Shown: positions 1 to 64,000 of the stretch, piece by piece
How the letters are laid out: each line of letters starts with the position of its first letter
Position numbering within the stretch: position 1 is the stretch's first letter
DNA from: Cytophagales bacterium
GTDB lineage: Bacteria > Bacteroidota > Bacteroidia > Cytophagales > Cytophagaceae
Length of the DNA: 64,000 nucleotides
Reading direction: 5' to 3'
Assembly: GCA_004294225.1 (NCBI GenBank)
Contig: REBA01000017.1
Span: 1 to 64,000, forward strand
Position numbers and translations under genes: made by a program
The notes under the pieces: model-generated
Database searches by the model: none
Told to the model about the DNA's origin: nothing
The model's input: the letters and a program-made list of their open reading frames with translations, nothing else

Positions 1-713
1 TTGATTGGATTGTTTCCGCCAAAGGCGACGGCGTTTTTGTAAAAACTTTTAAAGAAGAGAAAGAACAAAACGTAGTATTGGCTTTAGATGTAAGTGCCTC
101 TTTAGAAATAGGAAAAGGGAATAATAAAAAAATAGATATCGCTAAAGAAATTTGTGGAGTACTGGCTATTTCAGCTGCCAAAGAAGGTGGAGATATTGGC
201 TTAATGTGTTTTAGTAGCCAAAAAGAACTGTACCTAAAACCCAACAAAGGGCAAAAATACGCTTACCAATTAATCAAAAAGCTTTTTGAGCTAAAACCAA
301 CCACTTTAAAAACAAATATTAATTTAGGGATAAAACACCTCATAAACACACTAAAAAAGCAAAGTGTAGTGATACTGGTATCTGATTTCATAGATACTGA
401 TTATGAAAGAAACCTTATTGCTTTAGCCCAAAAACATGACCTAGTAGTGATTCATCTGTCTGAAGCCCGAGAATCTTTATTCCCCAAGCTTGGAATAATT
501 CCTCTCTTCGATAAAGAAACAAAAAAAACAATTTGGGTCAATTCATTTTCAAAAAAGTTCAGGTTAAACATGAACCAAGAACTTACTCAAAGAAAAAAAC
601 AATTAGAATCGTTGTGTACCCAATACAAAGCCAATTATCTATGGATAGACACACAAGAAGATTATATATTGAAACTGGTAAAACTTTTTAGAATTAGAAA
701 TTATTCGAAATGA
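1..713 (+). CDS. DUF58 domain protein, 5' end outside window
   Basis: C-terminal part of a DUF58 (VWA-like) protein of the Bat/MoxR type. The reading frame is open from base 3, and the codons before the TTG at 78 already encode family sequence (DWIVSA, then a Lys/Glu-rich stretch, then the MIDAS-like DVSAS). So the gene starts upstream of the window and the TTG is not the true start. In other Bacteroidota such proteins are encoded after a MoxR ATPase and before VWA membrane proteins; that is established context, not seen here because the window begins too late. The stop overlaps the start of the next gene (ATGA), so the two are probably translationally coupled. Confidence 0.85.
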   Translation, partial: DWIVSAKGDGVFVKTFKEEKEQNVVLALDVSASLEIGKGNNKKIDIAKEICGVLAISAAKEGGDIGLMCFSSQKELYLKPNKGQKYAYQLIKKLFELKPTTLKTNINLGIKHLINTLKKQSVVILVSDFIDTDYERNLIALAQKHDLVVIHLSEARESLFPKLGIIPLFDKETKKTIWVNSFSKKFRLNMNQELTQRKKQLESLCTQYKANYLWIDTQEDYILKLVKLFRIRNYSK

Positions 714-1618
714 AAATATTTCTTAAACTATTTTTTACTTTATACTTTCTAATTGCCTTAGTGAGCATCCATCTTTTTGCTCAGCATCAAAAGGTTTCTA
801 GCACCTTTCAAAAAGATACTATCTTCATAGGCGAAGAAGTAAAATACACCCTCTCCTACTTCCATCCCTCCAATTATCAAGTCATCTTTCCAGACTCTAA
901 CTATAATTATTATCCGTTCGAAATTATACGAAAAAGAACTTTCAATTCAAGTTCTACCAATGATTGGACACTAGATAGTGTAGTCTATTATCTAAGAACA
1001 TTTTCTATAGATAGTAATCAATCTCTATCCTTACCTATCATCCTCCTCAATCAGAATGGAGATACTACCATCATCAAAAGTAATATCTCAAGTGTGGTGC
1101 TAAAGAGAGCATTCAAGCCTAGCCAATCCTCTCCACAATTGTTGCCTGATACTGCTATTATTGATTTGCCTGCTAAGTTCAATTACCCTTATTTTTTAAT
1201 TTTCGGCTTAGGGAATTTTGTATTGATTTTCTTTTTGCTTTACCTATTTCGCAAATCAATTATCAAACGTTATAAATTATTTGTTCTCAGAAAAAATCAT
1301 ATCAACTTTACCAAAAATTTTGAAAAGCTAGAAAAAAATATTCTACTCAATAAAGACCTTATAGAATTAGAAGTATTAGTAGCAGAGTGGAAGAAATATT
1401 TATCAAAATTAGAAGAAAGCCCTATCAACACCTATACTACTACCGAAATTATCTCTTCTTTTAGAAACCAAGAACTCGGAAACACCCTTCAATACCTAGA
1501 CAAATGTATCTATGGTAATACTACCGATATCAACTTTCAGCAACCAATATTGGTCTTGAAAAGATTCTCTGTACAACAATTCCAAAAGAAACGCAAGGAG
1601 GCAAGGGCAAATGGATAA
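710..1618 (+). CDS. Bat-operon membrane protein of unknown function
   Basis: 302 residues: an N-terminal signal peptide or anchor (about 1-24), a beta-rich extracytoplasmic region (about 25-155), one strong transmembrane helix (about 160-180), then a basic helical tail. The gene lies between the DUF58 gene and batA, overlapping both by a few bases (710-713 and 1611-1618). This matches the uncharacterised membrane protein, sometimes compared with BatD or DUF4381, found at this position in Bacteroidota Bat operons. The operon presumably encodes an envelope-stress or chaperone-like complex, but no biochemical role for this member can be read from the sequence. Confidence 0.6.
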   Translation: MKIFLKLFFTLYFLIALVSIHLFAQHQKVSSTFQKDTIFIGEEVKYTLSYFHPSNYQVIFPDSNYNYYPFEIIRKRTFNSSSTNDWTLDSVVYYLRTFSIDSNQSLSLPIILLNQNGDTTIIKSNISSVVLKRAFKPSQSSPQLLPDTAIIDLPAKFNYPYFLIFGLGNFVLIFFLLYLFRKSIIKRYKLFVLRKNHINFTKNFEKLEKNILLNKDLIELEVLVAEWKKYLSKLEESPINTYTTTEIISSFRNQELGNTLQYLDKCIYGNTTDINFQQPILVLKRFSVQQFQKKRKEARANG

Positions 1619-2660
1619 AATCACTCTACCAGAATGGTTAGATCTTCATTGGTTCAAATTGGAAACCTTCCAAAATTTTCATTGGGAGAATAAACTATTC
1701 TTATTCATAATACCGCTACTAATTATTCTGCCATTCTTTAGATGGCTTATTCATATCAATTACCGACAAAAACTAGAAATAGGAACTCCCCTTCCCCGAA
1801 GCACCTCTAATTATTATACCTCACTTTTTAGATATGTACCCACTCTTGTTTTTTTAATATTTCAACTATTTATTTTCATTGCTCTTGCTAGGCCTCAAGC
1901 CATTAATTCCAATTCTGAAAGAAGAAATCATGGAAACGACATCGTATTTGTGATAGATATTTCTGAATCTATGCTTCTTGAAGATTTCAAACCCAACCGA
2001 TTAGAAGTAGCAAAAAATATTGTTACAGATTTTATAAAAAAAAGGAATAATGACAAAATAGGAATAGTGGTTTTTTCTAGCAATGCATATACCCAAATAC
2101 CGCTGACAAACGATTATGAAATGATTCAAGAAAGCATCAATAATTTACAAATAAATCAATTGAATAGCGGAGCTTCTGCCATAGGAAATGCAATAGGTGT
2201 AGCAATTAATCGACTCAAAGCATCCAGCTCAGAGAGCAAAATAATGATATTGCTCTCTGATGGAGAAAATACCTCAGGCAACCTCTCTCCAGAAAGTGCG
2301 GCTTTGCTAGCAAAACAATATAAAATCAATATCCACACCATTGGAATCGGTAAAAATGGTGATGCGCCATTAGGGAAAGACGAAAGTGGAAATACGATTT
2401 GGGTAAGCTCTACTTTGAACGAAAAAACGCTAGGTTCAATCGCTAAAATAACCAAGGGAATGTATCAAAAAGCCTCAAATACTGAAGGCCTGAAGCAATG
2501 TTTTGACCTTATAAATCAGAAAGCGAAAAAATCAACTACGACCATTAATACCTCAGAAGCACAAGATTTTTATACCATCTACCTCTACTGGGCTTTGGTT
2601 TTTTTTATTCTATGGATTGGTCTGAAAAGTAGCTTTATGAATAACTTTATAGAAGATTAA
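1611..2660 (+). CDS. batA: BatA-like VWA domain membrane protein
   Basis: 349 residues with the layout of BatA: membrane segments near residues 28-48 and 76-94, a von Willebrand factor A domain (about 110-300), and a C-terminal transmembrane helix (about 325-342). The metal-ion-dependent adhesion site is visible as D116-I-S118-E-S120, with a later acidic residue in LLSDGEN (D217). The family belongs to the Bat aerotolerance/stress operon first described in Bacteroides. Here the operon ends after this gene: the next gene is convergent, so batB to batE do not follow directly. An 8-base overlap with the upstream gene supports co-transcription. Confidence 0.85.
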   Translation: MDKITLPEWLDLHWFKLETFQNFHWENKLFLFIIPLLIILPFFRWLIHINYRQKLEIGTPLPRSTSNYYTSLFRYVPTLVFLIFQLFIFIALARPQAINSNSERRNHGNDIVFVIDISESMLLEDFKPNRLEVAKNIVTDFIKKRNNDKIGIVVFSSNAYTQIPLTNDYEMIQESINNLQINQLNSGASAIGNAIGVAINRLKASSSESKIMILLSDGENTSGNLSPESAALLAKQYKINIHTIGIGKNGDAPLGKDESGNTIWVSSTLNEKTLGSIAKITKGMYQKASNTEGLKQCFDLINQKAKKSTTTINTSEAQDFYTIYLYWALVFFILWIGLKSSFMNNFIED

Positions 2661-2679
2661 TCAATCAATTTACTGTCCT

Positions 2680-3351
2680 CTAATTCCTACTGCCAAATAT
2701 AGCACTTCCTATTCTTACCATTGTGCTTCCTTCTTGGCAAGCCAATAGGTAATCATTGCTCATTCCCATAGAAAGTTCTTTCATTTCAATATTAGAAAGT
2801 AGATATTCATTTTTTAGGAATACAAAAATACTTTTTAAAACTTTGAACTCTGAACTTATCTGATCTTGATTTGTGGTATTAGTAGCCATACCCATCAAAC
2901 CAACTATTCTAATATGTTGCAAAGACTTGAAGGTAGCAGAAGCAATCAAGTCCTGAATTTCTTGAGCCGAAAACCCAAATTTTGTTTCTTCTTGTGCAAT
3001 ATGTACTTGAAGCAAACAATCAATAACTCTATCATTCTTTAAGGCTTCTTTATTGATTTCTTTAAGCAACTTTTCGCTGTCCACAGCATGAATCAAATGC
3101 ACAAAAGAGGCAATGTACTTGACTTTATTCGATTGCAAATGCCCAATCATATGCCATCTGATATTTTTGGGCAGTGCCTCATATTTCTGAACCATTTCTT
3201 GCACCTTATTTTCTCCAAAATCTACTTGCCCAGCTTCCAGAGCTGATTCTATACTAGCTGTTGGATAGGTTTTACTAACCGCAATCAACTTAGCATTATA
3301 TACTTTTAACTCGTCTTTTAAGGTATTTAATTTTTGTAGAATAAGGTTCAT
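2680..3351 (-). CDS. YggS-family pyridoxal-phosphate homeostasis protein
   Basis: 223 residues, normal length for the YggS/PLPBP family. The PLP-binding lysine is K27 in the conserved LIAVSKTYP context, followed by FGENKVQE, the WHMIGHLQSNK segment, and the C-terminal LSMGMSNDY and VRIGSAIFG motifs. These proteins are single-domain alanine-racemase folds that bind PLP without known enzymatic activity and affect vitamin B6 and amino-acid homeostasis. It is transcribed towards batA, with only 19 bases between the two stop codons, and divergently from the GH3 gene. The ATG start is the natural one, because the family begins only a few residues before the first helix. Confidence 0.9.
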   Translation of the reverse strand: MNLILQKLNTLKDELKVYNAKLIAVSKTYPTASIESALEAGQVDFGENKVQEMVQKYEALPKNIRWHMIGHLQSNKVKYIASFVHLIHAVDSEKLLKEINKEALKNDRVIDCLLQVHIAQEETKFGFSAQEIQDLIASATFKSLQHIRIVGLMGMATNTTNQDQISSEFKVLKSIFVFLKNEYLLSNIEMKELSMGMSNDYLLACQEGSTMVRIGSAIFGSRN

Positions 3352-3484
3352 ATTTTAAATATTGATTTACAGTTGCTTTCAATTCTATTAATAAAAATTG
3401 GCATTTTTTCTAAAAATTATTTTGCGTAATATGACAGAATACAAATATATTGAATAATGTTTTTTAAATAATCCAATTAAATAT

Positions 3485-5035
3485 ATGAACTTATTAGGCT
3501 CTCTTCTTAACCGTGGAATCAAAATAAGAAAAATAATAGAGTTGGACACCTTAAGTCCATTTGAACTTCAAAGAAAAGAACTCAAAAAATTAATTCGAAA
3601 ATCTAGACTTACCTCGTTTGGTTTTGCACATTCTTTTTCTGAAATATTTTTACAATTCAGGTCTTCGGATAAAGAAAAATTCTATCAATACTACTGCCGA
3701 AGAGTGCCTGTTTTTAATTATAATAAAATATACGCCGAATGGTGGCACCGATGCAAAGAAGGAGAATCAGATGTAACATGGCCTGGGAGAGTGAAATATT
3801 TTGCGTTAAGCTCTGGCACTTCTGAATCTTCTAGTAAGTATATCCCTATTACCAAAGATATGGTAAAGTCAAACAAAAGAGCCAGCATCAGACAAATTTT
3901 CTCTTTAGCAAAATACAACCTTCCTGATGAAATATTTGAGAAAGGGATACTAATGTTAGGGGGAAGCACAGACTTAAAAAAAGAGAAAAATTTCTACGAA
4001 GGCGACCTAAGTGGTATTCAAGCGAGCAAAATTCCTTTCTGGTTTCAAATGTTTTATAAACCAGGTAGAAAAATTGCTAAAAATAGAGATTGGAATAAAA
4101 AACTTGAAGAAATTACGCTCAAAGCCAAAGATTGGGATATAGGCTTTGTATGTGGAGTACCTGCATGGATACAATTATTAATGGAAAAAATAATCGACCA
4201 TTATCAAGTAAAAACCATTCATGATATTTGGCCAAACCTTACCATATTCGTTCATGGTGGTGTATCCTTTGCCCCCTACAAAAAAGGATTTGAAAAGCTA
4301 TTGTCCAAACCACTAATTTATATTGAGACCTACTTGGCATCTGAAGGGTTTATTGCTATGCAAAATCAACCCGATAGTCATACAATGCAATTGATATTGA
4401 ACAATGGTATTTTTTATGAATTCGTTCCTTTCAATGATGAAAATTTTGATAATAACGGAGATATGGTGCCCAACCCACAAACCCTTATGATTCATCAAGT
4501 CGAAGAAGGAAAAGAATATGCACTACTGCTTTCTACCAATGCTGGAACTTGGAGGTATCTCATAGGTGATGTCATAAGATTTACTTCGTTAAATAATTGT
4601 GAACTAATTATCTCAGGAAGGACTAAGCATTTCCTTAGCCTTGTAGGCGAACACCTCTCTGTGGAAAATATGAATGCAGCTATTTTCGCCACAGCAGAAG
4701 AATTAAATATTTCTGTAAAAGAATACACAGTAAGTGGAATTCATCACAAAAATATGTTTGCTCATAGCTGGTACATTGGCTCTGACGACACAGTGAGTTC
4801 CGAGCTTTTTAGAGATAAGCTAGACCATCATCTTCAACTCATCAATGATGATTATAAAACTGAGCGAATCGCTGCTTTAAAAGATGTTTTTGTAAAAATA
4901 GTACCTACTGATGCTTTTTATAGCTATTTGAAATATCTTGGCAGAGAAGGAGGACAAACCAAATTTCCAAGGGTAATGAAAAAAAATGCCTTCGATGAAT
5001 GGGAGAAATTCATCAAAGAAAAAACAACTTTATAA
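3485..5035 (+). CDS. GH3 (auxin-responsive promoter) family acyl-adenylating enzyme
   Basis: 516 residues, the usual length of bacterial GH3-family proteins. The ATP/phosphate-binding signature is ALSSGTSESSSKYIPIT at residues 107-123; other family landmarks are FVHGGVSFAPY and the late YRYLIGD-like segment WRYLIGDVIRF. GH3 proteins belong to the ANL superfamily and in plants conjugate amino acids to acyl acids such as auxin. The substrate of the Bacteroidota members is not known to me, so only an acyl-adenylate/amide-forming role is proposed. The downstream LysE-type gene begins six bases after the stop, so the two probably share a transcript. Confidence 0.85.
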   Translation: MNLLGSLLNRGIKIRKIIELDTLSPFELQRKELKKLIRKSRLTSFGFAHSFSEIFLQFRSSDKEKFYQYYCRRVPVFNYNKIYAEWWHRCKEGESDVTWPGRVKYFALSSGTSESSSKYIPITKDMVKSNKRASIRQIFSLAKYNLPDEIFEKGILMLGGSTDLKKEKNFYEGDLSGIQASKIPFWFQMFYKPGRKIAKNRDWNKKLEEITLKAKDWDIGFVCGVPAWIQLLMEKIIDHYQVKTIHDIWPNLTIFVHGGVSFAPYKKGFEKLLSKPLIYIETYLASEGFIAMQNQPDSHTMQLILNNGIFYEFVPFNDENFDNNGDMVPNPQTLMIHQVEEGKEYALLLSTNAGTWRYLIGDVIRFTSLNNCELIISGRTKHFLSLVGEHLSVENMNAAIFATAEELNISVKEYTVSGIHHKNMFAHSWYIGSDDTVSSELFRDKLDHHLQLINDDYKTERIAALKDVFVKIVPTDAFYSYLKYLGREGGQTKFPRVMKKNAFDEWEKFIKEKTTL

Positions 5036-5040
5036 TAACA

Positions 5041-5670
5041 ATGAAATATGCATTTTTTGATGGTGTAGGTTTTGGTTTTACACTCTCCCTCATGATAGGT
5101 CCAGTATTTTTTGGATTAATGTACCTAAGTATAGTCAATGGTTTTAAATCAGGACTGATATATTCTATAGGAGTATTATTTAGTGATTTAGTACTTATTT
5201 CCATAGCTATTTCTTTAGCCTCAGTGATTACACAAAATGCTCAAATCAATTATTTAATTATACTAATTGGTGCGATAACAATGTGTATCATGGGTATCTA
5301 CTATATTTTTTTCTCAAAACCATTTTCCCCACAGTTAGAAAAAACAAACTATCACAAACACATAAAGCCAAGAAAAGCATTCATAAAAGGTTTTATGATG
5401 AACACTATTACTCCTACAGTGCTAATTTTTTGGGTGGGAACTTCTAGTTTTGTATCTATTCAATATGCTTCTAGAATCAACTCAATATTGTTTTTCTTTG
5501 TAGGCTGTTTACTTACGCTTTTCACTACCGATATCATCAAGACTTATCTAGCACATAAGATTAGAACCTTCTTGAAACCACAATACTTATCAAAAATTCA
5601 AGTATTGTTAGGAATCATCATTTTAGGATTCGGTTGTTTTGCTCTATTAAAGCTTTACTATAAACCTTGA
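5041..5670 (+). CDS. LysE-type transporter
   Basis: About 209 residues with five to six hydrophobic helices. The N-terminal segment FGFTLSLMIGPVFFGLM matches the LysE/RhtB exporter pattern (a Gly-Pro in the first helix), and a second FMMNTITPTVLIFWVG segment follows mid-protein. The frame is open further upstream, but the ATG at 5041 is chosen because it lies six bases after the GH3 stop and gives a normal N-terminus. These inner-membrane proteins export amino acids or related small molecules. Export of a product of the adjacent GH3 enzyme is an inference from position only. The 3' end overlaps the convergent carboxypeptidase gene by 13 bases. Confidence 0.8.
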   Translation: MKYAFFDGVGFGFTLSLMIGPVFFGLMYLSIVNGFKSGLIYSIGVLFSDLVLISIAISLASVITQNAQINYLIILIGAITMCIMGIYYIFFSKPFSPQLEKTNYHKHIKPRKAFIKGFMMNTITPTVLIFWVGTSSFVSIQYASRINSILFFFVGCLLTLFTTDIIKTYLAHKIRTFLKPQYLSKIQVLLGIIILGFGCFALLKLYYKP

Positions 5671-7142
5671 TCTACTATTTTACAAAACAACTTTTCCACC
5701 CACTTTGTAACCTTAGTAGAACTGCCATCATAAAAATTAATCATCATCGAAAATAACAACTGTTGATTTTGACTATTAATTGTACCTGTGTAGCAAGTAA
5801 TTTTTGATAATGTACCAGTTTTTGCAGCTACTTTGCCTTCTGCAATTGTACCCTTGCAGAATTTATATAAAGTTCCAGATTGTCCCGCTTTAGGAATAGA
5901 TTTTTCAAAATCGCTATACCAAGTTTGTTTTTGGGCATAACTCATAAGTGCTGTAAACTGAGAAGCTGTTATATGGTTATAATTTGATAAGCCACTTCCA
6001 TCTACTATATGCATTCCATTAACTGATATTCCTTTGTTTTTCCAATACCGCTTAATGCCCATACCTATAGAATCATTGTCAAGACCATACTTCATTTTCC
6101 TTCCAATGGCTTGATAGATGCCCTCTGCAAATAAATTAATACTTTGGCTATTCGTTTTCTGAACAATATCTATCAATCTTTCTGAGGAATGCTTATAAAG
6201 CAATTCCAAGGAAAGACTATCTCTGTTTTCTTCTGAAAACACTACAGTATCCTTACCTACAATCGTTATATTATTCTTAATAAGATATTGATGAAGATCG
6301 TTTACCAACTGTTGAGCAGGATTAGGGTGAGCCCCCTTTACTACAACAAATTCTTTATTGGTCATTTGACCAACCCTTCCTTTCATTAATATTGTATTGC
6401 TGAAAGGCACAGTATAAAAAACAGAATTATCCCCTGTTTGTGGTTTACCATTTCTTACTTGGTTAATCAAGTCTATTCCATTAAGTACTGGCGATGTATG
6501 ATTAATAGTAGAAATTTTAGTCATATCGCTTCCAGGCTTGAATGCAATTTTTATCATATTATCTAAATAATTCAATGAATAACATGGAGCTCCATAGTAA
6601 TTCCCAATATCACCCCATACCCAAGTATCTGGAATGGGCTGCATGTCAGAAATAGGAAGCAATGCTATAATACCTCCTTGTATTTTAGTGATTCCTTTGC
6701 TATTCAAAGCCTTTAATAACCTTAAAAAAAACTGATTATCTTCAAATTTTTCGCTACCCAAACTAGGGTCTCCTCCGCCTTTAATAAAAATATTGCCATT
6801 TAATATTCCTGCTTCGTTCAACTTGCCATCTGTATAAATAGTTGTTGTAAACCTAAAATCAGCACCCATTAGGTCAATTGCTGTTATGGTAGTCAACAAC
6901 TTCAAGTTAGATGCAGGAATCATCGACTGTTGAGCATTAATATTTACCAAAACCTTTCCTGAATTACTTTCTTTTAGATGTAAAGAAAAGTTAGAAGTAG
7001 ATAAAGAAGAATCTTGAGATACATCATTAATAATCATTTTCTGAAAAGCCATCCATTTAGTGCCCAAATCTTGAGAAAAAAAAAAAAAAACAGAAAAGAA
7101 TAACCCGAAAAATAAAAATATTAACTTCTTTCTCATGATCAA
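5658..7142 (-). CDS. dacB: D-alanyl-D-alanine carboxypeptidase/endopeptidase (PBP4, peptidase S13)
   Basis: 494 residues (492 if translation begins at the second Met, 7136). A signal peptide is followed by an S13-family penicillin-binding domain with the three active-site motifs: SxxK as S78-N-L-K81, SxN within DGSGLSNYN, and KTG in AAKTGTLSK. The enzyme would trim or cleave peptidoglycan stem peptides in the periplasm. Unusually, the signal-peptide codons include an uninterrupted run of 15 T on the coding strand (7076-7090), giving four Phe in a row, so strand slippage would shift the frame at about codon 20. It is convergent with the LysE-type gene and divergent from the small gene at 7198. 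Confidence 0.9.
   Translation of the reverse strand: MIMRKKLIFLFFGLFFSVFFFFSQDLGTKWMAFQKMIINDVSQDSSLSTSNFSLHLKESNSGKVLVNINAQQSMIPASNLKLLTTITAIDLMGADFRFTTTIYTDGKLNEAGILNGNIFIKGGGDPSLGSEKFEDNQFFLRLLKALNSKGITKIQGGIIALLPISDMQPIPDTWVWGDIGNYYGAPCYSLNYLDNMIKIAFKPGSDMTKISTINHTSPVLNGIDLINQVRNGKPQTGDNSVFYTVPFSNTILMKGRVGQMTNKEFVVVKGAHPNPAQQLVNDLHQYLIKNNITIVGKDTVVFSEENRDSLSLELLYKHSSERLIDIVQKTNSQSINLFAEGIYQAIGRKMKYGLDNDSIGMGIKRYWKNKGISVNGMHIVDGSGLSNYNHITASQFTALMSYAQKQTWYSDFEKSIPKAGQSGTLYKFCKGTIAEGKVAAKTGTLSKITCYTGTINSQNQQLLFSMMINFYDGSSTKVTKWVEKLFCKIVDQGL
7076..7090. repeat. Mononucleotide run (A15 on + strand) in dacB signal peptide
   Basis: Fifteen consecutive A on the + strand, so poly-T in the coding strand of dacB, near codons 19-23. 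The run encodes consecutive Phe in the signal-peptide core, where amino-acid identity is loosely constrained. Runs of this length are prone to slippage during replication and also to sequencing error. Confidence 0.9.
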
Positions 7143-7197
7143 TGGATATTATGCCAGACTAAAATTAGTAATTTTGAGAACGAACAAAAGATATATT

Positions 7198-7614
7198 ATG
7201 AATACTGCAGAAGAAAATTCGCAATTAAATGATTTCAGAAAGAAGTTTTGGGATGCTTTTCATCGCCCCAATTTACAATCCGACGAATTTAAAACAATTT
7301 GGGAAAATTCTGAGACAATAAATAACTGGTTAGCTGGACCTCTATTTTCTATTTATGAACAAGGTAATTTTGATTATGTGTTGGAGGATGATAATAGATT
7401 TGCAAATATCAATACCTCAAAAGATTTTGAAGCTTGGGCTCTAGAAATAACAGAGCAATACCGTTCAAATATATTATCCTTTTTACCAGAAAAAGAAATT
7501 CATAAATCAGACCAAGCTATTTTGCTGTTTCAAACAGATACCAAAATAGAATTAATTCGATTAGCAGTATTCATCGAACAACAACATCTTAAAAAAGTAA
7601 ATAATAGAACATAA
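7198..7614 (+). CDS. Small acidic protein of unknown function
   Basis: 138 residues from the ATG at 7198 (start of NTAEENSQLNDF); the open frame extends upstream to 7135 but that part overlaps the divergent dacB start and looks non-coding. A TAAT-TTTG sequence at 7169-7176 could be a Bacteroidota -7 element and would give a short leader, which favours the 7198 start. The protein is predicted helical, acidic, rich in Trp/Phe, with no signal peptide, no membrane segment and no motif I recognise. The gene is monocistronic as far as can be seen, followed by about 280 bases without a gene. Confidence 0.6.
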   Translation: MNTAEENSQLNDFRKKFWDAFHRPNLQSDEFKTIWENSETINNWLAGPLFSIYEQGNFDYVLEDDNRFANINTSKDFEAWALEITEQYRSNILSFLPEKEIHKSDQAILLFQTDTKIELIRLAVFIEQQHLKKVNNRT

Positions 7615-7896
7615 TATTACTTCAATAATACATTTAATCATTTTTCAGTACATCAGTTTTCTATACAAGTATTTTATATTTTTAAAAACATAATTATTAA
7701 TTAATTAATCTGTTTATATCTTTCAAAAAAATCAACTATAAAAATAAGAAAAGTAAATAATCTCTAAGTTCAGCTTGTATCTTATTGAGAAAAATATCCA
7801 TTATTTCATTTCTAGATATTTCTTACGCTATATATAATCTCTAATAAAACCATATACTCCACCTAGCGTTTATCTGTTTACTTTAAAAAATAAGCT
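7615..7896. other. AT-rich intergenic region without a recognisable gene
   Basis: About 280 bases of very AT-rich sequence between the small unknown gene and the response-regulator gene. I see no open frame with coding character, no tRNA-like fold and no strong terminator. It presumably holds the response-regulator promoter, but no clear TAnnTTTG element stands out. Confidence 0.5.
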
Positions 7897-8340
7897 ATGG
7901 TAGAATATTCTCCTAATTTGGTAATGCTGGTTGATGATAGTGATACTGATAATTTTATCAATAAAAGAGTTCTAGAATTATCTAAATTCACTAACCAAAT
8001 TTTAATTAAAAATTCTGGTAGGAATGCTTTAGAATATTTAAATGACAATGAAAATAATCCAGAGAAACTGCCCGATATTATTTTTCTAGATATCAACATG
8101 CCTATCGTAGATGGCTTTGTGTTTCTCTATGAATTTGAAGATTTTTCAGAAAAAATAAAGAGCCATTGTAAAATCATTATTCTTTCAAGTTCAAACTCTA
8201 AAAAAGACATAGATAGAATCATAGACAATAAATATGTAGTAGAATTTCTTACCAAGCCATTATCGCTCGATACAGTAGCTAACCTAAAAAAAAGTAATCT
8301 AGTAAAAGAGAAAAATCTAAAACCACTTGGCGGGAAATAA
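7897..8340 (+). CDS. Receiver-only response regulator (CheY-like)
   Basis: 147 residues that form one receiver domain and no output domain. The acidic pair is D13-D14, the phosphorylatable aspartate is D65 in IIFLDINMP, the conserved Ser/Thr is in ILSSS (about 97), and the conserved lysine is K120 in FLTKP. Such single-domain regulators of the Rcp1/CheY kind act through phosphotransfer or protein contacts. No histidine kinase is nearby. The next gene, 76 bases downstream on the same strand, is a MerR/B12 regulator, so a shared signalling role (for example light) is possible but is inference from adjacency. Confidence 0.88.
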   Translation: MVEYSPNLVMLVDDSDTDNFINKRVLELSKFTNQILIKNSGRNALEYLNDNENNPEKLPDIIFLDINMPIVDGFVFLYEFEDFSEKIKSHCKIIILSSSNSKKDIDRIIDNKYVVEFLTKPLSLDTVANLKKSNLVKEKNLKPLGGK

Positions 8341-8383
8341 TTTTTTTAATTTAAAACTGCTCTTTATAATTCTTTTTTTATAA

Positions 8384-8409
8384 AATTGTGATTAAATAAT
8401 TTCACAATT
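8384..8409. promoter_or_regulatory. Inverted repeat just upstream of the MerR/B12 gene
   Basis: Perfect 8-base arms AATTGTGA (8384-8391) and TCACAATT (8402-8409) with a 10-base spacer, ending 7 bases before the ATG at 8417. A dyad of this size so close to the start codon is a candidate operator, perhaps for autoregulation. It differs from the TGTTTAA motif near the second MerR/B12 gene. Confidence 0.45.
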
Positions 8410-8416
8410 CAATTGA

Positions 8417-9307
8417 ATGGATGCAAAATATTCAATCAAAGACCTAGAACGTTTTTCTGGAATCAAAGCCCACACCATAAGAATATGGGAACAAAGATAT
8501 AAAATTCTTAAGCCCACGAGAACCAACAATAATATTAGATTTTATAGTAATGATGATTTAAAACTCATTTTAAATCTTAGCGTTCTCAATACCAATGGAT
8601 ATAAAATATCTCAACTTGCTAATCTTTCTGAAGAAGAAATCAACGATACGGTAAAAAAAGTAGTTGCAAAAAAATTTGCCCAACAAGAGCAACTGAATGC
8701 ACTTACAATTTCAATGATTGACCTAGACGAAGAAAGGTTTAATGAAATCATTGAAAACAATATCGCTCATAGTGGATTCAAAGATACCATTGAAAATACT
8801 ATTTTCCCTTTTTTAAGACAAACTGGTTTTATGTGGCAAACAGGGACAATATTCCCTGCACAAGAGCATTTTTTATCTAACCTTATTCGTCAAAAATTAA
8901 TTAGCAAAATTGCTAGTTATAATTTTCGGACCAGCGAAAAATCGAAAAAATTCCTTCTCTTTCTACCCGAAAAAGAACTCCACGAAATTAGTCTACTCTA
9001 CTTTCAATATTTAGTATTATCTAATGGCCATCAATGTATTTATCTAGGGCAGTCTGTTCCTTTTGAAGACTTGCTAAAAGTACTTCAGATAAAAAAACCT
9101 TATGGGATAATTACGATTTTTACACAACCATTTGAAGATAATTTATTGCAAGATTATATAGACTCACTTGCTAAAGAATGTAAAGATTATAGAATTATTG
9201 TCTCAGGCTTTCAAATATTTACTCAAAGCAAACTGATACTTAGCCCCAATATTGAAGCGATAAAAAACAGTCAAGATTTGGAGAATTTACTTACACAAAT
9301 ATCCTAA
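8417..9307 (+). CDS. MerR-family regulator with cobalamin-binding domain (CarH/LitR type), paralogue 1
   Basis: 296 residues. An N-terminal MerR winged helix (YSIKDLERFSGIKAHTIRIW, residues 5-24) is followed by a helical B12-cap domain and a C-terminal cobalamin-binding Rossmann domain. The Wx9EH signature of AdoCbl-dependent photoreceptors is present as W140...E150-H151. The lower-ligand motif ExHxxG appears as E187-L-H189-E-I-S192, so the ligand His is kept but the Gly is Ser. CarH proteins repress in the dark as AdoCbl tetramers and release DNA after light breaks the Co-C bond; that function is inferred here. The stop overlaps the convergent gene by 4 bases. A paralogue lies at 60447-61337. 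Confidence 0.85.
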   Translation: MDAKYSIKDLERFSGIKAHTIRIWEQRYKILKPTRTNNNIRFYSNDDLKLILNLSVLNTNGYKISQLANLSEEEINDTVKKVVAKKFAQQEQLNALTISMIDLDEERFNEIIENNIAHSGFKDTIENTIFPFLRQTGFMWQTGTIFPAQEHFLSNLIRQKLISKIASYNFRTSEKSKKFLLFLPEKELHEISLLYFQYLVLSNGHQCIYLGQSVPFEDLLKVLQIKKPYGIITIFTQPFEDNLLQDYIDSLAKECKDYRIIVSGFQIFTQSKLILSPNIEAIKNSQDLENLLTQIS

Positions 9308-10014
9308 GCAGCTTCAATCATTTGTATCAATCTCCTTTTGGCAATAGGCAATACCGCCTCATTCAAAGGATAATCTTTATTGACTTGAACCAGAAAAGTT
9401 GCAGGGTTGGCTATAGTTTTATATTTCCTTATTAATTGAGTCTTCATCGCTTCAAAAGTATTAGAAATAGTCCTTTGATAAGCATCCACAAACTCTGTCT
9501 TTATAGCCCTATAAGATTCATGTGCATTTTCATAAATTGATACTTGATAGGAATAGATATAAGTATCTTCTTTAGGGAGAGCTATCAACAGATATCCATA
9601 ATCGTTTCTAATAGGTGATATTCCCACGGGAGAAATGCTCATATGATGCTCTATAGTATCATATATTTCTTTCCCAACTTTCCATTCTTGCTGTATTTGC
9701 TCAATAGCAAATTGAGCAATCTGATCTATTTCTTGCATGGTATTATCATCTTCAATTATTTTCTCATAAATAAGACTAATTTTCTCAAAATCTATATGGC
9801 TAAATCTCTGAGGAAAATTATTCTTTATGTTGTCTTTATGATTTTTTATTTCAATTAAGTTTTTATGATGGACAATTAAATCAGATAGGTAGGGATAAAG
9901 TCTATGATTTAGAAAATAATGGTGTACTTTCTGAAGATATGCCAATAACAAATATTTTTTATACTCAAAATCAATACGCCCTTCTGTAATCCAATTCTTA
10001 TCTAAATTTTCCAT
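9304..10014 (-). CDS. Conserved-looking protein of unknown function
   Basis: 236 residues from the Met at 10014 (start MENLDKNWITEGRID). The frame continues upstream to 10149, but that extension is hydrophobic and Lys-rich in a way typical of AT-rich non-coding sequence, so it is not used. The protein looks soluble and mostly helical, with amphipathic stretches and a beta-rich centre (YGYLLIALPKEDTYIYSYQ). I recognise no enzyme motif. It converges on the MerR/B12 gene with a 4-base overlap and is divergent from metY. Confidence 0.6.
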   Translation of the reverse strand: MENLDKNWITEGRIDFEYKKYLLLAYLQKVHHYFLNHRLYPYLSDLIVHHKNLIEIKNHKDNIKNNFPQRFSHIDFEKISLIYEKIIEDDNTMQEIDQIAQFAIEQIQQEWKVGKEIYDTIEHHMSISPVGISPIRNDYGYLLIALPKEDTYIYSYQVSIYENAHESYRAIKTEFVDAYQRTISNTFEAMKTQLIRKYKTIANPATFLVQVNKDYPLNEAVLPIAKRRLIQMIEAA

Positions 10015-10195
10015 AAGATTAAAAATTATTGATCCAATTAAGATGTTTTTTTTACGAACCTTAACTTTAAAAGTTGTTACAAGAAAAATGGCCCTAAGCC
10101 ACTGTATTAATATAATTTTTTTGAAATAGAATTGCAATAGAAACTCCAAATAACTATGCTTTTTATAAGACTGACCCGTATTTATAAAAATTTGA

Positions 10196-11623
<1,428 letters not shown>

Positions 11624-11729
11624 ATATTTACAAATAAATTATAGTAATTGAAAGAATAGTGTCAATAAACGATATAAGTATTTTTTGTTGATATTATTCT
11701 TACAATTTTAAATTAAAATAATCATATTT

Positions 11730-11751
11730 GTAAGGTTTTAATTATCCTTAC
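11730..11751 (+). promoter_or_regulatory. Short leader hairpin before the LLM monooxygenase
   Basis: GTAAGG (11730-11735) and CCTTAC (11746-11751) form a 6-base stem with a 10-base loop ending 5 bases before the ATG at 11757. It would occupy the normal ribosome-binding region. CATATTTG at 11723-11730 is a near match to a -7 element, so this could also be an operator overlapping the start of transcription. Confidence 0.3.
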
Positions 11752-11756
11752 TATTT

Positions 11757-12920
11757 ATGAGCGAAGAACATTCTCAAATCATTATCCGAACTACCGATAA
11801 AGTAGCAGAAGTATCCTATTTCTGTGAGCTATGCGGTGGAGATACCACATTTTTAGGTTGGTTAGATCCTGAAAGAAGAAGTAGTTATGAAAATTGCAAA
11901 AACATTCTATTAACTGCAGAAGAACAAGGGTTTAACAATATACTATTACCATCTTCCTATATTATTGGTCAAGACCCATTTGTTTTTGCTGGAGCTATTG
12001 CACCTCAGACAAAAAAAATGAATCTTCTTGTAGCCATGCGATGTGGAGAATACCACCCACCTATGATGGCAAGAGCTATAGCTTCTTTAGATCATATTCT
12101 AGAAGGAAGATTAACTGTAAATATTATCAACTCTGATTTACCAGGTTGGAAAGAAGATGGTGAATATCGCTACAAAAGATGCGATGAAACCATTCAAATC
12201 CTAAAACAAGCTTGGAATAACGATACAATAGACATTGATGGGGAAGTATATAAAATGAAAATCCCTTCTGGACCAAGCAAACCTTATCAACAAAATGGCG
12301 GCCCTCTACTCTACTTTGGTGGAACTTCAGAGAGTGCTAGAGAAGTATGTGCAAAGCATTGCGATGTATTCCTTACTTGGCCAGAACCAGAAGCTAGTAT
12401 AATAGCTACTATGAAAGACCTTAGCCAAAGAGCAGAAAAATACAATAGAAAAATTGACTTTGGTCTTAGGGTTCATGTAATAGTAAGAGAAACCGAAGCA
12501 GAAGCTAGAGCTTATGCAAAACATATCATGAGTAAGTTCAATGAAAAAGAAGGCTTGGAACTAAAACATCGCTCACTTGACTCTAACTCACTTGGTGTGC
12601 TTCGTCAGGACGAATTCAGAAAGCAAGCTGATAGCGATGGATATATCGAACCACTATTGTGGGGGGAAATAGGAAAAGCAAGGTCTGGATGTGGTGCGGC
12701 TATTGTAGGAAGTGCCGAGCAAGTAATAGAAAAACTTAATAGATATATAGATATAGGAATTCGTTCTTTTGTTCTTTCTGGTTACCCTCTTAAAGAAGAA
12801 GCAGAAATATTTGGTAGATTGGTGCTACCTCACTTACCCAATGTAAAGCTATCAGAGCTTCAAGGTAGGACACCTAAAGAAAAACCAGTTACACCTTTAA
12901 CCACAGGAGCATTAAAGTAA
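11757..12920 (+). CDS. LLM-class flavin-dependent monooxygenase (SsuD-like)
   Basis: 387 residues with the luciferase-like monooxygenase fold. Recognisable parts are the LTAEEQGFNNILLPSSY start of the barrel, the MARAIASLDHILEGRLTVNIINS segment typical of alkanesulfonate monooxygenases, and LYFGGTSESARE near the flavin phosphate. The closest characterised relatives are FMNH2-dependent enzymes that release sulfite from organosulfonates. Position next to metY fits a role in sulfur acquisition, but the substrate cannot be read from the sequence, and no SsuE reductase or sulfonate ABC transporter is adjacent. It ends at a strong bidirectional terminator. Confidence 0.8.
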   Translation: MSEEHSQIIIRTTDKVAEVSYFCELCGGDTTFLGWLDPERRSSYENCKNILLTAEEQGFNNILLPSSYIIGQDPFVFAGAIAPQTKKMNLLVAMRCGEYHPPMMARAIASLDHILEGRLTVNIINSDLPGWKEDGEYRYKRCDETIQILKQAWNNDTIDIDGEVYKMKIPSGPSKPYQQNGGPLLYFGGTSESAREVCAKHCDVFLTWPEPEASIIATMKDLSQRAEKYNRKIDFGLRVHVIVRETEAEARAYAKHIMSKFNEKEGLELKHRSLDSNSLGVLRQDEFRKQADSDGYIEPLLWGEIGKARSGCGAAIVGSAEQVIEKLNRYIDIGIRSFVLSGYPLKEEAEIFGRLVLPHLPNVKLSELQGRTPKEKPVTPLTTGALK

Positions 12921-12965
12921 TATCAAAAAAAAACCTTAGAAAATTTCTAAGGTTTTTTTTTGATA
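12921..12965. terminator. Bidirectional terminator between LLM monooxygenase and glycogen synthase
   Basis: A perfect inverted repeat with 22-base arms, 12921-12942 and 12944-12965, centred on one base. Each arm has a 9-base A or T run outside the CCTTAGAAA core, so both strands end in a U tract. It lies exactly between two convergent genes and serves both. Confidence 0.9.
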
Positions 12966-14777
12966 TTACTGTGGATATTTTTCGAATGCTTGTATGTACG
13001 CCCTCTCATAATAAGCAGTTAATTTTTGCCAACTAAAATTTTCAGAGCAGTTTTCTGTCTTATACCGCTGTGTTATTCTGTCTCTTCTAGACATTTGCAC
13101 AAAAGAAAACAACTGCTCAGTCAATTGATCTGCTGCTTGATAAAAATCTTTATTCCTTCTATTAACCACATAAAGACCTTTATCTTCTTTTTCTTGAATA
13201 GTTTGCATCACAAAATCTCCAAATCCAGCCAAATCACTAGTAATAGCTGGTACCCCACTAGCTATAGACTCTAATGGAGTATACCCCCAAGGCTCATAAT
13301 AACTAGGGAAAATCCCCAAATTGCATCCACGCACAAACTGTCCGTATTCTAGGCCAAACAAAGGGTTAGTTGGGGATATAAAGTCAGGGTGATAAACTAT
13401 CTTTACCTTGTCATGAGCATTATTTACCATATTTGTAGTTCGAATTGTTTGCATCAATTCATCATTGGTATTTATCAAGTTATGAGTAACTACATAAGGC
13501 AACTCATTCTGTTTCCATGATTGAAGCTCTCTTCTTAATCGAAGTTTCCAGTAATCATCTACAAAATAATTAAGATCAGGTAATTTTAAATCGTCGTTAG
13601 AAGCTACAGAGTGAAATAATCTTTCCCCGAGTTGATCTTTGATGGCCTCACAAGTCTGCCTTATTTCTTCCATCATAGCTCGTGATTGCAACACTTGCGG
13701 ATTCATTGAATGATAGGGTTGCTTAGTAATAAAGAACATTACTATTGTAGTATCCATACCTGCTTGTTGCATTCTCCAATTCAATCTAGCTAATGCTTCT
13801 AGTGTCAAATCAAAGCCTTTATTCCTATATTCATACCTACCTGAGGTGAAGAAATACAAAGTTTTATCTAAATCGAAGGAATAGCTCTGAAAGAAATGCC
13901 CCATTACGAATTCATGAATTTTTTCTTTATACTCTAAATGCAAATTCTGAAATTCATGAGCAGCTGTAAAACGCTGTATATTCAATCCATTAGGTAAGAT
14001 TACATCAGGATTTCGCCCTAGCAGGGCTATACATTCTCTGGCAGTAACCTCACTGACTGTAGTGAAAACATGAGCTCCATGTGCAGCTGCACGTTCTATT
14101 TTGGCATGGGTTTCTATGTTAAAATTTCTTGCTTCAACCTCCCAATTATAGAAGGGCAAATGCTCATAAAAATGATGATCATTCATTGCCAAATACCTTC
14201 CTAACATGGTGGCATGGGTAGTAAAAACAGTACTTACAGGAACCATACATCTTCTCATTTCTGGTATAGCAGTTCCTACCATCCATTCATGAAAATGGGC
14301 TACAATTTTATTAGAAGTTCCTATTTCTGGATTAGAGAAATACTTAAAAAACTCTGCTACTAAATGACCAAAAACCACTACTTGATTAAGGAGATGGTCT
14401 CCTTCTGGGGAAGATATTCCGTGCTTTTCCCATAGTAGAAATTTGACCTCGCCCATTTTATAGAAATAACTCTGCGGGTTAATTAAAACTAACTTCGGGC
14501 TTCCAGATACAAGCCACGTACCATAATGTACCTCTACTCCTATTTTTCTAAATTCTTCAACAGCCCTCCCAATAGGATTGTTATAATCAAAACTTGGCTC
14601 AAATTCAGCAGGGGTTTTGGTGTGCAAATATGGCCCTATCAAGAAATAATTCTCTCCCCATCTTGATTTGATACTTGGGATTTTTGAACGAATAACAGTA
14701 TAAATACCTCCTACTTGGTTACAGACTTCCCAAGCTATTTCTGCTAGGTAGGCGTTGTCGTATTGACTGGATAACAT
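12966..14777 (-). CDS. Glycogen synthase, GT3 (eukaryote-like) family
   Basis: 603 residues, clearly the GT3 type rather than the bacterial GlgA/GT5 type. The N-terminus carries EVCNQVGGIYTVIRSK, the centre VAHFHEWM and FTTHATMLGRYL, and the C-terminal half the ExxxxxxxE donor-site pair E495...E503 in YYEPWGYTPLES. GT3 enzymes extend alpha-1,4-glucan from UDP-glucose. The enzyme is about 100-150 residues shorter than yeast and animal forms, consistent with loss of the regulatory tails. It shares a terminator with the convergent monooxygenase; no other glycogen gene is adjacent, although galE lies 19 kb away. Confidence 0.88.
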   Translation of the reverse strand: MLSSQYDNAYLAEIAWEVCNQVGGIYTVIRSKIPSIKSRWGENYFLIGPYLHTKTPAEFEPSFDYNNPIGRAVEEFRKIGVEVHYGTWLVSGSPKLVLINPQSYFYKMGEVKFLLWEKHGISSPEGDHLLNQVVVFGHLVAEFFKYFSNPEIGTSNKIVAHFHEWMVGTAIPEMRRCMVPVSTVFTTHATMLGRYLAMNDHHFYEHLPFYNWEVEARNFNIETHAKIERAAAHGAHVFTTVSEVTARECIALLGRNPDVILPNGLNIQRFTAAHEFQNLHLEYKEKIHEFVMGHFFQSYSFDLDKTLYFFTSGRYEYRNKGFDLTLEALARLNWRMQQAGMDTTIVMFFITKQPYHSMNPQVLQSRAMMEEIRQTCEAIKDQLGERLFHSVASNDDLKLPDLNYFVDDYWKLRLRRELQSWKQNELPYVVTHNLINTNDELMQTIRTTNMVNNAHDKVKIVYHPDFISPTNPLFGLEYGQFVRGCNLGIFPSYYEPWGYTPLESIASGVPAITSDLAGFGDFVMQTIQEKEDKGLYVVNRRNKDFYQAADQLTEQLFSFVQMSRRDRITQRYKTENCSENFSWQKLTAYYERAYIQAFEKYPQ

Positions 14778-14954
14778 GAACGAATAATTTAGGTTTATTT
14801 TAATTAGGCTTCTACGCTTTATCTTTATTAAAGATTATTGTTTAGCAAAAAAATCTATAATGAATTGACAAAATATCAAGATTAGAACGACTAATATTCC
14901 TTGTAAATTATAAAAAATATACATTGTAACTTTATATTTATATAAATTTAATTT

Positions 14955-15545
14955 ATGAAAGCACTTACATTAATTATAATCAGTAATCTATTGATTTTAC
15001 TTAACCATCAATCAAGAGCTCAGTCTTTATTCCCAATAGACTCTGCAAGTAACAAAATCCAATATTCAGATGTAGTCATTACCGATAGTATATTTGCTCC
15101 TCAACTTTATAAAAACGCAGAAAAATGGGCAGCTCTGCACCTCAAAAAACAAAGCAACCAACAAACCGAATTTGATTTAAAGCAAGGTTTCATAAAATGC
15201 ACCAATAGCTTTTTGGTATATACAAAAGGAATGATGTCAAAAGAAATTCATGGGCTAATAGATTATGATGTTTATATAGAAATTAAAGACCAAAAATACA
15301 GATATACATTCAACAATTTTGTTTTCAATTATTACAAACAAAATAGGTTCTATGAATATGTTCCTACAGGCAAGAAAAAACCTTTAGAAGAACCTAAGTT
15401 TCAGGGTTGGCAACCTGTTTGGAATAAGCATAAAAAACTAACCAATAATATAATTTTGGATCAAATCTTTAAATTAAAAAATATAATGAAAGAAAAAGAA
15501 TTGCCAATTATTGAAAAAAAAGCAGTAAAAAAAACAGATTGGTAA
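14955..15545 (+). CDS. Exported DUF4468 (TBP-like fold) protein
   Basis: 196 residues with a signal peptide (cleavage probably after SRAQ, about residue 23). The rest resembles DUF4468 domains of Bacteroidota: a KIQYSDVVITDS strand, an AEKWAALHL helix, an internal G-I/L strand pattern and the YRYTFNNFVF segment, which is the best family mark. The function of DUF4468 is unknown; a TBP-like fold has been assigned to the family. The C-terminal tail is Lys-rich. It ends 4 bases before the convergent sixA stop. No operon partner. Confidence 0.7.
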   Translation: MKALTLIIISNLLILLNHQSRAQSLFPIDSASNKIQYSDVVITDSIFAPQLYKNAEKWAALHLKKQSNQQTEFDLKQGFIKCTNSFLVYTKGMMSKEIHGLIDYDVYIEIKDQKYRYTFNNFVFNYYKQNRFYEYVPTGKKKPLEEPKFQGWQPVWNKHKKLTNNIILDQIFKLKNIMKEKELPIIEKKAVKKTDW

Positions 15546-15549
15546 TACC

Positions 15550-16065
15550 TCAAGTATCATCTTCAACACTCCAAAACATTTTAGGATATATAAAAAACTT
15601 CATTTCCCCAGTCTGACCAGATATCACTGCCCAATCGTCCACATCAAAATGAATACTTACCACTCCACAAGTAGGGATATTTCCAATATCTTTTTTAGTA
15701 AAATACTCTGCAATGTGTGTAAATGTTGGATTATGACCAACTAACATAGCTGTTTCAACACTATTACTTATCCCATTAATGATTGAAAGCACGTTTCTAC
15801 TAGATGCTTCATATAATTCCTCATGAAATTCAATGTTGTCTGTATTGTATTTTAGTTGTTCGGCTAAGAAAACTGAGGTAGCCTTTGTTCTTGAGGCAGG
15901 ACTAGCAATAATAAGCTGAGGATTGACTTCTCTTTTCAGCAACTCCATACCCATTCTAGGGGCATCAAACAATCCTCTTTGATTAAGAGTTCTATCGAAA
16001 TCTTTTTGACCAAATACTGACCAATCAGATTTAGCATGCCTTACTAGAATAATATTTTTTGCCAT
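15550..16065 (-). CDS. SixA-type histidine phosphatase
   Basis: 171 residues of the histidine phosphatase superfamily, small SixA branch. The catalytic RH motif is LVRHAKSDW with H10, a second Arg lies in SPASRTKAT, and the second catalytic His is in AMLVGHNPTF. SixA dephosphorylates phosphohistidine on signalling proteins in E. coli; the target here is unknown. It is transcribed divergently from topA, with 176 bases of AT-rich sequence between them. Confidence 0.85.
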   Translation of the reverse strand: MAKNIILVRHAKSDWSVFGQKDFDRTLNQRGLFDAPRMGMELLKREVNPQLIIASPASRTKATSVFLAEQLKYNTDNIEFHEELYEASSRNVLSIINGISNSVETAMLVGHNPTFTHIAEYFTKKDIGNIPTCGVVSIHFDVDDWAVISGQTGEMKFFIYPKMFWSVEDDT

Positions 16066-16241
16066 GTTGAAATAATTTGATGTGAGGTAAAGACCGAATT
16101 TAGATTATTTTTGTTTTTATAAAAAAAAAATAGTCATCTTTGGCTCAAAATGAATTTAAGTGAAAAATTATAATATTACATCAATTAATCAAAAATCTTT
16201 AATTGTTTAGAAATAATATTATTATATAAATTAAATATTAT

Positions 16242-18689
16242 ATGTCAAAAAATTTAGTCATCGTAGAGTCTCCAGCAAAAGCCAAGACTATAGAAGGATA
16301 TTTAGGTAAAGAATTTATCGTCAAATCTAGTTTTGGTCATGTGCGTGACTTACCCAAAGGAGATAAAGCAATTGACATTGCAAATAACTTTTTACCTACT
16401 TATGAAATTACCGAAGACAAAAAAGAGGTTGTTTCTCAATTAAGAAAATTAGCCAAGCAGGCAGATACAATATGGTTAGCTACTGACGACGACCGTGAAG
16501 GAGAAGCTATTTCATGGCATCTTAAAGAAGCACTTAACTTAAAAGATAGCGAAATCAAAAGAATTGTTTTTAGAGAGATTACAAAAAAAGCAATTCTGAA
16601 AGCGATTGAAATTCCAAGAAAAATAAACAACGACTTGGTAGATGCTCAGCAAGCCAGAAGGGTTCTGGATAGATTAGTTGGGTTTGAATTATCCCCTATT
16701 TTATGGAAAAAAATAAAAGCAGGACTATCCGCAGGTAGAGTTCAATCTGTTGCAGTAAAGCTAGTTGTAGAAAGAGAAAGAGAAGTTGATGGATTCGAAA
16801 CCAAATCTTCCTTCAAAGTTACCGCACTATTTGATATGGGTAGCGGGAAAACAATGCAAGCAGAACTTTCTGAAAAATTCACTACCGAATCCTCTGCTGA
16901 AGCTTTTTTAGAAAAATGTAAGGGAGCCAATTATTCTATAAAAAACCTTGAGAAAAAACCTTCTAAAAAGTCTCCTGCTGCACCATTCACCACCTCTACA
17001 CTTCAACAAGAAGCCAGTAGAAAGTTAGGATTTTCTGTCGCACAAACTATGACTTTAGCACAAAGGTTATACGAAGCAGGAAAAATATCCTACATGAGAA
17101 CTGATTCTGTAAATCTATCAGATTTTGCTATGGATGCAGCAAAAAATGAAATTACCTCTGCTTATGGTAAAGACTTTTTTGAACCGAGAAAATATAAAAC
17201 TAAATCTGAGACTGCTCAAGAAGCTCACGAAGCTATTAGACCTACTGATTTTGCACTCCATTCTACAGACGGAGAAAGAAACGAACAAAGGCTTTATGAA
17301 TTAATTTGGAAGCGTGCAATTGCTTCACAAATGGCAGATGCTCAAATAGAAAAAACAGTAGCAACCATAGCCATATCTTCTGTTCCTCAAACCTTAATTG
17401 CTACTGGAGAAGTCATCAAATTTGAAGGTTTTTTGAAAGTCTATTTAGAAAGCAACGATGATGAACCAGAAAGTGAAAGCGAAAATGAAAGCAACACTAT
17501 GTTGCCTCCACTTAATATTGGACAAAAACTAAATTTAGATCAACTTCGTGCATTAGAAAGATACACAAGACCACTGCCAAGATATACCGAAGCTAGTCTG
17601 GTAAAAAAATTAGAAGAACTTGGTATAGGGAGACCATCCACTTATGCACCTACAATCTCTACAGTTCAAAAAAGAGGCTATGTAATCAAAGAAGAAAGAG
17701 AAGGTAAAGATAGAATCTTAAAAGTTCTTACGCTAAAAGGAAACAAAATTGTTAGTAGTACCAAAACAGAGCTCACAGGTCAAGAAAAGAATAAGCTTTT
17801 CCCTACCGATATGGGTATGATTACTACCGATTTTCTAGTTCAATACTTCCCAACCATTACCGATTATTCATTTACTGCTACCGTAGAAAAGGAATTTGAT
17901 GAAATCGCCAATGGTAAATTGAAATGGGCAAAGATGATAAGTGCATTCTATAAACCATTTCATAAAACAGTAGAAGAAACTACAGTAAATGTAGACCGTT
18001 CTAAGGTAGGCACTTCTAGAGACCTTGGCATACATCCTGAAACTGGTGAAAAAATTATTGCAAGACTTGGAAAATTTGGACCAATTGTTCAAATAGGCGA
18101 AACAATAGAAGGTAGTGATGTAAAACCAAGATTTGCTAGCCTCAGAAAAGGACAACTTATAGAAAGTATAAGCCTAGAAAATGCTTTAGAATTATTCAAA
18201 CTTCCTCGAACAGTTGGAGAATTAGAAACAAAAACAATGTCGGTAGCTATTGGAAGATTTGGACCATATATCAAGCACGATAATAAATTTTATTCCATTG
18301 GAAAACTAGACGACCCTTATACTATTGAAACCGATAGGGCCATAGAAATAATTATGGCAAAAAGAAAAACCGATAGTGAAAAACTTATCAAAGAGTTTGC
18401 AGAAAACAATGAAGTAAAAGTATTAAATGGTCGTTTTGGTCCTTATATCGTTGCACTTGGTAAAAATGTAAAAATACCTAAAGACAAAAATCCACTTTCA
18501 TTGACTTTGGAAGAATGTCTTACATTAGCAGAAAGTGCTCCTGAGAAGAAAGGTCGCTTTGCTACCAAAAAAGCAACCACCACAACTCCTACCGCTACAG
18601 CAAAAGCAAAATCATTAGCAAAAACAAAAAAAACAACCGCTGCTAAAAAAACTACAAAAACAGCAAAGACTGAAAAAAAAAAAAAATAA
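16242..18689 (+). CDS. topA: DNA topoisomerase I (type IA)
   Basis: 815 residues. The TOPRIM domain starts at LVIVESPAKAKTIEGYLG and holds the acidic TDDDREGE motif (residues 81-88). The active-site tyrosine is Y284 in GKISYMRTDS. The C-terminal region carries three GRFGPYI-like repeats rather than Cys4 zinc ribbons, and the last 45 or so residues form a Lys/Ala/Thr-rich tail like those that aid DNA binding. The enzyme relaxes negative supercoils. tyrS follows 36 bases later on the same strand. Confidence 0.95.
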   Translation: MSKNLVIVESPAKAKTIEGYLGKEFIVKSSFGHVRDLPKGDKAIDIANNFLPTYEITEDKKEVVSQLRKLAKQADTIWLATDDDREGEAISWHLKEALNLKDSEIKRIVFREITKKAILKAIEIPRKINNDLVDAQQARRVLDRLVGFELSPILWKKIKAGLSAGRVQSVAVKLVVEREREVDGFETKSSFKVTALFDMGSGKTMQAELSEKFTTESSAEAFLEKCKGANYSIKNLEKKPSKKSPAAPFTTSTLQQEASRKLGFSVAQTMTLAQRLYEAGKISYMRTDSVNLSDFAMDAAKNEITSAYGKDFFEPRKYKTKSETAQEAHEAIRPTDFALHSTDGERNEQRLYELIWKRAIASQMADAQIEKTVATIAISSVPQTLIATGEVIKFEGFLKVYLESNDDEPESESENESNTMLPPLNIGQKLNLDQLRALERYTRPLPRYTEASLVKKLEELGIGRPSTYAPTISTVQKRGYVIKEEREGKDRILKVLTLKGNKIVSSTKTELTGQEKNKLFPTDMGMITTDFLVQYFPTITDYSFTATVEKEFDEIANGKLKWAKMISAFYKPFHKTVEETTVNVDRSKVGTSRDLGIHPETGEKIIARLGKFGPIVQIGETIEGSDVKPRFASLRKGQLIESISLENALELFKLPRTVGELETKTMSVAIGRFGPYIKHDNKFYSIGKLDDPYTIETDRAIEIIMAKRKTDSEKLIKEFAENNEVKVLNGRFGPYIVALGKNVKIPKDKNPLSLTLEECLTLAESAPEKKGRFATKKATTTTPTATAKAKSLAKTKKTTAAKKTTKTAKTEKKKK

Positions 18690-18725
18690 GATATTAAAAT
18701 TAGTTTAGAAGCGCATAAATCATCA

Positions 18726-20009
18726 ATGAAAAATTTTGTAGAAGAATTGAAGTGGAGAGGCTTGATTCACGATATCATGCCTGGAACAGAAGAACAACTT
18801 AATAAAGAAATTACCTCAGCATATATAGGTTTTGATCCAACCGCAAATTCTTTAACTATAGGAAATTTGGTTTCTGTAATGTTATTGGTACATTTTCAAC
18901 AAGCAGGTCATAAACCTATAGCCTTAGTAGGCGGTGCCACAGGAATGATTGGTGACCCTTCTGGAAAATCAGAAGAACGAAAGTTATTATCAGAAGCAAC
19001 GCTCAGAGATAATCAAGAAGCTCAAAAAAAACAACTAGAAAAATTCTTAGACTTTAATTGTGGAGCCGTTTCTGCTGAAATTGTCAATAACTATGATTGG
19101 TTTAAAGAAATTTCATTTATAGGATTTCTGCGAGATGTTGGCAAGCACCTATCTGTCAATTATATGATGGCAAAAGATTCGGTAAAGAAAAGGTTAGAAA
19201 CAGGTATTTCTTTTACTGAATTTTCTTATCAACTTCTTCAAGGTTTTGATTTCAAATACTTATATGAAACCAAAAATTGTAAACTCCAGATGGGAGGCTC
19301 AGACCAGTGGGGAAACATCACCGCTGGAACTGAACTAGTAAGAAAAATGTTAGGAGGTGAAGCATTTGCACTTACTGCCCCTTTAATCACCAAAGCAGAT
19401 GGAACTAAATTCGGGAAATCCGAAGGTGGAAATATTTGGCTTGACCCACAATTGACTTCTCCTTATAAATTCTATCAATTCTGGCTAAACTGCTCCGATG
19501 AAGATAGCTCTAAATATATCAGAATATTTACTTTGCTTTCTAAAGAGGAGATAGAAGCTTTAGAAGTAGAGCACAATGCAGTACCTCACGAAAGAATCTT
19601 ACAAAAAGCACTCGCAAAAGACATTACTATTAGAGTTCATAGCCTCAACGATTATAATCAAGTGATAAAAGCAAGTAACATTTTGTTTGGGAAATCTACA
19701 ACAGAAGACCTAGAACAACTTGAAGAATCTATGCTCTTAGCTATATTTGAAGGTGTTCCTCAAGCTTCTATTAGTAAAGAAGAATATCAAAATACTAGTA
19801 ATGTTATAGACTTGCTGTCTGCAACTACTAACTTCATAATATTCCCATCTAAAGGCGAAGCAAAAAAAATGATTTTAGGGGGTGGGGTCAGCATCAATAA
19901 AGATAAAATCATCAATACTGAGGTAGCACTTAATTTCAAATTATTGCTCAATAAGTATTTACTGGTTCAAAAGGGCAAGAAAAATTATTATTTGATAGCT
20001 ATTCAATAA
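18726..20009 (+). CDS. tyrS: Tyrosyl-tRNA synthetase
   Basis: 427 residues, full length for bacterial TyrS. The class I signatures are [13 protein letters not shown] (the HIGH region) and KFGKSEGG (KMSKS region). The tyrosine-binding segment includes [12 protein letters not shown] and [10 protein letters not shown]. An S4 RNA-binding domain at the C-terminus (about 360-427) contains [11 protein letters not shown]. It charges tRNA-Tyr. Only weak inverted repeats follow the stop. Confidence 0.96.
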
Positions 20010-20078
20010 GCCAAATAAGATAAACTGGAGTGTATTCAAAATCTTATCTAACCTCAAATAACAAGTATCATTTTAAAA

Positions 20079-20420
20079 TTAGATGAATAATTTTAAAGTT
20101 AGAAATATATTTCTTGCTGGGGCATTGATGCCACTTGCAAATACACGGTATTGGGTATCTAAAATATTGTCAATTCCTATAAAGACTTTGAATTTTTCAG
20201 ATAATTGATAACTGAATCTACAATTAAAACTTACCCATGCTGGCATTCCTTCGGGGAGTGCGTATTGCTCATTATCTTCTCCTCCTATACTAAAGTTTTT
20301 GATTAACTTCCATGCTTGATAATTGGCGTAAAATTGAGCGTTTATTTTTTTAAATTCATAATCTAAGGATAACCTCAATCTGAAGGGAGGTATATGATCC
20401 ATAGGCGAAGATAATCTGTT
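20079..20420 (-). pseudogene. C-terminal remnant of a TonB-dependent receptor gene
   Basis: About 110 residues that match only the last beta-strands of a TonB-dependent outer-membrane receptor: an IPPFR segment, alternating strands, EGMPAWVSFN, then GIDNILDTQYRVFASGINAPARN and a terminal hydrophobic strand. Intact receptors are usually 600-1000 residues with a plug domain, and nothing upstream on this strand continues the barrel; the frame instead runs into an unrelated RHS-like remnant and a palindrome. An ATG at 20402 could start translation, but the product could not form a barrel, so I call it a decayed gene. Confidence 0.8.
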
Positions 20421-20423
20421 TTT

Positions 20424-20448
20424 TAGTGCAGAGGAGACCCTTGCACTA
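20424..20448. repeat. Palindromic element at the gene-scar junction
   Basis: TAGTGCA (20424-20430) and TGCACTA (20442-20448) flank an 11-base centre that is itself nearly symmetric (AGG-GTCTC-CTC on the - strand). It sits exactly between the receptor remnant and the RHS-like remnant. It may be a dispersed palindromic repeat or a recombination footprint; only one copy was noticed in this window. Confidence 0.5.
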
Positions 20449-20451
20449 GAG

Positions 20452-20508
20452 GATTTTTGTATTGACCTCTTTGCTTACCCTATTGCCCTGTGTATCGTAA
20501 TTGTAGCG
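20452..20508 (-). pseudogene. RHS/YD-repeat remnant
   Basis: A 19-residue stretch on the - strand reads RYNYDTQGNRVSKEV..., a close match to the YD repeat of RHS/teneurin-like proteins (YxYDxxGNR). The surrounding codons carry no further repeats and the frame stops shortly after. This is too short to be a gene and is best read as the leftover of an RHS-type locus, on the same strand as the receptor remnant. Confidence 0.55.
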
Positions 20509-20646
20509 TATACAAACGGTGTAAGAAAAATGAGCAATGAGTAGCCGTCTATAAAATGCAAACAAAGCAGACGAGGAATTAAAACCGTTTGAGAAATTGA
20601 TTATTAGACTTAAGATAAAACGGTTCAATAAGCCAAAAAAATAAGC
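20509..20646. other. Non-coding part of the gene scar
   Basis: Sequence between the RHS-like remnant and the next gene, less AT-rich than usual intergenic DNA here. It contains an AACCGTTT / AAACGGTT inverted pair around 20583-20625 and an ATAAGCTTAT palindrome near 20640 that could terminate something, but no coding frame with family similarity. Confidence 0.4.
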
Positions 20647-21096
20647 TTATTTATTGACATCGCTTTGTATATCACTGGCATCTGCGATATACAAAGTTTT
20701 CATAGCTTTTGATTTATTATTTTTCTCGTACACCCATAGTTCTATTTCTGCCTTGCCTGTTTCATTATTTGGAAAAAAATTCTGATCTAAAATACCAGAC
20801 TTTCCAGCTTCTAAAGTAAAAGTTCCACTTTCTTTATCGGCACTATAGCACTTTCCTGGTACACAAGTAGTAACTTTCCATGAGCTGGGTAGATTTTTTT
20901 TGACTCTATACCATTGATACACTTTTTTTTCAGCACTAAGATTCACAAACTTAGCTTCACCAATGATTTGCTCTTGTTTGAAAGTACCTTTTCCATAAAT
21001 AACTTTATCAGGGAGTATTTGAAAATCTTGAGAAAATGAATTTCCAAAACCAAAAAATAACAATAGCAAAGCAAGAAATATGTTATTCTTTAGCAT
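20647..21096 (-). CDS. Small exported protein of unknown function
   Basis: 149 residues with a typical signal peptide (hydrophobic core, likely cleavage near NSFSQ, residue 23). The mature part is predicted all-beta, Ig-like: strands with KFVNLSAEKKVYQWYRV, a CVPGKCY loop that could form a disulfide, and a Gly-Asn-Glu rich end. I cannot assign a family. Its start overlaps the 3' end of the mazG-like gene by 14 bases, so it is probably the last gene of a dtd-mazG-exported-protein operon. Confidence 0.65.
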   Translation of the reverse strand: MLKNNIFLALLLLFFGFGNSFSQDFQILPDKVIYGKGTFKQEQIIGEAKFVNLSAEKKVYQWYRVKKNLPSSWKVTTCVPGKCYSADKESGTFTLEAGKSGILDQNFFPNNETGKAEIELWVYEKNNKSKAMKTLYIADASDIQSDVNK

Positions 21097-21430
21097 CGTT
21101 GTAGGGCTTTAATTTGTCATTGTTTTTATGACGATCATGATCTCTAATAGATTTCTTTTCGAGATTTTTTTTCAATGCTTCCGTTAAATTAACTCCAGTT
21201 TGATTGGCTATACAAATCAATACAAACAACACATCTGCCAACTCATCACCAAGCTGAATTGATTCATCAGATTTCTTAAAAGATTGTTCTCCGTATTTTC
21301 TTGCAATAATTCTAGCCACCTCTCCTACTTCTTCAGTAAGAATTGCCATGTTGGTCAATTCGTTAAAATATCTAACACCGTGTTGATTTATCCAATCATC
21401 AACTATCGTTTGAGCTTGTTCTATGGTCAT
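21083..21430 (-). CDS. MazG-like nucleotide pyrophosphohydrolase
   Basis: 115 residues of the all-alpha NTP-PPase fold. The magnesium-binding acidic motifs are present: EEVGE (ExxE) and, after a loop, GDELADVLF (ExxD). Single-domain MazG-like enzymes hydrolyse nucleoside triphosphates, often non-canonical ones, to monophosphate and pyrophosphate. The start overlaps the dtd stop by 4 bases, a sign of translational coupling; both proteins act in quality control (nucleotides and aminoacyl-tRNA). Confidence 0.88.
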   Translation of the reverse strand: MTIEQAQTIVDDWINQHGVRYFNELTNMAILTEEVGEVARIIARKYGEQSFKKSDESIQLGDELADVLFVLICIANQTGVNLTEALKKNLEKKSIRDHDRHKNNDKLKPYNDAKE

Positions 21431-21879
21431 TTTATATCTTTAGAATCAATAATTATAGTTACTGGACCGTCATTAGTAAGATTTATCTTCATATCTGCTC
21501 CGAATACTCCTGTTTTTAACCTATCTCCTAAAACCTTCATCAACTGACTTACACAATATTCGTAAATAGGAATTGCTTTGTCTGGTCTTGCAGCAGCTAT
21601 ATAGGAAGGTCTATTCCCCTTTTTGGTATCTGCAAATAAAGTAAACTGACTTACAAGCAATAATTGCCCCATAATATCTTGAATAGACAAATTCATTTTA
21701 CCATCACTATCAGAGAAAATCCTCAATGACAGTGTTTTTTTACAAATATAATCGGCATCTTCTAGTGTATCTTCTTCTCCTACTCCTAATAGGACTAACA
21801 AACCTTGACCAATGGAGGCATAAGAAGTGTTTTCTATATCAAGTTTGGCATCTGATACCCTTTGAATAACTACTCTCAT
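21427..21879 (-). CDS. dtd: D-aminoacyl-tRNA deacylase
   Basis: 150 residues, standard Dtd length. The start MRVVIQRVSDAKL, the SQFTLFA active-site motif and the NDGPVTI cross-subunit Gly-cisPro motif are all present. Dtd frees tRNA from wrongly attached D-amino acids and glycine. It heads the dtd-mazG-exported-protein cluster on the - strand and lies 71 bases downstream of the metal-uptake operon. Confidence 0.95.
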   Translation of the reverse strand: MRVVIQRVSDAKLDIENTSYASIGQGLLVLLGVGEEDTLEDADYICKKTLSLRIFSDSDGKMNLSIQDIMGQLLLVSQFTLFADTKKGNRPSYIAAARPDKAIPIYEYCVSQLMKVLGDRLKTGVFGADMKINLTNDGPVTIIIDSKDIK

Positions 21880-21950
21880 GAAATCAAATTTAAAAATAAA
21901 TTAACAATATGTATTATTTACTGGAACAAGACTTATAAAGACTACCAAAT

Positions 21951-22799
21951 TTAATAAACAGCTTTACTAAGCACTCTTTCTTTCCACAATTTTACATATA
22001 TAAATATCAATATCAACTCTACCCCACAGGCTACACTCATTGCCGCTGCAATAGCACTATCTAGAAATACTGCCAAATAATATCCAGATATAGCTCCTAT
22101 AATACCAATAAGACAAGCATAAATCAGCATTCGCTGAAGACTATGCGTAATCAGATAAGCTGCGGCAGGAGGAATAATTAAGAATGAAACAACTAATATA
22201 GAACCTACAGACTCAAAAGAAGCTACAGTAGTAAGCGATACAAAGCCCATTAATAAATACTGCCACAAAGCTCCCATAATACCCACAGAACTTGCAAAAG
22301 CTAAATCGAATGTAGTCATCAGCAATTGACGATAGCCCAATACAATAAAGGTAATAATCAATCCTAGTATAATCAACATACGCCAAATTTCAATAGGTAT
22401 AAATGCATCATTGTATAAACCCAAATAACCAATCTCTCCATAAAGCACACAATCTTGGTCTAAATCAATTTTATTAGCAAACAAAGAAATTAGAATCACA
22501 CCAATAGCAAAAAAACCTGTAAACATAACGCCTGTAGCAGCATCTTGCTGTAACTTTATTTTTTTACTCAAAAATTCAATGGAAAAAGTTGTTAGCAGCC
22601 CAGCAACTGTAGCACCTATAAGCATAGCCGTATGATCTCTTTCACCAGAAACGATATAAGAAATTACAATTCCTGGTAGTACAGCATGAGCTATGGCATC
22701 TCCAAGCATGGTCATTTTTCTAAGCAACAAAAAACAACCCAACAAGGCACAACAAGATGCAATTAATGAGCCTAAAATAATGATGTATAAAGGTTGCAT
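21951..22799 (-). CDS. Metal ABC transporter permease (TroD/MntB type)
   Basis: 282 residues, eight to nine transmembrane helices, with the ABC-3 family hallmarks: an ALLGCFLLLRKMTMLGDAIAHAVLPGI N-terminal region and a late FESVGSILVVSFLIIPPAAAYL segment. It imports manganese, zinc or iron with the ATPase and lipoprotein encoded upstream. It is the last gene of the five-gene operon 26456-21951 and starts 4 bases after the fused permease gene. It has no extra C-terminal domain, unlike its neighbour. Confidence 0.92.
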   Translation of the reverse strand: MQPLYIIILGSLIASCCALLGCFLLLRKMTMLGDAIAHAVLPGIVISYIVSGERDHTAMLIGATVAGLLTTFSIEFLSKKIKLQQDAATGVMFTGFFAIGVILISLFANKIDLDQDCVLYGEIGYLGLYNDAFIPIEIWRMLIILGLIITFIVLGYRQLLMTTFDLAFASSVGIMGALWQYLLMGFVSLTTVASFESVGSILVVSFLIIPPAAAYLITHSLQRMLIYACLIGIIGAISGYYLAVFLDSAIAAAMSVACGVELILIFIYVKLWKERVLSKAVY

Positions 22800-22803
22800 A
22801 TTG

Positions 22804-24096
22804 TTAATCTTTATAAGGTATTTCCATTTGATGAGGATCTACTTTGGGGTAGCCAAGTAGTTCTGTTAATTTGTCCTCGATTTCAGGAGTAATTAAATGC
22901 TCTATTGTTTCGGCATCATCGTGCACATGGTCAGGAGATAAATGCAAGAATTGAGTTAGGTATATTTCCCAAAGCCTATGAAGCCTAGTTATTCTTTGAC
23001 CTTTGATTTTTCCCTCTTTACTCAATTTCCATGATTCATCACTCTGAATCAAATAGCCTTTATTTTTTAATTGTTTCAAGCCTTTATTTAATTGGAAATT
23101 TTGAAATATTTTTTTCTCTAGAATATCTTTTTTTGTAAAATAAGCATCGAATCGCTTATTGGCTTCACCTAATTGGTAGATGGTTTTTAAGATATTTTCT
23201 TCTAATATTTTTTGATTGTTTTTTGCCTTAAGTAGATATTTATAAACAATGCCCTTATTAGGCGAAAATACAAATGAAAGTAGTGCAACAATGCTTAAAA
23301 ACATCACTATACTAGGCCCAGTAGGAAGGTTAGGAATTTGAGAAGAAAGATATGCTCCCATAATCCCACAAAATATAGATGCAACAATTGCAATAAATAT
23401 CATTTTAGAAAGACGATCGGTCCAAAACCTAGCAATAGCTGATGGCGTGATCAGTAAAGCTGCCATCAGAACTACCCCTATGGTCTGAATTCCAATAACG
23501 ATAGTAAGCACGGTAATAGCGGTCAATAAAAATTCTATCTTTTCATAGGGAAGACCTATTGATTTAGCAAAAGATGGATCGAAAGAAATTAAAACAAACT
23601 CTTTCATAAAAAGAATGGTAATAACGATTACAGCAATAGCAATTCCAGCCATAATCATCACATCTGATTGTAATAAAGAAGCTACCTTGCCAAATATAAA
23701 ACCATCTAAACCACTTTGAGCAGCGTTATTAGAATGTTGTATGGAAGTAAGTAATAATATTCCAACACTAAACCCTATACTTAAAACTATCCCTAGTGCT
23801 ACATCAGATTTTAGCTTTGATTTATTTACAATATAATCGACCAAATAAGCAGAAAGTAAACCAGTAGAAAAAGCTCCCAATGTAATATAAACTGGATGCT
23901 TAGTTCCTGAAATAATAAATCCTATGCATACACCAGGTAGTGAAGCGTGAGCAATGGTATCACCTAACAATGCACGCTTTCTTAAAAAAGTAAAACATCC
24001 CACTATAGCCGAAGCAGTGCATATTAAAATGATGCCAATATATACATGGTGAATGTTTTGTAATAAAAAATCAATATAAGTCATCAATTTATTCAT
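22804..24096 (-). CDS. Metal ABC permease fused to a DtxR-like metal-sensing domain
   Basis: 430 residues, about 150 more than a plain ABC-3 permease. Residues 1-285 are a normal permease (LRKRALLGDTIAHASLPGV, then a TIGVVLMAALLITPSA segment). Residues about 295-430 match DtxR/MntR: a winged-helix-like part (ILKTIYQLGE...LKNKGYLI), then the dimerisation/metal-binding part HRLWEIYL...AETIEHLI...VDPH. The ExxEH metal-ligand pattern is the same as in the MntR-like protein at 25797-26456. The domain may sense metal to gate transport or tether regulation at the membrane; neither is shown. The start overlaps the ATPase stop by one base. Confidence 0.88.
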   Translation of the reverse strand: MNKLMTYIDFLLQNIHHVYIGIILICTASAIVGCFTFLRKRALLGDTIAHASLPGVCIGFIISGTKHPVYITLGAFSTGLLSAYLVDYIVNKSKLKSDVALGIVLSIGFSVGILLLTSIQHSNNAAQSGLDGFIFGKVASLLQSDVMIMAGIAIAVIVITILFMKEFVLISFDPSFAKSIGLPYEKIEFLLTAITVLTIVIGIQTIGVVLMAALLITPSAIARFWTDRLSKMIFIAIVASIFCGIMGAYLSSQIPNLPTGPSIVMFLSIVALLSFVFSPNKGIVYKYLLKAKNNQKILEENILKTIYQLGEANKRFDAYFTKKDILEKKIFQNFQLNKGLKQLKNKGYLIQSDESWKLSKEGKIKGQRITRLHRLWEIYLTQFLHLSPDHVHDDAETIEHLITPEIEDKLTELLGYPKVDPHQMEIPYKD

Positions 24097-24884
24097 TATT
24101 CTCTATGAGGAAATTCATGCTGTTTTAAAAGATCTCCTACTTTAGAAAGCAAACTTAATTTACCACCATAGGTTTTCTGAAGTAACTCATCAGTAAATAC
24201 ATTTTTGGTGGGACCACTTGCTACTAAGTGCATATTTAGTAATAACAGCCAATCAAAATATTTTTTTACACTTTGCAGATCATGATGAACAACTATAACT
24301 GTTTTGCCCTTTTGTACCATTTTTTGTAAAAGTTCAATAATAGTTTGCTCTGTAGCAGCATCCACACCAGCAAAAGGCTCGTCCATAAAGTATATATCTG
24401 CATCTTGAGCAATTGCTCTAGCAAGAAAGACCCTTTGTTGTTGCCCTCCAGAAAGCTGAGAAATTTGCCGTTGTGCAAACTCGGTCATTTTTACTTGTTC
24501 TAAGGCCTCCATTGCAGCATCTATATCTGCCTTTCTTGGCGATTTGAATAAGCCAATTTTATGGTATCTTCCCATTAGAACAATATCTATTGCATTGGTT
24601 GGAAAATCCCAATCTACACTTTCTCTTTGTGGCACGTAGCTAACTCGTAACCTTACTTTGTCAATAGCTTCTTCAAAAATCTTAACAAACCCTGAACTTA
24701 TGGGGATAAGTCCCATTATGGTTTTTATAAGTGTAGATTTACCTGCTCCATTAGGCCCTATAATTCCTACCATGACTCCTTTCGGAATAGTGAAGTCAAT
24801 ACCCCATAGCACTGGTTTTTTATTATAGCTTACCGTTAAATCATGGACTTCTAAAATTGGTGCCTCTGTGTGTTGCTGGATCAT
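24096..24884 (-). CDS. Metal ABC transporter ATP-binding protein
   Basis: 262 residues of the ABC ATPase family. Walker A is GPNGAGKST, the signature is LSGGQQQR, Walker B is DIYFMDEPFAG, and the switch His is in VVHHD. It powers the two permeases encoded downstream. It starts 2 bases before the end of the spacer with the solute-binding lipoprotein gene, so the operon is tightly packed. Confidence 0.93.
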   Translation of the reverse strand: MIQQHTEAPILEVHDLTVSYNKKPVLWGIDFTIPKGVMVGIIGPNGAGKSTLIKTIMGLIPISSGFVKIFEEAIDKVRLRVSYVPQRESVDWDFPTNAIDIVLMGRYHKIGLFKSPRKADIDAAMEALEQVKMTEFAQRQISQLSGGQQQRVFLARAIAQDADIYFMDEPFAGVDAATEQTIIELLQKMVQKGKTVIVVHHDLQSVKKYFDWLLLLNMHLVASGPTKNVFTDELLQKTYGGKLSLLSKVGDLLKQHEFPHRE

Positions 24885-24886
24885 AT

Positions 24887-25795
24887 TTATTTGATGGCTT
24901 GGGCTATGGTTTGGGTATTATATTTCAACATGCCTATGTATGTTCCTGTTTCAGAATCAGAAGTACCTAAAGCATCTGAGTATAGGCTTCCACCTATACT
25001 CACCAAATGATTTTTCCTATTACAGTTTTCTACAATTGACTCAATTGTTTTGCTAGATATAGAGGTTTCTACAAATATCGATTTCACCTTCCTAGATGTT
25101 ATTGTATGGGTCAGCCTATCAATATCATTCAACCCAAAGTCTGACAATGTAGAAATCCCCTGAAGAGAAAGCACTTCTAATTGATAGGCTTTACCATAAT
25201 AGCTAAAAGCATCATGAGCTGTAATCAAGATTCTTTTTTGGGGCACCACCTTGCTGTATTGTTCATTTATCCAATGATGAAGTATATCCAACTTTGTGAT
25301 GTATTGCTTGGTGTTGTTTTGGTAAAACTCAGCATTCGCAGTATCTATAGACATTAGTTGTTTAGAGAGATAAATAATAGCTGATTTCCAAATCATTACA
25401 TCAAACCAAAAATGTGGATCATAATTTTGCTGATTAATTTGAAGAAGCTTATCTGGTTCGGCACCATCACTTAACTTAATAATTGTTTTATTTTGTAATC
25501 GGTCAAATACTTCGTTCATTCTTCCTTCTAAGTGCAGCCCGTTGGAAACAATTATATCTGCTTCGCTTAATTTTTGAATGTCCCCTTGAGATACTTTATA
25601 AAGATGGGGATCTACTCCTGCTCCCATAAGGGATATTACTTCTGCTCTCTCTCCTACTATTTGTTTTACTGCATCTGCAACAATATTTGTAGTGGCTATA
25701 ATATAGAGTCGATTGCTTTTCTCTTTGGCATTTTGATTGCAAGAAACTGTATTGAATAATAGGAATGTCAAAAATAAAAAAGCCTTAGTTCGCAT
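24887..25795 (-). CDS. Metal-binding lipoprotein of the ABC transporter (TroA/MntA type)
   Basis: 302 residues with a lipoprotein signal peptide (lipobox ending at C19) and the cluster A-1 metal-binding fold. Likely ligands are the His in DPHLYK, the His in DPHFWFD, the Glu in FVETSIS and an Asp near the C-terminus (SLYSDALG). Such proteins bind Mn2+, Zn2+ or Fe2+; the His-His-Glu-Asp set does not settle which. Translation begins one base after the repressor gene ends. Confidence 0.92.
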   Translation of the reverse strand: MRTKAFLFLTFLLFNTVSCNQNAKEKSNRLYIIATTNIVADAVKQIVGERAEVISLMGAGVDPHLYKVSQGDIQKLSEADIIVSNGLHLEGRMNEVFDRLQNKTIIKLSDGAEPDKLLQINQQNYDPHFWFDVMIWKSAIIYLSKQLMSIDTANAEFYQNNTKQYITKLDILHHWINEQYSKVVPQKRILITAHDAFSYYGKAYQLEVLSLQGISTLSDFGLNDIDRLTHTITSRKVKSIFVETSISSKTIESIVENCNRKNHLVSIGGSLYSDALGTSDSETGTYIGMLKYNTQTIAQAIK

Positions 25796-25796
25796 A

Positions 25797-26456
25797 TTAT
25801 TCAGTAATTAAGATATTATTCGAAACTACTTCTGAAATGGTAATTGTCTTTTTGTTTTCCAATCTAATCTCCATAGAACCATCAAATTCAATCTTCTCCA
25901 AAATGGTAATTTTGCAACCGATATAAACTCCCATTTTATCTAGATATTTTAAAAAATTGGGTGAGGTTTCTTTCAGACCAACAATAGTAAGTGTTACATC
26001 ATGTAATGCTTGACTAAGCGAAATTTGTTTTTTAATTATTATCTCTCCAAGCTGGTTGGGAATAGGGTCTCCATGGGGATCTACAGAAGGAAAACCTAAA
26101 AATTCATCTAACTTCTCAATTAATAATTGGGAGTTTATATGCTCTAATTGTTCAGCAATTTCATGAACTTCATCCCAATTGAATTTTAACTTTTCTACCA
26201 AAAACACTTCCCAAAGCCTATGTTTTCTAACAATATTTAGTGCTTCTTTCCTTCCTTTTTCGGTCATATTTACACCATAATACTTTACATGATGAATCAT
26301 TTTCTTATTAGAAAGCTTTTTCAACATGTCAGTAACCGAGGAGGGCTTAGTATTCAGTATTTCTGAAATAGAATTGTTAGATATCCCTTTGCCTTCTTTT
26401 AAAGAAAGATGGTAAATAGTTTTTAAATAATTTTCTTCCGCAAAACTAAGCAGCAT
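25797..26456 (-). CDS. DtxR/MntR-family metal-dependent repressor
   Basis: 219 residues in three parts: a winged helix (EENYLKTIYHLS through KPSSVTDMLKKL), a dimerisation/metal domain (HRLWEVFL, then HEIAEQLEH and VDPHGDPIP), and a C-terminal FeoA/SH3-like domain (about 145-219). It would repress its own operon when metal is plentiful. A DtxR-type dyad lies immediately upstream at 26482-26505. First gene of the metal-uptake operon on the - strand. Confidence 0.92.
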   Translation of the reverse strand: MLLSFAEENYLKTIYHLSLKEGKGISNNSISEILNTKPSSVTDMLKKLSNKKMIHHVKYYGVNMTEKGRKEALNIVRKHRLWEVFLVEKLKFNWDEVHEIAEQLEHINSQLLIEKLDEFLGFPSVDPHGDPIPNQLGEIIIKKQISLSQALHDVTLTIVGLKETSPNFLKYLDKMGVYIGCKITILEKIEFDGSMEIRLENKKTITISEVVSNNILITE

Positions 26457-26481
26457 ATCTTTTTTCTGCTAATATAAAAAT

Positions 26482-26512
26482 ATATTTTAGATTTACCTAA
26501 AATATATTTTAG
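26482..26512. promoter_or_regulatory. DtxR/MntR-type operator upstream of the metal-uptake operon
   Basis: ATATTTTAG (26482-26490), a 6-base spacer, CTAAAATAT (26497-26505): 9-base perfect arms. The core TTTAG-N6-CTAAA resembles DtxR-family boxes. It overlaps a second perfect palindrome, CTAAAATA-TATTTTAG (26497-26512). It lies 26 bases upstream of the repressor start codon, as expected for autoregulation by the first gene of the operon. Confidence 0.65.
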
Positions 26513-26530
26513 AAAGCAAAATAAATTTAT

Positions 26531-27301
26531 TTAAATCTGCTTTTCTGGAAGGTATTTCCAGTAGCGTTTGGGGACGTGTTGTATATGCAGTTTTGTATTC
26601 TTTCGGCTTTCAATATTGGTATTCTTAAAATAGTTCTTCCATAAAGCTTGAAACAATTTTTCCTCAGGATCAAGGTCAATATTTACAGCAATAGCATCTG
26701 ATTTGATAGAACATGGCTGAATTAACACTTCGTTAATTTCTTGATTAGTAGAATTATAATTAACACCATAATTTCGCTTGGTATCATATATAACCCAATC
26801 TTGTGATGAATATCTATTTTTAAAATGTGGTATCAGAATTGGTAAAACATTAAAATCGGGATTAATATTTGCAAAAAATAATTGATTGCCAATGTTTTCA
26901 AATCGAACAAAGGCTTCAAATCGGTGTTTCTCTCTATGCACTCTTTTTGCAATCTTCGTTATTTCTAAAATTGTTGGGTTACCGAAGTCTTGCTCAACAG
27001 AGGTTTTAGAGGCAAATACTGTTTGGGCAAATTTTAGCAACAAATTTTCTACCAAAGGCAATTCTGATAAGAAAGTAAAGTAGAACTTTTTCATCCCTTG
27101 TTGGCTAAGTTTATCTTTCAGTCCATTGTATACTCTTTTTGACTTCTCATTATCATTCACTACATCCACTATCTCATCAAAAATCAATGGACTAAGTAGT
27201 TTTTTATTAATGATATTAGCTTCATAAGTTTTTCTTTCATAGACTTCAAAAATAGCAGCTAGTAAACCCGTAAAAGTGCCATCATAGGAAAAATAAGTCA
27301 T
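26531..27301 (-). CDS. DUF4130 / TIGR03915-type protein, partner of radical SAM protein
   Basis: 256 residues matching the DUF4130 family, which in some bacteria is fused to a uracil-DNA glycosylase domain and nearly always lies beside a TIGR03916 radical SAM protein. Visible features are the YSYDGTFTGLLAAIFEVYE-like N-terminus, a Lys/Arg-rich VHREKHRFEAFVRFEN core, and a C-terminal WKNYFKNTNIESRKN...VPKRYWKYLPE part. The gene overlaps the radical SAM gene by 4 bases. A DNA modification or repair role has been suggested for the pair from context; I know of no demonstrated reaction. Confidence 0.85.
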   Translation of the reverse strand: MTYFSYDGTFTGLLAAIFEVYERKTYEANIINKKLLSPLIFDEIVDVVNDNEKSKRVYNGLKDKLSQQGMKKFYFTFLSELPLVENLLLKFAQTVFASKTSVEQDFGNPTILEITKIAKRVHREKHRFEAFVRFENIGNQLFFANINPDFNVLPILIPHFKNRYSSQDWVIYDTKRNYGVNYNSTNQEINEVLIQPCSIKSDAIAVNIDLDPEEKLFQALWKNYFKNTNIESRKNTKLHIQHVPKRYWKYLPEKQI

Positions 27302-28566
27302 AAAAATAACTCTAATTGATTACTAATTGTTGATTTAAATTTTGATTGATAAGTGGCCAATATTTTATGTCGAATTACCGAAGGAAGTGCATCCTTTGCA
27401 AAAGAATTATCGCTTCTACATATAATAAAATATTTTGCTCTATTTATCGCAATACCTATTTTCTTGAGTTGTTCCCAATCTAGTTTGCCAAATTTTCTAG
27501 CTGACACAATTTGCTGAGCGGAGCGAAATCCTATCCCAGGTACTCTCAATATTTTTTCATAAGAATCATGGTTGATATCTACAGGGAATTCATGAAGATT
27601 TCTCAATGCCCAACTAAGTTTAGGGTCTATATCCGCATCTAATGTATCATGTTGATTGTTCAATATTTCATTAACATCAAACCCGTAGAATCTCATCAAC
27701 CAATCTGTTTGATAAAGCCTATGTTCCCTCAATAAAGGTGGAGCGGTATTAATACTGGGAAGCCTAGCATCATTATCTCTAATTGGTATATAACCTGAAT
27801 AATATACACGTTTCATATTATACTGATGATATAGTTTTTGAGCTGACAACATCACCTCTTTGTCTGTCTCTGGTGTGGCTCCTATAATCATTTGGGTACT
27901 CTGACCAGCGGGTGCAAATTTAGGAGCATTCTTAATGAGTTTTTTTTCGGATTTATAACCCAGTATAGACTTGTTAAAATAACTCATAGGCTTCAATATA
28001 TCTTTAAAGTTTTTATCGGGTGCTAGTGATTTTAAAGATATTTCTGTGGGAAGTTCTATGTTTACACTAATCCTATCGGCATATAATCCTGCTTCAAACA
28101 TTAACTCTTGGCTTGCTCCTGGGATTGTTTTCAAGTGAATATAGCCATTAAAACGCTGTTCTAGTCTTAATTTCTTAGCTATTAAAACAAGTCTTTCCAT
28201 GGTATAATCTGCGTCTTTGAAAATTCCTGAACTAAGAAATAAACCTTCTATATAATTTCTTTTATAAAAATTTATTGTAAGACTTACAACTTCTTCTACA
28301 GTAAATGCAGCTCTTTTGATATCGTTACTCTTTCTTGACACACAATAAGCACAATCAAAAATACAGTAATTGGTTAGCAAAATTTTTAAAAGAGATACAC
28401 ACCTTCCGTCTTCTGTATAGCTATGACATATTCCCATCCCTGTGGTGTTACCTAGTCCATTCTTATCGTTAGAACGCTTACTGCCACTTGAGGAACAGGA
28501 AACGTCATATTTTGCTGCACTAGACAAAATGCTTAACTTCTCATGTATTCTATCATGATTATTCAT
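27298..28566 (-). CDS. Putative DNA modification/repair radical SAM protein (TIGR03916 type)
   Basis: 422 residues. The radical SAM cluster motif CxxxCxxC is C68-C72-C75 (NYCIFDCAYC), within a barrel. Before it lie three more cysteines, C24, C47 and C56, in the KYDVSCSSSG and GICHSY segments typical of this family, which could bind a second cluster. A helix-hairpin-helix-like segment (RVPGIGFRSAQQIVSARKFG) near residues 340-365 suggests DNA contact. Substrate unknown. It forms a two-gene operon with the DUF4130 gene downstream and is divergent from the thiolase gene. Confidence 0.88.
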   Translation of the reverse strand: MNNHDRIHEKLSILSSAAKYDVSCSSSGSKRSNDKNGLGNTTGMGICHSYTEDGRCVSLLKILLTNYCIFDCAYCVSRKSNDIKRAAFTVEEVVSLTINFYKRNYIEGLFLSSGIFKDADYTMERLVLIAKKLRLEQRFNGYIHLKTIPGASQELMFEAGLYADRISVNIELPTEISLKSLAPDKNFKDILKPMSYFNKSILGYKSEKKLIKNAPKFAPAGQSTQMIIGATPETDKEVMLSAQKLYHQYNMKRVYYSGYIPIRDNDARLPSINTAPPLLREHRLYQTDWLMRFYGFDVNEILNNQHDTLDADIDPKLSWALRNLHEFPVDINHDSYEKILRVPGIGFRSAQQIVSARKFGKLDWEQLKKIGIAINRAKYFIICRSDNSFAKDALPSVIRHKILATYQSKFKSTISNQLELFL

Positions 28567-28707
28567 AATAAATGTTGTTTTTTATTGCTTAAATTTACTA
28601 TATAAATTAGTAAATACTACAATATATAGTAAATATTTTGCTATATATTGATTATAAAAAGATTGATATAATAACAGAAATTCAAAATAGGACTAGACGA
28701 AGTTGAT

Positions 28708-28739
28708 ATTTGAATATTATATTGCGGTTATATTCAAAT
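28708..28739. promoter_or_regulatory. Inverted repeat before the thiolase gene
   Basis: ATTTGAATAT (28708-28717) and ATATTCAAAT (28730-28739), 10-base perfect arms with a 12-base spacer, ending 13 bases before the thiolase ATG. GATATTTG at 28705-28712 is one base off a -7 element and overlaps the left arm. A candidate operator in the divergent region between the radical SAM operon and thiolase. Confidence 0.45.
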
Positions 28740-28752
28740 CTATTATTAAATC

Positions 28753-29937
28753 ATGAGTCCAGAAGTATATATTGTAGCATCAGGCAGAACTCCTATAGGA
28801 AGTATAGGAAGCTCATTAAGTTCATTATCTTCTACACAATTGGGTGCAAGAGCGATAAAAGGCGTAATAGTACAAGCCAAAGTAAAGCCAGAACTAATAT
28901 CAGAAGTTTTGATGGGTTGTGTATTGACTGCAAATATTGGTCAATCACCAGCAAGACAATCAGCTATTTTTGCTGGCTTATCAGAAGAGACAGATTGTAC
29001 TACCATCAACAAAGTATGTGCTTCAGGCACAAAAGCAATAATGCTCGGTAGCCAAAGCATTGCTTTAGGTCAAGCAGAACTGGTAATAGCAGGTGGAATG
29101 GAAAGCATGAGTAATGTTCCTTACTATTTAGATAAAGCAAGAAATGGCTTCAAACTTGGGCATGGACAAATTACAGATGGTATTATCAAAGATGGATTAT
29201 GGGATGTTTACAACGACTACCACATGGGAAATGCCGCTGAAAATACAGCTCGTTCAATGAATATTAGTAGAGAAGCTCAAGATGAATATGCTATACAATC
29301 CTATCAAAGAGCACAAAATGCTTGGAAAAATAACTTCTTTGAAACAGAAATCTTTCCTGTGAGCATAGCACAAAAAGGCAAAGAAGCCATTCTAATCAAC
29401 CAAGATGAGGAATATTTAAAAGTGAATTTCGATAAAATACCAACACTCCGCCCAGTCTTTGAGAAAGAAGGAACCATTACTGCTGCAAATGCTTCATCGC
29501 TTAACGACGGAGCCGCAGCTGTGTTGTTAGCTTCAAAGGATGCATTACAAAAATATAACCTAAAACCAATTGCAAAAATTATTGCTTGGGCAGATGCAGC
29601 TCAAGCACCTGAGTGGTTTACAACTTCTCCATCAAAAGCGATATCTAAGGCATTATCTATTGCCAAATTAAGCAAAGACGATATTGACTTTTTTGAAATC
29701 AACGAAGCGTTTTCAGTAGTTTCTATCGCCAACAACCAAATTCTAGATTTAAACCCTAACAAAGTAAATGTTTGGGGAGGTGCAGTATCTTTAGGGCATC
29801 CCATAGGTTGCTCAGGGGCAAGAATAGTTGTTACCCTTTTGAATGTATTACAAAAGAACACTGCAAAATACGGCATAGCTGCTATTTGTAATGGAGGCGG
29901 TGGCTCATCTGCTATGGTCATTGAGTTAATAAATTAA
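28753..29937 (+). CDS. Acetyl-CoA C-acetyltransferase (thiolase)
   Basis: 394 residues, normal thiolase II length. The nucleophile is C89 in NKVCASGTKA; the other signatures are NEAFSVV, GHPIGCSGAR and AICNGGGGSS. It condenses or cleaves acetoacetyl-CoA; in this context it could serve beta-oxidation, ketone or isoprenoid metabolism, and no partner gene decides between them. The MORN-like protein gene starts 3 bases after the stop, so they may share a transcript. Confidence 0.92.
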   Translation: MSPEVYIVASGRTPIGSIGSSLSSLSSTQLGARAIKGVIVQAKVKPELISEVLMGCVLTANIGQSPARQSAIFAGLSEETDCTTINKVCASGTKAIMLGSQSIALGQAELVIAGGMESMSNVPYYLDKARNGFKLGHGQITDGIIKDGLWDVYNDYHMGNAAENTARSMNISREAQDEYAIQSYQRAQNAWKNNFFETEIFPVSIAQKGKEAILINQDEEYLKVNFDKIPTLRPVFEKEGTITAANASSLNDGAAAVLLASKDALQKYNLKPIAKIIAWADAAQAPEWFTTSPSKAISKALSIAKLSKDDIDFFEINEAFSVVSIANNQILDLNPNKVNVWGGAVSLGHPIGCSGARIVVTLLNVLQKNTAKYGIAAICNGGGGSSAMVIELIN

Positions 29938-29940
29938 GAC

Positions 29941-31500
29941 ATGAATCCATTTTGCAAACGCTTATTCATCATCATTTCTCCTATTTTGTTGTCATCTACA
30001 GTTCTTATTGCACAAAACACAAGAAAGACTTATTATGATAATCAATCTATTAAAGAAATAATTTCCTATTCCCCTCTTGATAGCAACATCAAACAAGGAA
30101 ACTATACCAAATATTTTCCTAATGGTAAAATAGCCATAAAAAGTAGCTATAAAAACAACAAGAAATCTGGGCTATATGAAGAGTATTTTGAAAATGAACA
30201 ATTAAAAACCTACGGAAAATACAAAGACGATATTAAAATTGGTGAAGTCATTTTCTACACCCCAGAAGGCAAAGTAGAATCAAAAGAAACGCACCAATAC
30301 CAAGACACAATTCTTTTAAATCAAGGTGCATTTCTTCAATACTTTTCTAATAACACTAAAGCGGCAGAAGGTTTTTTAAAATATGGAAAACTTGACAGTA
30401 TCCTCATAGAATATTACCCCAATGGAAACATCAAAACAACATGTAGTTACCATGAAGGAATAAAAAATGGAGCATTTAAAGGATACTTCAAAAATGGCAA
30501 AATACAGCAAATCGCCTATTTCAAATCAGGGCTTGTTACTGATAGTGTTCTTACCTATTATGAAACTGGAATTCTTAAATCTGTAACCCAATACAACAAA
30601 GGGATTCAAGAAGGATTGATGAAAACGTATTATCCCAACGGAAATATAAAATCAATAACTCCCTATCAAAACAATCTTATCGAAGGATTAGCATTACAAT
30701 ACTATCCCAATAACAATTATCAATCTAAACAGAATTATAAAAATGGAATATTGAATGGCTTTTTTCAAACCTTTTACGAAAATGGTAATATCGAAACAGA
30801 ATCCTATATTCTAGATGGCAATAAAAACGGAGTCTATAAAGCCTATCTTTCCAATAAAACATTAATTCAATGCTCTAAATATCAAAATGGAGTACTTCAT
30901 GGAGAAAACATAGCTTACTATGAAAATGGAAATACAAAACAAATACTCCACTATCAATTGGGTAAAAAAGAAGGAGAATGCCAATACTTTTTCCCTACAG
31001 GAAAATTGAAACTAGAAGTAAAATATTCCAATCAAGAAAAAGATAAAACCGAGAAAGAATTTTATGAAAATGGAAACCTAAAGAAAACCACTATCTATCA
31101 AAACTCAATTAAAACAGGCACTTGGTACACTTATTTTGAAAACAAAGCAATTAAAATTGAAGAATCTTTTTTGAATGACAAACTAAATGGGGAAAGAAAA
31201 ATATATTTTCCATCAGGTAAAATCAACGTAATTGAAATATACGCCAACGACATCAAGACAGGAATCTGGAAAAAATATTATGAGCATGGAGTAATACAAT
31301 CAGAAACTACATACAAAGCCAACAATATGTTCGGAACCTATAAAGCCTACCATAGCAATGGAGAAATCAATATTCAAGGAAACTATATTAACTCTAAATC
31401 ATCAGGGACATGGAATATCTATGACGAGAAAAAAAATCTAATTCAGCAAAAAATATATAAAAATGGAGTACTACAAAGCGAAAAAAACTTAAAAAAATAG
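29941..31500 (+). CDS. Exported MORN-variant (YwqK-like) repeat protein
   Basis: 519 residues: a signal peptide (about 1-24, ending near LIAQN) and then about 20 tandem repeats of roughly 22-24 residues built on a Y-x-x-G-x-x-x-x-x-x-x-YxxNGxI/L pattern (YYPNGNIK, YYENGNTK, YFPSGKIN and so on). Databases often label such proteins YwqK-family antitoxin, but the length, export signal and lack of a toxin neighbour argue against that here. Probably a surface or periplasmic beta-repeat scaffold; function unknown. Its codon use is as AT-rich as its neighbours. Confidence 0.8.
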   Translation: MNPFCKRLFIIISPILLSSTVLIAQNTRKTYYDNQSIKEIISYSPLDSNIKQGNYTKYFPNGKIAIKSSYKNNKKSGLYEEYFENEQLKTYGKYKDDIKIGEVIFYTPEGKVESKETHQYQDTILLNQGAFLQYFSNNTKAAEGFLKYGKLDSILIEYYPNGNIKTTCSYHEGIKNGAFKGYFKNGKIQQIAYFKSGLVTDSVLTYYETGILKSVTQYNKGIQEGLMKTYYPNGNIKSITPYQNNLIEGLALQYYPNNNYQSKQNYKNGILNGFFQTFYENGNIETESYILDGNKNGVYKAYLSNKTLIQCSKYQNGVLHGENIAYYENGNTKQILHYQLGKKEGECQYFFPTGKLKLEVKYSNQEKDKTEKEFYENGNLKKTTIYQNSIKTGTWYTYFENKAIKIEESFLNDKLNGERKIYFPSGKINVIEIYANDIKTGIWKKYYEHGVIQSETTYKANNMFGTYKAYHSNGEINIQGNYINSKSSGTWNIYDEKKNLIQQKIYKNGVLQSEKNLKK

Positions 31501-31549
31501 TAGCTTTAAACTCCATATTGAACCATCAGAAGCTCGATAATTATAATTC

Positions 31550-32482
31550 ATGAACGCCATCAAAGAAACAAATTTTAAATTCCCCAACCAGACTGCATTT
31601 TATAAAGGCAAAGTAAGAGATGTATATAGCTTTAAAGACAAACTAGTAGCAATAGTTACCGATAGAATTTCCGCATTCGATGTGGTGCTTCCTAAAGCTA
31701 TTCCCTACAAAGGACAAGTATTAAACCAAATAGCCGCCAAATTCCTCAAAGCCACAGAAGACATCGTCCCTAATTGGGTTAGCCTAACGCCAGACCCCAA
31801 TGTAACAATAGGTCTACGTTGCGAACCATTTAAGGTAGAAATGGTCATCAGAGGTTATCTTGCTGGACATGCTTGGAGAGAATATTATTCTGGAAAACGC
31901 ACGATATGTGGGGTAGCACTTCCTGATGGCCTAAAAGAAAATGGCAAACTCCCCACTCCCATTATCACCCCCACAACAAAGGCCTCAGAAGGACATGACG
32001 AAGATATTTCTAGAGAAGAAATTATAAAGCAAAACATAGTTTCAGAAAAAGATTACCTTATTCTAGAACAATACACCCAAGCCCTATTCAAAAGAGGAAC
32101 GGAGATAGCAAAACAAAAAGGACTTATTCTTGTAGACACAAAATATGAATTTGGGAAATCAGCAGAAATCATCTACTTGATTGACGAAATTCACACTCCA
32201 GACAGCTCTAGATATTTTTATGCTGATGGTTACGAACAAAGGCAACAAAGCGGAGAAAAACAAAAACAGTTATCTAAAGAATTTGTAAGACAATGGCTCA
32301 TTGAAAATGGGTTTCAAGGGAAAGCAGGTCAAACTATCCCAGAAATGACCGAAGAAATTGTAGAGCATATTTCCAATAGGTACATAGAACTTTTCGAACA
32401 GGTTACAGGCGAAAGATTTATTAGAGGAGCAACTATGAATATAGAGCAAAGGATAGAACAAAATATATTAAAAGTTTTATAA
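31550..32482 (+). CDS. purC: Phosphoribosylaminoimidazole-succinocarboxamide synthase
   Basis: 310 residues, the longer form of SAICAR synthase. Family marks are [12 protein letters not shown] at the start, the [19 protein letters not shown] segment, [16 protein letters not shown], and [16 protein letters not shown]. It joins aspartate to CAIR in purine synthesis. Preceded by the MORN-like gene by 49 bases and followed by an inverted repeat and then a STAS gene. Confidence 0.95.
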
Positions 32483-32492
32483 ATAATAGCAA

Positions 32493-32513
32493 TATCTTAA
32501 GTTTAGTAAGATA
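32493..32513 (+). terminator. Weak hairpin after purC
   Basis: TATCTTA (32493-32499) and TAAGATA (32507-32513) form a 7-base stem with a 7-base loop, 11 bases after the purC stop. The following sequence is only moderately T-rich, so it may be a weak terminator or an operator of the STAS gene. Confidence 0.3.
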
Positions 32514-32589
32514 AAGTATTAAGTTTTTATTAAGAAATTACATTTTATGCTAACTTGCATCAAAGTAAAATAATTTTTTTGAGAAAATC

Positions 32590-32973
32590 ATGAAGTACAC
32601 CATTGAAAAAACAGAGAAGTATACCCTTGTGCAATTGCACGAAGAAAAACTAAACTCTATTATTTCCCCTGATTTAAAATCTGAGTTAGTAAAGCTCAAT
32701 GCAGAAGGAACAAAAAATATAATTTTGGATTTATCAGATGTTAAATATGTAGATTCCTCTGGATTAAGCTCTATACTAGTTGGTAATCGAATTTGCGAAA
32801 CCGCTGAAGGTCTTTTTGCAATATCCAACCTAAATGATCATGTTATGAAGCTTATTAAAATTTCTCAATTAGACAGCATTCTGACCATATTGCCTACTAG
32901 AGAAGAAGCCATAGATGCAATATTTATGTATGAATTAGAAAAAAGCCTTAGAGCTGAGGGAGCAGAAGAATAA
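32590..32973 (+). CDS. STAS-domain anti-anti-sigma factor-like protein
   Basis: 127 residues forming one STAS domain. The family motif is VKYVDSSGLSSILVG, where S56 matches the serine phosphorylated in SpoIIAA-type antagonists. Such proteins bind anti-sigma kinases when unphosphorylated. No anti-sigma kinase or matching sigma factor is nearby, so its partner is unknown. The RNase Z gene follows after 4 bases. Confidence 0.88.
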   Translation: MKYTIEKTEKYTLVQLHEEKLNSIISPDLKSELVKLNAEGTKNIILDLSDVKYVDSSGLSSILVGNRICETAEGLFAISNLNDHVMKLIKISQLDSILTILPTREEAIDAIFMYELEKSLRAEGAEE

Positions 32974-32977
32974 AATT

Positions 32978-33895
32978 GTGCAATTTGAACTTAAAATATT
33001 AGGTGCAAATTCTGCCAATCCTGTATATAACAGACATCAAACAGCACAATTTCTCCAAATAGAGCCTTACAATATTTTAATAGATTGCGGCGAAGCCACC
33101 CAACATCAAATGTTGAGGTTCAAAGTAAAGATTATTAAAATAGACTATATTTTTATTAGCCACCTTCATGGTGACCACTATTTTGGACTTATAGGACTTA
33201 TTAGTACTATGCACCTTCAAGGGCGGACTAACGATTTGTACCTATATGGTCCATCTGGCTTAGAAGAAATCATTACCATTCAGCTCAAGTGGTCGGAAAC
33301 AATCCTCAATTATAAAATTATTTTCAGAACGCTGAATGCTTCTAAAGTAGAAACAATATTAGAGAATGATAAATTTACCGTAGAAACAATTCCTTTAAAT
33401 CATCGAATTCCTGCTTGTGGTTTTTTATTTAAAGAAAAACCCAAGAGAAGAAGAATCAACAAAGATAAATTCCCACCCAAAGGCTCTTTGGCTCATATGG
33501 CAATGCTCAAGCAAGGTTTGGATGTGATTGATGAACAAGGAAACATTCTTTATAACAACGAAGAATTCACCTTAGCTCCCAAGAAGAGTAGATCTTATGC
33601 TTTTTGCTCAGATACCAGACCTATGACGTCTAATATTCCACAATTAAAGGATATTGATCTATTATATCATGAAGCTACTTTTATGGATAACATGCAAGAT
33701 AGGGCAATCACCACCTTTCATTCTACAGCCAAAGAAGCTGCACAATTTGCTTTAGATTGTAATGTCCAAAGGTTAATTATAGGACATTATTCTTCTAGAT
33801 ACAAAACTATAGAGCCATTATTAGAGGAAGCCAAGCTAGTATTTGAAAATACCGACTTGGCTCTTGAAGGAAAAAGCTACTTCATTGAAGAGTAA
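32978..33895 (+). CDS. rnz: Ribonuclease Z
   Basis: 305 residues starting with GTG. The metallo-beta-lactamase motif is SHLHGDHYFG (H62, H64, D66, H67), with later zinc ligands in the FCSDTRP and HEATF segments and IGHYSSRYK near the end. It removes 3' trailers from tRNA precursors. Coupled to the STAS gene (4-base gap), an arrangement I recall from other Bacteroidota. Confidence 0.93.
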   Translation: MQFELKILGANSANPVYNRHQTAQFLQIEPYNILIDCGEATQHQMLRFKVKIIKIDYIFISHLHGDHYFGLIGLISTMHLQGRTNDLYLYGPSGLEEIITIQLKWSETILNYKIIFRTLNASKVETILENDKFTVETIPLNHRIPACGFLFKEKPKRRRINKDKFPPKGSLAHMAMLKQGLDVIDEQGNILYNNEEFTLAPKKSRSYAFCSDTRPMTSNIPQLKDIDLLYHEATFMDNMQDRAITTFHSTAKEAAQFALDCNVQRLIIGHYSSRYKTIEPLLEEAKLVFENTDLALEGKSYFIEE

Positions 33896-33925
33896 CAAAA
33901 CAATATTAAAATTTTCCTTGTTTTG
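33896..33925. terminator. Possible hairpin between rnz and galE
   Basis: CAAAACAA (33896-33903) and TTGTTTTG (33918-33925) form an 8-base stem over a 14-base loop in the convergent junction, with the right arm inside the last codons of galE. A weak candidate terminator. Confidence 0.3.
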
Positions 33926-34916
33926 AATTACTATGCCATTTCCAAGCTGTGGCTACTGTATCTTTTAAGTCCTTATATTCCGCTTCCCAACCTAATGCAT
34001 CTTTCGCATATTGGGGATTAGCTACAAGCCTAGCTGGATCGCCTGGTCTTCTATCGCCAATTACAACTGGGATTTTCAAACCTGTTACTTGCTCCACAAC
34101 ATTAATTACTTCTTTTACTGAATATCCTACTCCAGTACCTAAATTGCAAGCCAATGATGCACCATTATTCATTAAGTGTTCGAATGCTAATAAATGAGCT
34201 CGTCCTAAATCTAAAATATGAATATAATCTCTAATTCCAGATCCATCTGGGGTATCGTAATCTGCTCCAAAAACGGTAATATTAGATCTTTTCCCCATTC
34301 CAGCTTCTATGATCAAAGGTATTAAATGAGTTTCAGGATTATGGTCTTCACCTATTAATCCATCTGTTGATGCACCACTGGCATTGAAATATCTTAAAAA
34401 AACATATTCTAGACCATAAGCTTTTTGATAATCCATAATAATTTTTTCAAGCATCAATTTGCTTTGACCATATGGGTTAATAGGATTTTGTGGGTGCTTT
34501 TCGTCAATCGGTGTATATTGAGGATTTCCATAGGTAGCACAAGTAGAAGAAAAAATAAATTTCTTGCATCCATGTTCCATCATTACATCTAATAGATTCA
34601 ATGGAGCGGCTATATTGTTCTGATAATATTTTGAAGGATTACTTACAGATTCCCCTACAAAAGCATAGGCTGCAAAGTGAATTACAGCATCAATTTTATT
34701 TTCTAAAAAAATTTTATTTACCAGTTCTTTGTTTCCCAAATCTCCGATAATTAAACTAACTTCTTTATTGACTATCGCCTCCTTGTGACCATAGACTAAA
34801 TTGTCTAATACAATTACTTTATATCCTTTATCTGCCAACATTCTTACCGTATGCGAGCCTATATATCCTGCCCCTCCTGTTACTAAAAGTGTCTTTTGAG
34901 TTTGATTGTTCATCAT
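33906..34916 (-). CDS. galE: UDP-glucose 4-epimerase
   Basis: 336 residues of the extended SDR family. The NAD-binding motif is GGAGYIGSH (14-22); the catalytic triad is S124/T125 in FSSTCATYG and Y149-xxx-K153 in YGQSK. Substrate-loop segments NPETHLIPLI and GDRRPGDPA are as in GalE. It interconverts UDP-glucose and UDP-galactose. Last gene of a pyrE-dehydrogenase-galE cluster with 14-base gaps. Confidence 0.93.
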   Translation of the reverse strand: MMNNQTQKTLLVTGGAGYIGSHTVRMLADKGYKVIVLDNLVYGHKEAIVNKEVSLIIGDLGNKELVNKIFLENKIDAVIHFAAYAFVGESVSNPSKYYQNNIAAPLNLLDVMMEHGCKKFIFSSTCATYGNPQYTPIDEKHPQNPINPYGQSKLMLEKIIMDYQKAYGLEYVFLRYFNASGASTDGLIGEDHNPETHLIPLIIEAGMGKRSNITVFGADYDTPDGSGIRDYIHILDLGRAHLLAFEHLMNNGASLACNLGTGVGYSVKEVINVVEQVTGLKIPVVIGDRRPGDPARLVANPQYAKDALGWEAEYKDLKDTVATAWKWHSNSKQGKF

Positions 34917-34930
34917 TTTTTTAAATATTT

Positions 34931-35872
34931 TTATTCAAATTTATTTATAAAATCATCAATATGTTGATAAATCTTTGTTAATGCCAATTTTCTTGCTTCT
35001 ACGCTTGCCCAACCAATGTGTGGGCTTAGTGTAATTTTTTGGGAATCTTGAATTCTTAACAGTGGAGAATCTATTGGAATAGGTTCTTGTTCAAAAACAT
35101 CAATCCCAGCACCAGAGATTATGTTTTCATTTAATGCTTTTGCTAAATCTTCTTCAATAATTATTCCGCCTCTTCCCAAATTAAATATCATGGCAGAGGG
35201 CTTCATTTGTTTCAACTTTTCAAAATCAATCAACCTTTTACTTTTATCTGTAAGTGGTGCATGAATGCTGATAATGTCTGAAGAAGACAATAATTCCATT
35301 AATGATACTTCTGGATAATCTTCCTTTCTTACAAGACCACTAAGAGAATGAAATTGCACATTGGCTCCAAAAGCAGTAGCTATTTTTGCAACTTGGCGAC
35401 CAATATTTCCAAGACCAATTATTCCAAAAGTTTTCCCTGATAGCTCATAAAAGGGTTTACCTAAATAGGTAAATATATCATTCTTAGAATATGCAAAACT
35501 TTTTACATATTGATCATGAAATGCAATCTGATTTAGTTGTTCTAGAATAATCCCAATCGTGATTTGAGCAACACTTTGAGTTGAATAATCTTTGATATTT
35601 TTTACTGTAATTTTCTTTTCAGCAGCATATTGAAGATCAATATTATTAGTACCTGTAGCGGCTACACATATCAGCTTAAGTTGAGGGCAACTATCAATTA
35701 CTTCTTTGTTGATATTCACTTTATTTGTAATAATAATATCCGCATTTTGACATCTCGAAATAGTGTCAGAAGGCAAGGTAGTAGGGTAAACCTGATAAGT
35801 TCCCCATTTCTCTAGTGCACTATCAAAAAATGCCTCTCCATATGTTTGGGTATCTAAAAATACAGTATGCAT
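34931..35872 (-). CDS. D-2-hydroxyacid dehydrogenase
   Basis: 313 residues of the D-isomer-specific 2-hydroxyacid dehydrogenase family. The NAD-binding motif is GLGNIGRQVA; the catalytic Arg, Glu and His are in NLGRGG, GIDVFEQEP and SPHIGWAS. The closest well-known group is glycerate/hydroxypyruvate reductase, but the substrate cannot be fixed from sequence. It lies 14 bases from both pyrE and galE on the - strand. Confidence 0.88.
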   Translation of the reverse strand: MHTVFLDTQTYGEAFFDSALEKWGTYQVYPTTLPSDTISRCQNADIIITNKVNINKEVIDSCPQLKLICVAATGTNNIDLQYAAEKKITVKNIKDYSTQSVAQITIGIILEQLNQIAFHDQYVKSFAYSKNDIFTYLGKPFYELSGKTFGIIGLGNIGRQVAKIATAFGANVQFHSLSGLVRKEDYPEVSLMELLSSSDIISIHAPLTDKSKRLIDFEKLKQMKPSAMIFNLGRGGIIIEEDLAKALNENIISGAGIDVFEQEPIPIDSPLLRIQDSQKITLSPHIGWASVEARKLALTKIYQHIDDFINKFE

Positions 35873-35886
35873 AGTTATATATAATA

Positions 35887-36546
35887 TTACTTAGTCCATT
35901 CCGCTGGATTGTTCCTCCAGTTTTCTAATGAATCTATATCTTCTTTCTGAATAAAATTAGAAGATAAACCCACTTGTATAAGTGTGCTATAATCTGAAAG
36001 TGTAATTAATTTAACTCCAGATTTTCTGAAATTCTCTGCTGCTATTTCAAAGCCATATGTAAAAATTGCTACCATGCCTAGCACCTCTATTCCTGTATTT
36101 TGAAGGGCTTCTACAGCTTTTAGCGAACTACCTCCAGTAGAAATCAAATCTTCGATAACGACAACTTTTTGTTTAGGCACCACCAGACCTTCTATTTGGT
36201 TACCCATTCCATGTTCTTTGTGTTTCGGACGAACATATATTAGCGGCAAACCCATATCATTGGCTATTAAAGAAGCCTGAGGAATTCCTGCAGTAGCTAC
36301 GCCTGCTATAGCTTCTACTTGTGGAAATTCTTTTTTGATATTATTTATCAAACTATTTTTAATCAAAGTTCTCACTTCTGGAAAAGAGAGCGTTAGCCTG
36401 TTGTCGCAATAGATAGGTGAATTCCAGCCACTAGCCCATTTAAAAGGACTTGATGGACTAAGTCTTACTGCAGAAATATTCAATAAAGAAAAAGCAACTT
36501 CTTCCGATATTGTAGTATGTTTTATGGGCATATTCATCATATACAA
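35887..36546 (-). CDS. pyrE: Orotate phosphoribosyltransferase
   Basis: 219 residues; the start may be at the third or fourth Met (the first seven residues are MYMMNMP). The PRPP-binding motif is VVVIEDLISTGGSS, preceded by GVATAGIPQASLIA and by RPKHKEHGMGNQIEG, the mobile loop with Lys/His residues. It makes OMP from orotate in pyrimidine synthesis. First gene of the pyrE-dehydrogenase-galE cluster; an 8-base inverted repeat lies upstream at 36632-36656. Confidence 0.94.
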   Translation of the reverse strand: MYMMNMPIKHTTISEEVAFSLLNISAVRLSPSSPFKWASGWNSPIYCDNRLTLSFPEVRTLIKNSLINNIKKEFPQVEAIAGVATAGIPQASLIANDMGLPLIYVRPKHKEHGMGNQIEGLVVPKQKVVVIEDLISTGGSSLKAVEALQNTGIEVLGMVAIFTYGFEIAAENFRKSGVKLITLSDYSTLIQVGLSSNFIQKEDIDSLENWRNNPAEWTK

Positions 36547-36631
36547 ATTAAGCTAATAAATATTATTCCTACAATAAACCTATCGAGAAGAATAGCAATC
36601 GAAACAATAAATTTCTTTTTATAGCAAGAGA

Positions 36632-36656
36632 AATATACAAACATTGTGTGTATATT
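36632..36656. promoter_or_regulatory. Inverted repeat in the pyrE/Nudix divergent region
   Basis: AATATACA (36632-36639) and TGTATATT (36649-36656), perfect arms with a 9-base spacer, about 86 bases upstream of pyrE and 54 bases upstream of the Nudix gene. AATGTTTG on the - strand overlaps the spacer and is one base off a -7 element, so this may be an operator at the pyrE promoter. Confidence 0.35.
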
Positions 36657-36709
36657 GGCATCCTAAATAGATTAAGGTCTAGCCTTGTAAGATTTAAATA
36701 CTTTTCTCT

Positions 36710-37375
36710 GTGAAAATTTTTATCAATGAAAAAACAATTAAGATAGTTGATCAACAAACAATTCATAATACTTTAGATTATAAAGTGGTTTTTTCTGGAA
36801 CTGAGGAGCTTATTTCTAAAAATCTTAAAGGAGATGTTTTGATTAAAAACGCTTCTCCAATTCATATTCAAAGATTAATTAAGCTTTTAGAAATAAAGAA
36901 ATTAAAAAAACTTATTTCTATCACTTTAGCTACCGATAAACCTGAGTTTCTAAAAGATTTTTTTAAAGATGAGTTCAAAATCATAAAAGCATCTGGTGGT
37001 TTAGTGGTAAAAGAGGACAAATTTTTGATGATTTACAGGCTAGGGAAATGGGATTTACCCAAAGGGAAATTAAAGAAGAAAGAAGACCCTCTCAAAGGAG
37101 GCAAAAGAGAGGTTGAAGAAGAATGTGGAGTTATAGTAGAAATATTAGAAAAAATATGTTCTACATGGCATACCTACATTAGGAAAGATAAAAAAATACT
37201 TAAAAAAACCGACTGGTATTTAATGTCCTCAATCAATGATGCTCAGATGGCTCCACAATTTGAAGAAAACATAGAGGAAGTTCGTTGGATGACCAAAGAA
37301 GAAGTTGAACTTGCCCTAGCTAATTCTTATAAATCAATTGAAATGGTATTTGAAGAATACCACCTTAAATTTTAA
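36710..37375 (+). CDS. Nudix hydrolase with N-terminal extension
   Basis: 221 residues with a GTG start. The Nudix box G119-x5-E-x7-REVEEECGV is complete, so hydrolysis of a nucleoside-diphosphate-linked substrate is likely. About 90 residues precede the Nudix domain and do not resemble a second known domain; they begin MKIFINEK and look like an alpha/beta module. The 3' end overlaps the convergent epimerase-like gene by 11 bases. Confidence 0.82.
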   Translation: MKIFINEKTIKIVDQQTIHNTLDYKVVFSGTEELISKNLKGDVLIKNASPIHIQRLIKLLEIKKLKKLISITLATDKPEFLKDFFKDEFKIIKASGGLVVKEDKFLMIYRLGKWDLPKGKLKKKEDPLKGGKREVEEECGVIVEILEKICSTWHTYIRKDKKILKKTDWYLMSSINDAQMAPQFEENIEEVRWMTKEEVELALANSYKSIEMVFEEYHLKF

Positions 37376-38207
37376 AGTCATCTTTACCATAAGCAAAGTT
37401 CAAAGGGTCTGGAAAGATAAAACTATATCCAATAGTATTTAATAATTTTTCAACACCAATTTCTTTATAGGACATATGATCTTCTGTATTAAAATTAGGC
37501 TCTTGAAATCCATACTTTAAAGCTTCATGGGTATAAAACTCAGCTCTTGAAGGATGAATTGGGCTGCAAATATTCAAGGTCATATTCTCTAATGGATGTT
37601 CTAGAAGCTTTATAATGATGCTAATTACATCGTCTCTATGAATTAGATTAACTGGACTATTACCTCCTTCTATATTTTTTTTTCCTGCAAAAAATTTTAC
37701 CAACATCCGTTCATAACCTACCAATCCTGCGCATCTCAAAATAATTATCTCTTGCTTATCAATGTTTCTAATCAACTCTTCTGCTTGAAACAAAAGCTCG
37801 TTCCCCGACTGTTGGATACTTGTGCAGTCTTCTTCAACTACTACCCTATCCAAATCTTTATAAACAGAGGTAGAGGAAATATAAATCAATTTTTTTATAT
37901 CAGATTGCTCAATCTCTTTAACAATCTGTTCGATGGCTTCAAGATATATTTTTCCGATTTGAGTTTTACTTTTTGGCGGAATATTGATAATTAAAAAATC
38001 ACTTCGAAAAAAATCTACTAGATGAGATGGATTCGAATCAAAAGGAAAACTGATTATATAAGGCTTTATGGAATATTTTTTTAAGATATCAATTTTAGAA
38101 TGGCTTGTAGTGCTTCCTTTTACTTGATGACCTAGCTCTACTAATTTACTGGCTAAAGCTAATCCTAACCAGCCACATCCCAATACAGATATATTTTTTG
38201 TTGTCAC
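37365..38207 (-). CDS. NAD(P)-dependent epimerase-like protein (YeeZ type)
   Basis: 280 residues with a Rossmann start VLGCGWLGLALASKLVELGH, and a YISSTSVYKD segment where SDR enzymes carry their catalytic Ser/Tyr. It resembles the YeeZ group of SDR-fold proteins, whose role is not established. It lies 7 bases downstream of the MFS transporter gene on the - strand and overlaps the Nudix gene at its 3' end. Confidence 0.75.
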   Translation of the reverse strand: MTTKNISVLGCGWLGLALASKLVELGHQVKGSTTSHSKIDILKKYSIKPYIISFPFDSNPSHLVDFFRSDFLIINIPPKSKTQIGKIYLEAIEQIVKEIEQSDIKKLIYISSTSVYKDLDRVVVEEDCTSIQQSGNELLFQAEELIRNIDKQEIIILRCAGLVGYERMLVKFFAGKKNIEGGNSPVNLIHRDDVISIIIKLLEHPLENMTLNICSPIHPSRAEFYTHEALKYGFQEPNFNTEDHMSYKEIGVEKLLNTIGYSFIFPDPLNFAYGKDDFKI

Positions 38208-38214
38208 TCTAACA

Positions 38215-39510
38215 CTATTTTATATTTGCCTGCTTCAGTTTAGGATTTAAAATATGAATTATCCCAATTGCTAAAAGATAAGCAATGGAACCATAAATAA
38301 AAAGAGGTTTGGGTCCCCAATGCTGATATACTATACCACTGGCAGCCGACATGCCTATCCCACCGATTGAACCGATTGCTCCACCTATCCCAACAACAGA
38401 TGCAATAGCTTGTTTTGGAAAAGTATCAGAAACAAGTGTAAATAAATTAGCAGAAAAACCTGCATGTGCTGCAGTAGCAAGCCCAATAATTGGAATAGCA
38501 ATCCAAATATTAGAAGTTGTAGATGCAAAATATGCTGGAATAGCAGCTAAGGCAAAAATAAAGAAGGTTGTTTTTCTTGCTTTATGTAGTTCCCAATTTT
38601 TCTTTAATAAATTAGAAGATAACCACCCACCTGCAATACTCCCAAAAGCAGAAATACTGTAAATCACAATCATTGGTATCACCATACTTTTAAGATCTAT
38701 ATTATGCTCTTCTTTAAAAAATGTAGGCAACCAAATTAAATATAGAAACCATGCTGGATCAGTAAGAAACTTACCTACTGCAAAAGCCCATGTCTGCTTA
38801 TAAAGGAACAAATCTTTCCAAGGTGTTTTTTCTGTTTCAGGTTCCTTATCGCTATTAATTATTGCTAATTCTGCCTCGTTAACTTTGGGGTGAAGATGAG
38901 GTGCTTTATACATTTTTATCCAAAACAACACCCAAACTATACCCAATAAACCTGAAACAACAAAAGCTATTCTCCATGAAAAATTGAGCATAAAAAAAGA
39001 CATAAAAAATGGGGCTAGAATTATCCCAATATTAGACCCTGTATTAAAAATTCCTGTTGCCAAGGAGCGTTCCTTGCGAGGAAACCACTCTGCAACGGTT
39101 TTAATGGAAGCTGGAAAATTACCAGCTTCACCAATACCTAAGAAAAATCGAGAAAAACCTAAACCCCAAACAGAAGAAACAAATGCCTGACCAATACCCC
39201 CTAAACTCCATGTAACAATTGCAAATGAGAACCCCTTCTTACTACCCACTTTATCCAAAATGTTTCCCATGACAAGAAATCCAATCATGAATGCTGCCTT
39301 AAAGGAAGCATCTAAGTATCCATAATACACTTTATTTAATTTACCATCAGCACCTTGCAACCCAGTGTCTGAAAGAAATTCTGGGTCAATTACTGCATGA
39401 GAAAGTGCTTGACGATCTATATAATGAATTACAACAGAGGAAAATAATAAAGCACAAATCTTCCATCTATAATTTGAAGGTGACTGTAAAGTAGTTTTAG
39501 ATTCGTGCAT
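38215..39510 (-). CDS. MFS transporter, anion:cation symporter type (hexuronate-like)
   Basis: 431 residues with 12 predicted transmembrane helices. The sequence HYIDRQALSHAVI near helix 1, the GIGEAGNFPASIKTVAEWFPRKERSLATGIFN stretch and SNIGIILAP are typical of ACS-family members such as ExuT and GudP, which take up hexuronates and related sugar acids. It is divergent from a secreted GH30 enzyme and so could import a uronic acid released by it; that link is inference. Confidence 0.85.
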   Translation of the reverse strand: MHESKTTLQSPSNYRWKICALLFSSVVIHYIDRQALSHAVIDPEFLSDTGLQGADGKLNKVYYGYLDASFKAAFMIGFLVMGNILDKVGSKKGFSFAIVTWSLGGIGQAFVSSVWGLGFSRFFLGIGEAGNFPASIKTVAEWFPRKERSLATGIFNTGSNIGIILAPFFMSFFMLNFSWRIAFVVSGLLGIVWVLFWIKMYKAPHLHPKVNEAELAIINSDKEPETEKTPWKDLFLYKQTWAFAVGKFLTDPAWFLYLIWLPTFFKEEHNIDLKSMVIPMIVIYSISAFGSIAGGWLSSNLLKKNWELHKARKTTFFIFALAAIPAYFASTTSNIWIAIPIIGLATAAHAGFSANLFTLVSDTFPKQAIASVVGIGGAIGSIGGIGMSAASGIVYQHWGPKPLFIYGSIAYLLAIGIIHILNPKLKQANIK

Positions 39511-39605
39511 AAATTTTATTGAAATAACTTTTTGTTTTTAAATATAAATTGTAATTTATTAACATTAATTTGCAATTTAATCATAACAACGTAAACCCCT
39601 AAAAT

Positions 39606-41282
39606 ATGAAAAATAAATTTACAAAACTCTTTTTATTAGCTATTCTACTAAGTAACACTATTTTTTCACAAGAAATTCAAATCAATAAATCTAAAGAATA
39701 TCAAACTATAGATGGTTTTGGTGGGTTTGGAGCAAAAAAAGTATGGTGGGACTCGCCCCCTTTTCACGATCAAGAATACATCAATACTGCTGTTGATGTT
39801 ATGGGTTGCAACATTATTAGAACCCAGTTGTATTTTGATTTTGAACCTGCCAATGATAATAATGACCCTAATGTATTGGATGAATCAAAGCTAAGATTCG
39901 GCACTACAAGCGATAATGGGAAACAATTTTCATTTATCAAAGATATAGCTGCTAAAGGTGTGAAAATAATTGTTTCGGTTTGGACGCCCCCTTCATGGAT
40001 GAAAGATTTTAGTGACCCCAAAACGATACCTGATGAATGTTATAACTGCTGGAACTGTCCTAAACCTTGGTCTTATCCTATTCCTGAAAACAGAAAAATG
40101 TGTGGTGGTGTTCTAAGGACTGATATGTATGAAGAATATGCAGAATATTTAGTAGCCTACATAAAAATTGTCAAAAGACAAACTGGAGTAGATGTTTATG
40201 GCTTAAGTATTCAAAACGAGCCCTTATTTGCTAATCCATTTGAAGCGGCAGTTCTTAAACCAGAACCATACGCTAAAGTACTAAAAGTTGTAGGGGATAG
40301 ATTTAAAAAAGAAGGTCTTACCACTAAATTCTTTGGTCCAGAGCATATGGGAGAATATACTTGGGTACCAGGAAATAAAGAATATGTAAACCAACTATTC
40401 AAAGTAACTACCTCGGGCAAAGAATACCTAGATATGTATAGCGTTCATGGCTATTTAGATGGTGTTGCCAATGATTTTGGATCTGCCGAAGGATGGACAA
40501 ACTTATATAATAACATCACTGTAGCCCACGGAAAGCCATTGTGGATGACTGAGACAGGAAATCAAGTTCCTAATACATTTGACCAAGGTTTTAAATTTGC
40601 TACTGCCATGCATTTAGCTCTTAAATTTGGGCATATTTCTGGATGGGTATTTTGGGGATTGGCTGGAAATGCTATTAATGGCAATACGCTTACTAATACT
40701 GGTGCTGCTATGAAATTATTTTATAAATATATAAAGCCTGGATATATTAATATCGAAGCAACTTCAACAGACAAAGATTTATTGATTACTGCTTACAAGA
40801 AAGACAATAACTTAGTGGTAGTCATAATCAACAACGGCACTTCTAGTAAAACAGCTCAACTAAACCTTGGTTCAGCAGCTTTACCAAATTCTTTTGAAGT
40901 TTATAGATATAGCCAAACACAACTAGGTGTTGCTTTAGGAACTGTTTCTAACAACAGCTTTAATCTGCCTAGTAAAACCGTTACTACATTGGTTTACGAA
41001 GACAAAGCAACCTCTAATGAAAGTGGTATAGAAGTTTCCAACTCACAATTAAATATTTACCCCACAGAGGTTTATTTTAATGAAGTAAATATAGAATTAT
41101 CAGGGAACTCAAAGATGGAAAATGTAGATATTTGCTCTATTGATGGAAGAATTGCTAGAAATTACACTGGTTTAAACCTGAATAAAATGACAATAAACAC
41201 CGAAGGATTATCAAAAGGAATGTATATCATAAAAGTAACAACTAGTCAAGGAGTAAAATCTAAGAAAATTAATATTCAGTAA
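39606..41282 (+). CDS. Secreted GH30-family glycoside hydrolase with T9SS sorting domain
   Basis: 558 residues: signal peptide (1-21), a GH30-type (beta/alpha)8 barrel with beta side domain (about 25-460), and a type A C-terminal sorting domain (about 480-558, with LNIYPTEVYF and MYIIKVTTSQG). The catalytic acid/base is E205 in SIQNEP and the nucleophile E316 in WMTETG. GH30 members include xylanases, glucuronoxylanases and glucosylceramidases; the subfamily is not clear. A loop after strand 3 carries C145-xx-C148-xx-C151 and C166. Export is through the type IX system. Confidence 0.88.
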   Translation: MKNKFTKLFLLAILLSNTIFSQEIQINKSKEYQTIDGFGGFGAKKVWWDSPPFHDQEYINTAVDVMGCNIIRTQLYFDFEPANDNNDPNVLDESKLRFGTTSDNGKQFSFIKDIAAKGVKIIVSVWTPPSWMKDFSDPKTIPDECYNCWNCPKPWSYPIPENRKMCGGVLRTDMYEEYAEYLVAYIKIVKRQTGVDVYGLSIQNEPLFANPFEAAVLKPEPYAKVLKVVGDRFKKEGLTTKFFGPEHMGEYTWVPGNKEYVNQLFKVTTSGKEYLDMYSVHGYLDGVANDFGSAEGWTNLYNNITVAHGKPLWMTETGNQVPNTFDQGFKFATAMHLALKFGHISGWVFWGLAGNAINGNTLTNTGAAMKLFYKYIKPGYINIEATSTDKDLLITAYKKDNNLVVVIINNGTSSKTAQLNLGSAALPNSFEVYRYSQTQLGVALGTVSNNSFNLPSKTVTTLVYEDKATSNESGIEVSNSQLNIYPTEVYFNEVNIELSGNSKMENVDICSIDGRIARNYTGLNLNKMTINTEGLSKGMYIIKVTTSQGVKSKKINIQ

Positions 41283-41303
41283 TTTTCTTAGATTTTACTA
41301 ATT

Positions 41304-41345
41304 TTATAAAGAAATGCAAGGCAATTGCCTTGCATTTCTTTATAA
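41304..41345. terminator. Perfect 42-base palindrome between GH30 and GH106-like genes
   Basis: A perfect inverted repeat with 21-base arms and no loop (centre between 41324 and 41325), holding the core ATGCAAGGCAATTGCCTTGCAT. It lies 22 bases after the GH30 stop in the convergent junction and so serves both genes. A related copy with mismatches lies at 44831-44862. Confidence 0.8.
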
Positions 41346-41406
41346 TTTAAAAACAATCTAATTTTAAACATAACTAATTAATTAATAGATATATTAGTAA
41401 AAAATA

Positions 41407-44400
41407 TTATTTAGCTTCCAAACTTAATGGCCCTTTTATACCAGAAGTTCTTAATGTATGATTTTTAGATAACAAGCCGCCCAAGTTATTTTGGGTTGTC
41501 CATACATTTTCTAGCTTCCCATAGGTTACATAATCTCCAATAATCCTATTTCTAAAATTTGTATGACACTTTGCAATCAAGACATTATTAGTTTTCAATA
41601 GTCCTACTGGAATCGCAATATGTTTATTAGGAATCCAAAATTGCCCTAATTCTAAGCCATTCAGCGTAAGCGATGCTATGGCACTAAAATCTCCTATGTT
41701 AAGCAAAAATTGTCGATTGTCTAATAAGTCATTAGATGATAAATCAAAAGTAATTTTATAGTTTATTACACCCGAATGAAATTTTACGTCATTATCAACA
41801 TGCGTTATAATATCTATTAATGAATCAGTTTTAAAAACTTTAACTCCTTTTTGTAATGGGATACTCATTTCAACCTTTGTATTTTTTAAAGAAATAGATT
41901 TGGTAGAAGAAGCATTTATAGTTAATACTTTTTCATTTGGAATATTTGAGCAAACAAAAAACATAGATTGATAAGGAGTAAATTCGAAATTAAAGTCATT
42001 AGAGTTTTGGCTACTTTTCATCACTTCTCCTGTAATTGGATCCCATAAGGTTAAATATCTTTTATCTGTTCGCAGTGAAAACTTTCCTTTGTGAATTTTA
42101 TTAGTTTGATTGCAAACAAAATATATTTCTTCTGTGGGTGTGCTTCTGTGAGTAAATAAAAACACATTACTATCTGGAATAGAAGTACTAAAATCTTTGT
42201 TAAGTTTGATTTTAGAGATTACCTTATTAGCATCGCTAGTGTTATAAATAAAACCCTTTTCATATTGTTTGTATTCATTTTGAGTCCAAAGTTTATTTAC
42301 CACTTTATCAAAATGTGATTTGTATTTAGCATAATTGATTAGCCCTATAGATGGCAAAGGCTTATAACCATATATTATCACACCTTCTTTAATATATTCT
42401 TCTATTTTTAGAAGCGAAGATAAATTCAAGGTTACATCTTTAGGTAAATACAATAATTGATAGCTATTATTTTTAAATTGTAATTTACCCTTAACAACTT
42501 TTAATTTATTGACTAAAATATCAGAATTGATAATCAAAGATTGATATCCCGAAGGAGCAATATTTTTACTATTTTGTTCTAAATACTGAGGAAATTGATC
42601 GCCTACATAATATAAAATATCTGCCTGTATATCTCCTTTTTGTAGTAAATATTGTATGCGTGCGTGATAATCTGACCAAGATCTAGCTAATTGAAACCAA
42701 GGATTATTCCTATTAAAAAGACTAGCATATCCTCCCAAAGTAAACCCTGGTACACTATCTGTAGGTTGATGTACATAGCTATGTAAAATAAACTGATTTA
42801 TGCCACTACTATAAGAGGCATCGCCGAAAGGTTTTAAATCAAAAGGAATATCACTATAATGAGCCATCGCAGTATAAGCCTCTGCTCCTATTGTTTTTTT
42901 GCCATAAAACAAGGTCGCACTTACTGGAAAATCTAAATTGGAAGATTTTTTAGGGGTATATTCTGGAATTGTGGTTTTACCATTATGCCCAGCCCAAAAT
43001 TCAAACATGCACATATCTGTAAATTTGCTTGTTTTAAGAATATCCAGCGGTGGATACTTACCTGTTCCATATATAACTTCAGCATGCATTTCTAGCTTAT
43101 TTTTATGGCATAAATTACTAAAATGCCCATAATAATTCTCCTCTATCAGTTCTGCTATAGTTTTGCGGTAATCGTACAAAAATGCTTCGCTTTCTTCTGT
43201 ATTATTAACGACGATACCGCAGAGTACAGGATAAAATTTACCTATAGAATATCCTCGTCTTTTTTCAAATTCTTGAGGCATAGTTTTAGTCCAGTTTTGA
43301 AATCCACATTCCCAACTATCTATTAAAAAAAACTTAAAGGTATTGCCGAGGTACTTTGGTGCCGTATTGATTAATTTTTGGGAAAAATTAGAAAAATGCA
43401 AACTTAATGCACTAGTATCCATTTTGTCGCATTCTAATCCTTCGCCTTCAGCTGTAGCTGGTGCATTCATAGTTCCTGTAGTGGTGTATCCAAGCCTAAC
43501 GATTTTCCAGGTTCCTTTTGGTACATTCCAATTCAGAGTACCGTCTTTATTTATATGTTTACTCAATTCTATGGTCTTACGATTTGCAATTTTTCTTTGT
43601 GAAGTATCTGGTAAATATTCGGAAGCAAAACGTCCGAGGGTGAAAGATATTTTTTTAGTAATATCTTGAATATCAGAATTGCAACTTGGAGATTCATTTT
43701 TATTGAGTAGTTCTATTTCAGAAATTGAATACGCAAAGTAACTATCACTCCACGGAAAGTTGGTAAATTTTAATTTAAAATACTGGCTTTTAACTGCTTT
43801 AATAGGAATAATCTTAGTAGTGTTATAACCAATAACATCAATACTATCCCACTCATTATAATTTAAATCATCTTTAGATATAAAAACTTTAAAAGATGAT
43901 TTTGCAGTTGAAGGGTCAGACCATGTAAAAGGTTTTAATTGTGCGATAGAAATTTTGTCTACATCTATTGGCTTATCTAACTTAATAGTGATGACATCTC
44001 CATATTTCAAAACCACTCCCCCTGAAAGTGACCCGTCACACATTTCATTTGAAACATTCAAGTTATTAACTTTAAAAATAGGATTGCTTTGAGAGAACAA
44101 AGATGCTGGTTCAGATTCAGAAACAGCAAATACTGCAATATCTTCATAATATTGCATTCGATGTGCTGGTTTAGGAAGCGTAATAAGCATTGTATTTCCA
44201 CCTTGTACGATTTTGCTAGACCATGTAAGCACTTTCATTGATTGCTCTGGTTGAATCCATGGGCCGCCACTACTACTCCAGCCATCACTATTATGTACTC
44301 CAATTTTGATTCCTAGCCTAGATGCTTCTTCTAGTGCCCACTTGAACATTTCATACCATTCTGGAGTATCAAATAAAACCCTTTTTATTCCAAATTCTTT

Positions 44401-44643
44401 CTTATCTAGTAATCCAATATTTAATATTGTAGCTTGAACAATACCATTGACTTTCATCATTTCTAGATCTTTAGTAATGCCTTCTTTGGTAATATTTCCC
44501 TGCATCCAATGCCACCATGTGTGTAGTTGAAAGTCCTTTTCAGGAGACTTGAAGGATTGATAGTCTAAAGATGTATCTTTAGGCGTGTTAAATCCTACCA
44601 AAATGATGATAATTAAAACCAAATAGCTTAAATAGATTTTCAT
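41407..44643 (-). CDS. Large exported glycoside hydrolase, GH106-like (alpha-L-rhamnosidase type)
   Basis: 1078 residues with an N-terminal signal peptide or lipid anchor. The N-terminal half begins with the pattern typical of GH106 proteins: HTWWHWMQGNITKEGI, then LEMMKVNGI, then EASRLGIKIGVHNSDGWSSSGGPWI. A galactose-binding-like beta module and a C-terminal GH2-like jelly-roll (INYKITFDLSS...LLNIGDF) follow. GH106 enzymes remove alpha-L-rhamnose from pectin-like or other plant and algal glycans. It lacks an obvious T9SS domain, unlike the GH30 neighbour, and has no SusC/SusD pair next to it. Confidence 0.78.
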   Translation of the reverse strand: MKIYLSYLVLIIIILVGFNTPKDTSLDYQSFKSPEKDFQLHTWWHWMQGNITKEGITKDLEMMKVNGIVQATILNIGLLDKKEFGIKRVLFDTPEWYEMFKWALEEASRLGIKIGVHNSDGWSSSGGPWIQPEQSMKVLTWSSKIVQGGNTMLITLPKPAHRMQYYEDIAVFAVSESEPASLFSQSNPIFKVNNLNVSNEMCDGSLSGGVVLKYGDVITIKLDKPIDVDKISIAQLKPFTWSDPSTAKSSFKVFISKDDLNYNEWDSIDVIGYNTTKIIPIKAVKSQYFKLKFTNFPWSDSYFAYSISEIELLNKNESPSCNSDIQDITKKISFTLGRFASEYLPDTSQRKIANRKTIELSKHINKDGTLNWNVPKGTWKIVRLGYTTTGTMNAPATAEGEGLECDKMDTSALSLHFSNFSQKLINTAPKYLGNTFKFFLIDSWECGFQNWTKTMPQEFEKRRGYSIGKFYPVLCGIVVNNTEESEAFLYDYRKTIAELIEENYYGHFSNLCHKNKLEMHAEVIYGTGKYPPLDILKTSKFTDMCMFEFWAGHNGKTTIPEYTPKKSSNLDFPVSATLFYGKKTIGAEAYTAMAHYSDIPFDLKPFGDASYSSGINQFILHSYVHQPTDSVPGFTLGGYASLFNRNNPWFQLARSWSDYHARIQYLLQKGDIQADILYYVGDQFPQYLEQNSKNIAPSGYQSLIINSDILVNKLKVVKGKLQFKNNSYQLLYLPKDVTLNLSSLLKIEEYIKEGVIIYGYKPLPSIGLINYAKYKSHFDKVVNKLWTQNEYKQYEKGFIYNTSDANKVISKIKLNKDFSTSIPDSNVFLFTHRSTPTEEIYFVCNQTNKIHKGKFSLRTDKRYLTLWDPITGEVMKSSQNSNDFNFEFTPYQSMFFVCSNIPNEKVLTINASSTKSISLKNTKVEMSIPLQKGVKVFKTDSLIDIITHVDNDVKFHSGVINYKITFDLSSNDLLDNRQFLLNIGDFSAIASLTLNGLELGQFWIPNKHIAIPVGLLKTNNVLIAKCHTNFRNRIIGDYVTYGKLENVWTTQNNLGGLLSKNHTLRTSGIKGPLSLEAK

Positions 44644-44730
44644 GAATTTACTTTATAATAGTTAATTGTTAAATATTAAGCAATATAAAGAAAGTATTAA
44701 TAAAATTGTTTAAGAGCAGATTAGATATTC

Positions 44731-44774
44731 AAATGCTATAGATACTAAATAACAAGTTAGTATCTATAGCATTT
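44731..44774. promoter_or_regulatory. Long perfect hairpin upstream of the GH106-like gene
   Basis: Arms of 17 bases (44731-44747 and 44758-44774) match perfectly around a 10-base loop; the core is GCTATAGATACT / AGTATCTATAGC. It lies about 90 bases upstream of the GH106-like start, in the 217-base gap after DUF3822. The - strand sequence after the stem is not T-rich, so an operator or leader structure is as likely as a terminator. Confidence 0.5.
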
Positions 44775-44830
44775 TGCTAGATTGAATTATGTTGTTATTT
44801 GAAAATGTTTTTCTTTAAGGAAAATCTATA

Positions 44831-44862
44831 AAAAAATGAAAGGCAATTACCTTGCATTTTTT
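44831..44862 (-). terminator. Imperfect palindrome ending the DUF3822 gene, related to 41304-41345
   Basis: Centred between 44846 and 44847, with two mismatched pairs in arms of 16 bases. Its core ATGAAAGGCAATTACCTTGCAT differs from the palindrome at 41304-41345 at only two positions. It overlaps the DUF3822 stop codon, and on the - strand a T run follows the stem, so it can terminate that gene. Confidence 0.6.
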
Positions 44863-45763
44863 ATTCACAGAGATGAAGATTATATAAATCAAAAAAATTA
44901 TGGTCCATCAATTCATCGAAATTATACCCAAAATAAAGTGAGTTTGGTTTGTTGCCAAACTTAATATGGCACATATACAATCTTAATTTTTTCAATAATG
45001 GTGAGTCAGGCATCAAATCTCCCCAAACTATTACTTCATCTTTTTCTGGATTGAATTTCATTTGTTCTGCTACAAACATTACATAATACACAAAATCTTC
45101 TGGAGTAGTAAAGTAAAATGTATTACAGAATTCTAAATTACGATTTGTCTTAAGTACCACTGTCAATTGATCTTTTTCAACAAAAACATACATTTCTTTA
45201 AGGTTTTTTGAAGTATGCTGAACCATTATTCCTTCTATCAAAGAACTTGTATGGTGAACAACTTTGAGTTTTTTGCCTAAATAAGCAGCCTCAAAAAAAC
45301 TAATAATTTTTTTATTTACAGAAAATATATTGACTGCATCTACGCTATGTTGCTTATAATACAGCACTTCATCTGAGGAATCTGATAGAATAGAGCAATT
45401 CAAACTAAGATAATCTTTTGCAAATTCTTGATCAAATAACTCATTGGGTACAACAGAAAAATTAGGAGTCTTTAAAGCCAACTTTACATTTTTCCAATAA
45501 CCTGCTTGTAAAAGATGATGGTCGTCATAAATATCATTTAGCAAAGCTATCAACTGGTCTGCATCTTGAATATGATTAAACTGATAATCTTCTAGTAATA
45601 AGCAACGATTTCGCATAGAATCGGTAACACAAACCCTAAACAAATTGGGGCTAATTTGTAACGACAAACAATAATCAGCAATATTATCTACACTAAAAGT
45701 ATCATCTTTTATTTTCTTGTTTAATTTATAAGAAGGTGCTTTAATTTCTTGCATAATGAGCAA
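44861..45763 (-). CDS. DUF3822 family protein
   Basis: 300 residues with the layout of DUF3822, a Bacteroidota family related in fold to actin-like/ASKHA proteins. Landmarks are the SLQISPNLFRVCVTD start of the first strand, a YVFVEKDQLTVVL middle segment and VWGDLMPDSPLLKKL near the end. No active-site motif is known. In other Bacteroidota this gene often precedes an RNA methyltransferase gene; none follows here. Confidence 0.8.
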   Translation of the reverse strand: MLIMQEIKAPSYKLNKKIKDDTFSVDNIADYCLSLQISPNLFRVCVTDSMRNRCLLLEDYQFNHIQDADQLIALLNDIYDDHHLLQAGYWKNVKLALKTPNFSVVPNELFDQEFAKDYLSLNCSILSDSSDEVLYYKQHSVDAVNIFSVNKKIISFFEAAYLGKKLKVVHHTSSLIEGIMVQHTSKNLKEMYVFVEKDQLTVVLKTNRNLEFCNTFYFTTPEDFVYYVMFVAEQMKFNPEKDEVIVWGDLMPDSPLLKKLRLYMCHIKFGNKPNSLYFGYNFDELMDHNFFDLYNLHLCE

Positions 45764-45861
45764 TATTTAAAAAAATATCTTTCCAAAGTTATAAAATGAT
45801 TGCCCGAAAAAATGAAATTTACAAAATTATTTATCAACAAATTTTTATGGACTTTCCCCAA

Positions 45862-46317
45862 TTAAAAAATCCTTGATGATATTTTTTCGTGCAAGAAAGG
45901 GTGCACTATTTTTTTATCAAATGTTGATAATTCATCAAAGTGAATAAATCGCACTTCTTGAATAATTTGTTCTTCTTTTTTAAGCTCAGGATCTATGCCC
46001 AATAAAGGCTCTCCTTCTAATCTTTGGCATTCATAAAATAATTCTACAGCATGAAGCGGAAGCTGCAGATATTCATAAATTCCAAGAAATTTTTTTACTG
46101 CTATTTTCAAACCTGTTTCTTCTAAAAATTCTCTTTGAATACAATCATCGATAGCTTCTCCAAATTTCAAACCACCACCTGGTGGTGACCAAAAAACGCC
46201 TTCTTTGTTTAAAGCAATATGTTTAATCAATAATATAGAATTATCCTCAATCACAATACCGCAGGGTCTTAGTCTTACCCTATTTCCAAATTGTTGTATG
46301 ATACTTGCTTCTTGCAT
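45862..46317 (-). CDS. Nudix hydrolase
   Basis: 151 residues with a complete Nudix box G48-x5-E-x7-REFLEETGL (48-70). The preceding WSPPGGGLKFGE and the hydrophobic N-terminal strand are standard for small Nudix enzymes that hydrolyse nucleotide derivatives. It is divergent from the DUF1573 gene with 95 bases between. Confidence 0.88.
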   Translation of the reverse strand: MQEASIIQQFGNRVRLRPCGIVIEDNSILLIKHIALNKEGVFWSPPGGGLKFGEAIDDCIQREFLEETGLKIAVKKFLGIYEYLQLPLHAVELFYECQRLEGEPLLGIDPELKKEEQIIQEVRFIHFDELSTFDKKIVHPFLHEKISSRIF

Positions 46318-46412
46318 GTTGAATAATCTTAAAAAAATATTTTTTTTGCCTACTTAAATTTCATTAAATTTAGTTGTTATCAATTTAAATCCACAATTCT
46401 ATTCCTAATCTT

Positions 46413-46820
46413 ATGAGATATATTTTGTTTTTCTTTTTAAGCTTTTCGTTCTTTATCTCCAACGGACAAACTACCCAAGGCCCTAAAAATGGAGCCGTAA
46501 TTGGCTTTCCAATTACCTCACATGATTTTGGAGATATTATTCAAGGCGATAAAGTTTCTTTTGTTTTCAAATACAAAAACACAGGAACAGAGCCATTAAT
46601 CATCAACGAAGTGCTTACTACTTGTGGTTGCACTGCTACTGAATGGAGCAAAACTCCATTAGCCCCTGGTGAAATAGGTTCATTATCTGCTTCTTTTAAC
46701 TCAGAAGGAAAAATGGGCAGACAAAACAAGGTGATAACTATACTTTCAAATGCCACCAATAATGCTGCTACTATTAGCCTAGTATGCAATGTTCTTCCAT
46801 CTGCTAATTCTACAAAATAA
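46413..46820 (+). CDS. Exported DUF1573 domain protein
   Basis: 135 residues: signal peptide (1-18) then one DUF1573 Ig-like domain with the conserved HDFGDIIQGDKVSFVFKYKNTG and TTCGCTATEWSKTPLAPGE segments. DUF1573 proteins are abundant in Bacteroidota and other environmental bacteria; role unknown, presumably extracytoplasmic binding. The OmpA-family gene begins 4 bases later, suggesting an envelope-related operon. Confidence 0.88.
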   Translation: MRYILFFFLSFSFFISNGQTTQGPKNGAVIGFPITSHDFGDIIQGDKVSFVFKYKNTGTEPLIINEVLTTCGCTATEWSKTPLAPGEIGSLSASFNSEGKMGRQNKVITILSNATNNAATISLVCNVLPSANSTK

Positions 46821-46824
46821 CATA

Positions 46825-48183
46825 ATGAAATTTAGAATACCTTTTCTTATTTTATTGATGTTTTTGCTTCCTATGCTTGGAAATGCACAAAAGCAGAAGA
46901 TGCTTGTCTATGATTTCAACAATACCTTGGCAGATACAAGCAATAAAAGAGTACCATTAGCCGAGCTAGAAAAACCTGGCTATTTTGCCACCGACACCAT
47001 CAAAGAACTTGGTGGAATTGCCAAAAAAGTATATTGTTTCGGCTTAAATAGCGGAATTGCTTTTGATAATGCAGAAGCTGGAAAACCAATCAGAGAGGGA
47101 TATTCCATTGAAATTTATTTTAAGTTAGACATGTATAATGCATGGAAAAGGGTGCTAGATTTTAAAAATAAAAAATCGGATACAGGCCCATACATTTATT
47201 TAAGAAAAGTCAGTTTCTATAAATATGGCTCCGCAGACATGAAACCGATTCAGCCGGGTAATTATATACATTATATATTTACAAGGGACTCCGCCAGCCA
47301 AAATTCTCAAATTTTTATCAACGGAAATCTGATTTATCAATTCAAAGATTCTTTAAAATTGGCAACTTTAGATAAGTATAATTATCTTAATTTATTTCAT
47401 GATAACATGAGCATGGGAAATGAAGCCAGTGCAGGAAAAATAGCCTTACTTAAAGTATATGACCATGTCGTAACAAAAGAGAAAGTTAAAGAAAATTTTG
47501 ATCAATTAGTTCCAACATTCAAAGCCCTTAATAATAGACCAGAGCCACCAAAGCAACTTCCAGAAGTAATCGTAAAGGGCAATATCGTAGACAAAAGAAA
47601 TGGTGCACCTACTCCTGCCAAAGTGAATTTTGAAAGAACCTCAGACAACGGCCTAGTAAAGTCTATTGACAACAATCCCACCACAGGAGATTATGAACTC
47701 AAATTAAGAGTGGGTCAGCAATACTTATTTTCAGCCACTGCCAAAGGATTTATGGGCTTTACGGATGTACTAGATTTATCAAATGTAGATGGAAAAACCC
47801 CCATCATTAAAGACATTGAATTAAGCAGAATGGAGCTTGGCAAAACTATTACCTTAAATAGAATTATTTTCAAACAAGGTACTCCTGAAATGCTTTCAGC
47901 ATCCTATGATGAGTTAGACAAACTTGTAATGATGATGAAAGAAAATGCAAAAATGGAAATAGAACTAAGTGGTCATACCGATAACCAAGGCAATGCAAAG
48001 ATGAACATCGAGCTTTCTGAAGAAAGAGTAAAAGCTGTTAAAGATTATCTAGTAAGTAATGGTATTGATAAAAAAAGAATCTCCGGCAAAGGCTACGGAG
48101 GTAGTAAACCTGTAGCAAGTAATGCAACAGAAAATACTCGAAAATTAAATAGAAGAGTAGAGTTTGTTATTAGAAAATACTAA
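46825..48183 (+). CDS. OmpA-family outer-membrane protein with LamG-like domain
   Basis: 452 residues from the ATG at 46825 (MKFRIPFLILL); the longer frame from 46789 overlaps the DUF1573 gene. Order: signal peptide, a concanavalin/LamG-like domain (about 30-230), a carboxypeptidase-regulatory-like beta domain (about 250-340), and a C-terminal OmpA peptidoglycan-binding domain with ELSGHTDNQGN and NRRVEFVI. It would anchor the outer membrane to peptidoglycan and display a ligand-binding domain. It ends one base before the convergent truB stop. Confidence 0.88.
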   Translation: MKFRIPFLILLMFLLPMLGNAQKQKMLVYDFNNTLADTSNKRVPLAELEKPGYFATDTIKELGGIAKKVYCFGLNSGIAFDNAEAGKPIREGYSIEIYFKLDMYNAWKRVLDFKNKKSDTGPYIYLRKVSFYKYGSADMKPIQPGNYIHYIFTRDSASQNSQIFINGNLIYQFKDSLKLATLDKYNYLNLFHDNMSMGNEASAGKIALLKVYDHVVTKEKVKENFDQLVPTFKALNNRPEPPKQLPEVIVKGNIVDKRNGAPTPAKVNFERTSDNGLVKSIDNNPTTGDYELKLRVGQQYLFSATAKGFMGFTDVLDLSNVDGKTPIIKDIELSRMELGKTITLNRIIFKQGTPEMLSASYDELDKLVMMMKENAKMEIELSGHTDNQGNAKMNIELSEERVKAVKDYLVSNGIDKKRISGKGYGGSKPVASNATENTRKLNRRVEFVIRKY

Positions 48184-48870
48184 TCAATTCAATTCTTTTC
48201 TTAAATTCTTAGCTTGTGCTATAAAGTCATCTAAAAGCCAAGCATCAGCAATATCCATTGTTCCAACTTTTGTTCTCCTTAAAGAAGATAAGTATGCACC
48301 AACTCCTAATTTTATCCCAAAGTCTCTAGCTATGCTTCTGACATATGTTCCTTTTGAGCAAGTTAATCTAAAACTAATTACAGGGGACTGAGTATCGGTA
48401 ATTTCAAAATCAAATATTTCAATATTTCTAGCCTTAATCTGTAGTTCTTCTCCTTTTCTTGCCAATTTATACAACCTTACACCATCCACTTGAATAGCAG
48501 AGTACATAGGTGGAATTTGTTCTTGAGCTCCAATCATAGATTGTGCAACATCTAATATTTGATTTCTAGAAATATGGTTATAGTCTTGAAAATTTTCTTC
48601 GGGTGTTTCCAAATCGTAAGAAGGCGTAGTAGCTCCTATTCGAAAAGTACCTATATACTCTTTATTTTGTCCTTGAAGAGCATCAATAGTTTTTGTTTTT
48701 TTACCAGTGCAAATTACTAGTAAACCAGTAGCTAAAGGGTCTAAAGTACCTGCATGTCCTACTTTTTTGACCTTGATGCAGTTTCTTATTTTTTTTACTA
48801 TATCAAAGGAAGTCCATTCTAATGGCTTGTCTATCAAAATAACTTCCCCTGCTTCAAAATCCCAATTCAT
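48184..48870 (-). CDS. truB: tRNA pseudouridine-55 synthase
   Basis: 228 residues. The catalytic aspartate is D44 in HAGTLDPLATGLL; other family marks are KPLEWTSFDIV, QVPPMYSA-like IPPMYSAIQVDG and SKGTYVRSIARDFG. It converts U55 in the T-loop of tRNAs. It is the last gene of the ftsX-DUF3098-uppP-truB block, one base downstream of uppP. Confidence 0.95.
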   Translation of the reverse strand: MNWDFEAGEVILIDKPLEWTSFDIVKKIRNCIKVKKVGHAGTLDPLATGLLVICTGKKTKTIDALQGQNKEYIGTFRIGATTPSYDLETPEENFQDYNHISRNQILDVAQSMIGAQEQIPPMYSAIQVDGVRLYKLARKGEELQIKARNIEIFDFEITDTQSPVISFRLTCSKGTYVRSIARDFGIKLGVGAYLSSLRRTKVGTMDIADAWLLDDFIAQAKNLRKELN

Positions 48871-48871
48871 A

Positions 48872-49657
48872 TTAGGTAATTTGTAAGGGTACGCCAGCTA
48901 TAAGGAGAGTAAGTATTATGATGCCTAAAACTATTCTGTAATAACCAAAAAGTTTAAACCCATGCTTGTTGAGAAAACCGATTAAAAATTTAATAGCAAT
49001 AATGGCAACAACAAAAGCAAATAGATTCCCCAAAACTAGAATACTTAAATGCTCTGTCTGTATTTCTTTATAACTTTTCAGTAATTTATATGCTGTAGCA
49101 GCAAACATGGTGGGAACAGCAAGAAAAAAAGAAAATTCCGCTGCTGATTTTCTATTTAATCCCTGAGATAAGCCTCCAATAATTGTAGCTGCAGATCTTG
49201 ATACTCCAGGCATCATTGCAATACATTGAAAGAAACCAATCTTCAAGGCACTCCAATAAGACACTTCTGTTGTGTCAGAAGATGGATTAGATTTGAAAAT
49301 TTTATCTACAAAAAGCAAGAAAATACCACCTACCAATAAATTAATCGCTACTACTAGAGGACTCTCAAGCATTGCATCAATTTTTTTACTAAATAAAAAA
49401 CCAATAATTGCTGCGGGTATAAAAGCAATCAAAAGTTTAATATAAAAATCTATATTATTAAAAAACCTTTTCCAATATAGAACTACTACTGATAATATCG
49501 CACCAAACTGGATACAAACGGTAAATAATTTAGTAAACTCATTATCTTCTATTCCCATCATTGAAGAGGCTAAAATCATATGCCCTGTAGAAGAAATGGG
49601 TAAAAATTCTGTAATGCCTTCTATTATTGAAAGAATTATGGCTTGAAATAAATTCAT
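48872..49657 (-). CDS. uppP: Undecaprenyl-diphosphate phosphatase
   Basis: 261 residues, a multi-pass membrane protein. The two signature segments are [14 protein letters not shown] (residues 13-26) and [15 protein letters not shown]. It recycles the lipid carrier for cell-wall synthesis. It shares one base with the DUF3098 gene and is followed after one base by truB, the usual Bacteroidota order. Confidence 0.95.
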
Positions 49658-49875
49658 TAATCTCTTTTCTGTTTGTAAAAAATTGCAAAAAACTCAATTA
49701 CAAATCCTACTAACAATAATATAGGCCCAACTGTTAGACCCATGCTCCCAAAGCCGTATTCAGCCGTTTCCATAGTCATGACTATGTATCCAAGAAGCAA
49801 TACTCCTATGCCAGCGAGCATGATGATGTAATTGATTTTTGAAAATGCAAATCTTATCTGTGGTTTAGTACTCAT
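49657..49875 (-). CDS. DUF3098 small membrane protein
   Basis: 72 residues with two transmembrane helices ([15 protein letters not shown] and [16 protein letters not shown]). The family lies between ftsX and uppP throughout Bacteroidota, so an envelope or division role is likely but unproved. It overlaps the uppP start by one base. Confidence 0.88.
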
Positions 49876-49895
49876 AATTATTTTGTTTAATTCTA

Positions 49896-50795
49896 TTAAT
49901 ATAAATCATCTAAAGACATTCTTAGGTATTTTCGAACTGCCTGATATGAACTTAATAATCCAATCAGCATTCCAGCAAATATAATTCCTCCGAATGCAAT
50001 CAATATTTTTTCTATTTCTTTTAACCTATCCAATTGTGGTATTTCATTATACCCATATTGTAGCAATCCAATTAAAATGAAGACTGCAATAAGTCCACTA
50101 AAGAAACCCTGAACAGTAGCATGCCACAAAAATGGCCTTTGAATAAAACTAGATTTTGCACCTACCAATTGCATACTTCTAATTAAAAATCGCTGAGAAT
50201 ATAAAGCTAACTTAATGGTGTTTCTAATAAGTAACACGGTAGTCAATAATAATATAATTGCAAAAAATATCAAGACCAAACCAATAAGTTTAACATTGGT
50301 GTTGATTTCAGAAACTAAATTAATAGGATAACTCACTTCAAATACTTCGGGAATGATTTTAATTTTTTCTACCGCCTGTGCTAACTTATCTTTCTCAAAA
50401 TAATTTTTATTAATCTTTATCACCAAAGATTCTCTTAGTGGATTATCCTCTAAAACATGAGAAAAATCTTCACCAGTATCAGTAATAAATTTCTTTGCAG
50501 CCTCTTCTTTGTTGATATGAACTATTTGAGCAGCCATATTTTTCTTCATTACGAAAGGCATTTTTCCTATAATATTTTTGATTGAATCAATCTTGGTATT
50601 ACTCACATCTTTTTTAAGATATACATGCAATTCTACATTTTCTTTAATAAGCTCAGAAAGCTTATTTGCATGAAGCACTAACATAGCAAAAAGACCAATC
50701 ACAAAGAGTGAAATGGTGATACTGAATACAACTGTGAAAGCAGGATAACTTCCCAGTTTTTTCTTTTTGGTATTGGTTGGTTTCTTAACAGGCAT
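49896..50795 (-). CDS. ftsX: Cell division protein FtsX
   Basis: 299 residues: a cytoplasmic N-terminus, one transmembrane helix, a periplasmic domain (about 55-165), and three C-terminal helices with RNTIKLALYSQRFLIRSMQLVGA before the second. With FtsE it forms the ABC-type complex controlling septal peptidoglycan hydrolases; ftsE is not adjacent. A TATGTTTG sequence at 50808-50815 on the - strand may be a -7 element, although it would give a very short leader. Confidence 0.9.
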   Translation of the reverse strand: MPVKKPTNTKKKKLGSYPAFTVVFSITISLFVIGLFAMLVLHANKLSELIKENVELHVYLKKDVSNTKIDSIKNIIGKMPFVMKKNMAAQIVHINKEEAAKKFITDTGEDFSHVLEDNPLRESLVIKINKNYFEKDKLAQAVEKIKIIPEVFEVSYPINLVSEINTNVKLIGLVLIFFAIILLLTTVLLIRNTIKLALYSQRFLIRSMQLVGAKSSFIQRPFLWHATVQGFFSGLIAVFILIGLLQYGYNEIPQLDRLKEIEKILIAFGGIIFAGMLIGLLSSYQAVRKYLRMSLDDLY

Positions 50796-50972
50796 AAATT
50801 TATACTACAAACATAAATCTTTTTTTATTTAAAAATATAGCTTGTTCAAAAACTAATTGAAAGACTTGCATTATTCAATATATGCTATGCCCTTTTTTTA
50901 AAAAAACCAAAAAACTGTAGATGGATTTTTTTTATCAGTTATAGATTATTTCTTTTGATTTACTGATAAAAT

Positions 50973-53900
50973 GTGTGCTTAGAAATCCCTACTTTTGATA
51001 GCGTAACTTTTAAGAACATAATTGTGAAAACTGAAGATTTAATAAATTTATATAAGAATGATGGATTTATTTCTAGCATCTCTAATGCACTGAGCAACTC
51101 ACCTACAGCACACTTTTTCTTCAAAGGACTTTATGGTAGTTCTGATTCATTAATAGCATCAGCCCTTGAAAGTAGTTCAAAAAACACCTTGTTTATTTTA
51201 AATGACAAAGAGGAAGCAGCTTATTTTTTTAATGATTTACAAGCCCTATTACCAGAAAAAGATATTTGTTTATTTCCCGCTTCTTATAAAAAAATATATC
51301 AATTTGAAGAAACAGAAAATGCCAATATTTTAATGAGAGCAGAAGTTCTCTCTAAGCTGAATCAAAATGAAAACGGTTTATGGATGGTAAGTTCGCCAGA
51401 AGCGCTAGCCGAAAAAGTAATTAACCAACAATCGCTCTTAGAAAATACCTTTAAAGTAAAAATAGGAGAAAAGATAGACACCTCTTTCCTATCAGAGCTA
51501 CTGCATAGTTATGATTTTGAAAAAACAGACTTTGTTTTTGAGTCAGGACAATTTTCAGTAAGAGGAGGTATCATTGATGTTTATTCTTATTCCAACGAAT
51601 TGCCCTACCGTATAGAACTTTTTGGCAATGAAGTCGAGAGTATTAGAACCTTTAATCCTAATACTCAGATTTCTGAATCGATATTGCACGAATTTTCTAT
51701 TTTACCCAATGTACAAACAAGATTAATTCAAGAGTCTAGAACTTCATTTTTTGATTTTATAGGTTCTAATACAACTATTTGGATCAAAGACGTCAAATTT
51801 ACCTCAGAAATTATTCAAAAATATTTTCAAAAATGTGAGCAACAATTTAAAGAAATACAAAACCAAACTGGGGGTTCCAAGCTTATCACCCAGCCTTCTG
51901 AATTGTTTGATTCTAAAGAAGAATTTTTAGCAAAAATTGAAAAACTACAAATTATAGAATTTGGAAATAATCAATTCTTTCCTCATTCAACAATTTTTGA
52001 TTTCAAAACCAAAAAGCAACCTTTATTTCACAAGGATTTCGAAGTGCTCGTAGAAGATATTAGAATAAAACAAAATTCAGGATATCTATGCCTTATAGCA
52101 TCTGATTCCATAAGACAATTAGAACGATTAGAAAGTATTTTTCATGAACTAGACCCAACACTAAAAGTAAACAAGGTAAATCTAGCCTTTAGAGAAGGGT
52201 TTATAGATGAACTCAATAAAATTTTAATTTACACCGATCATCAAATTTTTGAAAGATTTCATAAATATAAGATTAAAGAAAAATTCACAAAATCTAAATC
52301 GCTTACACTAAAAGAACTAAGAACACTTCATCCTGGAGATTATGTAACTCACCTAGAACATGGCATTTGTCGTTTTGTTGGTCTAGAAAAAGTAGAAGTA
52401 GGCGGCAGGCAGCAAGAAGCTATTAGGCTTGTCTTTAGAGATGATGATTTGATGTACATAAGCATTCACGCTTTACACAAAATTGCTAAGTATAGTGGCA
52501 AAGAAGGAGTGGCACCGCAAATGACTAAATTAGGCTCTGGCGACTGGGATGCAAAAAAGAAAAAAGTAAAACGCCAAGTTCAAGAAATCGCTAAAGATTT
52601 AATCGATTTATACGCAAAAAGAAAAGCTAGCCAAGGCTTCAAGTATAGCCCTGACAGCTTTTTACAAACAGAGCTAGAATCTTCCTTTATCTACGAAGAT
52701 ACCCCAGATCAAAGCAAAGCAACTTCAGATGTCAAAGCAGATATGGAACTCCCTAACCCAATGGATAGGCTAGTTTGTGGAGACGTGGGTTTTGGAAAAA
52801 CTGAAATCGCCATTAGAGCTGCCTTCAAAGCTGTTTGCGACAATAAACAAGTGGCTGTGCTGGTACCGACTACAATTCTTGCAATGCAGCATTTCAAAAC
52901 CTTCAGTGGTAGGTTAGAAAAATTCCCTTGCTCTATAGAATATATCAATAGGTTTAAAACTACACAACAAATAAAAGATACTATAAAGAGAGTTGCTGAA
53001 GGGAAAACCCAAATTCTTATAGGTACTCATCGCTTAATCAATAAAGATGTTGCATTTAAAGATTTGGGCTTATTAATTATTGACGAAGAACAAAAATTTG
53101 GAGTAAAAGTAAAGGAGAAACTTAAAGAAATTAAAATCAATGTAGATACGCTGACCCTTACAGCAACACCGATACCAAGAACTTTACATTTCTCTCTTAT
53201 GGGTGCTAGAGATTTGTCTATAATTGCTACCCCTCCACCAAATAGACAACCTGTAACTACTCAGCTTCATCCCTATGACGATATTGTTATTAGAGATGCT
53301 ATAGTCTTGGAATTAAAGAGAAAAGGCCAAGTATTTTTTGTACACAATAGAGTGATGGATATCGAACAAATAGCTGACAAAATACGCCAATTAGTTCCAG
53401 ATGCAAAGATTGGTATAGCACATGGACAAATGGAAGGGGAAAAACTAGAAAAAGTAATGATGAAATTTGTTGAAGCTGAATACGATATTTTAGTTTCTAC
53501 AAATATCATCGAATCTGGTCTTGACATCCCTAATGCAAATACCATTATAATCAATCACGCACATATGTTTGGTCTTTCAGATTTACATCAAATGCGAGGA
53601 CGAGTTGGGCGTTCAAACAAAAAAGCTTATTGCTACTTTATTACCCCCCCAATAAATCTTCTTCCTTCTGATGCGAGAAAAAGATTAAGTGCATTAGAAG
53701 AGTTTTCTGAACTAGGAGATGGCTTCAAAGTAGCGATGAGAGATATGGATATCAGAGGAGCTGGAAGCCTTTTTGGTGCCGAACAAAGTGGTTTTATAAC
53801 AGACGTTGGGTTTGAGGTTTATCATAAAATACTGGACGAAGCTATACTTGAATTAAAACAAACCGACTATAAAGATCTTTTTGTTCATGAGCTTGAGGCA

Positions 53901-54389
53901 CTAAATCTAAAAAAGCTACAATCAGATTGCTCTATAGAAACTGATCTATCGATTCTGATTCCAGAGAAATATGTAAGTAATATTACAGAGCGACTTAGCT
54001 TATATTCTGCCTTAGACAATGTCAATAATCAAAAAGATCTGGATGTATTTATCCATCAAATAATAGATCGTTTCGGTCCTTTGCCAAGCGAAGTAAGTGA
54101 TTTGACCGAAACAGTAAAAATGAGATGGTTGGCAGAAAGTTTGGGAATTGAGAAACTTATTCTGAAAAACGATAGCCTAAAATGTTTTTTGCCTTCTGCA
54201 GACAATGAATACTATTATCAATCTGAAATTTTTGGAAGAATTTTAAAATTTATACAATCTAGACCCAAAGGTTGTTCATTAAAAGATGTAAACAAAAAAC
54301 TGGTTTTAGGTTTTGATACTGTTCTAAGTATTGACGAAGCCCTTTCTATCCTAAGAAAAATAAATGAAGAAGAAGTTGTGGAGGCTTAA
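50973..54389 (+). CDS. mfd: Transcription-repair coupling factor
   Basis: 1138 residues. Order: UvrB-homology domains (1-380), RNA-polymerase-interaction domain starting at LHPGDYVTHLEHGICRFVGL (about 450), and the RecG-like translocase with Walker A GDVGFGKT (about 603-610), DEEQ box (about 704) and TRG motif region, then the C-terminal autoinhibitory domain. It removes stalled RNA polymerase and recruits UvrA. A GTG at 51024 is an alternative start that would trim 17 residues. A terminator follows directly. Confidence 0.95.
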   Translation: MCLEIPTFDSVTFKNIIVKTEDLINLYKNDGFISSISNALSNSPTAHFFFKGLYGSSDSLIASALESSSKNTLFILNDKEEAAYFFNDLQALLPEKDICLFPASYKKIYQFEETENANILMRAEVLSKLNQNENGLWMVSSPEALAEKVINQQSLLENTFKVKIGEKIDTSFLSELLHSYDFEKTDFVFESGQFSVRGGIIDVYSYSNELPYRIELFGNEVESIRTFNPNTQISESILHEFSILPNVQTRLIQESRTSFFDFIGSNTTIWIKDVKFTSEIIQKYFQKCEQQFKEIQNQTGGSKLITQPSELFDSKEEFLAKIEKLQIIEFGNNQFFPHSTIFDFKTKKQPLFHKDFEVLVEDIRIKQNSGYLCLIASDSIRQLERLESIFHELDPTLKVNKVNLAFREGFIDELNKILIYTDHQIFERFHKYKIKEKFTKSKSLTLKELRTLHPGDYVTHLEHGICRFVGLEKVEVGGRQQEAIRLVFRDDDLMYISIHALHKIAKYSGKEGVAPQMTKLGSGDWDAKKKKVKRQVQEIAKDLIDLYAKRKASQGFKYSPDSFLQTELESSFIYEDTPDQSKATSDVKADMELPNPMDRLVCGDVGFGKTEIAIRAAFKAVCDNKQVAVLVPTTILAMQHFKTFSGRLEKFPCSIEYINRFKTTQQIKDTIKRVAEGKTQILIGTHRLINKDVAFKDLGLLIIDEEQKFGVKVKEKLKEIKINVDTLTLTATPIPRTLHFSLMGARDLSIIATPPPNRQPVTTQLHPYDDIVIRDAIVLELKRKGQVFFVHNRVMDIEQIADKIRQLVPDAKIGIAHGQMEGEKLEKVMMKFVEAEYDILVSTNIIESGLDIPNANTIIINHAHMFGLSDLHQMRGRVGRSNKKAYCYFITPPINLLPSDARKRLSALEEFSELGDGFKVAMRDMDIRGAGSLFGAEQSGFITDVGFEVYHKILDEAILELKQTDYKDLFVHELEALNLKKLQSDCSIETDLSILIPEKYVSNITERLSLYSALDNVNNQKDLDVFIHQIIDRFGPLPSEVSDLTETVKMRWLAESLGIEKLILKNDSLKCFLPSADNEYYYQSEIFGRILKFIQSRPKGCSLKDVNKKLVLGFDTVLSIDEALSILRKINEEEVVEA

Positions 54390-54402
54390 AAATAATTAAA
54401 GA

Positions 54403-54437
54403 AAAAAGAAACCATTTAATTTCCATGGTTTCTTTTT
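54403..54437. terminator. Terminator between mfd and the Hc1 gene
   Basis: A 13-base stem (54403-54415 with 54425-54437) around a 9-base loop; the core is GAAACCAT / ATGGTTTC with A and T runs on the outside. Placed in a convergent junction and able to act on both strands. Confidence 0.85.
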
Positions 54438-54466
54438 AATGCCTTAAAACGCTGGTTTGATAATAA

Positions 54467-54646
54467 CTACTCTCCGTTGTTCTTTTTATCTTGAACCTCG
54501 ATTCTAATATCTTGAGCTAATGTTTTTAGGTCTTGCATACCTTTTCTAACTCTAGTTCCAGCAGCAGAGTTGTTCTTGTCATAAAATTTAATAACATCTT
54601 CTTCGATAGATGCTACTAAGGATTTAATTTGTTCAAATTTGTTCAT
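54467..54646 (-). CDS. Histone H1-like protein Hc1
   Basis: A 59-residue gene on the - strand, starting MNKFEQIKSLVASIEED and ending QDKKNNGE, with the central NSAAGTRVRKGMQDLKTLAQ segment. This matches the short Hc1-family proteins that are widespread in Bacteroidota, named after the chlamydial H1-like protein. It is largely helical and mixed-charge rather than strongly basic, so DNA binding is assumed from family rather than visible. Its promoter lies in the 100 bases upstream; it converges on mfd. Confidence 0.85.
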   Translation of the reverse strand: MNKFEQIKSLVASIEEDVIKFYDKNNSAAGTRVRKGMQDLKTLAQDIRIEVQDKKNNGE

Positions 54647-54747
54647 AGGAAATATACTTTTAATTGTGAAATTTGGAAATAGAAAAGTAAGATAATAATT
54701 TTTATTTAAAGTTCTATTTATAAGATTATTAAATTATTAAAAAAAAT

Positions 54748-55992
54748 CTATACAGAAATATTAGATAGACTTTTTACGTACATTTTATTTTTTAATTTAT
54801 GTGCAATTTCTTCAAACGCTTTTAAAGTATAATTCACATCATCAATACTGTGAACAGCAGTAGGGATGATTCTCAACATTAGGATATCTTTAGGCACTAC
54901 AGGGTAAACTACTATTGAACAAAAGATTCCATAGTTTTCTCTTAAATCTATAGTAAGTTGCGCTGCTTCGCTTTCGTTTCCACTCAAGATAACAGGGGTA
55001 ACAACTGATTGAGTTCTTCCTATATTAAAACCTCTTTCTCTTAACCCTGACTGAAAAGCTTTAGCAACCTTCCATAGATTTTCTTTCATTTCTGGGTGCT
55101 TTTTTAACAATTCTAATCTTTTTCTTAATCCCACTATGAAAGGCATTGGAAGTGTCTTTGCAAAAATCTGAGAACGAGTATTGTACCTTAAATATTCAAT
55201 TACCTGTTCTTTGCTAGATACAAATGCTCCAATACAGGACATAGATTTAGCAAACGTAGAAAAATAAATATCAATTTCATCTTGAACTCCTAGCTCTTCG
55301 CCAGTTCCAGCACCTGTTTTGCCCATAGTACCAAAACCATGTGCATCATCAACCATTAATCTAAAACTAAATTCTTCTTTTAAAGCAACAATTTCATTCA
55401 ACTTGCCCAAATCTCCTGCCATACCAAACACTCCTTCGGTAATTACAAGAATAGAACCGTTGGTATCACTAACCAATTTAGTAGCTCTTTCTAATTGCTT
55501 ACGCAAACCATCCATATCATTATGGGCATAAACAAATCTTTTTCCTTGATGAAGCCTAACACCGTCAACTATACATGCATGCGATTCAGAATCATATATT
55601 ACTACATCATGTCTAGTAAGCAATGCATCTATTACAGACATAATACCTTGATAACCATAGTTAAGTAACATTGTATCTTCTTTTCCCATGAATTCAGATA
55701 GTTCTTCTTCGAATTGCTCAATTAGGTTTGAATTTCCTGACATCATTCTGGCTCCCATGGGATAAGCCAGTCCATATTCTTGAGTTCCTTCGTTATCTGC
55801 CTTTCTAACTTCAGGGTGATTGGCTAAGCCAAGATAGTTATTTAGACTCCAAACAAGCATTTCTTTACCACGAAATTTCATTCTCGGTCCAATTTCACCC
55901 TCTAATTTAGGGAATGCAAAATATCCATGTGCTAGTGAAGAATGTTTACCCAATGGGCCTCTGTCGGAAAGTAATTTTTCAAAAAGATCCAA
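54748..55992 (-). CDS. Serine palmitoyltransferase (alpha-oxoamine synthase family)
   Basis: 414 residues. The PLP lysine is K249 in STFAKSMSCIGAF, with H138, D215/D216 and H218 (MVDDAHGFG) as the other cofactor residues. The fold is shared by KBL, BioF and SPT; the N-terminal MKFRGKEMLVWSLNNYLGLANHPEV and AYPMGARMMSGN stretches fit bacterial SPT best, and Bacteroidota are known sphingolipid makers. It would form 3-ketosphinganine from serine and palmitoyl-CoA. No BioF neighbours are present, against a biotin role. Confidence 0.82.
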   Translation of the reverse strand: MDLFEKLLSDRGPLGKHSSLAHGYFAFPKLEGEIGPRMKFRGKEMLVWSLNNYLGLANHPEVRKADNEGTQEYGLAYPMGARMMSGNSNLIEQFEEELSEFMGKEDTMLLNYGYQGIMSVIDALLTRHDVVIYDSESHACIVDGVRLHQGKRFVYAHNDMDGLRKQLERATKLVSDTNGSILVITEGVFGMAGDLGKLNEIVALKEEFSFRLMVDDAHGFGTMGKTGAGTGEELGVQDEIDIYFSTFAKSMSCIGAFVSSKEQVIEYLRYNTRSQIFAKTLPMPFIVGLRKRLELLKKHPEMKENLWKVAKAFQSGLRERGFNIGRTQSVVTPVILSGNESEAAQLTIDLRENYGIFCSIVVYPVVPKDILMLRIIPTAVHSIDDVNYTLKAFEEIAHKLKNKMYVKSLSNISV

Positions 55993-56044
55993 AATAAATA
56001 ATAATTTTAGGTTAAGTAATTGTTTCTATTTTTTTATTAATCTA

Positions 56045-56052
56045 CAAAATTA
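56045..56052 (-). promoter_or_regulatory. Candidate -7 element of the SPT gene
   Basis: TAATTTTG on the - strand, an exact fit to TAnnTTTG, about 53 bases upstream of the SPT start. No good TTTG is found at the expected -33 distance, so the call is tentative. Confidence 0.4.
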
Positions 56053-56100
56053 AAAAATTAAAACTAAGAGAAAAGGACTGTTTTTAATTTTTATTTATTA

Positions 56101-57372
56101 TTAGTAACCATATTTTTCTTTCCAGATTGATTTTAATTTACTTCTAAACTCATTTTCTCTAGAATTATCAGATGGATTGTAAAATTTATAACCACTTAGT
56201 TCAGTCGGCATATACTCTTGATATATAAAATTACCCTCAAAGTCATGTGCATATTGATAATCTTTACCATAATTTAATTTTTTCATTAATTCGGTAGGTG
56301 CATTTCTTAAATGCAATGGAACTTGTAAATCACCCTTTTCATGAACTATTTTCTTTGCATTCTTTATAGCTTTATAAGAAGCATTGCTTTTAGGAGAACA
56401 TGCTAAATAAGTTACACACTGAGCAAGAATAATATCCGATTCTGGATATCCTATAATATTAACTGCTTGAAAACAATTTGTTGCCATGATAATCGCTGTA
56501 GGATTAGCGTTGCCAATGTCTTCAGATGCTAGTATTACCAATCTTCTCGCAATAAAACCAACCTGCTCTCCTCCTTCTATCATTCTGGCAAGCCAATAAA
56601 TTGCTGCATTAGGGTCACTTCCTCTTATCGATTTTATAAAGGCAGAGATAATATCGTAGTGTAATTCTCCATTTTTATCATAATTAGAAATTTTTTGTTG
56701 AACTACAGCAGAAATCAATGAATTATCAATAATAATTGGCGAACTACTTACAGATTCTACGGCTAACTCTAAAAATCCCAATAACTTACGGACATCTCCA
56801 CCCGAAAATCTCAAAATTGATTCCGTTTCAACAATTTGTATATCTTTATTTTTTAAATAAATATCTTTCGTAATTGCCGTCTGTAAAACTTTCATTAAAT
56901 CATCTTGACTCAATGAAGAAAGAGTATAAATCTGACATCTAGACCTTAGGGCATTGATAACCTCAAAAGAAGGATTTTCTGTGGTCGCTCCTATTAATAG
57001 AATAATCCCTTTTTCTACAGCCCCCAATAATGCATCTTGCTGAGACTTGCTAAAGCGATGAATTTCATCTATAAATAATATAGTTTGACTTGTTTTTGTG
57101 GCTTTATCAATTGCATCCCTAAGTTCTTTTACCCCTGAATTAATAGCGCTTAATTCAATAAATGGCATATCTATTTCTTTTGCTAAAACTTTAGCCAGAG
57201 TTGTTTTCCCCACACCAGGAGGCCCCCAAAATATCATTGAAGGTAGCTTTCGGTTTATTAATAACTTAGTAATCAAACCATTTTTTCCCAACAATGCTCC
57301 CTGCCCAACGATTTCATCAATAGATTGGGGCCTCATTCTTTCTGCCAAAGGAATTGTATTTTCTTGCATCAT
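56101..57372 (-). CDS. rarA: Replication-associated recombination protein A (AAA+ ATPase)
   Basis: 423 residues, full length for RarA/MgsA. Walker A is GPPGVGKTT (50-58), Walker B ILFIDEIHRF (98-107), sensor 1 GATTENPSF and the Arg-finger region ALRSRCQIY; the C-terminal tetramerisation part has RGSDPNAAIYWLARM. It acts at stalled replication forks. It lies 95 bases downstream of dapD, separated by a terminator. Confidence 0.94.
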   Translation of the reverse strand: MMQENTIPLAERMRPQSIDEIVGQGALLGKNGLITKLLINRKLPSMIFWGPPGVGKTTLAKVLAKEIDMPFIELSAINSGVKELRDAIDKATKTSQTILFIDEIHRFSKSQQDALLGAVEKGIILLIGATTENPSFEVINALRSRCQIYTLSSLSQDDLMKVLQTAITKDIYLKNKDIQIVETESILRFSGGDVRKLLGFLELAVESVSSSPIIIDNSLISAVVQQKISNYDKNGELHYDIISAFIKSIRGSDPNAAIYWLARMIEGGEQVGFIARRLVILASEDIGNANPTAIIMATNCFQAVNIIGYPESDIILAQCVTYLACSPKSNASYKAIKNAKKIVHEKGDLQVPLHLRNAPTELMKKLNYGKDYQYAHDFEGNFIYQEYMPTELSGYKFYNPSDNSRENEFRSKLKSIWKEKYGY

Positions 57373-57403
57373 ACCTTTATTTGCAAATGGGTGAAGAAAT
57401 AAA

Positions 57404-57433
57404 AATCCTCTAGATATCTAAATATAGAGGATT
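57404..57433 (-). terminator. Terminator of dapD
   Basis: AATCCTCTA (57404-57412) and TAGAGGATT (57425-57433) form a 9-base stem with a 12-base loop. On the - strand a T-rich tail follows the stem. It lies just after the dapD stop and before rarA. Confidence 0.75.
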
Positions 57434-57467
57434 AATAAAATAATTGTTAATTTCTAGAATACCGTAA

Positions 57468-58274
57468 CTATACAGCTACGTTATTTTCTCTCAAAGCATC
57501 GTTGAGTGATGTTTTCAAATCAGTGCTTGGTTTTCTTTTCCCTATAATTATGGCACAAGGAACATGAAATTCTCCTGCAGGGAATTTTTTAGGATAACTT
57601 CCTGGAATAACAACCGATCTTTCTGGTACGAAGCCTTTATATTCTACAGGTACATCTCCTGTAACATCTATAACTTTAGAACTTCCAGTGAGGCACACAT
57701 TGGCTCCTAATACAGCTTCTTTACCTACCCTCACTCCTTCTACTATAATACACCTCGACCCAATGAATGCTCCATCTTCTATAATTACTGGTGCAGCTTG
57801 AACAGGCTCCAAAACACCTCCTATACCAACACCTCCACTCAAATGAACGTGCTTTCCTATTTGAGCACAACTGCCTACAGTAGCCCAAGTATCTACCATA
57901 GTCCCTTCATCTACATATGCTCCAATATTAACATAAGAGGGCATCAAAATAACTCCTTTACTTAAATAAGAACCATACCTAGCTACTGCCGGAGGAACTA
58001 CCCTTACACCTAGTTCTTCATAGTTTCTTTTTAAGTCCATCTTATCAAAATACTCAAAGATGCCTGATTCTGAAACTTTCATTTTCTGAATTGGGAAATA
58101 CATAATTACTGCTTTCTTTACCCATTCATTGACTTGCCAACCAGATGCTGTAGGTTCAGCCACTCTTAACTTTCCCTTATCTAGGTCATCAATTATATTT
58201 TTTATTGTGCTAATAGTATTTACATCTGCTAATAAACTTCTATCTAGCCAAGCTGCTTCTATAACTTCTTTCAT
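57468..58274 (-). CDS. dapD: Tetrahydrodipicolinate N-succinyltransferase
   Basis: 268 residues with an N-terminal helical domain and a left-handed beta-helix of hexapeptide repeats (GVILMPSYVNIGAYVDEGTMVDTWATVGSCAQIGKH). The conserved GGVGIGGVLEP and EDGAFIGSRC segments are those of DapD. It carries out the succinylase step of lysine/diaminopimelate synthesis. Confidence 0.95.
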   Translation of the reverse strand: MKEVIEAAWLDRSLLADVNTISTIKNIIDDLDKGKLRVAEPTASGWQVNEWVKKAVIMYFPIQKMKVSESGIFEYFDKMDLKRNYEELGVRVVPPAVARYGSYLSKGVILMPSYVNIGAYVDEGTMVDTWATVGSCAQIGKHVHLSGGVGIGGVLEPVQAAPVIIEDGAFIGSRCIIVEGVRVGKEAVLGANVCLTGSSKVIDVTGDVPVEYKGFVPERSVVIPGSYPKKFPAGEFHVPCAIIIGKRKPSTDLKTSLNDALRENNVAV

Positions 58275-58405
58275 TTGATTATTTTTTTCAAAAATAGGTA
58301 AGTTTTTTAAAGCAATAAAACTTTTAAAGGTATTTAATAAGTATAAAATTAAAAACAGATAATTTTAATAGAAAAAATAAACTATCGTATGTAAAAAGCC
58401 AAGTT

Positions 58406-59095
58406 CTAAACTTTGAGCGTAGAGATTCCACCATCAATATGCAAAACTTGCCCTGTGGTAAATTGTGATTTTAATAAAAAAACAATTGCTTCTGCTATAT
58501 CTATAGACTTACCATAAATATTTAAAGGATGCCTTTTTGAAGCAGCATCTTTTTTTTCTGGGGAAGATAATAATTTCTCTGCTAATGGAGTATCTGTGAG
58601 TGAAGGTGCAACTACATTAACTCTGATATTTGGAGCCAATTCGGCTGCTAATGATTTTGATAAGCCTTCAATGGCTGCTTTAGAAGCACTAATAGAAGCG
58701 TGAAAAGGTAATCCTAAAGATACAGCTACAGTACTCATTAATACTATACTTCCATGATTTTGCTTTAGTTTAGGCAAAAAAGCTTGAATGGCAGATACTG
58801 CACCAAGGAAATTAAGCTGAAAATCATCCAAAAAATCCTTAGTAGTAGTTCGATGAAAAGGTTTAAGATTAATACTACCCGGTAAATATACCAAACCATC
58901 AATTCCTTCTGATACATTTTCAATGTCTGGCGCACCAAGAAGTGCATCATAAGGATACCAAATCAGATTGGTATAATCAGATAAATTACCAATACTTCGT
59001 GAGTAAACCACAACTTTATTGCCTTCACTATTTAGTAGTTTTGCCACATCGGCACCAATACCATAGCTGCCACCAATCAATACATAGGTTTTCAT
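58406..59095 (-). CDS. SDR-fold protein lacking the catalytic tyrosine, light-cluster type
   Basis: 229 residues from the Met at 59095 (MKTYVLIGGSYGIG); the longer frame to 59143 overlaps folE. The NAD(P)-binding GGSYGIG (8-14) is near normal, the NNAG motif is replaced by LPGS (71-74), and the catalytic Ser is at 121. At the place of the YxxxK tyrosine there is Ile135, while Lys139 is kept (ISASK). So classical SDR catalysis is doubtful. It lies 7 bases downstream of folE in the sigma-folE operon and may be a pterin-related reductase or a binding protein; I do not assert a substrate. Confidence 0.8.
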   Translation of the reverse strand: MKTYVLIGGSYGIGADVAKLLNSEGNKVVVYSRSIGNLSDYTNLIWYPYDALLGAPDIENVSEGIDGLVYLPGSINLKPFHRTTTKDFLDDFQLNFLGAVSAIQAFLPKLKQNHGSIVLMSTVAVSLGLPFHASISASKAAIEGLSKSLAAELAPNIRVNVVAPSLTDTPLAEKLLSSPEKKDAASKRHPLNIYGKSIDIAEAIVFLLKSQFTTGQVLHIDGGISTLKV

Positions 59096-59102
59096 TATTA
59101 AA

Positions 59103-59777
59103 TTATTTAATGTATTGAAAAAATTCAGCTTTAGTATTTTCATCTAAGAATTTACCGCCAAATGAACTTGTAACCGTACTACTTGTGGTATCTTCAATCC
59201 CTCTAGAAGAAACGCACAGATGTGTAGCATCAATCATTACGGCGATGTCTTCCGTGTTTAAAATACCTTTTAAGTAATTAGCGATTTGAACCGTAAGTCT
59301 TTCCTGTACCTGTGGTCTTTTTGCAAAATATTGTACTACCCTATTAATTTTAGAAAGTCCTATTACTTTTCCAGAAGAAATATAAGCTACATGAGCTTTC
59401 CCAACTATTGGCACAAAATGATGTTCGCAGTTAGAATAAAAAGTAATATTTTTTTCTACGAGCATTTCATTATAGGAATACTTATTGTCAAATAATGCTA
59501 TCTGAGGGGCGTTGTATGGATTTAGTCCACTGAATATTTCTTTGATATACATCTTTGCCACTCTTTTAGGCGTTCCTTTAAGACTATCATCTGTCAAATC
59601 CAAACCCATGATATTCATTATTTCTTTAAAATGCCCTTCGATAAGATTTATTTTCATATCGTCAGTAAGCAAAAAAGCATCTTTTTTAAGAGGGGTTTCT
59701 ATAGAAGTAGCAATATGCTGATTTCCAATTTCCTCATCTTCATCAATAGTAATAAGTAATTTATTATTCTCTACCAT
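59103..59777 (-). CDS. folE: GTP cyclohydrolase I
   Basis: 224 residues. The zinc ligands are visible as C117 and H120 in YSNCEHHFVPIVG and C188 in ATHLCVSSRGIED. The TPKRVAKMY and GLSKINRVVQYFAKRPQVQERL segments are standard. It converts GTP to dihydroneopterin triphosphate, the entry to folate and other pterins. The N-terminus is longer than in E. coli by a Glu/Asp-rich tail. The gene sits between an ECF sigma factor and an SDR protein rather than with folate genes, which suggests a special pterin demand. Confidence 0.95.
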   Translation of the reverse strand: MVENNKLLITIDEDEEIGNQHIATSIETPLKKDAFLLTDDMKINLIEGHFKEIMNIMGLDLTDDSLKGTPKRVAKMYIKEIFSGLNPYNAPQIALFDNKYSYNEMLVEKNITFYSNCEHHFVPIVGKAHVAYISSGKVIGLSKINRVVQYFAKRPQVQERLTVQIANYLKGILNTEDIAVMIDATHLCVSSRGIEDTTSSTVTSSFGGKFLDENTKAEFFQYIK

Positions 59778-59787
59778 ATTTTATATC

Positions 59788-60279
59788 TTATCTTGTTAAT
59801 TGAGCTTTTAATTTTTTTCTAGCTTGGAATATATTGGTTTTAATATTTCCAATAGGTATATTCAATTCATCTGCAATCTCTTGATATTTAAAACCTTCAA
59901 AATATTTCATAAAGCAATATTTATAATCCCAACGTAAAGTTTCAATTGCTTTTTGGATATCTTCTATGCCAGCAAGATTTCTGATTTTATCAGTTGCCGT
60001 AGATTCATAAAAAGGCTCTCCTTCAATCGTATTTTTGAATACTTCCATTTTCTTGGTAGCACGACGGTAAGAATTGATAAAAATATTCTTCATTATAGTA
60101 CACATCCATGCTCTGAAATTGGTTGCTTCATTAAACTTATCTTTATTTAAAAAAGCTCTAAGATAGGTATCATGAAACAAGTCTTCCGCATCCTCAGAAT
60201 TTCTAGTTAGATTCAAAGCATAATTTTTCAGCAATGATTTATGCTTGATTAATTTTTCGTTAAAATCTTCAGCTTTCAT
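59788..60279 (-). CDS. ECF-type RNA polymerase sigma factor
   Basis: 163 residues from the Met at 60279 (start KAEDFNEKLIKHKSLL); the extended frame to 60324 would run into the promoter. Region 2 holds DAEDLFHDTYLRAF and NFRAWMCTIMKNIFINSYRR; region 4 holds GFKYQEIADELNIPIGNIKTNIFQARKKL. No anti-sigma factor gene follows; instead folE begins 10 bases later. The upstream MerR/B12 gene is on the same strand and a palindromic operator lies in the promoter spacer, so light- or B12-controlled expression is proposed. Confidence 0.9.
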   Translation of the reverse strand: MKAEDFNEKLIKHKSLLKNYALNLTRNSEDAEDLFHDTYLRAFLNKDKFNEATNFRAWMCTIMKNIFINSYRRATKKMEVFKNTIEGEPFYESTATDKIRNLAGIEDIQKAIETLRWDYKYCFMKYFEGFKYQEIADELNIPIGNIKTNIFQARKKLKAQLTR

Positions 60280-60292
60280 AGTTTTGATTGTT

Positions 60293-60367
60293 TTGTTTAA
60301 TAGAATATGTTTTTTATTAAACAAATATTGGTAAAAATGTTTAACTAAACAAGTATTTTGTTAAACA
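60293..60367 (-). promoter_or_regulatory. Promoter and repeated TGTTTAA/TTAAACA operator of the sigma-folE-SDR operon
   Basis: On the - strand CTTG (60353-60350), a 20-base spacer, then AATATTTG (60329-60322), one mismatch from each consensus box. The spacer contains the palindrome TGTTTAGTTAAACA (60338-60351 on the + strand). Further half-sites lie at 60293-60300, 60317-60324 and 60361-60367. An operator inside the spacer is the layout used by MerR-family proteins. Confidence 0.6.
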
Positions 60368-60392
60368 TTATTTAAAAAAATTGTATAAAAAA

Positions 60393-60425
60393 AACAGCTA
60401 ACTATAAATTAAATAGTTAGCTGTT
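60393..60425 (-). terminator. Terminator of the MerR/B12 gene
   Basis: A 12-base stem (60393-60404 with 60414-60425), core CAGCTAACTA / TAGTTAGCTG, with a 9-base loop. On the - strand it is followed by a run of eight T. It follows the MerR stop and precedes the sigma promoter, so the regulator and the sigma operon are separate transcripts. Confidence 0.85.
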
Positions 60426-60446
60426 GAATAAAATAAAAATTATTTT

Positions 60447-61337
60447 TTACTGATTATCTTCTATGAAAGAATAGAAATCTTTACTGTCTGAAAAGGTGTT
60501 TACATTTTCAGACAAGCTTATTTTCTCTTTATGAATTTGAAATCCTGAAATCAAGAGTTTTCCATTAGGGATTAGCTGTGCTACTTTAGTGATGTATTCT
60601 GACAAAGAAACTTCTAACAACGGAGTAGTAATAATAGTGATTATGGTTTTGGGCTTAACTTGTTCAACAATGATTTTTATATCATCAAAAGGAACGGATT
60701 GTCCTAAATACAAATATCTAACCCCTGTTTTTTTGATTAAATAAGTATAATAAAGAAGACTTAACTCATGCCATTCCCCTTCGGGAAGATATAATATATG
60801 CTTGCAAGCCATTTCAGAAGATGGACTTTTTAATATATCTATTTGAACAATTATTTTTTGCCTAATCAAATGACTGATAAAATGCTCTTGAGCTGGATTT
60901 ACATCACCAGCAATCCACATGATTCCTATTTTTCTTAGAAAAGGAAATATTATCTTATCGACACAATATTCAAAACCATGCTTACTCACACAGTCTGAGA
61001 CTACTTGATTAAATTTATCTTCATCTACTTCTATCATAGCTATAATTAGCATATTGATATAATCAGAAGACTCATTGAAATTGTTTTTTGTAATAGAAGA
61101 AAGCTTTTCTTTCAGCTCTTCATCCGTTAAAGCGGCAATGTCTGATATTTTATATCCACATTGATTTAAAAAATTAACATTTAGTAATTTTTTTAATTCA
61201 TTATTAGAATAGGATCTTATATTTCTTCCACCCCTATCTGGAGCTAAAAGATGATATCTTTGCTCCCATATACGAATTGTGTGGGCTTTTATGCCAGATA
61301 ATCTTTCTAAATCCTTAATAGAATATTTGATTTGCAT
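60447..61337 (-). CDS. MerR-family regulator with cobalamin-binding domain (CarH/LitR type), paralogue 2
   Basis: 296 residues, the same length as the paralogue at 8417-9307 and alike throughout (YSIKDLERLSGIKAHTIRIW). The Wx9EH photoreceptor signature is W141...E151-H152, and the putative lower-ligand His is H190 in E-W-H-E-L-S, with the usual Gly replaced by Ser as in the paralogue. It lies directly upstream of an ECF sigma-folE-SDR operon and shares operator-like motifs with it. In known systems CarH represses in the dark with AdoCbl and is released by light. It is divergent from cysE. Confidence 0.88.
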   Translation of the reverse strand: MQIKYSIKDLERLSGIKAHTIRIWEQRYHLLAPDRGGRNIRSYSNNELKKLLNVNFLNQCGYKISDIAALTDEELKEKLSSITKNNFNESSDYINMLIIAMIEVDEDKFNQVVSDCVSKHGFEYCVDKIIFPFLRKIGIMWIAGDVNPAQEHFISHLIRQKIIVQIDILKSPSSEMACKHILYLPEGEWHELSLLYYTYLIKKTGVRYLYLGQSVPFDDIKIIVEQVKPKTIITIITTPLLEVSLSEYITKVAQLIPNGKLLISGFQIHKEKISLSENVNTFSDSKDFYSFIEDNQ

Positions 61338-61367
61338 CTTTTAATAATAGTAATACTATTGCAACAT

Positions 61368-61411
61368 CAAAATTAACATTTTGTTTAACTATATTTTTAT
61401 ATTATTAAACA
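61368..61411 (-). promoter_or_regulatory. Promoter and operator-like motif of the second MerR/B12 gene
   Basis: TAATTTTG on the - strand (61375-61368) fits the -7 consensus exactly. TTGTTTAA (61381-61388, + strand) lies 5 bases upstream of it, and TTAAACA (61405-61411) lies further upstream, so both motif copies sit in or near the promoter spacer. They are the same half-sites as in the sigma-operon promoter. Confidence 0.55.
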
Positions 61412-61437
61412 TTTTTTTAATTATATTTTTTAAATAT

Positions 61438-61470
61438 GTTGTCATAGCCCGTTATTTAATATTACTTTTG
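61438..61470 (+). promoter_or_regulatory. Promoter of cysE
   Basis: GTTG (61438-61441), 21-base spacer, TACTTTTG (61463-61470): an exact -7 element and a three-of-four -33 element, giving a leader of about 75 bases before the cysE ATG at 61551. Confidence 0.55.
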
Positions 61471-61550
61471 ATGTATAATGTAGTAGTAAAAACAAAAAGA
61501 ATATTTAAAAATCTAAATATCAATATTTAAATAAAACAATCATTGAATTT

Positions 61551-62378
61551 ATGAAGTCTGGGTTTAAAAAAAATATTATTGATTTACACATTAATTCCCC
61601 CAACATACTTCCCTCTTCCGCTATCTGTGAGTTTACTAATGAAATATTAGGTCTTTTATTTCCTGAATTTTCTACTGTTAGATTTGAAAATTTAAGTCAA
61701 TTAGACCATCAAATAGGACTATTAAAGCAAAAGTTAAAAGATATCCTCTTAGCCATTCAATTGGTAAAAAAAGATTTAGTAATAGAAGAGACTGTAGAAA
61801 TATTTTTTGAAAAATTAGAACTCATTTATAAAGATTTAAAAACAGACATAGAAGCAATTCTTGGTGGTGATCCAGCTGCCCAAAGTGAAACTGAGATAAT
61901 TAGAGCCTATCCTGGATTTTATGCCATCGCATTTTATAGAATTGCCCATCAATTGCATTTATTACAAATACCTATTGTTCCACGAATAATTACTTCATTT
62001 GCACACAATAAAACCGGTATAGATATTCACCCAGGAGCTATCATTGGACAATATTTTTGCATAGACCATGGCACAGGAGTAGTTATAGGAGAAACTACCA
62101 TTATTGGCAAATATGTAAAATTATACCAAGGAGTTACCCTAGGTGCCTTAAGTGTAGATAAATCTATGGCATCACAAAAAAGACACCCAACCATAGAAGA
62201 CCATGTAGTAATTTACGCAGGAGCAACCATACTTGGTGGCGAGACCCAAATAGGTAATCATAGCGTTATAGGTGGAAATGCTTGGCTTACTAGAGGTGTA
62301 CCGCCCTACTCAGTAGTTTACAACAAACCACAAATAGAGGTTCGCACCGCAGAACAAAGAACAGATATTCCTAGTTAA
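61551..62378 (+). CDS. cysE: Serine O-acetyltransferase
   Basis: 275 residues: an N-terminal helical region (1-125) and a hexapeptide left-handed beta-helix with GIDIHPGAIIGQYFCIDHGTGVVIGE and GGNAWLTRGVPPYSVV. The catalytic His is in CIDHGTG. It makes O-acetylserine. The N-terminus is longer than in the shortest EpsC forms. cysM follows 20 bases later, so the two steps of cysteine synthesis are co-transcribed. Confidence 0.93.
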   Translation: MKSGFKKNIIDLHINSPNILPSSAICEFTNEILGLLFPEFSTVRFENLSQLDHQIGLLKQKLKDILLAIQLVKKDLVIEETVEIFFEKLELIYKDLKTDIEAILGGDPAAQSETEIIRAYPGFYAIAFYRIAHQLHLLQIPIVPRIITSFAHNKTGIDIHPGAIIGQYFCIDHGTGVVIGETTIIGKYVKLYQGVTLGALSVDKSMASQKRHPTIEDHVVIYAGATILGGETQIGNHSVIGGNAWLTRGVPPYSVVYNKPQIEVRTAEQRTDIPS

Positions 62379-62398
62379 TAAAAATAAGGCAGAACAAA

Positions 62399-63280
62399 AT
62401 GAACAGTATTATTGACCTAGTAGGCAATACGCCAATAGTGGAAATAACAAAATTAACCACTAATCCTAAAGTAAAAATCTTTGGAAAATTAGAAGGACAT
62501 AACCCAGGTGGTAGTGTCAAGGACAGAGCTGCACTAGGTATGATAAAAGGTGCATTAGAAAGAGGTGATATAAAACCTGGAATGAAATTGATAGAAGCCA
62601 CCAGTGGAAACACTGGAATAGCACTCGCAATGATTGCTAGGTTATACGATTTAGAGCTAGAACTCATTATGCCCGACAACGCCACCAGAGAGCGAATTCA
62701 AACAATGGAAGCATTTGGAGCTAAAGTAATACTTACACCTGCTATGCAATCTATGGAAGGAGCTATAGATTTGGCACATTCCAAAATGCAGACTGGTCAA
62801 TATTTTATGCTTAACCAATTTGCCAATCCCGACAACTATATGGCACATTACCATTCCACAGGACCAGAGATTTGGCAACAAACAAAACATCAAATCACTC
62901 ATTTTGTATCTTCTATGGGTACAACAGGTACAATAATGGGCGTTTCAAAATATCTCAAGGAACAAAATAGTGCTATTCAAATTGTAGGTGTTCAACCTAC
63001 CGAAGGCTCCAATATCCCTGGAATACGAAGATGGCCTAAAGAATACTTACCAAAAATATTCGACCCAAGCAGAGTTGATAAAATTATCGATGTATCGCAA
63101 CAGGATGCTACTTTAATGGCAAAAAAACTAGCCAAAACAGAAGCAATCTTCTCTGGAATGAGCAGTGGAGGAAGTGTTCTTGCCGCATTGAAATTAGCCA
63201 ATGAATTAACCGAGGGAACAATTGTATGTATTATTTGTGATAGAGGCGACAGGTATTTATCCTCTAATTTATTTCTCTAA
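62399..63280 (+). CDS. cysM: Cysteine synthase (CysM type)
   Basis: 293 residues of the PLP beta-family. K41 in NPGGSVKDRAA binds PLP; SGNTGIALA and GTTGTIMGVSKYLKE bind substrate and phosphate. The IRRWPKEYLPKIF stretch and the shorter length are more like CysM (cysteine synthase B) than CysK. It converts O-acetylserine with sulfide or thiosulfate to cysteine. Second gene of the cysE-cysM operon. Confidence 0.92.
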   Translation: MNSIIDLVGNTPIVEITKLTTNPKVKIFGKLEGHNPGGSVKDRAALGMIKGALERGDIKPGMKLIEATSGNTGIALAMIARLYDLELELIMPDNATRERIQTMEAFGAKVILTPAMQSMEGAIDLAHSKMQTGQYFMLNQFANPDNYMAHYHSTGPEIWQQTKHQITHFVSSMGTTGTIMGVSKYLKEQNSAIQIVGVQPTEGSNIPGIRRWPKEYLPKIFDPSRVDKIIDVSQQDATLMAKKLAKTEAIFSGMSSGGSVLAALKLANELTEGTIVCIICDRGDRYLSSNLFL

Positions 63281-63283
63281 AAT

Positions 63284-63655
63284 TTGTTATTGAATATTCA
63301 ACATATTGCCATTCATGTAAAAAACCTAGAAGCAAGCACCTTTTTTTATAATAAAATTTTAAACCTTCCTATCATTGAAAGACCAAAATTTGACTTTGAT
63401 GGAATGTGGTTTTCTGTTGGTACTTCACAAGAGATACACTTAATAGCAGGATTATCAAAACCAGTAAATTCAGATTCTAGAGGCAATCATTTTGCATTTC
63501 AAACTCCATCAATAATTGAATTCGAGAATCACCTCCTAGCTTTCCCCTACCCATACAAACCTGCAAAACAAAGACCCGATGGTGCTTGGCAAATATTCAT
63601 AAAAGATCCAGATGAATACGTCATTGAAATATATCAAGAAATAAATAAATACTAA
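63284..63655 (+). CDS. VOC-family (glyoxalase-like) protein
   Basis: 123 residues with a TTG start 4 bases after cysM (another TTG lies at 63290). One vicinal-oxygen-chelate domain: IQHIAIHVKNLEASTFFY at the start, then SRGNHFAFQ and, near the end, DPDEYVIEIYQ with the last metal-ligand Glu. Members act as glyoxalases, dioxygenases or resistance proteins; the substrate is not evident. Probably the third gene of the cysE-cysM operon. Confidence 0.8.
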   Translation: MLLNIQHIAIHVKNLEASTFFYNKILNLPIIERPKFDFDGMWFSVGTSQEIHLIAGLSKPVNSDSRGNHFAFQTPSIIEFENHLLAFPYPYKPAKQRPDGAWQIFIKDPDEYVIEIYQEINKY

Positions 63656-63765
63656 AAAAAATAGTTTTATTGAAATAAAATACTAAATTGCATAGTATTT
63701 TAATGAAATATCCCTTTGTGGTAATATTCTCTAAAATCAATATTCATTCAATAAATCCTAAAGAA

Positions 63766-63939
63766 ATGAAAACTATTTTAATTAGAACTAACACACCCAC
63801 CAGTGGCAATGGGCATAATGTAAAATTTATTAGCATAGATGCAAATGGAGACATTACCACCCAATATTTTAATTATAATAACAATATAAAAATAAGTGCA
63901 TTATACCATCTAATCAAAAAAGACACTTTAACGATTTAA
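63766..63939 (+). CDS. Small hypothetical protein
   Basis: 57 residues from the ATG at 63766 (start MKTILIRTNTPTSGNG); the frame is open from 63688 but the extra part reads as AT-rich non-coding sequence. The sequence looks beta-rich with an Asn-rich middle. No family recognised; it may not be expressed. It lies 13 bases before the next gene on the same strand. Confidence 0.45.
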   Translation: MKTILIRTNTPTSGNGHNVKFISIDANGDITTQYFNYNNNIKISALYHLIKKDTLTI

Positions 63940-63952
63940 TTAATACAAAAAC

Positions 63953-64000
63953 ATGAGCATTATCAGCGAAAACATAAAATATTTAAGAAAAAAGAAACAA
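63953..64000 (+). CDS. Start of a likely XRE-family helix-turn-helix regulator (partial)
   Basis: The first 16 codons read MSIISENIKYLRKKKQ, the opening helix of Cro/C1-type regulators (ENIKYLRKKK). The gene runs off the right edge of the window. Identification is from these few residues only. Confidence 0.5.
   Translation, partial: MSIISENIKYLRKKKQ

Follow-up and report, generated by a model that had tools for sequence, protein, structure and literature searches.

Two neighbouring promoters in a Cytophagales genome raise the question of whether the gene for a putative light sensor and the operon next to it answer to one regulator. The window, that is, the whole stretch of 64,000 nucleotides analysed here, has a GC content of 33% and belongs to a 2.53 Mb draft genome of the family that includes Cytophaga. 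The minus strand carries a MerR/B12 gene (60447-61337) and, downstream of it, an operon composed of an ECF sigma factor gene (59788-60279), folE, encoding GTP cyclohydrolase I (59103-59777), and an SDR oxidoreductase gene (58406-59095; its start codon is uncertain, and its open reading frame opens at 59143). The sigma start codon was taken to be the ATG at 60279; the ORF list gives an alternative, the TTG at 60324, inside the second of the operators described below. The MerR/B12 product has the layout of a CarH/LitR-type regulator: a MerR DNA-binding domain, a four-helix bundle with a Wx9EH motif, and a Rossmann domain with an ExH motif. Genes for a serine acetyltransferase and a cysteine synthase (61551-63280, plus strand) are divergent from the MerR gene, as they are in the sister genome, and no Rfam elements were found in the window.

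An earlier note on this DNA proposed that the two promoters share a TGTTTAA/TTAAACA motif inside their spacers, drawn at the sigma operon as a 14-bp palindrome, and that one regulator controls both, MerR-family proteins being known to bind within the spacer between the -35 and -10 elements. All sequences it quoted are present: TGTTTAGTTAAACA occupies minus-strand positions 60338-60351, within a sigma-promoter spacer of exactly 20 bases between CTTG (60353-60350) and AATATTTG (60329-60322), and in the MerR promoter TTAAACAA stands five bases upstream of TAATTTTG, with a TTAAACA further up. The half-sites given as 60317 and 60361 are where they were placed; the one given as 60293 is actually at 60294, and there is a further one at 60338. 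The palindrome itself did not survive as the unit: it occurs once genome-wide, is not conserved in the sister genome, and consists of one half-site plus an adjoining TGTTTAG, which reads TGTTTTG in a genome of the same genus that keeps the longer element described next.

A listing of the half-site on both strands reveals the real unit, a 30-bp dyad, TGTTTAA-N16-TTAAACA, present in the window as three inverted pairs. Operator 1 (60338-60367), within which the palindrome lies, is the upstream and operator 2 (60294-60323) the downstream copy of a tandem before the sigma-folE-SDR operon, spaced 44 bp from start to start, with the end of operator 2 lying 15 bp before the sigma start codon. Operator 3 (61382-61411) is 44 bp upstream of the start codon of the MerR/B12 gene; on the gene strand that promoter reads TTAAACAA-AATGT-TAATTTTG, with the second half-site at 61405-61411. 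The distance from operator 3 to the start of the acetyltransferase gene is about 140 bp, and the operator might affect that gene as well.

One explanation would be chance similarity in AT-rich DNA. The half-site by itself is indeed AT-rich and is not enriched in the window (14 copies against 31 expected), and its frequency alone was dropped as evidence. Six of the 14 copies, by contrast, form the three inverted pairs with an identical 16-bp spacer, and the N16 pair never occurred in 150 dinucleotide-preserving shuffles of the window, where no single spacing was seen more than once. Across the 2.53 Mb there are four exact dyads, three of them at this locus, none with one mismatch and 48 with two. 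Both checks that could have refuted the earlier note speak for it: the paired motif is rare in the rest of the genome, and orthologous promoters carry it. The shuffles and the counts over the genome, this conservation and a tandem pattern found across species together refute chance, to which we give practically no credence.

The fourth exact copy precedes a DUF4397 gene whose secreted product has a type IX sorting tail, and the DUF4397-type gene of the sister genome, whose product is 71% identical, is likewise preceded by a dyad (contig C66, 13175-13204, stretch L019, in this genome; 6555-6584, stretch L055, in the other genome of the genus). In the window, TGTTTAA half-sites are about half as frequent as the shuffles would lead one to expect, which may reflect an avoidance of stray sites or a codon effect.

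Conservation among relatives extends this picture. The tandem before the sigma gene, at 43-44 bp from start to start, is shared by the window, the sister genome, C. aurantiaca (DSM 3654) and two others. Within the family, dyads adjoin the MerR gene in most genomes, and they precede the MerR gene and MerR-crtI-crtB, sigma-crtI-crtB, sigma-folE-SDR and sigma-idi-photolyase operons; in one family genome a dyad-preceded sigma-folE-SDR operon also includes photolyase. The presence of the dyad follows that of the gene. Among 19 family genomes, the exact dyad was found in 13 of the 14 that have a full MerR/B12 gene and in none of the five without; among 390 genomes of the order, it was found in 228 of 334 with the gene versus 5 of 56 without (Fisher p=1.4e-17; 36 of the 56 gene-negative genomes were assigned by elimination). 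Four of the five dyad-positive, gene-negative exceptions are less than 85% complete, and a reversed control pattern gave 44 matches in 33 genomes of the order, against 233 genomes for the real motif. When genomes were picked by the tandem pattern alone, 35 of 37 carried the MerR/B12 gene. From co-occurrence, adjacency and gene content, the adjacent MerR/B12 protein is very probably the regulator of both promoters, which upholds the proposal of the earlier note on this point.

Against this assignment, an exact dyad is missing from about one third of the order's MerR-positive genomes, and no dyad was recognised in a GC-rich, MerR-positive genus (f13 g22, GC 52-59%). Near the MerR gene of genomes lacking the exact dyad, and beside a diverged paralogue, there are variants that keep the 16-bp spacer and have both half-sites altered alike (TGTTTAT/ATAAACA, TGTTCAA/TTGAACA and TGTCTAA/TTAGACA). 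Such paired change is expected if a protein reads the site as a dyad. In one genome (G004, stretch L062, 4800-4864), folE lies beside a diverged MerR/B12 paralogue, with two TGTCTAA-N16-TTAGACA sites that are mutual reverse complements.

At a larger scale, a scan of 84,980 species genomes for the tandem pair (28 fixed bases) gave 98 stretches, where the chance expectation, estimated from base composition, is far below one. The 80 stretches listed are Bacteroidota by title, with one exception, a Candidatus Kuenenia MAG (L150; 27% GC) with a tandem dyad before PTPS-folE, which is probably a mis-binned Bacteroidota contig. These 80 tandem loci mostly precede light-related genes. The first gene, where assignable, is a sigma gene in 40, rhodopsin in 15, blh in 14, fasciclin in 9, PTPS in 6 and MerR in 1; the sigma gene is usually followed by crtI-crtB or photolyase, and PTPS by folE, and the gene families were confirmed. 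Rhodopsin and blh occur as divergent pairs sharing one tandem operator, which in Flavobacterium species makes up most of the intergenic space (Flavobacteriaceae stretches with this arrangement include L149, L151, L172, L178, L195, L216 and L219), and within the order single dyads also precede rhodopsin-crtY-blh operons. Surface proteins share the dyad as well, DUF4397 in the genus and fasciclin elsewhere. The motif is real and widely conserved, and most likely the docking site of a vitamin-B12-based light sensor.

The frequency with which a sigma gene directly follows the tandem would also suit the idea that the dyads are recognised by the ECF sigma factor, or by some unrelated regulator. We consider this very unlikely: the dyad is perfect, its spacer is fixed and its variants are symmetric, all unlike an asymmetric sigma promoter; it also stands before MerR-crtI-crtB, rhodopsin and PTPS-folE operons that have no intervening sigma gene; and its presence tracks the MerR/B12 gene.

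The position of the dyads relative to promoters bears on how a bound protein might act. The consensus of 269 distinct sites is TTTTGTTTAAYNWWW...WWWNRTTAAACAAAA; its symmetry is a product of the way the count was built. G and C are almost excluded at three positions on each inner side of the dyad. The housekeeping -7 box TAnnTTTG has been mapped at -12 to -5 in Flavobacterium (PMC9723704). This box begins inside the dyad at position 15 or 16 in 71 cases, versus 4 expected, and at tandem loci the internal box is always in the downstream dyad; among 270 operators, it stands 6 bp downstream of a single dyad in 12 cases, versus 1.1 expected. The latter is the register of the window's MerR promoter, whose putative -7 box TAATTTTG (61368-61375, minus strand) lies 6 bp downstream of operator 3. 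In the sigma promoter, a putative -33 element CTTG (60350-60353, minus strand), which is called from the sequence and not backed by conservation, falls within operator 1, and a putative -7 box AATATTTG (60322-60329, minus strand; one mismatch to TAnnTTTG) overlaps the first half-site of operator 2. A fixed register of this kind, with TAnnTTTG ending on the downstream half-site, was rejected (58 observed versus 61 by column composition; 16 of 85 tandem sites), and because it is no commoner than column composition predicts, the -7 call for the sigma promoter is uncertain.

Since the -7 box occurs at set registers in or beside the dyad, the dyads cover the core promoter, which fits occlusion by a CarH-like repressor better than classical MerR activation. 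Single or tandem, they overlie the core promoter at more than one register or directly precede the start codon; binding within the -35/-10 spacer is not the general geometry.

The regulator itself matches CarH by sequence, and matches Pfam MerR_1 and B12-binding_2. Its predicted full-length model (pLDDT 90) has the CarH fold, with 5c8e and 5c8d as best matches, and includes the Rossmann domain. The best family match, NCBIfam TransRegCarH, has an E value of 8e-27, but scores 94 bits against a curated cut-off of 400. The Wx9EH motif, which caps the adenosyl group, is kept in the window protein and in all relatives checked, and the axial-ligand ExH in all members checked. Among the relatives checked there is hardly any variation in the recognition helix and wing (HT[IL]RxWExR...NIRxY), which agrees with an operator that stays constant.

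The classical B12-motif glycines, however, are not all kept: in the full motif, ExHx2Gx41SxV/Tx22-27GG, the ExH is retained, S takes the place of the G in the window protein and in many relatives, and the GG is altered. These changes would be compatible with binding of the dyads by the same regulator but with no light sensing through AdoCbl, the protein being B12-independent or taking its signal from a partner protein, for which CarA (B12-independent) and class II LitR (signal from a LOV protein) are precedents (PMC8156234, PMC9758184). We regard this as unlikely, given that Wx9EH, the absence of which explains the B12 independence of CarA, is kept in all members checked, as is the axial-ligand ExH, and that the model has a Rossmann domain.

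The genome also has a second CarH-like MerR/B12 gene (8417-9307, plus strand), 46% identical to the first and preceded by a short receiver-like open reading frame (7897-8340). The dyads might therefore be bound by the second paralogue, or by both proteins, rather than mainly by the adjacent one. The recognition helix and wing are near-identical in the two paralogues, and in some relatives the dyad-adjacent gene is closer to the second; by contrast, no recognisable dyad lies near the second paralogue in this genome, and the sister genome has dyads with a single copy, the orthologue of the adjacent gene (62% identity). This reading is on balance rather unlikely.

We consider it probable that the CarH/LitR-type regulator at 60447-61337 has its operators in the three dyads and would repress in the dark and respond to AdoCbl and light. 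The binding, the repression and the dependence on B12 and light we infer by analogy with CarH. In the dark, the AdoCbl-bound regulator would occupy the dyads over the core promoter, two at the sigma operon and one at its own gene (autoregulation), and block RNA polymerase; in light, the cobalamin would be photolysed and the oligomer would fall apart, allowing expression of the sigma factor, the pterin genes and the regulator itself. The concentration of exact dyads at this locus, their co-occurrence with the gene in the family, the order and the tandem-picked genomes, the light-related genes after tandems found almost only in Bacteroidota, the set registers of the -7 box, and the retained B12-ligand motifs and fold all argue for this reading. 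Against it, in addition to the dyad-less MerR-positive genomes, the glycines and the paralogue, no convincing dyad was found at the crtI-crtB and photolyase genes of this genome; the sigma factor may relay the signal to operator-less genes such as crtI-crtB.

More broadly, the material inclines us towards a light regulon that spans the Bacteroidota. Its CarH-like B12 photoreceptor would use a new operator code, made up of N16 dyads that frequently stand in tandem at 42-45 bp, and a DNA-binding mode unlike that of Thermus CarH, with direct control of rhodopsin and blh together with carotenoids, pterins, photolyase, the ECF sigma factor and fasciclin/DUF4397 proteins. For the light induction of carotenoids and rhodopsin in Bacteroidota there has so far been little explanation; in a 2020 paper on Chryseobacterium, for example, the mechanism behind light-induced pigment is called unknown (PMC7064467). 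The open-access full texts searched gave no account of this operator, nor of rhodopsin being controlled by CarH in Bacteroidota. A 30-bp operator beside such genes in many genera points to the likely photoreceptor, makes the light response directly testable, and allows a sequenced member's regulon to be predicted from its DNA. If the proposal is true, light-driven proton pumping is tied to vitamin B12 supply, and CarH-type proteins are able to read a dyad in place of direct repeats.

Among known systems, classical MerR activators share with the present case the MerR-type DNA-binding domain and dyad sites, but here the sites have no fixed position in the -35/-10 spacer (the classical arrangement, one dyad with its centre between -35 and -10 at a constant register, does not apply), tandem dyads occur, and the protein carries a B12 domain. 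In LitR-LitS of Streptomyces, a LitR-type regulator stands beside an ECF sigma factor that drives carotenoid genes; that system differs from the present one in operator and phylum. Class II LitR proteins of Pseudomonas (PplR1 and PmlR2) are similar in their light-inducible folE, photolyase/cryptochrome and regulator genes and in their two-site promoters, and LitR proteins of Pseudomonas control in part the same kinds of genes as the dyad-linked set (PMC9758184). Their site is TGTACA-N12-TGTACA, they lack the Rossmann domain, and a LOV protein supplies the signal (PMC9758184); the half-site here, TGTTTAA with a spacer of 16, does not match their operator T(G/A)TACA-N12-TGTA(C/T)A. CarH, the AdoCbl-dependent photoreceptor and carotenoid-gene repressor of Thermus thermophilus, Bacillus megaterium and Myxococcus xanthus, has an operator of three or four 11-bp direct repeats (for Thermus, PMC8156234) in place of an N16 dyad that is often in tandem, a difference that weighs against our preferred reading. 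In the half-site TTAAACA, a T and the ACA agree with those of nAnnTnnACAn, the half-site of CarH (PMC8156234); there is no second ACA at 11 bp, C being nearly absent at the needed position of the 269-site consensus. The wing also differs (TNIR here, GGHR in CarH), and rhodopsin, pterin genes, photolyase, the sigma factor and fasciclin proteins are added to the targets; by contrast, the domain order, the fold, the Wx9EH and ExH motifs, the position of operators over the core promoter, and the presence of carotenoid genes among the targets are all as in CarH.
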